From Artemia franciscana (taxonomy: Eukaryota > Arthropoda > Branchiopoda > Anostraca > Artemiidae): 64,000 nt of DNA. The DNA lies in assembly GCF_032884065.1 (NCBI RefSeq), contig NC_088880.1:23994715-24058714 (forward strand), given 5' to 3'. This document shows positions 1 through 64,000 of the stretch, in pieces. The position numbers were made by a program, and so were the translations under genes. Numbering within the stretch: the stretch's first letter is position 1; each line of letters begins with the position of its first letter. The notes under the pieces were generated by a model that saw only the letters and a program-made list of their open reading frames with translations, was not told the DNA's origin and did not search any database.

Positions 1-307
1 ATGTCCCCTTACAGAGCCACAAGTTTCCCTACAGGGACATATGTCCCCCATTTTTAACTTTAATTTTTTGAGCTTTTTTGAATTTTTCAACTTTGTTTAC
101 CATGTCTTAAATCAAATTAAATATACTTATAATAAAAAAAAATAACTTTTGATATTTCAAAAAATATAAAATGAAGATTACACAGCTATGTCAGCCCTGA
201 TTCATTCTATTAGAAAAATAATGTTTTAGTGGCGTTTGTTTTTTTACTTAGTATTTTTTATTTTTGGTCAGAATGTTTGGACTTAGAATTTTATTTGGTG
301 AGAGAGT
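1..307. other. AT-rich non-coding sequence
   Basis: No credible reading frame, RNA gene or transposon end is visible. If the minus-strand host gene inferred from exons at 2135-2195 and further right continues leftward, this is intron or downstream sequence of that gene. Confidence 0.5.
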
Positions 308-1037
308 ATCATAAATTAATAAAAAGCAATTATACACAGAACAGACTAAGCTACTTGGTAAATTCGAGGTCTTTCTATTGGTGACTGGGAATTAAAAAAT
401 TAATAAAAAAAATTGTTGTATAGAACAAACCCAGCTACTTTTTATCAAAAATTAGTAAAAAGAAACACTTTTGTATATAACAAAATCAGCTTTTAGGTAA
501 ATTGAATGTTTTTTAATTGGTACCTGGGTATTAGAAATTAATAAAAAAGAACTTTTACATAGACAAAATCAGCTACTGGTAAATTCCAAGTCTTTTAAAT
601 GATGACTGAATATCAAAATTAATAAAAAGCACTTTGGCATAAAAAAAAAATCGGCTACCTGGTAAATTCCAAGTCTTTTAATTTGTGACTGAGTATCAAA
701 AATTAATATAAAAACACTTTTGCATAGAACAAACTCAGCTACTTGGTAAATCCCAAGTCTTTTAATTGGTGACTGAGTATCAAAAATTAATTTTTTAAAT
801 TTTATAAAAAGCACTTTTGCATATAAGAAACTCAGATTCTAGGTTAATTACAAGTCTTTTAATTGGCACCTGAGCATTAGAAATTAATAAAGAACCACTG
901 CATAGAAAAAATCAGCTACTTGGTAAATTCTAATAATTCTTGGTAAATTGCTGACTGAGCATAGAAAATTAATAAAAAAGCGCTTTTGCATAGAGCAAAC
1001 TCAGCTACTTGGTAAATTCTAAGTCTTTCAATCGGTG
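308..1037. repeat. Degenerate ~82-bp tandem array, about nine units
   Basis: A recurring core close to cagctacttggtaaattc, followed by aagtcttttaattggtgac and an A-rich spacer, starts near 350, 432, 487, 570, 652, 736, 832, 913 and 1002. Most intervals are 81-89 bp, with one short (55) and one long (96). Units differ by many substitutions and small indels, so the array is old. The short open frame on the minus strand across it merely reflects the periodicity. Confidence 0.85.
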
Positions 1038-2134
1038 CATATTTACTCCCGCCGTTTATCCGTGCCATTTAACCAAACACTTGGAAAGCTATAGTTTATA
1101 TGACTATCTTAGTTCTATGACTATCTACCTTAGTTCTGTCCTGGACGGATGTTAGATAGAGTTATATATTAAAAAGGAACTGACATCATTTTTATACAAT
1201 CATTAATAGGGGCTTATGTTAGATTTGTCTCTCACTCGATCAGGCTATCTGTCTGGGCTTTTTTAACAATTAGCCATGCCTTGACCACAACTACTTGAAT
1301 TTAATTCCTTCGTTCAATTCCTTTAATTCAGGTCTTTCAAAATATTGATTTTTTTTCATGAGGGGGTAGGAGAGAGGAGGAAGATAAAGAAAACTAAAGG
1401 AAAAGGGAACAAAGAAAAAGAGGAGGAAACAAAATTTTATTTCGCAATATGCTTTCTATAAAAATTATGGTACTTAAGTCTTATAACCGCCACACTCAAG
1501 TTCTTGGTCTTAGTAGAACTGGTTTCTTTCTGTATTTCAATATGTATTCGGTGATAATCAGCGTAGCATGAGAGATAAACTACAATGTAGGTATATGTAA
1601 TTAGATATTTTATGTATAGAGTTGGTATTTTGGTTAAGTTAGATAGAAACCATTTAAATACCATTTAATGAAATGTGTTCTATGTGGCTTGACTTCCATA
1701 ATTTTCTGTTGCAGTTCCCATTATTGTGTTACTTAAGTATTTCATTTTCATCATATTTAGTTATATTTCATTAGGATTAGCCTAATTTCTCTTCTTTAGT
1801 GTGGTGGCTATAAGAAATAAGTACCAAATTATTTTTATTTATTTATTCAGTTTAGAATAAGCTTATTACTGAGCTCTTATTGCTCGAGGATTTTTTTTTG
1901 TGAACCAGCTCAAAAAGTGCCGATCGAGGAGCCGAAATGGGTATCGGGGTGCAAAGTTCCTTGGAACCTCGGTAGTTCTTGGAAGTCAAAGGAGGGTCTT
2001 AAGATATAGTAATGTCTAGACATCAGTATCATTAGCTTTCCGGAGGAAAAGGCGTTACAAAGAACTGGAGTTGTTTTATTGATCAATTGAATCTGTATGA
2101 CCGTCTGCACAAAACTCCGATAAAAAGGTCTTAC
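1038..2134. other. Unassigned AT-rich sequence
   Basis: Contains a purine-rich patch near 1360-1435 and two short minus-strand open frames (1437-1664 and 1910-2134). The second is the read-through of the exon at 2135-2195 past its candidate donor; its residues look unlike the exon and resemble no family I recognise. Probably intronic. Confidence 0.4.
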
Positions 2135-2195
2135 TATTTTCTGAAGGTCTGTCACGTCAATTCCGGATACAACGACGCTCCATTTCCTTTCTAGC
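2135..2195 (-). CDS. Internal exon of an unrecognised minus-strand host gene (most downstream exon seen)
   Basis: Read on the minus strand, a pyrimidine-rich tract ending ttttccag precedes the exon, and ATA followed by GTAAGA ends it. The exon is 61 nt: one nucleotide completing a split codon plus 20 codons, including LERKW and SGIDVTDLQKI. The exon at 4498-4582 ends with two nucleotides (AG) of a split codon, so joining the two makes AGG (Arg) and keeps the frame open. I do not recognise the protein. The composition looks like an ordinary helical soluble protein and not like a transposon enzyme. The frame happens to stay open for about 75 codons beyond the donor, so an exon extending to about 1910 is a less likely alternative. 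Confidence 0.5.
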
Positions 2196-2221
2196 CTGGA
2201 AAATTAAAATGTTAATATTTG

Positions 2222-2370
2222 TTTATGAAACCCTGTGGTGACACAGATCGATCTCTGCTTGGCAATATGGGGGTCAAGGGTTCGATTGCCGTAGGGCTTG
2301 AAATTGCATGGAGATTATACACTAGAATCTTCAAATAATCAAACACAAAGAAAAAGAATTTTTTTTTATT
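2222..2370 (+). repeat. Candidate tRNA-derived SINE relic
   Basis: The stretch ccctgtggtgacacagatcg ... gggttcgattgcc ... gtaggg contains a B-box-like GGTTCGATTGC and a weak A-box-like TGGTGACACAGA. The outer CCCTGTG and CGTAGGG can pair as a 7-bp acceptor-like stem with G-U pairs. The T arm does not pair well, and an A-rich then T-rich tail follows. This suggests a decayed tRNA-derived SINE and not a functional tRNA. Confidence 0.35.
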
Positions 2371-2994
2371 TGTGAGTAAGGAAAAAGGACAACGTAAATT
2401 CTTAAGCTAAGTGTTAAAATATGGTTAAAGTGTCACCTTTCCCACAACCATGCTGCCCTAAAATATTCTCCATAGCATCTAACAAGCACTGTCAGGCTAG
2501 ATAATTTGTTTCTAACTATAATCAAGCTAATTCCTCTTCAATTACTGTATTCACAAAGGGATCGCTCACGTTCACCCACTTGGTGTACATATTAGAGCCC
2601 CAGGTCTGTCACACAGTCCCACCATGCATGACACAGTCCCTGCAATGCCTGGCACACTTTTGCTACGGTTGGCACACTTTCTTCACGCTTGACACGCACC
2701 GCCTGGTCTAGTGATTTCTGAAAGTCGGTCACCATTTACCGTCACTCATTACAGATTTTCATTTATCGGTTTCAATAAATTTCCTAAATTCACTAGTTAC
2801 TTGTTTTTCATTCAGTAGCCAACGCTGTATTCTTATCTTATCTCTGTCTTTGTGTTTACCATATTTTAATAATACGTTTATAACCAAGCTCGTATCCAGG
2901 ATTTTTTTTTGGGGGGAGGGGTACAAAAAACTTCAAAAAACACATCAAAAGTTTGTGTGTTTATTTTTAATACATTTTCACGAGTCAGATAAAT
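2371..2994. other. Non-coding sequence with a short degenerate repeat
   Basis: Around 2605-2700 the words cacacagtccc, gacacagtccctg, ggcacactttt and ggcacactttc recur at roughly 22-28 bp, a small degenerate tandem repeat. A 40-codon minus-strand frame crosses it behind a pseudo-acceptor but ends in a stop and does not match the neighbouring exon phases. Nothing else is supported. Confidence 0.4.
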
Positions 2995-4345
2995 TGAATT
3001 GAATTGAATTGAATTTATTTATAGCCCGTTATAATACACATGAAAAACGGAGTAAAATGTGAATAAAAGAAAAGAGGAAAAAGAAAATGAAATAAAAAAC
3101 TACACAAGAAACTTTTCAACACTTCACCTTACTTAAAAATAATTAAAACATACAAAAGCAAAACATTCATTGAAACAAAATAGCTCTCCATGGGTGCCGA
3201 CCAATTCTATTATTATAAGCTTCTATGCTTTTTCTGATAGAAGCATTCGGGTCTATGATGCCGTATCTTTTAGTGACCCAGGAGTTGCTTGACCATGGTG
3301 GAAGGGCAAGCAGGTATTTGGCATACCGGAAATAGATTCGCCGAAGCTCCTTCGTCTCGGTTATCGTAAACGTACGCCAAAAAGGTGCAAGGTATAAGAA
3401 GTTCGGGAGTGCAGAAGCATTGTAGAGTTTCGCTAGCAGTTTACGGTTGAGTCGAAGTTTGTTTGCTACCAAGCTTCCGTATGCAGCTGCTGTTCGACGT
3501 TGGAAATGAAGGATCAAGAGCCTTCTTGTTGCTTTGAGAGTGTCACCGATAGGAAGCCCTAAATATTTCATTTGTGATTTTGGGGAAAACTGGCGCGCCG
3601 TCGAGATTAATAGTAAATCCTGCTCGAGTTTCAACCCAGTTGAACAGAACCACGTCCGATTTTTCTCTATTGAATGTAAGGTTAATCTTAGCATATTCTT
3701 TACTTAAAATAGCAAAATTTCTTTCGAACGACTGTACTGTTCGACTAGGGTTAAAAATATCATCTGCATAAGCGATAAGTGACACATCAATCCCTTTTAA
3801 AATACACGAAGGAACTGCGCTGGATTGGGCGTTCAGGATACAGTTATTAAAGGCAACTGGAGAGGTAAGGGCACCCTGTCTGACACCTCGACGGACTGGA
3901 ATAACGAAACGTGTTATGGTCCCATCAGGTAGTCTGATAACAACAGCAAGATGGTTATACATATCATATAAAGCACGAATGGCAGACGTGTCAACTCCTC
4001 GTTTATATTAAAATATTTAGAAGACTTACCCAGGGACTGTTCCCTCCTCAACACACCACTCTTTACGCTAAAGTTTTTTACTGTTTTAAAAAGTAGAGTT
4101 GAAAGAAAGAGTCAAACTTTAGCGTAAAGAGCGGGGTGTTGAGGAGGGAACAGTCCCTTTAATATACGGAGTAATTTCTGTTCGTTTTAAGTTTTAATAT
4201 CGCTCCTTACTTTCAGTTAAAAAAGCTTGTTTTTTTTTATTTAATTAAAGAGAAGAGTCAAACTTCCACCGTATGTACTTTATCAAAGGCCTTCCAAATA
4301 TCCATGCACATGGTCAGAATCAGTTTCTCACATTTCTGATTTGTT
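2995..4345 (-). mobile_element. 5'-truncated LINE reverse transcriptase relic, split by a palindromic repeat
   Basis: Minus-strand frames at 3543-4010 and 3167-3694 overlap with a frameshift near 3570-3600. The first carries RT motifs RRGVRQGALTSP and IAYADD (catalytic YADD near 3759-3775). The second carries KYLGLPIGD followed by a thumb-like region rich in Arg, Leu and aromatic residues. A further piece at about 4258-4345 encodes MDIWKAFDKV (RT motif A), so the element is one RT interrupted by the palindrome at 4013-4257. The 3' end lies at about 2995-3035 with a tail of ATTCA repeats read on the minus strand. The endonuclease and 5' end are absent. The clade is uncertain, and the copy is inactive. 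Confidence 0.85.
4013..4257. repeat. Palindromic repeat (TTTAGCGTAAAGAGCG family) inserted in a LINE
   Basis: Left arm ccctcctcaacacacc + ctctttacgctaaagttt and right arm aaactttagcgtaaagagcg + gggtgttgaggaggg are near-perfect inverted copies around a ~40-bp loop. The right flank continues into the family-wide border (acggagtaatttctgttcg, then cgctccttactttcag). The left outer border is missing. Seven related palindromes lie between 36.7 and 43.9 kb. No coding capacity is seen. Confidence 0.85.
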
Positions 4346-4497
4346 TTCACTTATTTTTGTCAAATTCAGCAAAATTTTACTGTAAATTTAATATGTAAAT
4401 TACAATTACCTAATATTCACTTCATGTAAATTTTGTTGTTTACTTAGAGTGTGAAAATAACCGTTGTAGCCTGTAGATAGGTGATAAAGAGTCTTAC

Positions 4498-4582
4498 CTA
4501 GTAATCTGTTGCTGGTCTTTCAACGACAGAAGAAGGTCAAAAAGATCTTTAGGTCCGTATAATGGCTTGTAAGATGACAAAT
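4498..4582 (-). CDS. Internal exon of the unrecognised minus-strand host gene
   Basis: Minus-strand acceptor aacatttcag precedes ATTTGTC, and the exon ends ACTAG followed by GTAAGAC, a near-consensus donor. Of the three frames only one is open throughout: two nucleotides, 27 codons including YGPKDLFDLLLSLKDQQQIT, and two nucleotides. The end phase fits the next exon at 2135-2195 exactly. The start phase requires an upstream exon ending with one extra nucleotide, which the exon at 33348-33551 (phase 0) does not supply, so an exon is missing. I do not recognise the product. Confidence 0.55.
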
Positions 4583-5439
4583 CTGAAATGTTTAATTTAA
4601 TTTATTAACGAGTCTAATTATTGTTGTTGTGAAAAACTTTGTATCATAAAGAATTTACCATATCGTATGTTTGATCCCAAGTTTATATGAGAGTTTGAAT
4701 CCGATGATAGTCAGCATGAACATCAAACTGCAGGAATTGGATGGAAAAAATAAAAAATTAAGTCAAAATAAATTATCACATCAAAGACGATACAACAGAT
4801 ACAAATTAGAAATCCTAAGAGGAACAGAAATTAGAATGAATGCTCAGATCAAACTTAAAACGAACTGAAATTACCACAAACAAGAGTAGGGCTAGTGCTT
4901 TTTAAACATCTCATGGACAATAGACTCATTTACAGTTTGCTGAAAACTGCTATATTTTGAGCTAGTTTTTTTTTCATTTGTCTCAAAATCAAAACTAAAG
5001 CAATAAAAATACATCACATTGCTTAATCAACGTTAAAAGTGGTGTCACTTCCATTCTCTCTCAAACCCTTTAAACTTCGTTGTCAAAAATGCTATGTATT
5101 TAACGATGTGGCTTTTTTTTATACCTACATTTTTTTTTATACTAATTTTTTTTTTAAACCTACAAATAAAAGGAAACAAGAAACATATAATCTTAATAAT
5201 CGATAATTGGAGCGAATGAAAGTAAACTGACTGTTCAATATATAATGATGTTTATTTCTGGAAATCTACACAATTTTCGATGCTTTAATGTTACAATTAT
5301 AAGAAAGAAAACGTTTAAAATACATTTTGTTTCAAGTAAAGCAACAGTGAGCCCTTTAGAAGATTAACGAAAGTCTTTCGGTCCTTTTAGGAAAAGCCAG
5401 TTGGAGATGCTTTTACATCCTAATTACTTTCCACGAATA
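4583..5439. other. Unassigned AT-rich sequence (probable intron)
   Basis: A 65-codon plus-strand open frame at 4671-4868 is Lys- and Asn-rich with no recognisable motif and is probably fortuitous. Poly-T runs occur near 5115-5155. No transposon ends are visible. Confidence 0.4.
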
Positions 5440-6284
5440 TAATATTTTGAGTCCCCTTGTCCTTCAGAAACACACCCTGAAAGTTTTTACTCTATCTCCA
5501 TAGTCGTTCTCAAGATATTGTACATACGTAAATTTTGAAAGTCTGGGTGAATATACTCTCTTTGTTTTGCCTCCCTGCTTCACTGTAAATAGATTCAAAT
5601 TACAATTGGGCTTACAGTTCGTAAAGCTTTTAGATGTATTGTAGACGTACATTTTTCTTCTCGCCCCATCTCCTCTCTCTAAACCAAAAAACGGGAAGGT
5701 CCCTTACTTCTTCCCCATCAACCCCATACACACTCCGAAAGCATTGAATCGTTCCCCTCGTTCCCAATATGTCGCAGCTACAGCATAACCTAGATACATG
5801 GTTTCTTCGGTTTACTCCTTCCTACCCCCACTGAGCTAAAATCTGAGGATCAAGCAACACCCACGCCCCCAAATTTCAGCTCAAACCCCCAAGCTGTCCA
5901 ATACGTTATTTTGATTCCTGGGACTTATTGCACAACTGAGACGTATAGCATCAAACTTTTAAGAAGATCGGAGACAATTTTTTACTACATTCCCTTCTGC
6001 TCCTTCCCCTAAGTCAAGATTGGGTGTCCACTTGGCTCCCTCTAAATTTAAATTAAGGTTTAAGCTAGAATGCCTAAGCCGTTCCTAATCTATTGCAAAT
6101 GGAGTATTTTGATCCCGGCGTAGCACGTAGTGTCTTGGCTACTTAACCGTGAACAGATTAGAGAAACCTTAGAGGACTGTGGTGCATAAATGTTTAGGTA
6201 TATCAGGACATTTTTAGCCACCTCCCTTCTGCCCCCCCCAAGGCCTAATTTGAATTTCACTGGCCCCCCTAACATTTCCTTAAA
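5440..6284. repeat. Old degenerate repeat array, left part
   Basis: Motif pairs recur: a C-rich run near a phrase like caaatttgaagtcc, then a phrase like cccaagccgttcctaa, then a phrase like cgtagtgtcttggc. They appear here (for example near 6000-6260) and again at 11150-12450 on the far side of the LINE at 6285-11000. Units are roughly 200-300 bp and highly diverged, so boundaries are approximate. Confidence 0.5.
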
Positions 6285-6287
6285 TAT

Positions 6288-6318
<31 letters not shown>

Positions 6319-6588
6319 AACAATTTTATTAGAAATAAACATTTCTTAATCAATAGCACAACATAAGCGAAGCTTGCGAGGCAGTGCTAAATTCAAAGAA
6401 AATAAAGAGACAATATGGAGAATAAGAAAATATGGAGAATGAGACCATATACCGAAATCAACAAAAAAACAAAAAACAAAAAAAAAACATAAACAATACA
6501 CTCCCTTGCGTGACCCCAAGACAACAACAAAAAAACAAAAAAATACATAAATATTACAAATGAATAAGCTATGTAAAATTTATTTTAG

Positions 6589-9517
6589 TTAATCTGTTTC
6601 AAAAGCATACCTACCGAGCAACTCCACACGTAAATCAGACTTAAACTGCTCAAGGCTACCTATTTCCTTGATATCTATACTCAGTTTATTCCAATGTTTT
6701 GAAGCCCTGTAAATAAGTGAAAAAGAAGACCTACTTGAAACTAATCGAGGAACCTCAGTATTACCTCGTATCAGAGTAATGTGGTGGTGAACATCAGACC
6801 TCTCAAAAAATATTCCGGTAAAACAATCAGGAAGGCTACCTCTGTAATACCTATATATAACAATCAACGTATAAAATCACGTAATCCAGCTGCAGGCATT
6901 ATATGTAAGTCTCTATACATAGACCTCAAAGACTCCTGATTCCCAACACCACAAAAAACTCGGATAGCATTATTCTGGATCACACGGATTGGACAAACTA
7001 TCGAAGGGAAAGTACCAAGCCAAATCGACGAGCAATACAAAATATAAGGGTGAATCAGGGAAAAATATAACAATCGTAGAACATTTGGGGGGAAAATATG
7101 TTTTAATTTGCGCATGATACCTAAGTTACGTGACAGTATTTTCGAAACTGACTTCACATGATCTTTAAATGATAGGGTTTCATCAACATTGATTCCGAGG
7201 TATTTGGTGAATCTTGTCCGTTTAATAATTCCCCGCTCCGAAATTATTTCCGTAAATCAAGGGTAAAAATTCGGAGATCGAGAGAAAATAAAAAAATTTG
7301 ACTTATCTATATTCAGGTCAAGGTGGTTTATTTTAAGCCATGTACATATCCTGCTCATTGCTGCATTTATCGTTGACATGAGCAGTTCTTCTGTAGGGGA
7401 AACACTCACCAAGGTTGTATCATCAGCAAATAAGGGCATAGTAAGCTGGGTCTTACTCGGACTATTGTCAACAAAGTCGTCAATTCTGGGCAGAACTTTC
7501 ACAACATGCGATAGATCATTAATAAAAATTAAAAACAGAGTCGGACCCAGTACGGATCCTTGGGGAACCCCCCAATTAACAACATTTTTACTAGACAAAA
7601 ATTCTTGTAAATTGACATACTGCTGTCTATTTTGAAGATAACTGCAAAGCAAAGCCAATGTAGCACCCCTTAATCCATAAAATTCACATTTTTTAAATAA
7701 TATTCGATGGTCAACAGTGTCAAACGCCTTAATTAAGTCCAAAAAAACACCAGCTACCCTAAGCTTTTTATCAAGAGCATCATTAATTATAGTAGTAATA
7801 AATGAAATCGCCATTTCTGTTGTTCTGCCCTTCCTGAAACCAAACTGATTTGTATGTAGAAGTTTATGACGCTCCAAATGCTCATAAATTCTAATATTAA
7901 TACATTTTTCTAAAACTCGTGAAACAACAGGTAATAATGAAATTGGTCTATAATTCCCCAGATCATTCTTATTACCACCCTTAAACACAGGAGTTATTCT
8001 TGCAATTTTAAGACAATTGGGGAACTTCCCTTGCTTAAAGCAAGCATTAATAAGGGACGTTAATATATGTGAAATGCTTGGAAACACGGCTTTTAAAACA
8101 AGAAGGTTAATGGAATCACTCCCAGCCGAAGAACTTTTCATCTCAAAGATAATCTTACGAACTTCATCATGAGTAACAGGTCTTAGATACATTGATACAT
8201 CGACAGAAGTCTCAAGCGGAGGATCATTATCAGAAGCTACTATAGTACGAGAAAATCGAGCCCCAACAGTTGCAAAATGTTCCGAAAGGGCATTACAAAT
8301 TACAGCAGGCTCATTCGATTTTAACCCATCACTTGTAGTAACTTCATCAGGCAGAACCGGATCTGTTGAAGATATAACACTTTTAATAATTTTCCAAGTT
8401 TTAGCTGGGTTACCACAAGCATCTTTAAATTTACACTCAAAATATTTTTTCTTCGCGTTTCTCTAAAGTTTATTAAGAGCATTTCTATAATTTTTATAAG
8501 CTCTTGTGCAAACTGGATCGTTTTCATTCCTTATTGAATCCCTATATACTTGGTCTTTCTTATTTATGCACCGCAGAAGACTAGGTGACACCCACGGCTT
8601 TTTGGGCATCTTTTTCCTTGACCTTGTCCGATTCACTACACAAGTTTTACTCAAAATAGAGATCAATGTATCACAAAATCTTTGAAAACTTATATTTATA
8701 TCATCTAGATTTTCAACTTTATTATTCCAATCAACATTAGAAATCTCTTGTTTAAACTTTTCTAAGTTACCCTGGTTGAGCACAGGTAACATACTCATTT
8801 TCAGTCTAGAACCTTGCTGCCTCGGAAAACAAACTTTAAAACTTGCCGAAATCCCAAAATGGTCAGAAACATCAGTAACAATAACCCCTGGATCTAAAAA
8901 TTTAGAATTAGAAAGGATATTATCAAGTAGCTTTGCCGTTAAAGTGGTAACACGCGTACAAATATTGATAGTGGGAAATAAACTATTTGACATGCAAAGC
9001 AGTAGGAAATCTATAGGAATATTCGAATTCATATCGTTAAGGTCAATATCAAAGTCCCCAAGCATGAAGAATGGGTGCGAACCAGTAGGTAGTTTTTTCC
9101 AACTATTCCTCCAAAATATCCAAAAAGGCCGGTATAGACCCAGATGGTGGTCTATATAGTACAACAACATAAACATCTTTTGGCTTAAGCCTGAGCTGAA
9201 GGATAAGTGGCTCAAATAACATCTAGTGAAACAGCACTAGATCACTTCTTACCAAAACCTCGATATCACTCCGTATATAAGCTCCAATACCCTTTATGTT
9301 GACGAAATTGACGATTCCTATGATAAAATGTATACCCTGGAATATCCAAGAGAGCAGAATTATGCTCATTTAGCCATGTTTCTCTGAGACCATTAACCTG
9401 AAAAATGGAAAGTTCACATATCTCGCTTATAAAATTAAAAGATGAATTCAAACCCTGGCAGTTAAAATGGAAAACTCTGAGATCTTCAGAATCACCACCA
9501 CCATTCCCGGACCTCAA
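6589..9517 (-). pseudogene. LINE ORF2 pseudogene: endonuclease plus reverse transcriptase
   Basis: The endonuclease begins with FHFNCQGLNS and GLRETWLNEHN (9266-9517) and resumes after a frameshift with FFMLGDFDIDL and VTDVSDHFGIS (8463-9215), matching the GDFN and SDH motifs of APE endonucleases. A stop at 8463 interrupts the linker. The RT (7257-8192) has motif A FLDLIKAFDTVDH near 7708-7746, GVPQGSVLGP near 7540-7566 and FADDT at 7416-7430, so the palm aspartates survive. The C-terminal region (6589-7157) is broken by a frameshift near 6864 and ends LLGRYAFETD. The intact ancestor would nick target DNA and copy its RNA at the nick. Confidence 0.85.
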
Positions 9518-10049
9518 ACCATCGTTAAATAGGTACTTTGAATTATAAGAAACATATTGACCAGCAATTCCAATATCATAATTCCGGCGGAGCTGTTCCG
9601 TAACATGCTACCAAAATCCACAAATGAAGCTTCCAAAATTTTAAGACGACTGTTGCCCGGGGTGCCGCGATCACCATCAACCCTATTCATACAGTTTTAC
9701 AACAAAGTAATATGGCCTCATCTCCACAACAAAACAAAAAAGAAAAGAAAAAGAACTAAACAAGAACAAAATAGAATATAACAAACAACAAAAGAATGAC
9801 ACTTTCCATCTCAGAAAAAAACAAACACAAAAAGAAACAGGCCGTATTTCGTTAACCCGTAACGAATCCATGTACAAGTTACCAAATACAACGGCTACTA
9901 ATTCCCACAATCACACAACCATAATTATTGCGACAAAATAGTAAGTTTTATTTTTTATTAAATTTCGTTATTATTTTTTTTAATTGATCTTTTCAATAAC
10001 AAATAAACACTCACTAATTCTAACAACTGCAACAAAAAAAAAACAAAAA

Positions 10050-10889
10050 CTAAGAATCCAACAAACACTTAGCATTGTACCAAGGCACTTTAATAACACG
10101 GTTGTCCTTTTTAACAGAGATGCTGGGTGGTAGGGTAGGAGGTACCCAACATTCCACACCTTTATCCGCCAAACGCTTACGTAACCCAAGTAATTCTTTA
10201 CGCAAAACCCGCACACGTGGTGAGACATCATCACTAATAAAAACAGACTTATAAACACCGAACTCTTTCCCTTTTAATTTTTTCGCATTACTTAGAATCA
10301 AAAAACGTGCCTGGACACTGTCCACCCTAATTTTAACAAAATTCTTGGAACAGTGAACCACAGTGAATGGTGGCAACTTGTCAGGTGGGAGTGACAAACC
10401 AGCTACAATCACCTCAGAAACCCGAGATGCAGCCTCATTCAAGGGTACATCATTAAGGCCCCAAAACAGCAAATTATGCAACTTGTCCCGATTTTCATCA
10501 ACAAGAGACAGAGACACAACCACATTCATTTCCACATTGCATTTCTTAATCAGCTGTGACTGGGCTTTTACAACACTTTGCAGAGCTAGAAATTCTTATT
10601 TCACTGTTGCAATTTCATTGTCCGTTGGACTACTTTTATTTTCAAGCACCATAACAGGACTTTTAACTGCTGCACCCAAATCGTTCTGAATTTCAAGTAC
10701 ACTCTGCTTTAGGGTTTCCATGTTCACATTTATAGATTGGACCATTTCCAAAATTTTAATGATATTCTCTGCATTCGTTTTCTGGCAGTCCGCATTAACA
10801 CTCGTATCCGAATTACTAGTAGAATTCATAACCGGATCCGATAGCTCAGCTTCTGTTCGGTTATGTTTGGGTCTGGCTTTCTTTCCCAT
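10050..10889 (-). pseudogene. LINE ORF1 pseudogene (coiled coil plus RRM-like domain)
   Basis: Starts at the ATG of MGKKARPKHN, with a basic N-terminus, then a Gln/Glu/Asn-rich helical segment likely to form a coiled coil. An in-frame stop at 10596-10598 interrupts it. The same frame then continues to 10050 with an RRM-like block (NLLFWGLND ... FVKIRVDSVQARFLIL ... VFISDDVSPRVRVLRKEL), typical of ORF1 RNA-binding proteins of CR1/L2-type LINEs. Only one stop separates a roughly 280-residue ORF1. About 530 bp without a clear frame separates it from ORF2. Confidence 0.75.
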
Positions 10890-11149
10890 CCTGACTGTAT
10901 CAAAATAATATGTCACCTACCTTTGCAAAAACTTATTTTTTACCCACGCTAGTTTACAGCGTGCAATTTGCATAAACCGTTAAAAGGGCACGGCTAACAC
11001 CACATCAGGATTCATCAGGAACTAGCTTGAACGCAGAACTCACTCCTTTATATCCAAAATTATATTGTAACAATTAATTTAAGCAATTATCGCTATTATT
11101 CACATAAGTCTACAACATGGCATAGCATCCGTTGTATCCGGGCAGAAGC

Positions 11150-12450
11150 AGTCAGACAAGTTTATCCATTGACTGCTGAATGAACTTACTATCTCAAGCC
11201 GTTCCAAAGCTATTGGAAATACGATACTTCGAATACCTCATATCAATAGTGCTTTTGGATTTACCTCGCTGTTTGGACGTGAAAAATTCTAACTCCCATG
11301 AAGATTTTCGGTCCAAAAACGTTAAGATTGACAAAAGCTCCCCCAACACAAAATTTGAAGTCTCTTCATCCTTCCCAACACCACCAAAGGTTTTGAACCA
11401 CACGCCCCTCCCCTGGTCATTCCGAAGATATGACAAATATATTATATTGATGGTCTGGGTGCCCAGAGTGTCATTAGATTTATCTCTGCTCCCTCCAAAA
11501 GTCAGAATTTGAAGTCTACTTAATAGCACAATGCCTCATGAAAGTCACAACTCGATCTCCCAAGCCGTTCTTGAAATATCCCTGATACTATATTATGTTA
11601 ACCTGTTAAATATAGTGTCTTTCGTTTTGTAATACGAATTCACCTTGAATAGACTCTAATCCAACAGGGTTTAAACTCCCAAACTTCTAGGCAGAATTGA
11701 TGCGAAATGTATTTAGCCCTTCTCTGCCATCTAACCGACGGTCAAATTTGAAGTCCATGTGCCTTATACCTCCCCAACTTCACCCGTCCCATTCTTTCTC
11801 CTGCACCACTTAGAAGTTTCATCGCCATCCACCTAACCTTTCCTAATTTATTGTAGTTAATTCTTTTTGATAGCCTTGACCCGCATAGTCTCTTTTAATT
11901 CTTCTTCTCACCCAAGTCACTTTTCAATGTTTACTTGCTCAACTTACAGTCCTTGTTATTTTTAACTTGAAGACAAGTTATTTTTAACTTGATACTTGAA
12001 GAAGTTTCCTGAATATTCCAGACACTAATTTGATAACCTGTCAATGCACAGCGTCTGTTTACTCACCTCTTGTTACTTACCTTGTTACCACCTTGTTACT
12101 TACCTCTGCATAGATTACAAACAATATAGGACTTGATCCATATAGGATCATGACCCAAACCTATGATCCATCTAGGATCATAAAAATTGGTTTAACCCCT
12201 TCCCCTCCTTCCAATGTAATATTTGAAATCTTGTTTGTCCACCCTTCCTTGTACTTTCCCCAACAGTAACTTTCAAATTCATCCCCCAAGCCGTCCTTAA
12301 CATATACAGTATTTCGACGAGCTGGATAGACATAGTGTTTTTGGCTTAACTCTGCCCCCCCCATGTCAAATTTAAGGTCCAATTGCCTCTCCCTTATAGA
12401 AATTTTTCCAAGCTTTAACAAGCTGCGTCCAAGAAATTGTAGGTATGACG
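11150..12450. repeat. Old degenerate repeat array, right part
   Basis: Phrases such as tctcaagccgttcc, cccaagccgttcttg, cccccaagccgtcctt, catagtgtttttggc and caaatttgaagtcc recur here and match the array left of the LINE at 5440-6284. Open frames on both strands at 11180-11529 overlap each other and show no domain, so I regard them as chance. Borders are approximate. Confidence 0.5.
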
Positions 12451-13685
12451 CATAGTCTGTATGAATTGTAGAATTTTAGTCTGGTAACGCATAGGGTCTT
12501 TTATATTACCTCGCTACTTAAATATGTCTAGACTTTAAGTTCTATAGGAGCTTGTAGTACAAATACGACTTAATGATTAGAGACAGTTCTTTTATTCCCA
12601 TCCCCTACCGTCAACATAATAAGATAGAGAGGGTTGGTTACCCTCTATTTACTTTTGACTCTTAACAATGGTGTTAGAACTTCCAACTTTCAATTCAATC
12701 AGCCACCTCCAAGGTTTCAATGATCTCCCCTTCCATAAGAAGTGGCTGGGAATAAAACGCATTGATACATTGAAGGTTTATGGTTCTTTGCTGTACATTA
12801 TAATGCAACAAAGCACAAAAATAAAACAGCAAGCTTGGCTAACTTAGGTAGTGGTACAAAACACTCTTGATCTCAAGAACGTAGGTACGAGCTGGTGGTG
12901 AGTGCGTCTTAAATTGCTCAAAGTAAAATATTAAAAATAGATTCCTTAATTTTTGGGTGAAAGGTGACTCTGCGGAGAAAAAAAATAATGAAAAGCGACT
13001 ATCTTACTCGCGTGGATAGGTAAAAAATATTGACTAAATGGGAGGTGAAGGTTTTTCTTTCGATAAACCCAGAATTTACGGGTAATTTTTGAAAGTCTAC
13101 CTTTCTTTGTCCAACGGTTGAAGCTCGAATTAAAACTTTCAGGGACAAATAGACCGAGATAAATAGGGGACAAATTGGCTCTAAACTTTGTATGGAGGGG
13201 GTGAAACGGCCACAATATTTCTTGGATCCTCGCAAAAAAGTACAGGGTATATCACTGCTAGTACACCAACAAAGTATCTGCACACAAAGTTGAACTGTTT
13301 TAATGATTCATCTCCTAGAAATGGGGGCCTTAAACATGACATAGAAGTTCTTCACCTTCTCCTTAAGCGTCTTCTGATAGTTTTCCTAAAATATTTAAGC
13401 TCTGCGAACTTCTTTTTAGCATACCTGTATCCCAGGAAGAGAGTTCGTTCCATTTCAAGTTCATTTCCTGAATATTCCTCTCACTTCGAGCCCTTATCAA
13501 TATTCTGCCCTGTTCCTTAGCCAGGTTAACCAATGATTTCAGCAAGCGTTTGTCCCAATTCATCTAGAAGGGTTTTCACATGACATTAGTTCTGTCATTA
13601 CAATCGTAGGATGTGTAATTTAGTCAAAATCACCGTAGTCTAAAACCTTATATTCTCTGCTTGAATATATTATGATATAAAAATT
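12451..13685. other. Unassigned sequence with broken minus-strand frames of unknown origin
   Basis: Minus-strand frames at 12946-13215, 12999-13283 and 13363-13563 are rich in basic and aromatic residues and overlap in different frames, as in a decayed transposon coding region (possibly a LINE endonuclease-RT linker). I find no catalytic motif, so no family is assigned. A plus-strand frame at 13188-13520 is their shadow. Confidence 0.3.
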
Positions 13686-13689
13686 GAGA

Positions 13690-15285
13690 TAGTATATATA
13701 TAACAAACAAATATAAAGTAGAAACAAAAGGGAAAATCTTTTCAAGACAGTGGAAATCAGTTCTGTGAATATTTCGGCCCTATGTCCAAGGGCCGTCTAA
13801 AGCACAATACGAGAACAAGAGAGAAAATATGTATATATAAATAAGCTTACATCAAATTATGAGAATTAAAACTAAATCATGTTTTCTAAAAGTTTTTTTA
13901 AAAACAGCCCTAGCATCCTTACTTCAACGAAGTTCAACCAGGACTGACAAAAAGAATGAAGTGAGAATATAAATTCATTCAAACTAAAGATAACAAAGTG
14001 ATTAAGTGCAATTTCTCAGAGCCAACCTTGCTTTTTAGCAGCCTGTCTCAAAGGCCTTTTCGTAGCTGGTTCAATACTATTATAAATCGGTTTAGTAAAA
14101 TATTTTGTTAGATCATTTTTAATTAAATTTGAGTATAAAGAATTTAGTGAGTATTCCCCTAAGTCCCTGTTCAAAGAAATATTATTATTTATTTTGAGAT
14201 TAATTTCGATTGATTCTCGAACCACCTGTTTTATCCCCAAATCATTACTGATGAGTGAAGATTTTTCAAAAAGTATCGTGTGGGACGGATTATTAAATAT
14301 ATGCCAACCTAAAGCAGAATCAAAGGAGTTGTTGGAACTGTTTGAAATTAATGCCTTGTCTAAGTCTTTTTTATGCTGTTGTAACCGTTTTTCTAGATTC
14401 TGATGGATCCTACCGACATAGTAATATCCACAATCACAGGGTATTTGATAGACCCCTCTTTGGCGAGTAACTGGGGTCTTGTCTTTACCGGAATTTAAGA
14501 AATTAATGATTTTAAAATTATTAGTAAAAACTACGTAGAGATTATTTTTTCTGCAAATATGTTTTAATTTTGTTGTGATTTTCGGGATATACGGAGGATA
14601 GACAATATTTGAGGGCTTATCAGTAGCCTCACATTGTGAAGTATCGTCTTCGATTTTACAAGAATGTCTTTTTATTCTACGGTTAATTATTTTATTGATA
14701 AAAGGAATGGGGTATCCATTACCAAAAAGAATATCTCTGATAAAGTTTATTTCTGCATTTATATACGAATCGGAGCAAATATTCAGGGCACGGTTAATGA
14801 GGGAAGTTACAACTGCTCTTTTTACTTGTGGGGAGTGATTTGAATTAAAGTGAAGATATCTATTGTTTTGTGTTGGCTTTCGATACATAGTAAAATCCAT
14901 TTGATCAGCATTACGAATAATCAACACATCTAAAAACGGTAGTTTATTTTCAATTTCAACTTCTAGGGTGAACTGCAAATTTCGGTCATAAGTGTTAAGA
15001 TGATCTAAGAAGCCCCGAACTTCAGCTTCCCCAAAATTCCGAAGTGAAATTACGTCATACATATAACGACCCCAAGAGACATGTTTCAAAAAATAAGAAT
15101 TTAATGCTCAATTTTCAAGGTTCTCGACATAAATATTTGCCAGTAGCCTGAATAATGGTGCCCCCATGGGTAACCCATTTTTTGCTGATAAAAAGAATCG
15201 CGAAATAGAAAATACATAGAAAACTTATTACAAATTTCTATCTTCCGTATATCCCAATTTTTTCTATCTTCCTTATATCCCAAAA
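13690..15285 (-). mobile_element. Penelope-like retroelement, 5'-truncated
   Basis: The minus strand carries the end of a Penelope-type RT followed by a GIY-YIG endonuclease domain and about 320 bp of 3' sequence. Upstream of the main frame (15101-15283) a frame-shifted remnant of the conserved palm motif G-PMGAPLS is readable, so the element originally extended further but is cut at about 15285, where a plus-strand copy begins. The 3' segment holds a 6-bp hairpin (GGCCCT / AGGGCC) at 13776-13794. Confidence 0.85.
14016..15089 (-). pseudogene. Penelope-like RT C-terminus with GIY-YIG endonuclease
   Basis: The 357-residue frame starts within the RT palm. The expected YVDD catalytic box reads RYMYDVISL (near 15051-15067), so the first catalytic Asp is replaced by Tyr. 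KLPFLDVLI and YRKPTQNNRYLHFNSNHS are typical Penelope RT/thumb motifs. Residues around 215-250 form the GIY-YIG nuclease: GVYQIPC, YYVGR and NLEKRLQQHKKDL, with GVY and YVG in place of GIY and YIG. The C-terminus is basic. The frame is otherwise intact, but the loss of the RT box, the missing N-terminal part and the frameshift make it non-functional. Confidence 0.85.
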
Positions 15286-16110
<825 letters not shown>

Positions 16111-16260
16111 AAAACTAGCTGTTGGGGTGGGCGCCAACACAACACCAAGTTGGTGGGGCGCTTCGCGCCCCCCCGCACGCGTAAGTCGTTACGCGTCATA
16201 TTAGTTACGCGACATTGTAGTTGTGTCCCTGTGTCCCACCTGTGAATAGATATATATATA
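16111..16260 (-). mobile_element. Helitron-derivative 3' terminus (CTAG end)
   Basis: On the minus strand the sequence runs from ttcacaggtgggacacaggg through acttacgcgtgcgggggggc to a GC-rich hairpin and ends in CTAG at 16115-16118. A 3' hairpin followed by CTRR and insertion into AT are Helitron hallmarks. The terminal hairpin here is imperfect. Confidence 0.7.
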
Positions 16261-16785
16261 TATATATATATGGGGCACAGGCAATGTTCGATTAGCAATC
16301 ACCATCAACAAAGCTCAAGGAGCAACAAAGCTCACCATCAAACAAAGACGAACGGGACGCTCAAAGAGAAATTACAGACTGGAACACTGGGACACAAATG
16401 ACGACCGGGATACTGGGAATATAAATGACGACCGGGACACAGGGAATGTTCAATTAGCAATCACCATCAACAAAGCTCAAGGGCAATCATTAGAATCATG
16501 ACCGGGACACAGGGAATATAAATGACACAGGGACACAACTATAACGGGGACGCCGGGGGGCACAGGGGGATATAAATGACGACCGGGACACAAGGAATAT
16601 AAATGACGCCAGGGACACTCAAAGAGAAATCACAGACTGGGACACCGGGACACAAATGACGACCGGGACACAGGGAATATAAATGACGACCGGGACACAG
16701 GGACATAACTACAAAGGGGACGCCGGGGTGCACAGGGGGATATATAAATGACGATGGCGACTCAGGGAATGGTCGATTAGCAATC
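16261..16785. repeat. Helitron-derived minisatellite, minus-type orientation
   Basis: Units of the type gaccgggacacagggaatat + aaatgac recur with spacer blocks containing aaagagaaat and tacagac. Copies of the junction word gattagcaatcaccatcaac occur inside it near 16290 and 16450, showing that the minisatellite and the truncated helicase start were amplified together. Confidence 0.8.
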
Positions 16786-16941
16786 ACCATCAACAAAGCT
16801 CAAGGGCAATCATTAGAATCATGAGGTATAGATCTGAATACGGATTGTTTTCCCATGGACCATTATATGTTGCATGTTCAAGAGTCGGTAAACCTGACAA
16901 TCTATTTATATGCACAGACAATGGGACAGCAAAGAATGTTG

Positions 16942-16999
<58 letters not shown>

Positions 17000-17135
17000 A
17001 TATTCACAGGTGGGACATAGGGACACAACTACAATGGCGCGTAACGACTTACGCGCGCGGGGGGGCTTGGGGGGGGCGCGAAGCGCCCCCACCAACTAGG
17101 TGTTGGGGTGGCGCGAAGCGCCACCCCAACAGCTA

Positions 17136-17136
<1 letters not shown>
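16786..17136 (+). mobile_element. Non-autonomous Helitron derivative (helicase tail, (AT)n, 3' terminus)
   Basis: 16786-16945 is the last part of the Helitron helicase: after an in-frame TGA (agaatcatgagg) it still spells [16 protein letters not shown] in the parental frame. It is followed by (AT)n at 16949-16997. The 3' terminus (tattcacaggtgggacatag ... gcgcgaagcgcc) ends in CTAG at 17133-17136 followed by T. The terminal hairpin GTTGGGGTGGCGC / GCGCCACCCCAAC is perfect. Confidence 0.85.
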
Positions 17137-17202
<66 letters not shown>

Positions 17203-17310
17203 TGCATGTAAATAGATTGTCAGGTTTACTGACTCTTGAACATGCAACATATAATTGTCCATGAGAAAAACAATCCGTATTCAGATCTATACCTTATTAT
17301 TCTAATGATG
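17137..17310 (-). mobile_element. Inverted partial Helitron helicase tail
   Basis: After (AT)n at 17138-17196, the minus strand repeats the helicase-tail segment (gatctgaatacggattgttt through to gttgcatg) but lacks the last ~60 bp. It mirrors the plus-strand copy at 16786-16945 about the 3' terminus, forming a tail-to-tail palindrome. Confidence 0.8.
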
Positions 17311-17660
17311 TGTCCATGTGTCCCGGTCGTCATTTATATTCCCTGTGTCCCGGTCGTCATTTGTGTCCCGGTCTGTAATTTCTATTCGAACAATCCCTGT
17401 GTCCCGGTCGTCATTTATATATCCCGCCTGTGCCCCCGGCGTCCCCGTTGTAGTTGTGTCCCTGTGTCCCGGTCGTCATTTATATTCCCTGTGTCCCGGT
17501 CGTGATTTGTGTCCGGATGTCTATTTTATATATATAGAAGACCCCCTGTGCCCCCCAACGTCCCCGTTGTTGTTGTTTCCCTGTGTCCCTGATTGCTAAT
17601 CGAACATTCCTTGTGTCCCGGTCGCTTTCTCTTTGAGTGTCCCGGTCGTCATTTATATTC
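17311..17660. repeat. Helitron-derived minisatellite, plus-type orientation
   Basis: Units gtgtcccggtcgtcatttat / attccct alternate with gtcccggtctgtaatttc. Apparent proteins across it (Ser-Arg-Cys-Pro-rich) are by-products of the period. Confidence 0.85.
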
Positions 17661-18140
17661 CCTAATAGCTGTTGGGGTGGCGCTTCGCGCCACCCCAACA
17701 CCTAGTTGGTGGGGCGCTTCGCGCCACCCCAACACCTAGTTGGCGCCCCCCAAGCCCCCCCACGCGCGTAAGTCGTTACGCGCCATATTAGTTACGCGCC
17801 ATTGTAGTTGTGTCCCTGTGTCCCACCTGTGAATATAGATAGATTTATATATGTGTTTCAAACTACGTAAAAATTGCGAATATACAACATTTTTGGCTTT
17901 CCCACTACTGGGAGCTTTCCGTTTCCAATTGCCAGCAATTGATCTGAAAATGTTTGACCAGAGTCATCGTTTTGCAATCGGACACGCATATTTGTAGTTA
18001 ATTTTAATATTTTTACGTGTGCCCATAAATTAGAATTTTTCAGGCAAGCATTCATTTCGTCTGCAGGAGTTAACTACGTAAAAATTGCGAATATACAACA
18101 TTCTTGGCTTTCCCATTGTCTGTGCATATACAAAGCCGTA
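17661..18140 (-). mobile_element. Helitron derivative with chimeric helicase fragment
   Basis: From right to left: a copy of the family 3' region (catatacaaagcc reversed), a helicase piece (18055-17905, [14 protein letters not shown] ... GNGKLPV) joined directly to a second copy of the terminal segment, then the GC-rich 3' end at 17664. The CTAG is mutated to a TAG-containing word. A near-identical block lies at 30557-31015, so the chimera was copied as a unit. Confidence 0.8.
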
Positions 18141-21118
<2,978 letters not shown>

Positions 21119-21189
21119 TTGTATCTATCTATCTATCTATCTATATAGATAGAAACGTATCTATATAGATAGAAACGTATCATATTACT
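21119..21189. repeat. (TATC)n-type tetranucleotide tract
   Basis: tctatctatctatctatcta followed by two tatctatatagatagaaacg units, next to the end of the plus-strand Helitron copy. A matching (GATA)n lies at 21808-21831 in the 3' region of the minus-strand Helitron. Confidence 0.85.
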
Positions 21190-21515
21190 AACTAATTTGC
21201 TACATACTGACACCAGGCTAATGCCTCGATAATTACCACACTTATTCTTATCACCTTTCTTATACAGTGGTTTAATTAGGGTTCATTCTTAAATTGCGAG
21301 GCATTTCCCTTTTTTCAAAAATCATATTCATACTCTTCAGTAACCTATTTTTAACCTCAGAAGCACCATATTTAAGAAACTCATTTACCACAGTATTAGC
21401 ACCCGGAGCCTTATTATTTTTTTTAATCCTTTTTGGATTGTCGCTAATTCTTCCTCACAAAACAAATGATACTTCACATCAAAGGTATCACAAACTTTTT
21501 AATTCACAAACTTTT
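21190..21515 (-). mobile_element. LINE reverse-transcriptase fragment
   Basis: Read on the minus strand, 21295-21190 spells LIKPLYKKGDKNKCGNYRGI and then SLVSV, a conserved N-terminal RT block of LINEs. 21300-21480 gives degenerate upstream residues (APGANTVVNEFLKYGA-like). Only about 325 bp remain, sandwiched tail-to-tail between two Helitron copies. Clade not assigned. Confidence 0.7.
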
Positions 21516-21839
21516 TAATAGACTTGGGGGGGGGGAGCCAAGCCCCCCCCCCAAGCCCCCCCCGCGCGCGTAAGTCGTTACGCACATTATTAGTTACGTG
21601 CCATTGTAGTTGTGTCCCTGTGTCCCACCTGTGAATATAGATAGATTCATATATGTGTTTCAAACTACGTAAAACTTGCGAATATACAACATTCTTGGCT
21701 TTCCCATTGTCTGTGCATATACAAAGCCTTATGTACTAATAATGACGTCATATGCAAACACTCTTTTTACAAACAAACAAACATGCATACACACAACTCG
21801 TTTTTATATAGATAGATAGATAGATAGATACAATACAAA

Positions 21840-24800
21840 TTAACTGCGTAAAAATTGTGAATATACAACATTCTTCGCTGTCAAATTGTTGCTACATATA
21901 AATAGATTGTCAGGTTTACCGACCCTCGAACATGTAACGTACAATTGTCCATGGGAAAAACAATCAGTATTAAGATCTATACCACATTTTTCTAATGATT
22001 GACCTTGAGCTTTGTTAATGGTGATTGCATATGCTAATCGAATTGGGAATTGCAATCTTTTAAATTGAAAAGGCAGATCCGTTGGAATCATGGGAATGCG
22101 AGGAATAAGAACAGCCTCACCCTCAAAAGGCCCTGTCAAGATTGTGGCCTCTATTAGGTTTTCCATTGTTTTTTTTACGGCAAGTCGCGTGCCATTGCAA
22201 AGCTTTGGTGGGTTGATATTTCTTAAAAGTATTATTGGTACGCCTATTTTTAGTTGTAGCACGTGTGGTGGAAACCCTGAAAGATCTATGGAATTTAAAA
22301 ATTCAGATGGATAATTAACCGCTTCGTTTGGTTCCAAAACTGTGTCGACTGACTTGTAAAGGACTGCCTGGTCTCGAATCTTGGTCAAAACAATATTGTT
22401 GATTTCGTGGACGTCTATATTTTTGGGTGCGAGAATTGCTCTTTCACTTAGCCATTTATTATTTTTATAATTTTTTAGAATATTCGGAAATACTTTTTCA
22501 ATCAATTCATTTTTGGACGTCACTAAATTACAGAAATCAGCAGGTAGTTGTATACGTCCTGAAATTGAGTCTACTGGGAGCTTTCCGTTTCCAATTGCCA
22601 GCAATTGATCTGAAAATGTTTGACCAGAGTCATCGTTTTGCAATCGGACACGTATATTTGTAGTTAATTTTAATATTTTTACGTGTGCCCATAAATTAGA
22701 ATTTTTCAGGCAAGCATTCATTTCGTCTGCAGGAGTTGATCTAGGTATTATAGGTAATGTTTGCCTGAAAACTCCCGCAAGCGATATTAATGTGCTGCCA
22801 AAGGGTTTCGACTTGCCTCTCAAATCTTTCAAGCATTGATCCAGTGCCTCGAGCGATTTTTTGTGTGCCATTGTGCACTCATCCCAAATAATAAGTTTGC
22901 ATTGCTGCAATACTTTACCCATCCCAGATGATTTGGAAATATTGCACGTGGGAGTTTCTGTAGAATGCAAATTCAGAGGCAATTTCAAAGCGGAATGAGC
23001 AGTTCTTCCACCAGGCAGCAATGTTGCGGCTATTCCGGACGACGCAATTGCCAACGCTATATCATTTTTTGATCGAATTGATGCCAGAATCAGTTTTATC
23101 ACAAATGTTTTACCAGTACCTCCTGGCGCATCCAAAAAGAAAATATCTCCAACGTTGTTATCGACACAATGCATTATCGTATCATAAATGTCTTTTTGTT
23201 CCGACATTAACTTGGAAATGTTATTTTGTACATACGACAATAGATCACTCGTACTGTAACTTTGTTCACGATCCAATTCTACACATGTCGAAACAGCAGC
23301 GATACGGTTAGGTGAAGGCATTCCCAAATCCTGAAGAGGTTTGTTTGCCATACGTACGCACAAATCTTCTATAATAACTAATGTGTAGTTATAAATTTCT
23401 GATGTAAAATCAAAATTCATATCTGACGTCTCTAACTGTTTTCGATGGAATATATCTTCGGACATTTTTGACTTATATTTTTCCCATAACTCTGTAGGAG
23501 CTGATGGAGAGCAAGTTGTTAAAATGATGCCAAACAATGCACGAATTTGACTTGGGGTTGACGTTTCGCACGCGTCATTGATGCAGTTATCCCAGTGTTG
23601 GTCATTCTCCAATAAATTCAGAGCTTGGCATGCACTATGGTATGTGTCATGTATAGTACCGTTTACAGTTCTCAAATACTCAAAGGATGTCGGACCGGGT
23701 ACATTCACCAAAAGCAGGCGTAGAAAGAAGCATTCATGTTGATTGGGGTGAACGGTGTAGAGTCTTCCTATCGTGGTATCTTTGAAGATGGTAGGTTGGC
23801 CGTCGACTGACTTACCCTGTTTTCGACGTTCAAATACTTTATTTTTAGTGTTCCACGTGTAATACGAAGGCAATTCAGTATACAACAATTTGTTTGCAAA
23901 AGAATCATTTTTGCAAAGCGAAAAAAAAGCTGTTAATGTTGTATCCGGTGGATTCAGGGCTCTTTGTTGCCTGTTGGTCTCCGTGAAATAAACACGTTGA
24001 CCATTCTGTAAATGTACCACTAAGTGAACAACAGCTGGACTACGTTCATGTATCGGAAATGAAAGAATTCGCCAAACAGCTTCATTACTGCTTATGTATC
24101 TTCCAGCCTGATATTGTACGATTTCGTCGAAATCTTTGATTTCGGGCTGCAAGCCAAAAACTGCCATGTCACTGCCTTTGTTGACGTATTTACATATGTA
24201 TTTGATTGCCTTTGCGGAGTTACAGTATTCAACGTTTATGTGTGCATTAAATGTTTTTGATAATAATGGGGAATATGGAACAACCCACTGGTTATCTACT
24301 TCGATGGTGGTACCGTTACGCTTCTTTATAATTGCTGTTTTACCGCCATCTTCAGTAGATCTTCTTCTATATTGTGGGTAACCATCATTGCCAGTAATTG
24401 TCTTTGATACTAAAAGTAGAGGATATTGCTTTGTGCACCTTCCTTTGGCCATGCATGGTGAATTTTCGTTCAGTGCACCGCAAGGTCCATGTATCATATT
24501 TTTTACAATAATATCATGCAACCCCTTATCGACATTTTTATCAGGTATTTCAGCGGAAATCACATCATCAATTTCGTTCGAAGTAATTTTTTTATGTAGC
24601 CAGATTAGTATATGTGCGTGTGGCAAACCTCGTTTTTGCCATTCCACTGAGTACATCCAGCATCGCACTGACCCAAACACTTCAATTTTTACTATGTAGT
24701 TTATCTGTGATTTCAACTTTTGCCGGAAGATACGGGCCGTAATGTCATGACTATGAACCGCCGATTGGCCTTGAAGTAAAAGCTGCAGTATCTCGTCCCA

Positions 24801-24977
24801 AGATTGATTACATGTAAATGTAATAAATAAATCTGGAAAACCATAGAGACGAACATACGCAATAGCATCTTGAGCATATTCATGCATATGACGGGGACTG
24901 CCAGCATATGACGAAGATAAAATTGTTAATCTTCCAACGTTTCTGGTATTACCGTCATTTATAACTACATCTCGCAA
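21840..24977 (-). pseudogene. Helitron Rep-helicase, main part (1,045 codons open)
   Basis: The frame holds a Rep nuclease with HUH motif GLPHAHILIWL (His120, His122; 24612-24620). The two catalytic tyrosines lie in KYICKYVNKGSD (Tyr260, Tyr264). A PIF1-like helicase follows: Walker A APGGTGKT (23106-23126), Walker B IIWDE (22878-22886), and C-terminal [17 protein letters not shown]. Motif III, GDFRQ in the family, reads AGVFRQ (Asp736 to Val); the plus-strand copy keeps GDFRQ. The first residue is only the end of an upstream stop-free stretch. In-frame upstream there is a TAG at 25008-25010 after YIRLN. The frame is otherwise remarkably intact, indicating recent inactivation. Confidence 0.92.
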
Positions 24978-25007
24978 ATGAATGTATTGTTCAGAGCGGA
25001 GCTTGGT

Positions 25008-26327
25008 CTAATTCAGGCGGATATATAGCAAACGTTCTGATTCAATTTTAGCATACATATCAACGACAAATTGGTGAAACAATTCACGGCATTTTAAAAT
25101 ATAATTTTCTTCATCCTGCCGAATCATTAGTCTATAGGAATAATAATGCATTGCACTGCATTTCTTATTCGTTTTTTGTTAGTGGCTGGATTCATCATTT
25201 TAATATTAAAGTGATAGCCGTCGGCTCCATCCCAAAAAATGATAGGATATTGTAAGGCATCGTAGCATCGATGAGTTTCAGCAATTCTTAACAACTGAGC
25301 GTTTCGCTTATGAAGAATAATATCTCGAGGTAAAAACTGATCACCGACCATAACGATTGCCACTTCGTCGATAGTTGGAGCATTGTATCTACGCACATGT
25401 TGGCCAGGAGGCGTTTTGTCAGCGGAAATAACAATTTTATGCGTATCAGTAGGCATCAAATCGATGGCTGTTTTGAACAGACGCACTAAATTATTATTTT
25501 CGTGGAAAAGATGTTGCAATTGGGAAACGATTGTCCTTTCAACCTTGGGAGAAATTTCGCAACGTGCATTCAATTCAGAATTTCTATCACTGATGAAGTA
25601 CAATTGTAAAAATTTATGATTCTCGCCTGAGAATGGTAGAAGGGACCCTGCTCTATGATAAATTTGCCCTTTTACTTTGAAAGTAGACACAAATTGATCT
25701 GGATTTTCGATTTGGGCTCCAAACGACGTCATTTGGAAAGATGAGTTGTATTTTCTGATTTTTGACAAAAAACGCTTAGATTCCGACGTAGTTCCAGTAA
25801 GGAAAGTCTTCAATGGCTCTGGTGGTGCAGCCAATATAGGAAGTTTAACTTTTCCTGAGGCGCAACGCATTCCCATTGTTTCACCATTGAATTTCAAGGC
25901 CTTGCAATAGGGACAAATTTTAGACATTGTCCCGATTTGAACACATCTACTCAAGCTATAATCATCGACTGGGCTGTACCTGAATGCCAGGCGATAACTT
26001 TCAGGTTGCTCTGATTCCTCGGCACGCTTTCTTTTCTTACTTTCTCTACCAGCAGCAAGCTTGATTTCTTGCTGTTCTTGTGATTCCTCGGCACGCTTTC
26101 TTTTCTAACTTTCTCTATCAGCAGCAAGCCTGATTTCTTGCTGTTCTTGTGATTCCTCGGCACGCCTTCTTTTTTCACTTTCTCTTTTAGCAGCAAGTCT
26201 GCTTTCGCGTTGCTCTGGTAGTTCCTCTGCACGCTTTCTTTTCTGACTTTGTCTATCAGCAGCAAGTTTTTTGGCATAGACTCTTTGAGCATCTTCATCG
26301 GCTTTTGCCATTGTAAGTTCATCAGTC
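25008..26327 (-). pseudogene. Helitron Rep N-terminal region, interrupted
   Basis: Starts at MTDELTMAKADEDAQRVYAK (near 26327) with ~27-residue repeats of the type KRKRAEESQEQQEIRLAADR (4 units, basic, probably helical). A TAG at 26105-26107 interrupts the repeats. The same frame resumes and reaches a Cys-rich zinc-finger-like CPYCKALKF ... MRCASGKVKLP (near 25905), then a conserved N-terminal Helitron domain ending near 25127. A frameshift near 25150-25165 separates NKKRIRNAV from the expected continuation HYYSYRLMIRQDEENY. The alternate frame 25951-26322 is a shadow of the repeats. Confidence 0.88.
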
Positions 26328-26498
26328 ATTATAAACTTAAACATTAATAGATTTACGTGAACATATATGTCTTAAATATCTTTAATGACGTCACCGTCAT
26401 AGCAAAAATGACGACAACTAACTTCATGACGTCAGTCGACACAGAAACATGACGTCACCTGATCCACAGACAGACAACTTATTTTTATATAGATAGAT

Positions 26499-26501
<3 letters not shown>

Positions 26502-26591
<90 letters not shown>
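26502..26591. repeat. (AT)n microsatellite between two Helitron ends
   Basis: The minus-strand Helitron's 5' end lies on its left and another element's CTAG end (26592-26595) on its right, so both elements were inserted in, or recombined through, this tract. Confidence 0.95.
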
Positions 26592-26592
<1 letters not shown>

Positions 26593-26945
26593 TAGGTGTT
26601 GGGGTAGAGCGAAGCATCCCCCGGTTGGTGGGGGCGCTTCGAGCCCCCCAAGACCCCCCGCGCGCGTAAGTCGTTAAGGGCCATATTAGTTACTCGCCAT
26701 TGTAGTTGTGTCCCTGTGTCCCACCTGTGAATATAGATAGATATATACATGTTTTTAAGTACGTAAAACTTGCAAATATACAACATTCTTCGCTGTCCCA
26801 TTGTCTGTGCACATAAATAGATTGTCAGGTTTACCGACTCTTGAATATGCATCATATAATTGTTTATGGGAAAAACAATCCGTATTCAGATCTATACCTC
26901 GTTATTCTGATGATTGCCCTTGAGCTTTGTTGATAGTGAGCTAAT
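26592..26945 (-). mobile_element. Non-autonomous Helitron derivative (3' terminus and helicase tail)
   Basis: CTAG at 26592-26595, a shortened and mutated hairpin, then the family terminal segment (cccacctgtgaatatagata) and the helicase tail 26755-26940 in minus orientation. It ends at the shared junction near gctttgttgatagtg. The usual (AT)n between tail and terminus is nearly absent. Confidence 0.8.
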
Positions 26946-27604
26946 TGAACATTCCCTGTGTCCCCATCGTCATTTATATATCTCCCTGTGCCCCCGGCGT
27001 CCCCGTTGTAGTTGTGTCCCTGTGTCCCGGTCGTCATTTGTGTTCCGGTGTCCCAGTCTGTATTTCTCTATGAGTGTCCCAGTCGTCATTTATATTCCCT
27101 GTGTCCCGTTGTCCCGGTCGTCATTAGTGTCCTGGTGTCCCGGTCTGTAATTTCTCTTCGAACATTCCCTGTGTCCCGGTCGGCATTTATATATCTCCCC
27201 TTTGCCCCTGGCGTCCCCGTTGTAGTTCTGTCCCTGTGTCCCGGTCTTCATTTATACTCCCTGTGTCCCGGTCGTTATTTGTGTCCCGGTGTCCCAGTCT
27301 TTAATTTCTCTTTGAGTTTCCCGGTCGTCATTTATATTCCCTGTGTCCCGGTGTCCCGGTCGTCATTTGTGTCCCGGTGGCCCGGTCTGTAATTTCTATT
27401 CGAACAATCCCTGTGTCCCGGTCGTCATTTATATATCCCGCCTGTGCCCCCAGCGTCCCCTTTGTAGTCAGGGAATATAAATGACGACCGGGACACTCAA
27501 AGAGAAATCGACCGGGACACAAGGAATGTTCGATTAGCAATCACCATCAACAAAGCACCGGGACACAAATAACGACCGGGACACAGGGAGTATAAATGAC
27601 GACC
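26946..27604. repeat. Helitron-derived minisatellite with an orientation switch
   Basis: Plus-type units (gtcccggtcgtcatttatat) run to about 27470, then the orientation flips to gacgaccgggacac units. Near 27520-27557 the junction word gattagcaatcaccatcaac occurs inside the array. Confidence 0.85.
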
Positions 27605-27937
27605 AGGACAGGTAAAAAAAAAACTAAAAAACTAAAAAAAAGGTAAAAACTACAAAAAAACTAAAAAGAAAAAAACTAAAAACTAATAAAAAAAAACTAA
27701 AAAAGTTAAAAACCTAAAAAAACTAAAATAGAAAAAAAAGAAAAAAATGAAAAAAAATGAAAAATAAAGAAGAAAAACAAAACCAAAAAAAAAAAAAAAA
27801 TAAAAATAAAAAAAAATAAAAAGAAAAAAGAAAAAAACTAAAAAAAAAGTAAAAACAAAAAAAAAAACTAAAAAGAAAAAAGGGAAAAAATACAAAAATT
27901 TATTTCATCATATACCATTTCAAAAACGAATGTATAT
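27605..27937. repeat. A-rich low-complexity tract
   Basis: Degenerate aaaactaaaaaaggtaaaaa units to ~27900, then accatttcaaaaacgaatg and tatatacagaccgggac, a bridge word that also joins T-rich tracts to the minisatellite near 29665 and 29935. The Phe-rich frame on the minus strand is an artefact of composition. Confidence 0.85.
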
Positions 27938-28087
27938 ACAGACCGGGACACCGGGATACAAATGACGACCGGGACACAGGGAATATAAATGACGACCGGG
28001 ACACAGGGACAAAACTACAACGGGGACGCCAGGGGGCACAGGGGGATATATAAATGACGACGGCGACACAGGGAATAGTCGATTAGC
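27938..28087. repeat. Helitron-derived minisatellite
   Basis: gaccgggacacagggaatat-type units leading directly into the shared junction cgattagcaatcaccatcaa at ~28080. Confidence 0.85.
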
Positions 28088-28275
28088 AATCACCATCAAC
28101 AAAGCTCAAGGGCAATCATTAGAATCATGAGGTATAGATCTGAATACAAATTGTTTTCCCATGGACCATTATATGTTGCATGTTCAAGAGTCGGTAAACC
28201 TGACAATCTATTTATATGCACAGACAATGGGACAGCGAAGAATGTTGTATATTCGCAAGTTTTACGTAGTTGAAA

Positions 28276-28352
<77 letters not shown>

Positions 28353-28440
28353 CAGGTGAGACATAGGGACACAACTACAATGGCGCGTAACTAATATGGC
28401 ACGTAACGACTTACGCACGCGGGGGGGCTTGGTGGGGGCG
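28088..28440 (+). mobile_element. Non-autonomous Helitron derivative, left half of a palindrome
   Basis: Helicase tail 28090-28275 (GKPDNLF reading preserved, TGA after ATCA), (AT)n 28286-28348, then the terminal segment with gcgcgtaactaatatggc and acgacttacgcacgcggggg. It lacks its own CTAG and passes directly into the inverted copy. Confidence 0.85.
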
Positions 28441-28550
28441 CTTCGCGCCCCCCCCCCCTCCCCCCAAGCCTCCCCGCGCCTGCTAGTCGTTACGCGCCAT
28501 ATTAGTTACGCGCCATTGTAGTTGTGTCCCTCTGTCCCACCTGTGAATAT

Positions 28551-28647
<97 letters not shown>

Positions 28648-28847
28648 ACTACGTAAAACTTGCGAATGTACAACATTCTTGGCTGTCCCATTGTCTGTGC
28701 ATATAAATAGATTGTCAGGTTTACCAACTCTTGAACATGCAACATATAATTGTCCATGGGAAAAACAATCTCTATTCAGATCTATACATCATTATTCTAA
28801 TGATTGCCCTTGAGCTTTGTTGATGGTGATTGCTAATCGAACATTCC
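28441..28847 (-). mobile_element. Non-autonomous Helitron derivative, right half of a palindrome
   Basis: Minus-orientation mirror of 28088-28440: GC-rich terminal segment, (AT)n 28554-28643, helicase tail 28645-28840, then the shared junction. Together the two halves form a tail-to-tail inverted repeat of about 750 bp. Confidence 0.85.
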
Positions 28848-29681
28848 CTGTGTCCCTGTTGTCATTCATATATCCCCCTGTGCCCACCCACGTCCCCGTT
28901 GTTGTTGTTTCGCTGTGTCCCGGTCGTCATTTGTCTCCCGGTGTCCCAGTCTGTAATTTCTCTTTGAGTGTCGCGGTCGTCATTTATAATCCCTGTGTCG
29001 CAGTGTCCCGGTCGTCATTTTTGTTCCGGTGTCTCGGTGTGTAATTTCTCTTTGAGTGTCCTGGTCGTCATTTATGTTCCCTGTGTCCCGGTCGTCATTT
29101 GTGTCCCGGTGCTTTGTTGATGGTGATTGCTAATCGAACATTCCTTGTGTCCCGGTCGCTTTCTCTTTGAGTGTCCCGTTCGTCATTTATATTCCCTATG
29201 TCCCGGTGTCCCGGTCGTCATTTGTGTCCCGATATCCGGTGTGTAATTTCGTCAATCAACAAACATGACGTCAGTCGACACACAAACATGACGTCACTGG
29301 ACACACAGACACACCGACAACTTATTTTTATATACATAGATGTCCCGGTGTCCCGGTCGTCATTTGTGTCCCGATGTCCCGTTTTATAATTTCGTCAATC
29401 AACAAACTTGACGTCAGTCAACACACAAACTTGTTGTCACTCGACACACACGCACACACACAGACAACTTATTTTTATATATGCCCCCCGGCGTCCCCGT
29501 TGTAGTTGTGTCCCTGTGTCCTGGTTGTCATTTATATTCCCTGTGTCCCGGTCGTTAATTGCGTCCCGGTGTCCCAGTCTGTAATTTCTCTTTGAGTATC
29601 CTGGTCGTCATTTATATTCCTTGTGTCCCTGTCGTCATTTGTGTCCCGGTGTCCCGGTCTGTATATACGTTCGTTTTTGAA
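28848..29681 (-). mobile_element. Helitron-derivative minisatellite with repeated 5' termini
   Basis: Plus-type minisatellite units are punctuated by the family 5' signature in minus orientation at about 29245-29340 and 29388-29483 (aacaaacatgacgtcagtcg, then acaacttatttttatata). Each would be the TC-start of a minus-strand element. The word gctttgttgatggtgattgc (29112) lies inside the array. Confidence 0.75.
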
Positions 29682-30383
29682 TTGGTCTTTTTTTTAGTTT
29701 TTAGTTTTTTACCTTTTTTTTAGTTTTTTTTAGTTATACCTCATGATTCTAATGATTGCCCTTGAGCTTTGTTGATGGTGATTGCTAATCGAACATTCCC
29801 TGTGTCCCCGTCGTCATTTATATATCCCCCTGTGCCCCCCGGCGTCCCCGTTATAGTTGTGTCCCTGTGTCCCGGTGGTCATTTATATTCCCTGTGTCCC
29901 GGTCGTCATTTGTGTCCTGGTGTCCCGGTCTGTATATACTGTCGTTTTTGAATTGGTATATGATGAAATAATTTTTTTGTTTTTCCCCTTTTTTTCTTTT
30001 AGTTTTTTTTTTGGTTTTTACCTTTTTTTAGTTTTTTTAGTTTTTTTCTTTTTTCTTTTTAGTTTTTTTGTAGTTTTTACCTTTTTAGTTTTTTTATTTA
30101 TTTTAGTTTTGTTTTTCTCCTTTATTTTTCAGTTTTTTAACTTTTTTATTTTTTTTATTTTTTAGTTTTTTTTAGTTTTTTAGCTTTTTTGTTTTTTATA
30201 AGTTTTTTTTTTTTTTTTTTTTTAGTTTTTTTTGTAGTGTTTACATTTTTTTAGTTTTTTTTTGTTTTTTTAGTTTTTAGTTTTTTCTTGTTAGTTTTTT
30301 TTATTAGTTTTTAGTTTTTTTTCTTTTTAGTTTTTTTTTGTAGTTTTTACCTTTTTTTTAGTTTTTTTAGTTTTTTTTTACTT
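29682..30383. repeat. T-rich low-complexity tract with embedded Helitron pieces
   Basis: ttttagttttttaccttttt-like units on both sides of a minisatellite/junction piece at 29735-29950 (catgattctaatgattgccc on). Apparent Phe-rich proteins are compositional. Confidence 0.85.
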
Positions 30384-30556
30384 ATGTCCCGGTCGTCATT
30401 TATATTCCCTATGTCCCGGTGTCCCGGTTGTCATTTGTGTCCCGATGTCCCGGTCTTTAATTTTGTCAGTGGACAAACATGACGTCAGTCGACACACAAA
30501 CATGACGTCAATCGACACACACACACAGACAACTTATTTATATATATATATAGATA
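30384..30556 (-). mobile_element. Helitron-derivative 5' terminus
   Basis: Minisatellite units, then two tgacgtca words and acacagacaacttattt, ending at tatatatatagat. On the minus strand this is a TCTATATAT start with an A before it, matching the Helitron 5' end rule. The CTAG of the next element lies two bases away. Confidence 0.8.
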
Positions 30557-32565
30557 CTAGCTGTTGGGGTGGCGCTTCGCGCCACCCCAACACCTAGTTG
30601 GTGGGGCGCTTCGCGCCCCCCCAAGCCCCCCCGCGCGCGTAAGTCGTTACGCGCCATATTAGTTACGCGCCATTGTAGTTGTGTCCCTGTGTCCCACCTG
30701 TGAATATAGATAGATTTATATATGTGTTTCAAACTACGTAAAAATTGCGAATATACAACATTTTTGGCTTTCCCACTACTGGGAGCTTTCCGTTTCCAAT
30801 TGCCAGCAATTGATCTGAAAATGTTTGACCAGAGTCATCGTTTTGTAATCGGACACGCATATTTGTAGTTAATTTTAATATTTTTACGTGTGCCCATAAA
30901 TTAGAATTTTTCAGGCAAGCATTCATTTCGTCTGCAGGAGTTAAACTACGTAAAAATTGCGAATATACAACATTCTTGGCTTTCCCATTGTCTGTGCATA
31001 TACAAAGCCGTATGTACTAATAATGACGTCATATGCAAACGCTCTTTTTACAAACAAACAAACATGCATACTTAACCGCTTCATTTGGTTCCAAAACTGT
31101 GTCGATTGACTTGTAAAGGACTGCCTGGTCTCGAATCTTGGTCAAAACAATATTGTTGATTTCGTGGACGTCTATATTTTTGGGTGCGAGAATCGCTCTT
31201 TCACTTAGCCATTTATTATTTTTATAATTTTTTAGAATATTCGGAAACACTTTTTCAATCAATTCATTTTTGGACCTCACTAAATTACAGAAATCAGCAG
31301 GTAGTTGTATACGTCCTGAAATTGAGTATCGTATCATAAATGTCATTTTGTTCCGACGTTAACTTGGAAATGTTATTTTGTACATACGACAATAGATCAC
31401 TCGTACTGTAACTTTGTTCACGATCCAATTCTACACATGTCGAAACAGCAGCGATACGGTTAGATGAAGGCATTCCCAAATCCTGAAGAGGTTTGTTTGC
31501 CATACGTACGCACAAATCTTCTATAATAACTAAAGTGTAGTTATAAATTTATTATGTAAAATCAAAAGTCATATCTGACGTCTCTAACTGTTTTCGATGG
31601 AGTATATCTACGGACATTTTTGACTTATATTTTCCCCATAACTCTGTAGGAGCTGATGGAGAGCAAGTTGTTAAAATGATGCCAAACAATGCACGAATTT
31701 GACTTGGGGTTGACGTTTCGCACGCGTCATTGATGCAGTTATCCCAGTGTTGGTCATTCTCCAATAAATTCAGAGCTTGGCATGCACTACGGTAAGTGTC
31801 ATGTATAATACCGTTTACAGTTCTCAAATACTCAAAGGATGTCGGACCGGGTACATTCACCAAAAGCAGGCGTAGAAAGAAGCATTCATGTTGATTGGGG
31901 TGACCGGTGTAGTCTTCCTATCGTGGTATCTTTGAAGATGGTAGGTTGGCCGTCGACTGACTTACCCTGTTTTCGACGTTCAAATACTTTATTTTTAGTA
32001 TTCCACGTGTAATACGAAGGCACTTCAGTATACAGCAGTTTTTTTGCAAAAGAATCATTTTTGCAAAGCGAAAAAAAAAAGCTGTTAATTTTGTATCCGG
32101 TGGATTCAGGGCTCTTTGTTGCACGTTGGTTTCCGAGAAATAAACACGTTGACCATTCTGTAAATGTACCGCTAAGTGAACAACAGCTGGACTACGTTCA
32201 TGTATCGGAAATGAAAGAATTCGCCAAACAGCTTCATTACTGCTTATGTATCTTCCAGCCTGATATTGTACGATTTCGTCGAAATCTTTGATTTTGGGCT
32301 GCAAGCCAAAAACTGCCATATCACTGCCTTTGTTGACGTATTTACATATGTATTTGATTGCCTTTACGGAGTTACAGTATTCAACGTTTATGTGTGCATT
32401 AAATGTTTTTGATAATAATGGGGAATATGGAACAACCCACTGGTTATCTACTTCGATGGTGGTACCGTTGCCATTGTAGGTTCTTCAGTCATTTTACAAT
32501 TAGAAATTTCTCTTTCAACGGTCTTCTTACAATTAAAAATTTGTCTTTGAACGATATTCTTAAAT
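30557..32565 (-). pseudogene. Helitron Rep-helicase deletion copy
   Basis: On the minus strand the 5' part (about 32565-32470) retains the leader and the start codon (MTEEPTMA), fused to an internal site (VPPSK). The nuclease HUH region is deleted. The middle (32470-31330: FNAHINVEYC ... KYICKYVNKG ... SYVQNNISKLTSEQ) is broken by frameshifts near 32080 and 31915. At ~31327 YDTI is joined to SISGRIQLPADF, deleting Walker A, B and motif III. A chimeric helicase fragment (30926-30765) and the 3' terminus follow, ending in CTAG at 30557-30560 with a perfect hairpin. Confidence 0.88.
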
Positions 32566-32804
32566 ACCTGTGTCCTGGTCGTCATTTATATTCCCTGTGT
32601 TCCGGTCGTCATTTGTGTCCCGGTATCCCAGTCTGTAATTTCTCTTTGAGTGTCCCGGTCGTTATTTATATTCCCTCTGTCCCGGTCGTCATTTGTGTCC
32701 CGGTCTGTAATTTCTCTTTGAGTGTTTTTCTTTTTAGTATTTTTTAGTTTTTTACATTTTTTCTTTTTTCAGTTTTCTTTTTCTTCTTTATTTTTCAGCT
32801 ACAC
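32566..32804. repeat. Minisatellite and T-rich tract at the gap edge
   Basis: gtcctggtcgtcatttatat-type units to ~32725, then a T-rich run up to the assembly gap. Confidence 0.85.
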
Positions 32805-32904
32805 NNNNNNNNNNNNNNNNNNNNNNNNNNNNNNNNNNNNNNNNNNNNNNNNNNNNNNNNNNNNNNNNNNNNNNNNNNNNNNNNNNNNNNNNNNNNNNNN
32901 NNNN
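32805..32904. other. Assembly gap (100 N)
   Basis: Exactly 100 undefined bases, a conventional placeholder, flanked by low-complexity T-rich sequence. True size unknown; the missing exon of the minus-strand gene could lie here. Confidence 0.99.
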
Positions 32905-33347
32905 GTCTTTGCTTTTGTTTTTTCTTATGTTTTTTTCACCTAACTTATGTTTGATATTGTCTAAAACTAACGAATGAAAGATTGTGAATTTTGTACAGAT
33001 ACTGTAGTTATAACCTTAAGAAACCCGGGCCAATCATTTTTTTTTAAATAAATGAAAAAGAGAAGAAGTTCCATCAAAACAGCTTCATCCATTTGCGATG
33101 ATGTGGCTCAATACACAAGGACCGAAGGCCCAAGCTACGTGAAGGCCGAAGGACAAAGCTCCTTACGATCTTGCCCAAGCAAAGCAGATTTCTAAATTGA
33201 CCTTTTTAAAATTATATATTTTAGTTTTATTTTTATCTCCTCGTAATTGTTTACGTAACTTTTTTTGTCATGCAGCATTTAATATCCACCTTTGTCACTA
33301 AAGGACATAAACAATGATAATGAAACAAAAGGTGTCTACAAAAATAC
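32905..33347. other. Unassigned sequence right of the gap
   Basis: T-rich start, then a 47-codon plus-strand open frame at about 33050-33193 (MKKRRSSIKTASSICDDVAQ onward, stop TAA). Its codon use looks non-random, but I do not recognise it; it could be a decayed element's end. The rest is intron-like. Confidence 0.35.
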
Positions 33348-33551
33348 CTGCACTTTGAACAAGGCCATTTGAGCTTTGGACCTTTTGATTCCTCCTGAAA
33401 TAGGTGATCTGACTCCACTGGTGGTAGTACACTCTGACAAATGCCTTAGAATAATATTTTTGAGTTCATAGTCCAGTGAGCTTTCTGTTATTTTGGAAAA
33501 CAGAATTTTGGGAAAATCCTCGTTTGGCACATTCAGAGAAGTAGCAAGTTT
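33348..33551 (-). CDS. Exon of the unrecognised minus-strand host gene
   Basis: Minus-strand acceptor tgcttaatttctag, then 204 nt (68 codons, phase 0 to 0), then CAG followed by GTATTT. The peptide starts KLATSLNVPNEDFPKILF and contains LDYELKNIILRHLSECTT and GIKRSKAQMALFKVQ. It has mixed charge, is probably helical, and shows no transposon motif. Phase 0 at its start matches the phase-0 end of the start exon at 38897-38971, so these may be consecutive. The donor is only moderately good. No family recognised. Confidence 0.55.
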
Positions 33552-33636
33552 CTAGAAATTAAGCAAAGTGATCACAACGTTGAAGAAATAGTATAGATCA
33601 AAGATTTTTTCTTGGGAATCATTAACAAAAAAAAAC

Positions 33637-33720
<84 letters not shown>

Positions 33721-34219
33721 GATTTCTGAAGTTTCAAGGGTCCCTGGAGGATTCATAAAAATGTACCGCTTTCGTTACCACACTGAATATATCGAACGAA
33801 TACTGCGCCAATCCTAAAAGAGGTATCCAACATTTCCTTATTTATAAAATGATAGCTAAATCCCATTTACTAAACTTTTATCAATGGAATATTTAGTAAA
33901 AGAACCAATATTCAATCACAGTTTTATCCCCGTTATAAACATTAACTTGCCGATTGTCCCTATGAGAACGGCTTAGCAAATGGTTCATGGCAGTAATCTC
34001 AGAAGCATGACAGACATGAATTTTAGGTATTACAGCAACTAAAGAACAGTAACAAGGAATATGTCTTTTTTTAATATGTTAGATTTATTATCTGTTATTT
34101 GTTATGTAATTTATTATATGTTATTTGTTATCTCTTAAGTTCTTTGCCATTTATGAGACAGAAAATTTACACAATTTTACTTGATTTGAAAAATTATACG
34201 CAGAAAAAGTTGTGTCAGA
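33552..34219. other. Intronic-looking sequence with (AT)n
   Basis: (AT)n at about 33638-33717; otherwise AT-rich without frames. A cluster of ttatctgttatttgttatgt words near 34088-34140 is a small local repeat. Likely the intron between the exons at 33348-33551 and 38897-38971. Confidence 0.5.
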
Positions 34220-35472
34220 ATAGACTGATAGATAGATAAGTATATTTCAAAAACACATGGGCCATATGCACACAAAAATATAAATAAATAACAAACAAGC
34301 AAGGAAATTAACAAAAGTACGAATTACAAACACGCACAAAAAACAGAATTCAACGCGAAAAGTACCTAATCTAACAACAAAAGAAATTAGTCATATAAAA
34401 CCTTTTTTCTTATTAAGGATTTATCTATATACACTCCCACTCGAAATATTGTGGTTGGGTTACTATTTTGCAGAATACCCGGAAGCATCAAATTTATCCC
34501 ATGCAAATAAATTTCTCGTCCAAGAGCCCCGGGCATTTCCAGAGAAAATGATCTAAGTCTTCATCATCACCTTTACAAAGGGGACAAACATACCGCCTAT
34601 CAGGACCAACTATCATTTTATTTTTGTCGAAAGTTTTTTGCCTGTTCTGGATTGGATGACAATTCGCCCTAAGCTGAATCCAACGACGTAGAATCATAGC
34701 CGGTAAATTAAATTCTGAATAAACTTCCTCTCCAAAACTAGGTTTTGCCTGATTATAATGTTGTAGGGTTGTAGAATCTAAAACTAGCCCTTGCCAATGC
34801 TGAATTTCCTGACTCTCTAATATAAAGCGTACCTGGCTTTCTAAATGTGTTGGTACATCACTAGAACAAAAGCCATTATTCCATAAATAAGGCATTCCTA
34901 CTTTTTCTAGTAATGGTTTAATTTGGGATGGCCGCGAGGTTTTTAAACCACATTTCAACATGTGTTCATATGCCGCTCTTACTAGTCTATCTTCATTACT
35001 CTTAGTTAACTTCAACCAGAATCTAAGCATTAAAATATAAAAATACTCCTTTTTTTAAATAGCAACTTCACTGTTTTCAGTATTCAGCCTTAATTTTTTA
35101 TCTGCAAATATTCTTCTATGAGATTCAAAAGTATCTGTAGATCTTGCGGTTCATTAGCCACCAAAGCAATATCAGAGATAGTTTTTGAGTCTCTAGGCTA
35201 ACTTTCGGAGCCCACCTATTCTCTAGAAAGTTAACAACATCATTAATAAAAATATTAAACAACTTAGATGAAAGGGTGCTGCCCTGTTTTACTCCCCGCT
35301 TAATATCAAAAACCTTCGAAAACCTATTACCAACTTGTATGATTCCACTCACACAAGTATACATGCTCACTATCAATCTAACAAATGAATGGGGAAGGCC
35401 AATAAGCATGGCATCATTCAATAGCTCTCTGTCGACACTATTAAAAGCCTTATGAAGATCCAGAAATCAAAT
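34220..35472 (-). mobile_element. 5'-truncated LINE with RT and CCHC-type C-terminus
   Basis: The minus strand begins with FLDLHKAFNSVDRELL (motif A, ~35430-35470), then FDIKRGVKQGSTLSSKLFNI (35125-35421). Where the YADD box should be, a frameshift leaves SDIALVANEPQDLQ without the catalytic aspartates. The C-terminal frame 34494-35030 ends with a zinc-knuckle CPLCKGDDEDLDHFLWKCP, common downstream of the RT in several LINE clades. The 3' end is near 34225 in a (GATA)-rich stretch. At 35472 the element is cut by the palindrome-family repeat. Dead copy. Confidence 0.82.
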
Positions 35473-37513
35473 GGTAACGAACTGTAGCAATTAGCGACCC
35501 GGCTCAATAGTAACCGAAACTCTAAAAAATGGAATTTTGATACCAATAGCTACATTAAAAGAATTGCATTTTAACGCTGATTTTAAATATATAAGTTTCA
35601 TCAAGTTTAGTCTCACCCATCAAAGGTTACGAGCCTAAGAAAATTTGCCTCATTTTAGAAAATAGGGGGAAACACCCCCTAAAAGTCACAGAATCTTAAC
35701 GAAAATCACACCATCAGATTCAGCGTATCAGAGAACTCTTTTGTAGAGAAGTTTCAATCTCCTATTTACAAAAATGTGGAATTTTGTATTTCAAACAGTT
35801 CGTGGTAACGAACTGTAGTAAGGAGCGACCCAGCTCAATAGTAAACGAAACTCTAAAAAATGGAATTTCGATGCTAAAAGGTATATCAAAAGAATCGAAT
35901 TTTTATGCTGATTTTAAATATATAATTTTCATCAAATTTAGTCTTTGTCATCAAAAGTTACGAGCCAGAGAAAATTTGCCTTATTTTGGAAAATATAGGT
36001 AACATCCCCTAAAAGTTACAGGATCTTAACGAAAATCACACCATCGCATTCAGCGTATCAGTGAACCCTATAGAAAAAATTTCAAGGTCCAATCTACAAA
36101 AATGTGGAATTCCGTATTTTTTGCCAGAAGACAAATCACGGGTGAGTGTTTATTTATTTGTTTTTTTTTTGTTGTTTTTTTTTTTCCCCAGGGGTCATCG
36201 TATCGACCAAATGATCCTATTGTGTTGCGAGAGGGCTCATTCTAACGGAAATGAAAAGTTATAGTACCCTTTTTAAGTGACCAAAAAATTGGAGGGCACC
36301 TAGGCCCCCTCCCACGCTCATTTTCTTGCCAAAGTCAACGGATCATAGCCATTTTGTTCCGCATAATTGAAAACCATAATAACTATGTCTTTGGGGATGA
36401 CTTACCCCCCACAGTCCCTGGGGGAGGGGCTGCAAGTTACAAACTTTGACCAATGTTTACATACAGCAATGGTTACTGGGAAGTGTATCGACGTTATCAG
36501 GGGGATTTTTTGGTTTGGGTGTGGGGTTCAGGGGAGGGAGCTATATGGGAGGATCTTTCCTTGGAGGAATATTTCATGGAGAAAAATTCAATAAAAGGGC
36601 GCAGGATTTTCCATCATTACTATTAAAAAAAAACAATGAAAATATAAACATGAAAAAGTTTCTTCAATTGAAAGTAAGCAGAAGCATTAAAACTTAAAAC
36701 CAACAGAGATTATTACGCATATGAGGGTTTCTAAAAATACTTTAGCATAAAGAGCGAAGTATTTAGGAGGAGATAAATACTTCGCTCTTTATGCTAATTT
36801 TTTTTAGGTATTTCAACTATTTATTCTACGGCCTTTCTGATTCAAGGATCATTCTTAAAGAATTGGGACAAAACAAGATTTAGTGTGAAGAGCGAGGTAT
36901 TAACGAGGGGACCAACCCCCTCATATATATAATCAAAAATATAAGAATATAAAAGTTTGTTACGTAAGTTAATTCTTAAGTTACGTATTTTTTTACTAAT
37001 AAAAACGTTCGTTAAAAATTAAAAGATCTAGTTGCCTTTTTAAGTAACCGAAAAATTGGGGGGCAACTAGGCCTCTCTCTCCACCCCTTATTTCTCAAAA
37101 CCGTCTGATCAAAACTGAGAGAAAGCCATTTGGCCAAAAAAAGAATTAATATGCAAATTTCATTTTAATAATTTATGTACGGAGAGCCAAAATCAGACAT
37201 GCATTAGTCCAAAAACTTTCAGGAATTAAATAAAAAAAACAAGTTTTTTGAAATGAAAGTAAGGAGCGACATTAAAACTTAAAACGAACAGAAATCACTC
37301 CGTATGTGAAAGGGGCTTTTCCTCCTCGATACCCTGCTCCTTGCGCTAAAGTTTGATTCTTTCTCGCAACTCTACTTGTTAAAACAATAAAAAACTTTAG
37401 CGTAAAGAGCGGGGTGTCGAGGAGGAAAAGCCCCTTTCATATACGGAGTAATTTCTGTTCGTTTTAAGTTTAATGTCACTCCTTACTTTCATTTCAAAAA
37501 ACTTGTTTGTTTT
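35473..37513 (+). repeat. Palindrome-family repeat, copy A (about 2.0 kb)
   Basis: Begins with a partial unit (35480-35795) and then the full unit at cagttcgtggtaacgaactg (a short palindrome, near 35803). Ordered blocks: cgacccagctcaatagtaaa, aaaatcacaccatcgcattc, a T/G-rich run with ccaggggtcatcgtatcgac, gagggctcattctaacggaa, accaaaaaattggagggcac, then gtccctgggggaggggctgc. Next comes a first palindrome (36734-36800) and a long terminal palindrome (37228-37513). Nothing in it codes: frames are short and unmatched. It starts where the LINE at 34220-35472 ends. Superfamily not recognised. Confidence 0.8.
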
Positions 37514-38060
37514 TTTATTTAATTTTGCCAGAAGGCCGATCAAGGATGCGTGTTTATTTGTTTGTTTGTTTTTGTTTTTTTTTCCAGGGGTGATCGTATG
37601 GACCCAGTGGTCCTAGAATGTTGCGAGAGGGCTCATTCTAACGGAAATAAAAAGTTCTAGTGCCCGTTTTAGGTGACCAAAAAATTGAAGGGCACCTAGG
37701 CCCCCTCCCACGCTAATAATTTTCCCAAAGTCAACGGATCAAAATTCTGATATAGCCATTTTATTCAGCGTAGTTAAAAAAAACTTATAATTATGTCTTT
37801 GGGGACGACTTACTCCCCAACAGTCCCCGTGAGAGGGACTACAAGTTACAAACATTGACCAGGGCTTACATATAGTAATGGTTATTGGGAAGTGTACAGA
37901 CGTTTTCAGGGGGATGTTTTGGCTGGTGGGAGGGGTTGAGAAGAGGGGGATATGTTAGGGGAACTTTCCATCCAGGAATTTGTCATAGGGGAAGAAAATT
38001 TCCATGAAGGGAGCGCAGGATTTTCTAGCATTATTAAAAAAAAAACAATGAAAAAATAAA
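37514..38060 (+). repeat. Palindrome-family repeat, partial copy B
   Basis: Starts inside the unit (gccagaaggccgatcaagga) directly after the copy A terminal palindrome and runs through the gagggctcattctaacggaa and cacctaggccccctcccacg blocks to an A-rich end near 38060, stopping before the palindromes. Confidence 0.8.
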
Positions 38061-38896
38061 CAATAAACAATTTTTAGACAATAGAAAATTTGCTTATTCA
38101 AATTTAACACTTTAAATTCATGTGACTTCTTTAGGCGAAAAAATATGTTCTGCAATAAATTGCTGTTTTCTGTGATTTTTAAGAATGACTGTCGGACCAA
38201 ATACCAAGATGGACCAAATTCTGTAAAAACCAAAATTACAGGATAGCTATTCTATAGAAGATTTTTGAAAAATCATAAAATCTGTCGCTAGCCAGGTTAC
38301 ATTATTGTTTGGTGATTGGTTTCGTTCTATCATTGAAAATTTACGGAAAGTTGCCTAAATCCTTTTCGTTATTGCCCAATTCATCGAGTTATTGAAATTA
38401 TTCATACTAATTTATTGTTGATTAAGTTCAACTTTTTTTTACTGATTTCATTTATTCATTCATAGAGATTCTTATTCGACTTAGGTTTCACTTAATACAT
38501 AATTTTTTCGTTATTTTTTTCTGTATCTTAGTTTTTTCTAGTTTTTGGTGTTTGTTTTTGGATTTTCGGGCTTCGCTAGTTCGTTTTTTTTCGTCAATTA
38601 GAAAGCGCAAAAAAAGGAATAATTTTCATACAACTAAACTGCATAAGACAAATATATAAGGAAAATCGACCCCATTAGGTTTTACTTTATCCATGATTTT
38701 TCTCTGATTTTGGATTTTTGTATTATTGTTTACCTTTCTTTAAAAGTACTTTTTGGAATCGCTTTTTAAATCAATCAAAAGGAATTGATTTGATCTAGAT
38801 TATTTAAAGTAACAGGAACTTGAACCTTAAAATTATTTTTTTTAAATCCATAAACCACTGACAATAATAGCTATTAAAAACATATAAAATACGCAC
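38061..38896. other. Unassigned AT-rich intron sequence
   Basis: No repeat-family blocks or convincing frames. Lies downstream of the candidate start exon on the minus strand. Confidence 0.45.
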
Positions 38897-38971
38897 CATA
38901 ACATGAGTGAAGAACTTTTCATATTCCTTGTCATTTACAACCTTTGGCAGAAGTATTACGTCAAGCTCCAT
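38897..38971 (-). CDS. Candidate start-codon exon of the minus-strand host gene
   Basis: ATG at 38971 in a favourable context (AACAATGGAG, A at -3 and G at +4) opens 25 codons beginning MELDVILLPKVVND and ending in FFTHVM. Then comes GTGCGT, a plausible donor, leaving phase 0, which fits the exon at 33348-33551. The 5' leader upstream is intact-looking, with an in-frame stop (TAG) shortly before the ATG. I do not recognise the product. A single 25-codon frame is weak by itself; support comes from context and phase. Confidence 0.45.
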
Positions 38972-39819
38972 TGTTAGTTCTATTCAAAGTATTGCCAATA
39001 ATTATGCTTCCACAAATCCCCTAGAAACAAGTAAACGATTACCCTGTTGCTAGGCGTAAATTTGGAAGCTTCGGTTAAAAATGCTGATATAAAGATCCTG
39101 CTAATATGATTAATAGCTAGCTCATTCATCAAAGCTTGTTTTTATATTATTCAATGTTTAGAAAAAATTGTGAAAAATACTCATAATTTACAATTTCTGT
39201 TATTTAACTTTGGCAAAGCGAAGAGTTAATTAACTTGAGAAAAAAAATGATCGGAGATATCGAAATCATTATAACAAAAATATAGAAAGTGAAATATCGA
39301 AATATAGTCCAATCAAATTATTCCCAACACATCCAGTTTAACGCGAAACATCTCATCGTAAAACTTATCTAATAACGGACTTGAAGGAAATAGTAGTTCG
39401 CTCTAGATGCATGAGCTAATGGCCTATAGGGAGTTAGATTGTCTCAGCATCGCCTTTGTCAACGTAGCGTTAATCAGCCATGCAAGGGGAGAATATAATG
39501 TAAATAACAAATAAGGTACACAATTTTTCTGGGGCATTGACCATAATTGATATATAAAATTGTTGTAATTCTAATTTTCTGTTAGTTTAGATTTTATCTT
39601 TGTTTCTTAACGTTGAAGACGCCTTGTTTTATTTAGGCGGAATATCTTTGTTGTTTTAATTTCCTTCTCCTTCTACTGGCCGTAGTCCCATTTGTTTTCT
39701 TCATCTTGAGATTTTTTGTTCCCTCTTTGTTTTTGTCATCGCTGGCCAGTTCGACTTTAGATCGTTTAGTTGGGAAGATGCAACACATTTTGTTTCTTAT
39801 ATGATATTAAATAAAAAAA
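38972..39819. promoter_or_regulatory. Candidate 5' leader and promoter region of the minus-strand gene
   Basis: This is the sequence upstream of the ATG at 38971. GTTGCTAGGC at 39046-39055, about 75 bp upstream, has a good GTTGCY half-site of an RFX X-box but an imperfect second half. No clear TATA box or initiator can be fixed. The right edge is taken by palindrome-family copy C. Confidence 0.3.
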
Positions 39820-41716
39820 ACTAGTTTTTTTTAGCTGAAAGTAAGGATCGACATTAAAACTTAAAACGAACAGAGATTACTCCGTATATGAAATGAGTTG
39901 TCCCCTCCGCAGTCCCTCGCTCTTTACGCTAAAGTTTGACTCTTTGCCACAATTCTACTTTTCAAAACAACTAAAAACTTTAGCGTAAAGAGCGTGGGAC
40001 TGCGGAGGGGACAACCCATTTCATATACGGAGTAATTTCTGTTCGTTTTAAGTTTTAATGTCGCTTCTTACTTTCAGTTAAAAAAACTAGTTTTTTCTAT
40101 TTAGTTTCTGAACGTTTTTGAATTAATGCATGTTTGATTTTGGCTCTCCGCACATAAATTATTGAAATGAAATTAGTATATTAATTTTTTTTTGGCTAAA
40201 TGGCATTATCTTAGTTTTGATCAGACGATTTTGAGAAATAGGGGGTGGGGAAGGAGGCCTAGCTGCCCTCCAATTTTTCGGTTACTTAAAAAGGCTACTA
40301 GAACTTTTAATATTCAACGAACGTTTTTATTAGTAAAAAATATACGTAACTTAAGAATTAACTTACGTAACAAACTTTTATATTCTTATATTTTTATTAT
40401 GTGTACGAGGGGGTTTGTACCCTCGTTAATACCTCGCTCTTTACACTAAATCGTAAGTTTTGTTCCAATTCTTTAAGAATGACCCCTGAATCAAATAGGC
40501 CGTAGAATAAATAGTTGAAATCACTAAAAATATTTTAGCATAAAGAGCGAGGTATTTATCTCCTCCTAAATACCTCGCTCTTTATGCTAAAGTATTTTTA
40601 GAACCCTTCATATGCATAATAATCTCTGTTTGTTTTAAATTTCAATACTATTCCTTACTTTCATTTGAAAAAACGTTTTCATGTTTATTTTTTCATTGTT
40701 TTTTTTATAGTAATGCTAGAAAATCCTGCGCCCTTTTCATTGAATTTTTTTCCCCCATGGCATATTTCTCCAAGGAAAGATCCTCCCACATAGCCCCCTC
40801 CCTCAACCCTACCCCCAAAACCAAAAAAATCCCCCTGAAAACGTCTGTACACTTCCCAATAACCATTATTATATGTAAACACTGGTTGAAGTTTGTAACT
40901 TGCAACCCCTCCCCCAGGGACTGTGGGGGAGTAAGTCATCCCCAAAAACATAGTTATTAAGATTTTCGACTATGCCAAACAAAATGGCTTTTATTTAAAA
41001 AAAAGTGTAAACGTCTGTACACTTCCCAATAACCATTATTATATGTAAACACTGGTTGAAGTTTGTAACTTGCAACCCCTCCCCCAGGGACTATGGGGGA
41101 GTAAGCCATCCCCTAAAACATAGTTATTAAGATTTTCGACTATGCCAAACAAAATGGCTATCTCAAAATTTTGATCCGTTGACTTTGGGAAAAAAATGAG
41201 CGTGGGAGGGGGCCTAGATGCCCTCCAATTTTTTGGTCACTTAAAAAGGGCACTATAACTTTTCATTTCCATTAGAATGAGCCCTCTTGCGACATTCTAG
41301 GACCACTTGGTCGATACGATGACCCCCGGGAAAAAAAAAACAAAAAACAAAAAAACAAACAAATAAACACGCACCCGTGATTTGTCTTCTGGCAAAAAAT
41401 GCAAAATTCCACATTTTTGTAGATAGGAGCTTGAAACTTCTACAGTAGGATTCTCTGATACGCTGAATCTGATGGTGTCATTTTCGTTAAGATCCTACGA
41501 CTTTTAGGGGGTGTTTCCCCCTATTTTCCTAAATAAGGTAAATTTTCTTAGGTTCGTGACTTTTGATGTATAAGACTAAACTTGATGAAACTTATATACT
41601 TAAAATCAGCATTAAAATGCGATTCTTTTGATGTAGCTATTTGTATCAAAATTCATTTTTTTAGAGTTTTGGTTACTATTGAGCCGGATCGCTCCTTACT
41701 ACAGTTCGTTACCACG
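39820..41716 (-). repeat. Palindrome-family repeat, copy C (inverted)
   Basis: Reverse-complement order of copy A: terminal palindrome 39825-40095, the block with ttggctctccgcacataaat, a second palindrome (~40520-40605), then the ccctcccccagggactgtgg, ggggcctagatgccctccaa and gatgacccccggg blocks, ending at cagttcgttaccacgaactg near 41704. It faces copy A across 2.3 kb. A 170-bp internal tandem duplication occurs (units at 40839 and 41009). Confidence 0.8.
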
Positions 41717-43680
41717 AACTGTTTGACAATGACGCAAGCATCTGCAACAAAGGAGGGTGGAGGGGGAATGGTTTGCTTAGCATCATGTTCTCCAAATATA
41801 TGCAGTGGAATATTATGTTAAAAATACAAAAAATTGAACTCAAGACTTGAAACAAAATTCCCAAATCAAACCGTTTTATAGTAGCAAATCAAACAGTTCG
41901 TGTTAATAAACTATAAGTAAGGAGTGACTCGGCTCAATAGTGACAGAAACTCAAGAAAACGGAGTTTTGATATCATAAATACATAAAAAAAAATCAGCTT
42001 GTTATGCTAATCAAACAGTTCGTGGTAACGAACTGTAGAAAGGAGCGACCCGGCTCAATAATAACCAAAACTCTAAAAAATGGAATTTTGATACCAATAG
42101 GTCCATCAAAAGAATCGCATTTTAATGCTGATTTTAAATATATAAGTTTCATGAAGTTTAGTCTTACCCAGCAAAAGTTACGAGCCTGAGAAAATTTGCC
42201 TTATTTTAGAAAATAGGAGAAAACACCCCTTAACAGTCATAGAATCTTAACGAAAATCACACCATCAGATTCAGCTTTTCAGAGAACTCAATTTTAGAAG
42301 TTTCAAGCTCCTATCTACAAAAATATGGAATTTTTTATTTTTTGTCAGAAGGCAGATCACGGATGCGTGTTCATTTGTTTGTTTGTTTTTTTTTTTTTTT
42401 TTCCCGGGGTGACCGTATCGACCCAGTGGTCCTATAATGATGAGAGAGGGCTCTTTCTAACAGAAATGAAAAGTTCTAGTTCCTTTTTTAAGTGACCAAA
42501 AAATTGAGTGATCCCACGCTAATTATTTAAGTGATCCCACGCTAATTATTTTCCCAAAGTCAACGGATCAAAATTCTGAGATAGCCATTTTATTCAGCAT
42601 AGTCGAAAAACCTTACAACTATGTCTTTGGGGACGACTTTTTCCCCACAGTCCCCGTGGGAGGGGCTACAAGTTACAAACTTTGACCAGTGCTTACATGT
42701 AGTAATTGTTATTGGGAAGTTTACAGACGTTTTCAGGGGGATGTTTCTGTTGGATGGAGAGGTTGAGAAGAGGGGATACGTTGGGGGAACTTTACATCGA
42801 GGAATTTGTTATGGGGGGGGGAAGAAAATTTCCATGAAGGGAGCGTTGGATTTTCTAGCATTGTTAAAAAAGAAACAATGAAAAAATAAATATGAAAAAG
42901 TTTTTTCAACTGGGAGTAAGGAGCACCATTAAAACTTAAAACGAACAGAAATTATTACGCATATGAGGGGATCACCTCCTCCTAATACCTCGCTCTTTAC
43001 TCTATAGTATTTTTAGTAATTTCAACCATTTATTCAACGGCTTTTGTGATTCAGGGGTCATTCTTAATGAATTGGGACAAAATTTAAGCTTTAGTGTAAA
43101 GAGCGAGGTACTGACGAGGGGGCGAACCCTTCGTCAGGTATTTTTTGCTACCAAAAACATTCGTAAGAAATTAAAAGTTCTAGTTGCCTTTTTAAGAAAC
43201 CAAAAAATCGGAGGGCAACTTGGCTTCCTCCCCCGCTCCTTTTTTTCTCAAAATCATTCGATCAAAAATATGAGAAAGCCATTTAGCCAAAAAAAAAAAT
43301 AAATATGCAAATTTCGTTTTAATTATCCCTCTGCGGAGAGCCAAAATCAAAACATTCATTGGTTCAAAAACGTTCAGAAATTAAAAAAACAAGTTTTTTT
43401 AACTGAAAGTAAGGAGCGACATTAAAACTTAAAACGAACAGAAATTACTTCGTATATGAAAGGGGCTGCTTCCTCATCAACGCCTCGCTCTTTACGCTAA
43501 AGTTTTTTACTGTTTTGAATAGAAGAGTTGAGAGAAAGAGTCAAACTTTAGCGTAAAGAGCGGGGCGTTGATGAGGAAGCAGCCCCTTTCATACACAAAG
43601 TAATTTCTGTTCGTTTTAAGTTTTAATGTCGCTCCTTACTTTCAGTTAAATAAACTTTTTTTTTATTTTATTCCAAATAT
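41717..43680 (+). repeat. Palindrome-family repeat, copy D with partial leader
   Basis: A short unassigned stretch (41717-41887), a partial start at 41888, then a full unit from cagttcgtggtaacgaactg (~42015) through the same ordered blocks as copy A. A half-palindrome region (42985-43110) carries the CTCTTTAC / GTAAAGAG words about 100 bp apart, and a long palindrome lies at 43390-43665. A 20-bp duplication (aagtgatcccacgctaatta) lies near 42505-42550. Order and orientation match copy A. Confidence 0.8.
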
Positions 43681-43880
43681 ACAAGTTGACTTAAAACGAA
43701 CAGAAATTATTCCGTATATGAAAGGAGTTGTCCTCTCCTCAACGCCTTGCTCTTTACTCTAATGTTTTAAATGTATTAAAAAGTAAAGTTGTAACACAGA
43801 GCCAAACTTCAGGGCGAAGAGCGAAGCGTTGAGGAGTGGATAGCCCCTTTCATATATGGAATAACATTCTTTTTACTGGC
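43681..43880. repeat. Degenerate solo palindrome of the same family
   Basis: cttaaaacgaacagaaatta ... gagttgtcctctcctcaacg and its diverged inverse (gcgaagcgttgaggagtgga), with a mutated TTTAGCGTAAAGAGCG core on each arm. More diverged than the others and without the long unit. Confidence 0.75.
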
Positions 43881-44089
43881 TAAGAATTTGACTTAGTAAC
43901 AACAGATTACATCAACAGTGTTTAAAAAAAAACAGTCTGTTCTGGCTTCTTTTTGTGACATACGACTAAGGAACAGTATAAATACCTTCGAATAAACATC
44001 AAAAAATGAACCGATAATATTAAACATTACTTGCATTAAAGCATAACATTACTTGTCGTATGCCTGATTATTTTTGTTGTTTTCGGACA
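43881..44089. other. Unassigned spacer
   Basis: AT-rich; no frames or repeat blocks recognised. Confidence 0.4.
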
Positions 44090-46330
44090 ATTTTGTGTTG
44101 ATGTTTTGTATTGATCCAAGACTTTATCCGAACCGTTTCTATTCTTGAGGAGCTTCAGTCTAGTAATGCAGGTGTAGATGTTACTTTAGAGTTTATCCTA
44201 GAGGCAACAAAAGAAGCATGGGACAGGTTTATTTCACACTATTGCATAAAAGAAGGTACAAGAAAAAGAAGAGGACTTCCAAAATTTGCACTTGATGCTA
44301 AAACAACAATAAAATAAACAAGTGATAAAAATAAACAATGGAGACGGTAGATGTTGGAAAAAACGAAGACTCGTGGTGGGCATATAAAAGGGCTCATAAT
44401 AATACCACTCGATCTCTACGCACACACCGGGAATCACTCGAAACGTCAATCATTATTAGCATTCTAGGGTGTCTGAGGGTATCCACGTAGGTTTTGGAAG
44501 TATGCTATTAGAAACAAGTTTGATTCCTCGACCGATTCGGGCATTCTTAGTGACCCAGCTACTAGTGAATTAATAAGTGATAATCAGGAAGAGGCTGATG
44601 TGGTTAGTTAAGTGTGTTCGTCAATTTTTGGAAATTCGAATGTAAATACCCCTCTAGCAAATCCGGTAAATACCCCTTAGCGTGGAAAAAAGCGGTCATA
44701 AGGCCACTCCACAAAGGAGAATCTAAATTTTAATTTGAAAGTCATCATCCAATTTCAAACACCTCAATTTTCTCGAGAGTTCTTGAAAAGACATTTGTAT
44801 ATCAGAAACAGGATTATTTCAAGCAAAGTAAATTATAGCATCCGTCACAACATGGTTTCAGAAAAAAAAACAGGTACTGCTATACGCAGTTGCTAGAAGT
44901 TATAAAAGATTTCTAAAACACGGATGATTTCGTTTTGAAGTTTGATTGCTTGTACAATGACTTCAGAAAAGCGTTTGATAAAGTTTCAATTAGTTTGTTG
45001 CTTGAAAAATGTGAAAAAAAATTAGCTAGGTAGTAGAACTTTAGCGTGGATTATAAATCTTAACAAGCCGTTCCCAGCAAGTCGTAGTCGGAATTACAAT
45101 TTGATTTTGAGTAGCTCGATTTTGAGTAGTGCGCCATAAGGCCGTTTTTTGGGGCCCAATGTTATTTTGTTTGTTTGTCAATGATTTGCCTAAAGTAATT
45201 CGTCACTCCACTGTCAAACTGTTTGCATACGATGTAAAGCTATATAAAGGCGTCACCTCCCTGATAGACATCACGTTTACTTAAGAAGACCTGAATGCCC
45301 TATATAATTGGTTAAATCGAATTCTGTGTTTGTAAACTATTAGAAATCTTTCGTACTTCATTACTTTTCGAAAAGCTCCACTTACCGTTATTTTCTTTGT
45401 GATACATCTGTTTCATTTGCAGATTTAGCAAGGGATTAAGGTAGTCACTTTGATAACCAGTTGAAGTTTCACAAGCATGCATCAACAATTTTGCGAAATG
45501 CTATTTGTAGTCCGTTTCGAAATAAAAGAAGTTCCAGGAAAGTTAACCTCCAATTTTTACGACACTATACAAGACAATAATACTCCCAGCGATATAATAT
45601 TGTTCCTCTGTGTTGTATCTGACCTGGAAACGTGACTCGCAGCAAATTGAAAGAATTCAACGTTGAGCAGCAGAGTTTGTGCCATATCTGAGTCATTTAC
45701 CATATCAGCGTTGACTCCGATGTTTGGGACTTCTTTCCTGCAGTTTCAACGGGAAAGGATTGACCTGATCAATGCGCTCCGTATTATGAAAGGTGTTGAT
45801 AATGTATACTGGGCTTACTTCTTCATGCTTAGTCATTACTCAGTCACTCGACAAAACTTGTATAAACTGTATCCGCTGCGAGTACACAATAAAACAGATC
45901 ACTGTAGCTTTATTAATCAAGCAATAAAGCTTATAGTTTATCTTATACCGTAGTTTCTGTGCAAATGGTGAAAACATTTGAGAGTGATCTCGTTGAAACT
46001 GAGCTCTATGAAAAACAATTTCCGTAATATAGTGATTTGTATAGTTGCTTTACTGAAGAATTTTTTTTGTTTTGCAATGTTGTTTTTGAGCTGCCATTTT
46101 TGTATTTGTGCTGCGACAAGCCAGTGGCTAACTGCTGTGTTGAATAAAATAGATAAAATAAACAGATTGGAATGTAGGTGTACCTTGAGCAGCTTTGTCA
46201 ACCTCAAGTGGTTAGGCGCTGCAATGAATTGTTACTTTGTTAGTAGCTATGATACTATATCTTCTTATTCTTGGTCGGGTCTTCCTCACATATAGTTAAG
46301 GGAATATTCAAAGGTTGCGTTTCTTCTAAT
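44090..46330 (+). mobile_element. Jockey/CR1-like LINE relic (linker, RT and C-terminus)
   Basis: 44111-44460 encodes the region between endonuclease and RT (ATKEAWDRFISHYCIKEG, WWAYKRAHNNTTRSLRTHRE in shifting frames). From 44670 the RT begins with PLAWKKAVIRPLHKGES, then HPSQHGFRKK, and a motif A remnant DFRKAFDKVS. A GVPQGS region reads WGPMLFCLFVNDLPKVIRHS, with FAYD where FADD is expected. The C-terminus spells RIQR, AAEFVPYLSHLPYQ and LYKLYPLRVHNKT (open at 45663-45953). Many stops and frameshifts. The 3' end near 46330 shares the caagtggttaggcgctgcaa motif with the fragment at 49388. Confidence 0.85.
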
Positions 46331-46807
46331 TTAAAAAAAGCCTTAAAAATAAGACTGAGATATTACTCAGCACTTCAGCAGTATAGTTGTACATAAAAAT
46401 GCTAGATGGCAGAATAGACAGAACTACGCACATACGTCCATGTTTTTGAAGAAGTTTTAAATTATCTTGAGGTGTTTCTGTTTTCCTCAATTGAAAGCAG
46501 GCCTATCCTGTGTGTGTAACTATGTGAGTTATCGCCATGGAGCTTGTTTGATTTTACAGGAAAAGTTCCATAATATAAAATGAATTAACAAATGATAAAA
46601 TATGCTAGCCTATTTGTAGCTTATTCAGGAATAGTGATTATTATTTTCTTTAGTCTTAATGCTAAATTGTTATTTTGAAAACAAATTTGCATAAATTTTT
46701 AAAAAGAGCTAGAAACCCCCCCCTCCCCTAATTATATCAGTCTTGCTGTGATCTCAAGGGGGCATGCGATTTCAAGGGGGCATCAAGCTCTTTTAACAAA
46801 AGAGCAG
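46331..46807. other. Unassigned sequence
   Basis: No frames. A short C-rich run at 46720-46730 and a tandem caagggggcat word at 46754-46785. Confidence 0.4.
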
Positions 46808-47025
46808 TAGGGTATTCTGATATATGCACCTCCACTCCTTCTCCCTCTAGAGGGCCCTGAAATTTACCTACATGACAGGTCTGCACCTATTGAAATTTTG
46901 ACAAAACAACATTTTACCTTAATTTTCAGTTACCAGTTGCCTTTTCTCTGCCTTTAGCTCTTTATGTAGGCAAATTTCAGGGCTCTAGAGGGAGAAGGAG
47001 TGGAGGTGGGTACTTTAAAAATACC
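46808..47025. repeat. Foldback element (MITE-like), ~215 bp
   Basis: cctccactccttctccctct + agagggccctgaaatttacctacat on the left is inverted on the right as atgtaggcaaatttcagggc + tctagagggagaaggagtggaggt. Arms are ~60 bp with few mismatches around an ~85-bp centre. No obvious target duplication; no coding capacity. Confidence 0.8.
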
Positions 47026-47465
47026 TTCCTAGGATATACTTTAGCCTGTAAACCCATCCCTGAAAGTTTTAATTTCCTAGCCTAATCCCTTTCTGAGATA
47101 GCAAGAAGTCACTCAACTAGAATTTTACCATTTTTACTTTCATTGTAGCTAAATCATGTTGAAAACTGCAAATTTACCACATAGGATAGCTTAACATATC
47201 CTTGCTGAGGTATGTAGGGACAGAATAATAATGATAGTCTAATATTATATTGACACTAGAAGTGTTAGCCAGTGAAATTCTAGTGTAGGGATTGTTTGCT
47301 ATCTTGGAAAGCAGCTGAATTAGGTGAATGAATGAAAATTTCATTGAAATTCTGAAGAACGCCTTCAGAGCCTTAATAATAAACTGGTAGTTGATAATTT
47401 GACATTGCTATTTCACCTATAGAGCTTTTGTTAAAGTAGTTTTTGAGATGCTAGAATATAATGCT
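47026..47465. other. Unassigned sequence
   Basis: No frames, repeats or splice-framed exons that I can support. Confidence 0.4.
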
Positions 47466-47940
47466 TAGAATACCAATTCTCCATTGACTACCTGTTTTAA
47501 TTTTTCTTTCCTGACTTTTGGGTTTACAACCCAAGTGTGCTCTGATGGTTCATTGGTGCTACTGAACAATTTATTGGGCATTAACAACTTTTCATTGTCT
47601 GTAATGGCAGGATAAAAAAAAATGATCCTACCAACTCTGCATTCAAATACAACAAATGGCTCAAAAATTTGCTCAGGGCTATTTGTGGAATGTTATTGTC
47701 ATATTCTTCATAGTCTAACAGACAATACAAAATATTTGAATCTTGCTTTGATGCAATATGAGCTTTTGGTGCATTGAACCAAGCTTTACAATAAATTTTA
47801 ACTAGAAAAACAGATATGGCATGCACACAACTTTCTTCTTCTTCATACATCTTAAATTGACTGCAAAATATGAACATTTTAAAGCAGTACATATCCTTTG
47901 CCATCCACCTAGCATGAATCAATGCCTTTTGCAAATAGAA
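47466..47940 (-). pseudogene. Relic of an arthropod transposase-like protein (family not named)
   Basis: The minus-strand frame (47934-47581) reads ALIHARWMAKDMYCFKMFIF, SVFLVKIYCKAWFNAPKAHI and SKFLSHLLYLNAELVGSFFF. This Arg-Trp-Met / Ala-Trp-Phe / His-Leu-x-Tyr-Leu pattern resembles the C-terminal part of large transposon-like proteins common in arthropod genomes, but I cannot assign the superfamily. A poly-T frameshift near 47612 separates it from a continuing frame (YPAITDNEKLLMPNKLFSST ... WVVNPKVRKEKL) down to ~47466. No start or catalytic region remains. Confidence 0.5.
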
Positions 47941-49387
47941 TAATTACTGTCATCAAAATTACATCCCAACCCTGCCTAATGAGGTCAACTGTGCAAAAGT
48001 TAGGAGATTTTACCATTTTCTTTTTGTTTATTTCTCAGGAACAAAACAAAATCATCATACTTTTGAATGTAACCTAGGGGTATAATCAGGTCTAAAGAGA
48101 CAACAAGTAGGGGGCTGGGATAGAACTTTGGTAACAATGACTATTTTATTTGGGAAGGTTATTGAATACAGAGTAATGGTACTTTGAATTATTTTCTAGT
48201 TGACTTCTGCCCCCCAAAACCTTGACTGTGTTTTTAGTGTTTAGGTTACTTGTTGGATAAGAATCACATGCAAACCTGAAATATATCAGATTCTTTGTTC
48301 AATGATCTTTGCAGATATAATAATTGCTTTTGTTGTAGTTGCATCCCAGCCAAGATTTTCAATCCTATAAGTTACTCTAACTGTTTCCAGAGCCTGGGAC
48401 TGAAGCTGAAGAAATGTAGACTCTGACCAAAATCAAGGGATAAAACATATTGTAGAACCTAGGTTATTTGTGCTAAAGTTAAGGCATGCATGCCTACACC
48501 CATCTTCTAAGCACTAAATTACAGACTGGAGCTTGACCTACTAATTTTTCAATTTTATAAATGATTTCATTTTACTTTGAATAATTTTATAATGAAAAAA
48601 AAAATTATTCACCTGTTTAACTAATTATGAAGGTTATAAAAAGCCTCTTATCCATGATTATACCTGGATTGAGATCTGTTATTATTGTCTTTGCCTAAGT
48701 TTGTTTAGGAGGTTTTTGGTACTATAGAAAGTTGTTCAATCTTGTGATCAGGAATTGCTCCAAAATAAAGATTTAGCTTATGTTTGGTGCTCACCATAAG
48801 CCTACATGAAAATTGAGATGTAAATTTGGCACCGAACAGAAAAATTACTACCATTCACAAAATTGTTTCTTTGTTAATTTTTTGCATACCTGCACACAAA
48901 AATTACTTAAATCTTAAAACTGTAGCACATGCAAACTTCTAACTTACTAATTTTTTTTTAATTCTAGAACTGTTTAAAATATTTTTTTAATGAATTCTAA
49001 AGTTTAAAACTAAGAACAATTTTATGGATAGTTTTTTAAATATCAAAATTGTTTTTAGTTTTTATAAATTAAATTTTCTGAAATTCGATTTTTTTTAAAC
49101 TTATTTGCATACCTGCTCACTTTCTAATGAAATGGTGCTGTTCTTCTTTTCTTAGCAGCTTGATATTAAGTAACTCACTTGTGTTTGGCTTTATTCCAAG
49201 TCTTAAGAAAGTATTTCTTGTTATTTTGCTGATTTTGAAGTACTATTGCAGCTAAAAATGGGATGTTGTACAGTCTCTGGATCTGAAAACAAAATCTGCA
49301 ATTTATGGCAGGAATTAAGTAATATTACTTCCTGTTATTAATGAACACGTTAGTTTTTAATAAAACTTTGAAGAGGGAGCCTTTAAA
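47941..49387. other. Unassigned AT-rich sequence
   Basis: Likely intergenic or first-intron sequence of the locus at 50802. Poly-A/T runs at 48597-48605 and 48952-48960; no supported exon. Confidence 0.4.
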
Positions 49388-49485
49388 TAGATTAAGATGG
49401 ACAAGGAGTGTGCATAGCTGTGTTGGCCTCAGGTGGCTTGGTGCTGCAGTGACTTGTTAGTAGTAGTAGTAGTAGTAATTATTAT
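49388..49485 (+). mobile_element. Short LINE 3' end with (TAG)n tail
   Basis: tggcctcaggtggcttggtg + ctgcagtgacttgt followed by (TAG)6 matches the 3' end of the LINE at 44090-46330 (cctcaagtggttaggcgctg + caatgaattgt). A ~90-bp dead-on-arrival insertion of the same or a sister family. Confidence 0.7.
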
Positions 49486-50801
49486 TAGTCAAAGTTCAAA
49501 TCCCTCAAGTGGTAAGTGTTATTTGCACCTACCTGAAAATCAAATTAAAAAAGCAAAGACCAAATTGCAAAAAAAGCAGAAATTAGTTCATGTAAGATTT
49601 TGAACGTAAATTCAGCAGAAATTACAATAACTGAAATAGCCAAAACAGAAATTAAATTAATGAATTAAGACTTAGAACAAACAGAAATTCATGCAAATTA
49701 AGACAATGTTGTAACTCTCTCAAACTCTAAATTGCTTGATTGAAATTTTGTTTATGAAATTGTTCTTCTACACATTTGAATGGAATAGATCTAAAATTCA
49801 AATAGTATTGACAACAATAAGGTTTCTTTTCAATAATTATGACTAAGTGGATAACCACAGATGATTTATATTGAGACTATGTGTTGAATTAATGCACTTA
49901 ATGTATATTGCTCTTGGGGATTTTTTGTTGAAGATTTCGGCTCCTATCAAAGAAATATAGTGAGTGCTTATGTCCTCCAATTGACGTCACTACATGTTTA
50001 GAGTATGCAATCTTTGCTGTATTCTAATTTAGGATATAGCATATGACCATATTAGACCAATATGTATAGTTAACAGGCTCAAAAATTCTTGAACATTAGT
50101 TTGGTGAAAATCAAAAGACATTTTCTAAAACGTATGCCTGCTGCGTTTTGTATTTGGGTTTATTTGTAAATGGTAACTAGTCTAAGCTTTGTTTTGGAAA
50201 GGTTAAAGATCTTTACATACAAACTTCAGTGAATATTAAACACAATTTATGAAATATGTATTTAATACATTTTGATTATTTACTACAGGTTGTTTCCAGT
50301 AGTACCATAGTCCACCAGTTGTCTGAGATAAAATATAACAGGATTTGATGACCTGATTTAGGCTCTATGGTTGTTTTTCTTAACTGTAGGATTTTTTTTT
50401 TGCACCTTGAATATTACAATTTCATATATTTCTATTTTAAACACTAAACTTATTCACTTAACTGAACTAACCAAAGAGCCTCTTGAAAACAGACATAAAC
50501 TCCTTTAGCCTACACTCTTTTGTGAGGAAAAAAGGAAAAACTGGAAGTTTCAACTTGATCAATTTTTTTTTTACTTGTTGGAATCAAAAAGGGTTGGTGA
50601 TTATCTAGGTAAAACATCAGATAAAGTCTTTTAATGTCCCCTTTTAGGCTTTTTTTTGGCTTAATTATCTGCTGTAGTTTTATCAAAATAGACTTAAGTT
50701 TTAAAATATTCGTAAGGGGGTAATTACCTCCTTTCATTCTTATACAAAAAAAAATGACTTGAATGACAAAAATATTTGTATTTTTTTTTTTTTTTTTACA
50801 G
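49486..50801. other. Unassigned sequence upstream of the small-protein exon
   Basis: Mostly AT-rich. Ends with a strong 3' splice-site context: a T-run (about 50781-50797) followed by acag at 50798-50801. A minus-strand frame at 50510-50806 is Lys-rich and lies across the T-run, so it is not credible. An upstream exon is expected but not identified. Confidence 0.4.
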
Positions 50802-51060
50802 ATCAACCAAATGGTGTCAGGAAATGACTGACTATAATAAATTGCTCAATATCAAGCCAGAACCAAGTGATTACACACCATTCTATATAGCCATAGGAAT
50901 TTGTTCATTCCTCCTTGCCTTTTTATTCATTTTTAATTGCTGCATGTGCTTTTGTGTTAAGGAGTACAAAGCTTATTGGCAAGATCACCATACAGGCAAC
51001 CGTTGGATTTTGCCTCTGTTTGTTTCAACACCCAAAGATCAGCCCCCTGTAGACTTATAA
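50802..51060 (+). CDS. Small single-pass membrane protein, first cistron of a candidate dicistronic exon
   Basis: The exon starts after tttttttacag at 50801. The frame is open from the splice site (two nucleotides needed from an upstream exon, then STKWCQE), and an internal ATG at 50824 (GAAATGA, G at -3) gives a 78-residue protein. It has a short polar N-terminus (MTDYNKLLNIKPEPSDYTP), one hydrophobic segment (about residues 22-44, IAIGICSFLLAFLFIFNC), a Cys cluster at the membrane edge (CCMCFC, possible acylation) and a basic, Trp-containing tail ending in KDQPPVDL and TAA. A tiny out-of-frame upstream ORF (ATG at 50811, six codons) overlaps its start. Codon use and topology look real. No family recognised. 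Confidence 0.65.
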
Positions 51061-51122
51061 TTTTCTACTGTGAATTTTTAAAGAAGTTTTATATATTAGT
51101 TGAGACAAAAACGAAGTTGAAG

Positions 51123-51365
51123 ATGTTTCATGTCTATTGGCCTCCTGCCACTGTTCTCACTTTATTGGTTGTTTTTGTCATTGTGTTGATACTAAGATAT
51201 GGCGATCGATGGTGTAAAGCGCGTCATATAGCGTTTGCTGATACTGACTATGTTGAAGATGTTGAATCAACTACAGATGATACAGCAAGTTTGAAAACTG
51301 AAACTTTTCAGTTAAAAGAAGCAGAGTTCATTGAACAACCAAAGTCTAAAGAGTATTCTGTATAA
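51123..51365 (+). CDS. Small single-pass membrane protein, second cistron
   Basis: ATG at 51123 (GAAGATGT, A at -3) is the first ATG after the stop of the upstream cistron, 62 nt away in a different frame. The 80-residue product has a short N-terminus (MFHVYWPP), a hydrophobic segment (about residues 9-25, TVLTLLVVFVIVLIL), a basic flank (RYGDRWCKAR), then an acidic Ser/Thr/Glu-rich tail ending EQPKSKEYSV and TAA. The charge pattern predicts the tail in the cytosol. The frame is open 49 codons upstream of the ATG only by overlap with the first cistron. It could instead be an alternative-exon C-terminus, or translated by reinitiation. No family recognised. Confidence 0.6.
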   Translation: MFHVYWPPATVLTLLVVFVIVLILRYGDRWCKARHIAFADTDYVEDVESTTDDTASLKTETFQLKEAEFIEQPKSKEYSV

Positions 51366-51765
51366 GTATTCCAAGATCCACGGAGTTCACAGGCCATTAT
51401 TATTTTCTATTTCACTGAAGTTAATGTCTCTATTTTACTAAAAAAAAATTATTTTTTAGATTTTTTACCTTGGCAATATTATCAGCACTTTGATGGGTTT
51501 AAAAGTTTAGAGAATGCTTGAAAAAACAACTCTAAAAACAGTAAAACAAGAAGGTTCCCAGCTTTCCAAGGTGTAATTTTCTATTGCATTGTTATATAGT
51601 AGTCTTGTTTTGATTGTTATCTGAGGTAATGGTTGATTTGGAACATTTCCTCCAACATAACCAATAAATTTGTTAGCTTGATTAAAAAAAATTAAAAGAT
51701 GTAGAAATTTGACTATAACTTGTAATTTTCCAGCTTTTTAAAGTCAATAAATGATTTAAAATTAG
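51366..51765 (+). promoter_or_regulatory. Candidate 3' UTR with polyadenylation signals
   Basis: AATAAA hexamers occur at about 51663 and 51746 downstream of the second cistron, and no further frames intervene. The extent is inferred. Confidence 0.4.
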
Positions 51766-52150
51766 ATTTAGGTGAATAGAAAAGGGTAACAGGCTTGTGA
51801 ACAATACCGAAGGATTTAATTCTGATCATATTAACAACTCCGTCCATTTGAATTTCATATCGTACTTTTAAGTGTTTATATGTTCTTGCCTTATGTGCCT
51901 ATGTTTTTATTTGTCTTTTTAACATTCTGACTATTTTAGATTTAGCACTCTTTGAAGGAATTTGTTTTCCTTAAAGTTAGAGGCTAGATCAGCATTGTCA
52001 TGCCATAACAGATAAGGAAAAAAAATGCAATTCAAAATTTCGAGTATTTAAGTACTAAATGTATTTTGGAAACTTGACAATGGGCAGCATTACTGTGCCT
52101 AATCAAAAACACATATGTCAATTAACCCAGTCATCTGAGTAATCAGAATT
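51766..52150. other. Unassigned sequence
   Basis: AT-rich; no supported feature. Confidence 0.4.
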
Positions 52151-52990
52151 TTAGCAATACTGTTTATAGTGTATAATTAAGATATGCTTTGTTGCTAAAT
52201 TCAAATCTTTTCTAATAAGGGTTAGACCTTTCTGTTAACAAATAAGGTTAATTGACTTTTTGACTACCATCCAAAACCTAAAAAGATTTTTAGTAAAGTT
52301 GATTAATACACTCACTTAAAATATGAAAAATTTAATTTCTAGATTTGGATTATTTCTAAGTAAGGTGGCCTATGACTTTTCTGTCAATAAATAAGGTCAA
52401 TTGACACTTTGACCACCATACAAAGCCTAAAAAGATTTTAGGAAAGCCATATACTGCACTAATTTAAAATGTGGCGAGTTTAGCTGTTAAATTTGGATAG
52501 TTTCTCAACGAATACAGTTAATTGGCATCTTCCAAAGCATAAAAACATTTTAATGAAGCCAGCTACTGGCCCCACTTAGAATTTGAGAAATTTGATTATT
52601 GTATTTAAATCTTTTATAAGAATGTTATGACCTTTCTTTGAACAATTAGACCAATTGACATCAAGACTACCTGCAAAAACCTAAAAACATCATAATGAAA
52701 CCATGAATTGAAAAATTGAATACTTGTTAAAGCCTAGAAATATTTTAATAAAGTCATCTACTTTAAAATGTTAGGAATTGGATTATTATATTTGGATCAT
52801 TTCTAAGAATGGTATGACTTTTCTTTGACCAATAAGGCCAATTGACATCATGACTACCTTCTAAAACCTAAGAACATAGTAATGAAGCCATCTAAATATG
52901 AAGAATTTAATTGTTAAATTTAAATGGTTTCTAAGTACGATTTTGCTTTTCTATTCATGAATACGATGGATTGACACCTTCACATTTATA
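52151..52990. repeat. Degenerate tandem repeat, ~120-185-bp unit, about six copies
   Basis: A core like aaggtcaattgacac recurs at about 52244, 52393, 52514, 52649, 52834 and 52963, each preceded by tttctaag-like and followed by ccaaaacctaaaaaga-like words. Intervals are 121-185 bp. Unrelated to the array at 308-1037. Confidence 0.75.
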
Positions 52991-53590
52991 ATATTGAGAA
53001 AACTGAACAAATATAAAATTAAGATGCAAGCTATATGCTAGGTAAGGGTGTATGGTTCAAACGTTTTGAATTTTAAATTGAGGAGATTTTAAGTTAATCA
53101 AGACAGATTTTTCCATACTTAGGGTTTTTATTTCGCAAATAAGGTGAACAAAAAATATTTCCCCCTTAAAGATGTTTTTTTTAATCTAACAGATTTTTCT
53201 AATTGACAAATAAAAATTTGTCAATTGTGAAGTTTGTAGTTCCTTTTTCAACAGGTAGGAAAGGACTATTTGGCTAATGGTAATGCAGCTATTGGTATTG
53301 CTATAAAAAAAGGCACAAAAAACTTATTTAATTGTAGAATGCTCTTCCTATGGTCTTCTTTCCGGTAGTTGGATGTGGTATGACAGTGTTGAATTGTTTT
53401 AGAAATTATGTTTTAGAACGACTACGAAATAAATTTTTGTGTACGACGTTTGAAACTAATTAAAGTAGTGTACTAATTACTGTGGCAATCTTGTAATCTT
53501 AATTTTTAAATAAATGTATATGTATAAAATATTTTTTTTCTGTATTTTTAGGCAATTTTATGGATTTGTAGGCTACTTGTCATTATTTTG

Positions 53591-53593
<3 letters not shown>
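52991..53593. other. Unassigned sequence before a poly(A) run
   Basis: AT-rich, no open frame. AATAAA near 53511 lies ~85 bp upstream of the poly(A) tract, which would fit a retroposed transcript, but no coding relic is seen. Confidence 0.4.

Positions 53594-53664
<71 letters not shown>
53594..53664 (+). repeat. Poly(A) tract, 71 bp
   Basis: Uninterrupted A run. Either the tail of a retroposed sequence on the plus strand or simple-repeat expansion; length is likely unreliable in assembly. Confidence 0.9.
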
Positions 53665-53668
<4 letters not shown>

Positions 53669-55122
53669 GGTTGAGTTTAGCAAGGTTCAAGATTCAAACT
53701 CAAAATGCAAATAAATTACCCAAGGTTGAGAGTAGGCGTTAGTCTTGGTAAATTTTCTTTCATTTCATCACATATATTTGTTAAAACCTCCCACAAATTA
53801 TATATTTTAGTAAATTACTGTTTTACAGAAAACACAATTAAGATTGAAAGTCTGCAGCATGTTTATGTCGTAAAACCTACCGGAAATACAACTTATGGGT
53901 TGTTCTGATCTGCCTCCATTTAGCTATTTTTAGACCCCTCCCCCTCACGAAATCCGAAATTTCCCTTAATTTCTAGGTATTTTTCCTTTAAGTAATTGAA
54001 TTTTGTTATTATGGTTCCCCTTCTCACTGAAAAACTGTATATATAATTGCCTGTGCCGGTGAGAACCTGTAACATGAAATGCCTATTAAGATTTCGCTGG
54101 ATATGAGGTGTGTTGGATTGGCCACAGGCCTACTTTGTCAAGATCTTGTTTTTAAGTATTATGGTCTTTATTGCAGTCAAAGTTTTTAGTTTAAGGTTTT
54201 AAATTTTTAACTAGTTTAAATTTTTAATTAGTTTAATAATTATTGGTTTTTGGAGGCTGTGTCATAAAATCAGTTAGTGCATTTAATACTGCAAATTATA
54301 ATAAAACAAGATTAAAAATATAAGAAATTATTGCAATAAACTGAAAAAATCTCAATATTTAATAGGAGGCCTTAAGGCCAAAAGGACCCCCTGCGCACCT
54401 GTCTGGTCGTAATTGTTTATTTTCTTTATTATGGTCAGAGGAGGCCAAATTTCCAACAAAATATCCTTCGTTTTAGCTTCCTTATTAAATGCGTCAATAT
54501 TTCTTGTTGGGCAATTTTTGGGGGACTATCTGCGACAACAAGTGTTGATGCTCCTCAATGAGAAGAACCAGTAATGAATATTGTCACTTTTTGATTGTGT
54601 ACTTTCTTTGAATCTCAATATTTAAACTTCGCTTAATAATTCACCGTATTCTACTCGTTGGTTCTTTATCACGGTTGTGACAATTGTGATAGACGTAATC
54701 TTTTCAAACATGCTATATGAACTTTTTAAAGGTTAGATAATCTTATAGGAAAAATAGTACGGGAGTTTGGCACCAATTGGAGGAGTCGGTATTTGCCCCT
54801 CCCTAGATTTTGATAAATATCTATAGAAAATACCCTTTTTGGCATTTTCATTGAAAAAAGAAAAAAAATACAAATTACTGCCCTCTCATATACACAGATA
54901 GGCTCGCTCCTTCTCCATCCCAATTTATTCAAAACCTCCCTTTTTACACCCTTTCACTAAATTTCAGTTTCCCTTAAATGTTTCCCTACGATATTCTTCC
55001 ACCCCATTCGAGGACAACCTGTTTTTCGTTTGCCCCTAGATGGTTAGCCAACCTATCTGCACATTAACCTAAATCAAAAGTAATCTATTATCAAATATTT
55101 TCTACAAATACCTTTCGTCAGA
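53665..55122. other. Unassigned sequence
   Basis: A 67-codon plus frame at 53705-53908 and a minus frame at 54726-54932 show no motif. A ttaactagtttaaatttttaattagtttaa local duplication occurs near 54210-54235. The last ~60 bp (55065-55122) resemble 62780-62830. Confidence 0.4.
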
Positions 55123-55694
55123 TTAAGGCCGTGATTAAGTGAACTGATGGAACTCGAAAATTCCATGTTAAAATTGAAAATTTAAAAGTGCTCAAGTATT
55201 CATTGGCGGAAGATACCGCTTTTAATATCAGGCCGTAGCTTCTTGAAGATGCTACAAAATGTTTACTAGGATTTTTCTCTATTTCCTCTGATTGCTTAGA
55301 AATCTTAGAAAATGTCTAGCTCTTTTTCACAAGTGTACTCTACGAAGGATATTGCTTTTAGCACAAAATCGGTACTATCATGAGCAGAAGATAATAATCT
55401 GTAAGATGATTGCAGCCATTTTTCGATTTATTTTCCTGTTTTCGAACAGTCCCATAAAATATTTTCAGCTATCTGAAATTTTTACAAGTTTTTTGCCAGA
55501 AAGAATCGTTTCGGATCGCCCGAGAGACCAAATTGACAAGCTGGTATAATTAACCTGCTATTTCTGCCAATGAATAAGTGCTATTTGAAGGGATTTCGAC
55601 AATCGACGGTCTCTAGAGAATTTTGAGACAGAAGGCTACCCTAACTTCAATTTAGAACCTCGATGTTTTCAAGTTCACTTAATCACGGCCTTAA
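55123..55694. mobile_element. MITE with 18-bp perfect inverted ends and TTAA target duplication
   Basis: TTAA at 55123-55126, then GGCCGTGATTAAGTGAAC (55127-55144); the exact inverse GTTCACTTAATCACGGCC (55673-55690) is followed by TTAA (55691-55694). The 564-bp element has no transposase. TTAA duplication is the signature of piggyBac-type transposons, so it was probably mobilised by such an enzyme encoded elsewhere. The 85-codon frame inside (55292-55549) shows no motif. A related sequence near 62780-62900 looks like the unoccupied site. Confidence 0.88.
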
Positions 55695-55899
55695 GCATAC
55701 AGAGAGTGAGACACTGTTCCAAGCTTCAATGTTCTCTAATTTGCAAAACATTTGCCTTTATTATTCACTTTGATTGGTGGATAACCAAGTATATTTGGTT
55801 ATTTCACTCACAGAACCTAGTATATTTTAACTCTAGAACTTGAAATCTGGTTTGAGCAACACTACTTATCATATATTTCTTAATATTTTTATATATAAT

Positions 55900-55931
<32 letters not shown>
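55695..55931. other. Flank of the MITE, then (AT)-rich
   Basis: 55730-55800 resembles 62860-62930 (attcactttgattggtggat versus attcttcactccgattggtt). Ends in (AT)n at about 55890-55932. Confidence 0.5.
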
Positions 55932-55934
<3 letters not shown>

Positions 55935-55939
55935 TAATA

Positions 55940-56390
<451 letters not shown>

Positions 56391-56713
56391 GTTTTCTTTT
56401 TAGTTTTTTTGTCCCGGTCGTCATTTATATCCCCCTGTTTCCCCCGGTGTCCCCGTTGTAGTTGTGTCCCTGTGTCCCGGTCGTCATTTATATTCCCTGT
56501 GTCCCGGTCGTCATTTGTATCCCGGTGTACCGGTCTGTATATACATTCGTTTTTTAGTTTTGTTTTTCTCCTTTATTTTTTTCCTTTTTTTTTCTTTTTT
56601 AGTTTATTTAGATTTTTAGATTTTTTAGTTTTTTTATTAGTTTTTAGTTTTTTTTCCTTTTTAGTTTTTTTGTAGTTTTTACCTTCTTTTTAGTTTTGTT
56701 AGTTTTTTTTTTT
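56391..56713. repeat. Minisatellite followed by T-rich tract
   Basis: gtcccggtcgtcatttatat units to ~56535, the bridge word gtctgtatatacattcg, then tttttagttttt-type sequence. Confidence 0.85.
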
Positions 56714-58410
56714 ACTTATGTCCTGGTCGTCATTTATACTCCCTGTGTCCCGGTGCTTTGTTGATTGCTAATCGAACATTCTTTTTGTCCTGGTCGCTTT
56801 CTCTTTGAGTGTCGTCATTTATTTTTTTCTTTTTTAGTTCTTTTAGTTTTTACCTTTTTTAGTTTTTTTTAGTTTTTAGATGAAAATTTTTTTTAGTTTT
56901 TTCCTTTTTTTCTTTTTAGTTTTTTATTGGTTTTTACCTTTATTTTAGCTTATTTTTCAGTTTTTTCCTTTTTTTTATTTTTTTTTTATTTTTTATTTTT
57001 TTTAGTTTTTTACCTTCTTTTAGTTTTTTAGTTTTTTTAGTTTTTTTAGTTTTTTAGCTTTTTTACTTTTTTTTATTAGTTTTTAGTTTTTTTGTAGTTT
57101 TTGCCTTTTTTTAGTTTTTTCAGTTTTTTTTTAGTTTTTTATTGGTTTTTACCTTTATTTTAGCTTATTTTTCAGTTTTTTCCTTTTTTTTAGTTTTTCT
57201 TAGTTTTTAGTTTTTTTAGTTTTTTACCTTTTTTTAGTTTTTTTAGTTTTTTTTAGTTTTTTAGCTTTTTTATTTTTTTTATTAGTTTTTAGTTTTTTTT
57301 GTAGTTTTTGCCTTTTTTTTAGTTTTTTTAGTTTTTTAGCTTTTTTATTAGTTTTTAGTTTTTTTTTGTAGTTTTTGCCTTTTTTAGTTTTTTTAGTTTT
57401 TTAGCTTTTTTATTTTTTTTATTAGTTTTTAGTTTTTTTTGTAGTTTTTGCCTTTTTTTAGTTTTTTCAGTTTTGACGTCACCTGATCCAGTTTTTTCAG
57501 GTGACGTCACCTGATCCACGATCCACAGATCCACAGACAACTTATTTTTATATATATATAGATAGTTTTTTTTTACTTATGTCCTGGTCGTCATTTATAC
57601 TCCCTGTGTCCCGGTGCTTTGTTGATTGCTAATCGAACATTCCTTTTGTCCTGGTCGCTTTCTCTTTGAGTGTCGTCATTCATTTTTTTCTTTTTTAGTT
57701 CTTTTAGTTTTTACCTTTTTTAGTTTTTTTTAGTTTTTTAGATGAAAATTTTTTTTAGTTTTTTCCTTTTTTTCTTTTTAGTTTTTATTGGTTTTTACCT
57801 TTATTTTAGCTTATTTTTCAGTTTTTTCCTTTTTTTTAGTTTTTTTTTATTTTTTATCTTTTTTAGTTTTTTACCTTTTTTTAGTTTTTTTAGTTTTTTA
57901 GCTTTTTTACTTTTTTTATCAGTTTTTAGTTTTTTTTGTAGTTTTTGCCTTTTTTTAGTTTTTTCAGTTTTTTTTTTAGTTTTTTATTGGTTTTTACCTT
58001 TATTTTAGCTTATTTTTCAGTTTTTTCCTTTTTTTTTAGTTTTTTTTAGTTTTTAGTTTTTTTTAGTTTTTTACCTTTTTTTTAGTTTTTTTTAGGTTTT
58101 TTAGTTTTTTAGCTTTTTTATTTTTTTTATTAGTTTTTAGTTTTTTTTTGTAGTTGTTGCCTTTTTTTAGTTTTTTTAGTTTTTTAGCTTTTTTATTAGT
58201 TTTTAGTTTTTTTTCTAGTTTTTGCCTTTTTTTAGTTTTTTTAGTTTTTTAGCTTTTTTATTTTTTTTATTAGTTTTTAGTTTTTTTTGTAGTTTTTGCC
58301 TTTTTTTAGTTTTTTCAGTTTTGACGTCACCTGATCCAGTTTTTTCAGGTGACGTCACCTGATCCATCCACAGATCCACAGACAACTTATTTTTATATAT
58401 ATAGATATAT
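56714..58410 (-). repeat. 861-bp tandem duplication containing Helitron 5' ends
   Basis: Two copies, 56714-57574 and 57575 to about 58410, each start acttatgtcctggtcgtcat, pass through minisatellite remnants and a long T-rich tract, and end with gacgtcacctgatccag, a second tgacgtcacctgatcc and acagacaacttattt. In the minus sense that end is a Helitron 5' terminus close to that of the reference copy at 26440-26501. Differences are small indels, so the duplication is recent. Confidence 0.88.
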
Positions 58411-59660
58411 TTTATATATGTAAAAATAAGTTGTATGTATGTCCGTTACACTATCTTCTATAAAAAAAGAAAAAAAACTGAAAAAAATAAAAAAATAAAA
58501 GAAAACTAAAAAAGGAAATAAACTAAAAAAAAAAAAAAACTAAACACTTACAAGCAGTACATTGGCTTTGATGCTCTCTTTCGAATTCGAAGGATGTGAG
58601 TTCAAGTCACTTTGCGGTAATCTGTATCTATCCATCTGTATATATAAAAATTTACTGTCTGTCTTTCTGTCTGTCTGTATTCTACCAAACAAATAATAAA
58701 ATAAATGAAAAAAAAGAAAAAACTAAGAAAAAAAGAAAAAAAACTAAACAAAGATAAACCAAAAAAGAAAAAAAAGAAATAAGAACATAAAAAAGTAAAA
58801 AAAGGAAAAAAGCTAAAAAAAAAACTAGAAAAAGAAAAGAAAAACTAAATCTACTAACCAAAAAAAAAAACTACCTGTCTATCTATCTATATATAAAAAA
58901 TGTAGTGTCTGTCCGGCCGTCTGTTACACTATCTTTACCCTTACACCGTTACACGTTATTATCGTTATAAAAGGAAAAAAAGAAAAAAAGAAAAAAACGA
59001 AAAAACTGAAAAAGCTAAAAAAGTATAAAGAAGAAAAAAACTAAAAAACAAAAAATAACTGAAAAAAAAATAGAAAAAACTAAAAAAGAAAAAAACTAAA
59101 AAAAGAAAAAGAAAAAAACTAAAAAAGAAAAAACTAAAAAAAGAAAAACCATGAAAGGAGAAAAAACTAAAAAATAAAGAAGAAAAAGAAAACTAAAAAA
59201 GAAGAAAAAATTAAAAAAACTTTAAAAGGTAAAAAACTAAAAAAATAAAAAACTAAGAAAAGAGGAAAAAACTAAAAAAGAATACAAATTACAAAAAGAA
59301 GAAACTAAAAAAAAATAAAAAAGAAAAACTAAATTAACAGGAAAACTGAAAAAACATCAAAAATCTAAAAAAAGAAAAAACTAAAAAAACCAAAAAACCA
59401 AAAAACTAAAGAAAGAAAAAAACTAAAAAGAAAAAAACTATAAAAGAAAAAAACTAAAAAATAAAAAAGACAAAAACTAAAGAAAAAGAAAGAAAAAACA
59501 AAAAAAAAGCAAAAATTAAAAAAGAAAAAACGAAAAAAGAAAAAAATGAAAAAACTTAAAAAAGGAAAACTAAAAAAAAAACTGAAAAAAAGAAAAAATA
59601 AAAAGGAAAAAAGAAAAAAGTAAGCACAATGGCAATCATTTAAAAAACTAAAAAAAGAGG
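58411..59660. repeat. A-rich low-complexity tract with further Helitron-like 5' ends
   Basis: aaaaactaaaaaagaaaaaa-type sequence is interrupted by starts such as tatatgtaaaaataagttgt (58420), tctgtatatataaaaattta + ctgtctgtc (58635) and tctatatataaaaaatgtag + tgtctgtcc (58885). These resemble 5' ends of additional Helitron families. At 58560-58625 a tRNA-like patch (gtgagttcaagtcac with a plausible T arm) is embedded. Confidence 0.65.
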
Positions 59661-60000
59661 TTTCAGTTCTTTTTCATTTTGTCTACCATTCTATCTTAAT
59701 CAAGTATTCAATAATACTTTTTTTTTGAATAATAAGTATTCAAAAAATTGAGGCTCTTCCAATTTTATCAAATTGTTTAAAATGTAAAAAACTGGTAATT
59801 GCACAAATATTTCAATATATTTTGACAATGGATTAAAGTAATTCGAAAACCTTAAAACAGAAACCCAAAAGTTTGAGGTTTATTAGAAATTGTTGAGCTT
59901 TAGAATGCTAGGCACTCAAAGTGTCAATTAATGTCAAAAAGAAATTATCCTAGAATGTTACCAAAAATTGAACACCAGGACGAAACACTGGAGCAACGCA
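59661..60000. other. Unassigned AT-rich sequence
   Basis: No frames or repeat blocks recognised. Confidence 0.4.
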
Positions 60001-60094
60001 AAACGCAAGAAGCAATGGGAATGTGTTGCGCCTCAGGAAAAGTTAAACTTCCTCAACTGGCTGCACCACCAGAGCTATTGAAGACTTTATGACG
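60001..60094 (+). pseudogene. Helitron Rep N-terminal fragment
   Basis: Encodes MGMCCASGKVKLPQLAAPPE and then LLKTL before TGA. It corresponds to MGMRCASGKVKLP and onward in the reference copy (near 25870-25810) with several substitutions, so it derives from a diverged sister. It is fused directly to minisatellite units at ~60095. Confidence 0.8.
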
Positions 60095-60484
60095 TTACAG
60101 ACGGAGACACCGGGACACAAAGAATATAAATGACGACCGGACGTTACAGACTGGGACACAAGGAATAAAAATGACGACCTGGACACTAAAAGAGAAATTA
60201 CAGACCGGGACACAGGGAATATAAATGACGACCGGGCACAGGGGGGATATATAAATGACGACGGGGACACAGGGAATATTCGATTAGCAATCACCATCAA
60301 CAAAGCTCAGGGGCAATCATTAGAAAAATGTGGTATAGATCTGAATACGGATTGTTTTCCCATGGACAATTATATGTTGCATGTTCAAGAGTCGGTAAAC
60401 CTGACAATCTATTTATATGCACAGACAACGGGACAGCGAAGAATGTTGTATATTCGCAAGTTTTACGTAGTTAAAAACATATAC

Positions 60485-60563
<79 letters not shown>

Positions 60564-60686
60564 CAGGTGGGACACAGGGACACAACTACAATGGCAGGTA
60601 ATGACTTACGCGCGCGAGGGGGCTTGGCGAGCCACACCATACCAACTAGGTGTTGGTGTGGCTCGAAGCGCCACACCAACTGCTAG
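60095..60686 (+). mobile_element. Non-autonomous Helitron derivative
   Basis: Minisatellite 60095-60270, shared junction cgattagcaatcaccatcaa (60281), helicase tail 60300-60475 (here without the TGA: aaaaatgtggtatagatctg), (AT)n ~60484-60560, terminal segment, and a hairpin variant (gttggtgtggc ... gccacaccaac) ending in CTAG at 60683-60686 followed by T. The hairpin arms changed together, keeping the pairing. Confidence 0.88.
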
Positions 60687-60960
60687 TATATATATGTACA
60701 TATAATATATATCTTAATAATTTCTTTTGCTTAGAAATATGATAAATATTGTACTTACTGCGAATATTAACTCTTAAGGGTAAAAACTTTTTTTTATAAA
60801 CTTTTTACCTAATTTTGAATTCAAAATTCAAAATTATTGATAAATATTGATAAATATTGTATTATATGATAAATATTGTACTTACTGCAAATATTAACTC
60901 TTAAGGGTAAAAACTTTTTTTTATAAACTTTTTACCTAATTTTGAATTCATTTCATATTT
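60687..60960. repeat. 127-bp direct tandem duplication
   Basis: gataaatattgtacttactg at 60741 and 60868 start near-identical units containing actcttaagggtaaaaactt and tttacctaattttgaattca, with one visible base difference. Confidence 0.85.
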
Positions 60961-61361
60961 TTTTCATATTTTGAATACATACAAAAGTAATGCCAATTCC
61001 TTCACAGTTGCTGAAGTTTTCCTTCTTTATCAATAACGAGGGAAGTTAATAATTAATTACAGTCAGATAAAAAGGAAATATATATTTTTCAATCACTTCA
61101 GAAATAGCTGAAATATCTCGAAGTGCATATATCTGAAACATACTGAAATATCTCGAACAAATTAATGCTGATAAACATTGAATTTCGGTTACTGCGAGAT
61201 TTCTGTACCTTGAAGGTCATGAAACGGACTGAGTGTTAGCGTGCTATAGAAGCCATAAAATGCTAATTTAAACTATCCCTGTCCATCTTTTCTTTCGGTT
61301 GGTATTAGACGAGCTACTTTTGATTTACTACTGAAGCTACTGAAGCTTAATTTTTATATTT
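60961..61361. other. Unassigned sequence
   Basis: Short local repeat of tgaaatatctcgaa at 61108 and 61143; otherwise no feature. Confidence 0.4.
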
Positions 61362-61438
61362 ATGAACACTTTTCTTCTCGGATTCCTCATTTCATTTTAC
61401 ATTTTGAGTTTAATGATATCAGTAGCGTCAATCTGGAG
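61362..61438 (+). CDS. Possible signal-peptide exon of an unrecognised gene
   Basis: ATG at 61362 opens MNTFLLGFLISFYILSLMIS + VASIW, a hydrophobic leader with polar ends, followed at ~61437 by GTGAGT, a strong donor consensus. Beyond the donor the frame runs on to 61547 without features. No downstream exon is identified, so this may be a chance hydrophobic frame. Confidence 0.25.
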
Positions 61439-62107
61439 TGAGTTGCCCTCAACTAGTTTTGAAAAACAACTTTTTTTTAGAAACATGATAATTGAAAACG
61501 TACTTTTTGTATTTGACAAAAAAAATGACAAACTTGCCATCCCTTGATTTTGGAAAGTTCATTTTGCCCCACGCTCCCTTAAATTTTCATTAATCGACAC
61601 CACTCTGTGATATAAGGCTATTGAACTTGTATGAAAGACGAATTTACCTCACACCTTTTATAAGGCTTTGTGGCTTGATACGAATAATTAGTTTCTTAAA
61701 AACCTTTAGTGGCCTGAGTTCGTTTGTTAAAAATGGACCCAGATTCAAGCTAACCATATCTACTGCGCTGAAAAAAAGATTTTACTATCCAGAAAACCAG
61801 AGTAAAAAAATAACATCAAATTCAGTCATAACAGAATATATTCAGATAAATAGGATTTATAACATTAATGTTAATTTAACAAATAATACAAAAAAGGTGA
61901 TTAAAATGCAAGCTAAAGTTTCAAAGTGTAATGCAAAAGAAACGGAATGAGTAAAAGAATAATAATATTATTATAACATAGAGGAATAAAATCCCATATA
62001 AGATGTTTGAACAAAAAAACTCTCACTTGACAAAACTATCAAACACTAACTGAAATTATCGCCCCTAAAGCAAAGGGCAAGGCTTAAACCACACTATAGT
62101 CAAACCT
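61439..62107. other. Unassigned sequence
   Basis: A 109-codon plus-strand frame at 61621-61950 (begins MNLYERRIYLTPFIRLCGLI, Lys/Asn-rich end) has no recognisable motif and no evident splice framing; a chance frame is likely in this composition. Confidence 0.35.
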
Positions 62108-62702
62108 CTTGACAAAGAGCAATGACAGATCAATAATCTGTGTCCAAAAAAAAGAGCCATGGCTGATCAATAATCTGTGGTCGACAAAAGAGCAATGACA
62201 GACCAATAAACTGTGTTCCAAAAAGAGCCATGACAGGCTAATATATGTTCGACGAAAGAGTCACTACTGATCAATAATATGTGTTCGACAAATGAGCCAT
62301 GACTGATAAATAGTCGATGGTCTACAAACGGGACATGCCTGGTCAATAATCTGTGGTCGACAAAAGGGTCATGAAAGGTCAATAATCTGTTTTCCAGAAA
62401 GAGCCATGACTGACCAATATGTGTTCGACGAAAAAGCCACGAATGATCAATAATCCATGTTCGACAAAAGGGCCATGACTGGTCAATTATCGACTGAAGA
62501 GCCATAATTGGTCTATAAGCTCTGTCGACAAAAGAACCATGACTAGTCAATAACCTATGTTCAATGAAGAGCCATGACTGATCAATAATATATGTTTGTC
62601 AAAATAGGCAGATTTGGTCTAAAAGCTCTGTCGACAAAAGAACCATGACTGGTCAATAATCTGTGTTCGATGAAGAGCTATGACTGATCAATAATCTATG
62701 TC
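62108..62702. repeat. Minisatellite, ~38-45-bp unit, about 14 copies
   Basis: Consensus near gagccatgactgatcaataa + tctgtgttcgacaaaa. A larger ~125-bp unit (ggtctataagctctgtcgac on) is duplicated at ~62510 and ~62615. The 127-codon minus frame (62167-62550) with a 15-residue HGSFVEHRLL-type period is a by-product of the 45-bp unit. Confidence 0.9.
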
Positions 62703-64000
62703 CTCTCATGATTTTACCGTTCTACTTGTACTATGGAAGCGGAAGATTAAAATGGCTAAAATCTGTCTCGAAAAGTCTCAATCAAGAGTAATCTGTTCCA
62801 AAATATCTTCTACTAAGATCTTTTGTCAGATAAAGACAGTGCACCTCATATTTTCCATCTTCTCTTATTTTTAAAACATTTGCATTTATTCTTCACTCCG
62901 ATTGGTTATCGTAAAGACTAGGCTTTATGAAAAGCACTGATAAAGTTAATTAAGCTGTCCACTAAGTTAAAAAAATAAACCACTCCTCATATGACTTTGT
63001 TGACTTTATTGCAGTCGCAAAAGGTTGAACTTTATTTAACATATTTCAGGAAAGTAAGCAAACTTTGGCCAATAGCATAAGATTTCTGATAAGTCTCAAA
63101 TGTGCTACTAGACTAGTCTAGAAGCTGAACAACTACTCATTTCTGAACACATATTGTAATATAATAACGTCTACACATACATTAGTCAGAAGCGTAATTC
63201 AGGGTTTCGGCACCCGGGGATAATGTCGGTTTTTGCACTACTGCAATGTAAGTAAAAAAGGAACAACAACAAAAACCTCGGTTTACCGCCCCCTCAGAGG
63301 GTGCTCCCGGGGACAACTGCCCCCCTTTCCCCCTAGAGACACCACAGTCAATACTGTTCACCTGCTTAAGTATTTTGCTTGGTAAAAAAAAAGGTAAAGG
63401 TTAGACAAAAAAAAACTACTGATCTAAAGATTTCAAACGCTCTTTATACAAAAAAAAGAAGAAAAAAAGAATAACCCTGCTTGATGTCTTAATAATACAA
63501 GTTTTGATTTACAAAAAATCACTTTAAAGTCAACAAAGTAAAATTATTGTATGAGTGGGAAAAACTTTATGGTATAAACTCCGTGGAAAACTTTATTAAC
63601 TTTAGGGAGCCCCACGTTAAAGTTGATGGCTTAAAAATTAGCGACTCATCAAATCGCGAATAGAACCCATCATTGACACTTAAGTCGTACATAATTTAAC
63701 GTGACTCGGTCCAAAACTTCTCTGAAAATGGGTTTACAAAAGAAAATGACTCCTTCGGCAAGTCACATGCGCAGGGATTTATTCCAAAGGAGGCCTCTAA
63801 TTTTAGCAAAGGGGAGACACCCTTAAAATGCAATTAGGCTCTGATTTTGTTTGAAAAAAGCTATTTACCAATAGTCTATTAATGAATAGGAAAGCTGTCT
63901 TTAAACGCTAAGGCCTGTTTTATTAAGAGCATAATCATTGTTTATTCCGTACTATCTGTATCTTATTAGGGAATGATGTTAACTTTTTTTTTAGCTAAAG
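62703..64000. other. Unassigned sequence
   Basis: 62780-62930 resembles the flanks of the MITE at 55123-55694. 63190-63330 is GC-rich (ttcggcacccggggataatg, cagagggtgctcccggggac) and looks like a fragment of a dispersed repeat. No gene supported. Confidence 0.4.

Follow-up and report, generated by a model that had tools for sequence, protein, structure and literature searches.

The locus lies on the plus strand of the window (the whole stretch of DNA that was analysed, 64,000 nucleotides, C18:23994715-24058714 of a 1.27 Gb assembly) and consists of two short open reading frames, ORF1 and ORF2, which follow each other downstream of a splice-like site. Its features are as follows.

50781..50801, plus strand: candidate 3' splice site, a run of T followed by ACAG, with 17 of 18 pyrimidines at 50781-50798
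50802..50823, plus strand: possible 5' leader or in-frame extension of ORF1
50811..50831, plus strand: upstream ORF (uORF) of six codons, overlapping the ORF1 start
50824..51060, plus strand: ORF1, 78 codons, with one hydrophobic helix and a Cys-rich end (FNCCMCFC)
51061..51122, plus strand: ORF1-ORF2 gap, 62 nt, free of ATG
51123..51365, plus strand: ORF2, 80 codons in another frame than ORF1, with an N-terminal hydrophobic helix and an acidic tail
51663..51668, plus strand: candidate poly(A) signal AATAAA
51746..51751, plus strand: candidate poly(A) signal AATAAA

The sequence-only reading of this DNA had described a good 3' splice site, and the pyrimidine tract before the YAG ending at 50801 agrees with it; equal richness was found at 24 of the 3150 YAG sites on both strands of the window, this site included. 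The exon itself is postulated from this splice-like site. The other elements of that description were also recovered, namely ORFs of 78 and 80 codons in different frames with one hydrophobic segment each, the overlapping six-codon uORF at 50811, the ATG-free gap of 62 nt and the downstream AATAAA signals at 51663 and 51746. As claimed, both starts carry a purine at position -3 (G for ORF1, A for ORF2), and the ORF2 start is the next ATG after the ORF1 stop. From the exon start to ORF2, the only ATGs are that of the uORF and two in frame with ORF1, its start at 50824 and a second one at 50944. The ORF1 frame stays open from 50767, upstream of the splice-like site, up to 51060; the exon could thus code from its first base onwards and continue a reading frame begun in an upstream exon. 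If such an upstream coding exon exists, 50802..50823 would possibly extend ORF1 by STKWCQE before its methionine.

The best 19-residue Kyte-Doolittle mean was 2.47 for ORF1 and 2.53 for ORF2, with one hydrophobic segment in each. AlphaFold2, run on single sequences, placed one helix in each protein (residues 18-56 of ORF1 and 8-34 of ORF2), with whole-model pLDDT values of 73.2 and 64.8, respectively, and about 95-98 in the helix cores. The charges flanking the helices, judged by eye, suggest an N-outside, C-inside topology for both proteins.

We then compared these properties with chance expectation. When 50802-51500 was shuffled 3000 times with dinucleotide make-up kept, ATG ORFs of 75 amino acids or more arose on the plus strand in 109 shuffles, and two of them together in none. 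Random sequences matched in dinucleotide make-up to each half reached this length in 143 (ORF1 half) and 172 (ORF2 half) of 20000 cases; length together with a segment mean of at least 2.4 was reached in 4 of 20000 for each half. Among random ORFs of 70-100 amino acids, 139 of 349 had a hydrophobic mean of at least 1.6 and 5 of 349 one of at least 2.4. DNA of this kind often yields mildly hydrophobic frames, so that the presence of a membrane segment is by itself weak evidence. Strong segments occur more often among the real frames of the window than in random sequence: 6 of its 60 ATG ORFs of 60-120 amino acids (29 on the plus strand, 31 on the minus strand) reach 2.4, ORF1 and ORF2 included, and many of the other hydrophobic ones stem, by eye, from repeats. 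Six pairs of same-strand neighbouring ORFs, separated by under 300 nt, reach at least 1.6 in both members; ORF1/ORF2 is the sole pair with both above 2.45.

Coding signals differed between the two frames. The period-3 score of ORF2 was 4.08, reached by none of 851 overlapping local windows, whereas that of ORF1 was 0.38, equalled or exceeded by 770 of them. The codon score, which is rough because its codon usage was trained on eight transposon frames and not on host genes, was 9.7 for ORF2 and about -0.2 for ORF1. In 422 overlapping stop-free local windows, the median of this score was -9.0, and its 95th and 99th percentiles were 6.5 and 9.9; ORF2 falls between these percentiles, and ORF1 exceeds the median and the scores of its two alternative forward frames (-7.9 and -6.0) but is far below ORF2. 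Third-position GC set ORF1 apart, with 0.397 versus 0.25 in ORF2, 0.236 in the sloth1 homologue and 0.283 in the sloth2 homologue of the same genome (described below). These homologues have modest period-3 scores themselves (1.59 and 1.31), and therefore a short ORF cannot be judged on missing periodicity alone. ORF2 is the better supported of the two ORFs, and support for ORF1 comes from its length and hydrophobic segment, not from periodicity. In our judgement, ORF2 is quite probably a real coding sequence, and ORF1 is probably real in some form, with a little less assurance.

The path of a scanning ribosome from the ORF1 start to ORF2 contains no out-of-frame ATG, which counts in favour of translation of both frames from one mRNA. 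This absence is within chance and thus carries little weight. Out-of-frame ATGs were missing from 7253 and 7019 of 20000 versions of ORF1 recoded synonymously with two codon tables (about 0.36), and from 13297 of 20000 in which its own codons were permuted (0.66); 1835 of 5939 local 62-mers (about 0.31) are also free of ATG. Selection against intervening ATGs, not significant by recoding, codon permutation or local 62-mers, was rejected. Given the G at -3 of the ORF1 start, leaky scanning past it would be partial.

The sequence-only reading knew of no named family for either peptide, and in Pfam no match over cut-off was found for ORF1 or ORF2. The hydrophobic segment of ORF1 and its surroundings (residues 21-56) matched Commissureless (PF15957) with an E value of 0.0028 and 18.3 bits, where 27 bits would be needed, and the score dropped to 17.7 bits when the upstream extension was included. 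Neither LPSY nor PPxY, which we take to be the sorting motif of the Commissureless cytoplasmic tail, occurs in the ORF1 translation. A genome-wide search for Commissureless returned at least five further sites scoring 17.1-26.6 bits; the five stayed below the cut-off, and stop codons interrupt four of them. This search, with 14 first-look candidates, was incomplete, as ORF1, rankable at 18.3 bits, was not among the matches listed. Being below cut-off and devoid of the motifs, ORF1 was rejected as a Commissureless protein. An assignment of ORF2 to PspB (14.7 bits against a cut-off of 25.6) was likewise rejected, as were Pfam matches to ETRAMP and mucin, all below cut-off.

Among solved structures, the best E value for ORF1 was 0.24, and nothing was found for ORF2 at E up to 10. 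Viral contigs gave one 13-residue match for ORF1, judged to be chance, and none for ORF2. Prokaryote genomes gave none for ORF1 and one Rhizobium match for ORF2 (query residues 17-35), which lies mostly inside the hydrophobic segment and was also judged to be chance. Because the searched collections are viral and prokaryotic, missing relatives say little. A literature search found no description of the ORF1/ORF2 pair among the matches listed.

The closest known system is sloth1/sloth2 (CG32736/CG42308; human SMIM4 and C12orf73/Brawnin), whose Pfam families we take to be PF15114 (UPF0640) and PF14990 (DUF4516). At E up to 10, PF15114 was not listed for ORF1 nor PF14990 for ORF2, with HMMER filters that drop most matches above E about 0.1. 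The sole UPF0640 match of the genome at E up to 1 lies at C21:29692766 and the sole DUF4516 match at C21:29707286, both over cut-off and on the same strand. The sloth1 homologue consists of one exon, an intron of about 14 kb and a second exon with the last codons and the stop, an exon join deduced from frame and splice consensus; the sloth2 homologue begins with an ATG 12 nt after the sloth1 stop in the same exon (C21:29692754-29707468). The dicistronic sloth layout thus probably exists in this animal, as judged from the arrangement of these frames. ORF1/ORF2 was rejected as the sloth pair itself, since neither sloth family was listed for its frames and the sloth homologues lie elsewhere, on C21.

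Both systems have two small single-pass membrane proteins encoded in tandem with a short gap. In Drosophila, sloth1 and sloth2 are translated from one transcript and leaky scanning is supported, according to PMC9681215, which also gives a gap of 5 nt and 27% likeness between Sloth1 and Sloth2. The gap is 62 nt in ORF1/ORF2 versus 12 nt in the sloth pair of the same genome and the 5 nt stated for Drosophila, and BLASTP gave no alignment between ORF1 and ORF2 at E up to 100, in contrast to that 27%. A study cited in PMC9681215 indicates that human bicistronic genes with a small ORF (smORF) often encode interacting pairs, and PMC11674832 states membrane helices for 32% of annotated Drosophila short coding sequences. 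With Drosophila dicistronic genes in general, of which annotation release 6.04 of D. melanogaster holds 159 pairs (PMC4528330), ORF1/ORF2 shares tandem same-strand ORFs and a downstream start at the next ATG after the first stop. It differs from that class in being known from sequence alone.

Concerning copy number, ORF1 and the exon DNA had one match each at E of 0.001 or less in the 1.27 Gb genome, and ORF2 had one strong match and five others at E 0.135 or worse. A transposable element was rejected, as protein and DNA searches of the genome found the stretch once. A comparison of 44-56 kb with the window, with the low-complexity filter on, gave no match of the exon elsewhere in it. Between 33 and 50.8 kb, a codon scan whose listing begins at 33 kb and whose codon model could miss host exons revealed no convincing coding exon that might precede ORF1. 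Five high-scoring frames emerged, all short but one, and the longest has a weak match to a zinc-binding domain in reverse transcriptase (E 0.0073, 17.4 bits against a cut-off of 27.5). By eye, the stretch at 44-46 kb resembles a decayed reverse-transcriptase element; a Bcl-2-like hint within it (44105-44317, E 0.12) was far below cut-off and was dropped.

In our reading, to which we give a probability of roughly 0.45, a pancrustacean host gene present in one copy would end with this exon, and its mRNA would carry two small membrane-protein ORFs. Directly seen at the locus are the intact ORFs, their hydrophobic segments, the splice-like site, the poly(A) signals, the single genome copy and the periodicity of ORF2. 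One transcript would span ORF1 and ORF2, and such a shared transcript is probable but unproven. ORF1 would be translated from 50824, and some ribosomes would bypass its start, or resume scanning past its stop, and initiate at 51123. Co-synthesis suggests, without proof, that both proteins act in one membrane complex. The dicistronic claim of the sequence-only reading holds in part. The locus is most economically read as one exon coding for two small single-pass membrane proteins, and homologues of the sloth pair, dicistronic in Drosophila, have a similar layout in this genome; on the other hand, ORF1 lacks periodicity and may end a longer protein, and the depletion of ATG is not significant. 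It is plausible that ORF1/ORF2 represents an undescribed dicistronic smORF gene.

Among other explanations, ORF1 could be the C-terminal part of a longer protein, with the exon coding from 50802 and ORF2 as a second cistron or part of the 3' UTR. The frame open from 50767 across the splice-like site agrees with this, and the sloth1 homologue of the same genome appears to be so built, with one exon and a short last exon shared with sloth2. However, the scan from 33 to 50.8 kb showed no convincing upstream coding exon, and close to the exon start ORF1 has an ATG preceded by G at -3; we consider a longer protein unlikely. Rather less likely would be separate transcripts for the two ORFs, produced by alternative promoters or splicing. 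Both monocistronic forms have transcript support at 45 of the 159 Drosophila dicistronic loci (PMC4528330), and a TAG acceptor-like site ending at 51099 lies within the gap; that site is nevertheless poor, with 8 of 18 pyrimidines, and 2263 of the 3150 YAG sites are as good. The possibility that ORF2 is the sole protein and ORF1 a fortuitous open frame in the leader is also improbable. It draws on the periodicity present in ORF2 and missing from ORF1, and on the mild hydrophobicity that random ORFs often have, but a frame of such length and segment strength is rare by chance, and the modest periodicity of both sloth homologues makes its lack in ORF1 weak evidence.

If neither ORF were coding, both would be chance frames in AT-rich DNA. 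The want of a Pfam match over cut-off and of a credible viral or prokaryote relative fits this, although collections of that kind say little about missing relatives, and the 3000 shuffles without two ORFs, the period-3 score of ORF2 above all 851 local windows and the 4 in 20000 for length plus segment make it very improbable. We give still less credence to one two-helix protein joined from ORF1 and ORF2 by a frameshift or an unseen small intron. The ORF2 frame is open from 50961 and overlaps ORF1 by 100 nt, as a fusion would need; yet no X XXY YYZ slippery site, the sole frameshift signal sought, was found in the ORF1 frame, and ORF2 opens with an ATG of its own, preceded by A at -3.

A stronger version of the two-ORF reading, in which reinitiation or leaky scanning yields two unrelated single-pass proteins from one mRNA and these are obligate partners in one membrane complex, appears doubtful. 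If it were true, this animal would have a second dicistronic membrane-smORF pair beside sloth, with neither protein in a known family. The dicistronic layout itself is already known in animals; if both proteins are made and kept together in relatives, the locus would add an undescribed pair to the dicistronic membrane-microprotein genes and would allow one to test whether microproteins encoded together are often partners.

Elsewhere in the window, the minus-strand stretch 21840-26104 contains frames of 1055 and 325 amino acids, which resemble by eye what we take to be the replication/helicase protein of a Helitron; partial copies of them lie around 18.9-20.8 and 31.0-32.5 kb. Two similar frames, one per strand (14016-15107, minus; 15220-15960, plus), resemble by eye what we take to be the end of a Penelope-type element. 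A minus-strand frame of 112 amino acids at 62167-62505 is made of short repeats and had no Pfam match at E up to 1.

The assembly contains 75 cox1 matches, many of them on the large contigs C1-C21, and TAA or TAG stops besides TGA occur in 35 of the 75 match rows (hand count). Mitochondrial DNA inserted many times into the nuclear genome, or misassembly, would explain them. Contig C6468 (15.8 kb) carries cox1, and its remaining genes were recognised by eye from translations, in the order nad2, cox1, cox2, cox3, nad3, nad5 (minus), nad4 (minus), nad4L (minus), nad6, cob and nad1 (minus). Read by eye, a tRNA-Leu(UUR)-like sequence (trnL2) lies between cox1 and cox2, and the resulting cox1-trnL2-cox2 arrangement, which is the pancrustacean one, makes an insect or crustacean source likely, in agreement with the earlier guess. 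ARAGORN, set to the bacterial code, detected no tRNA on three pieces of this contig.
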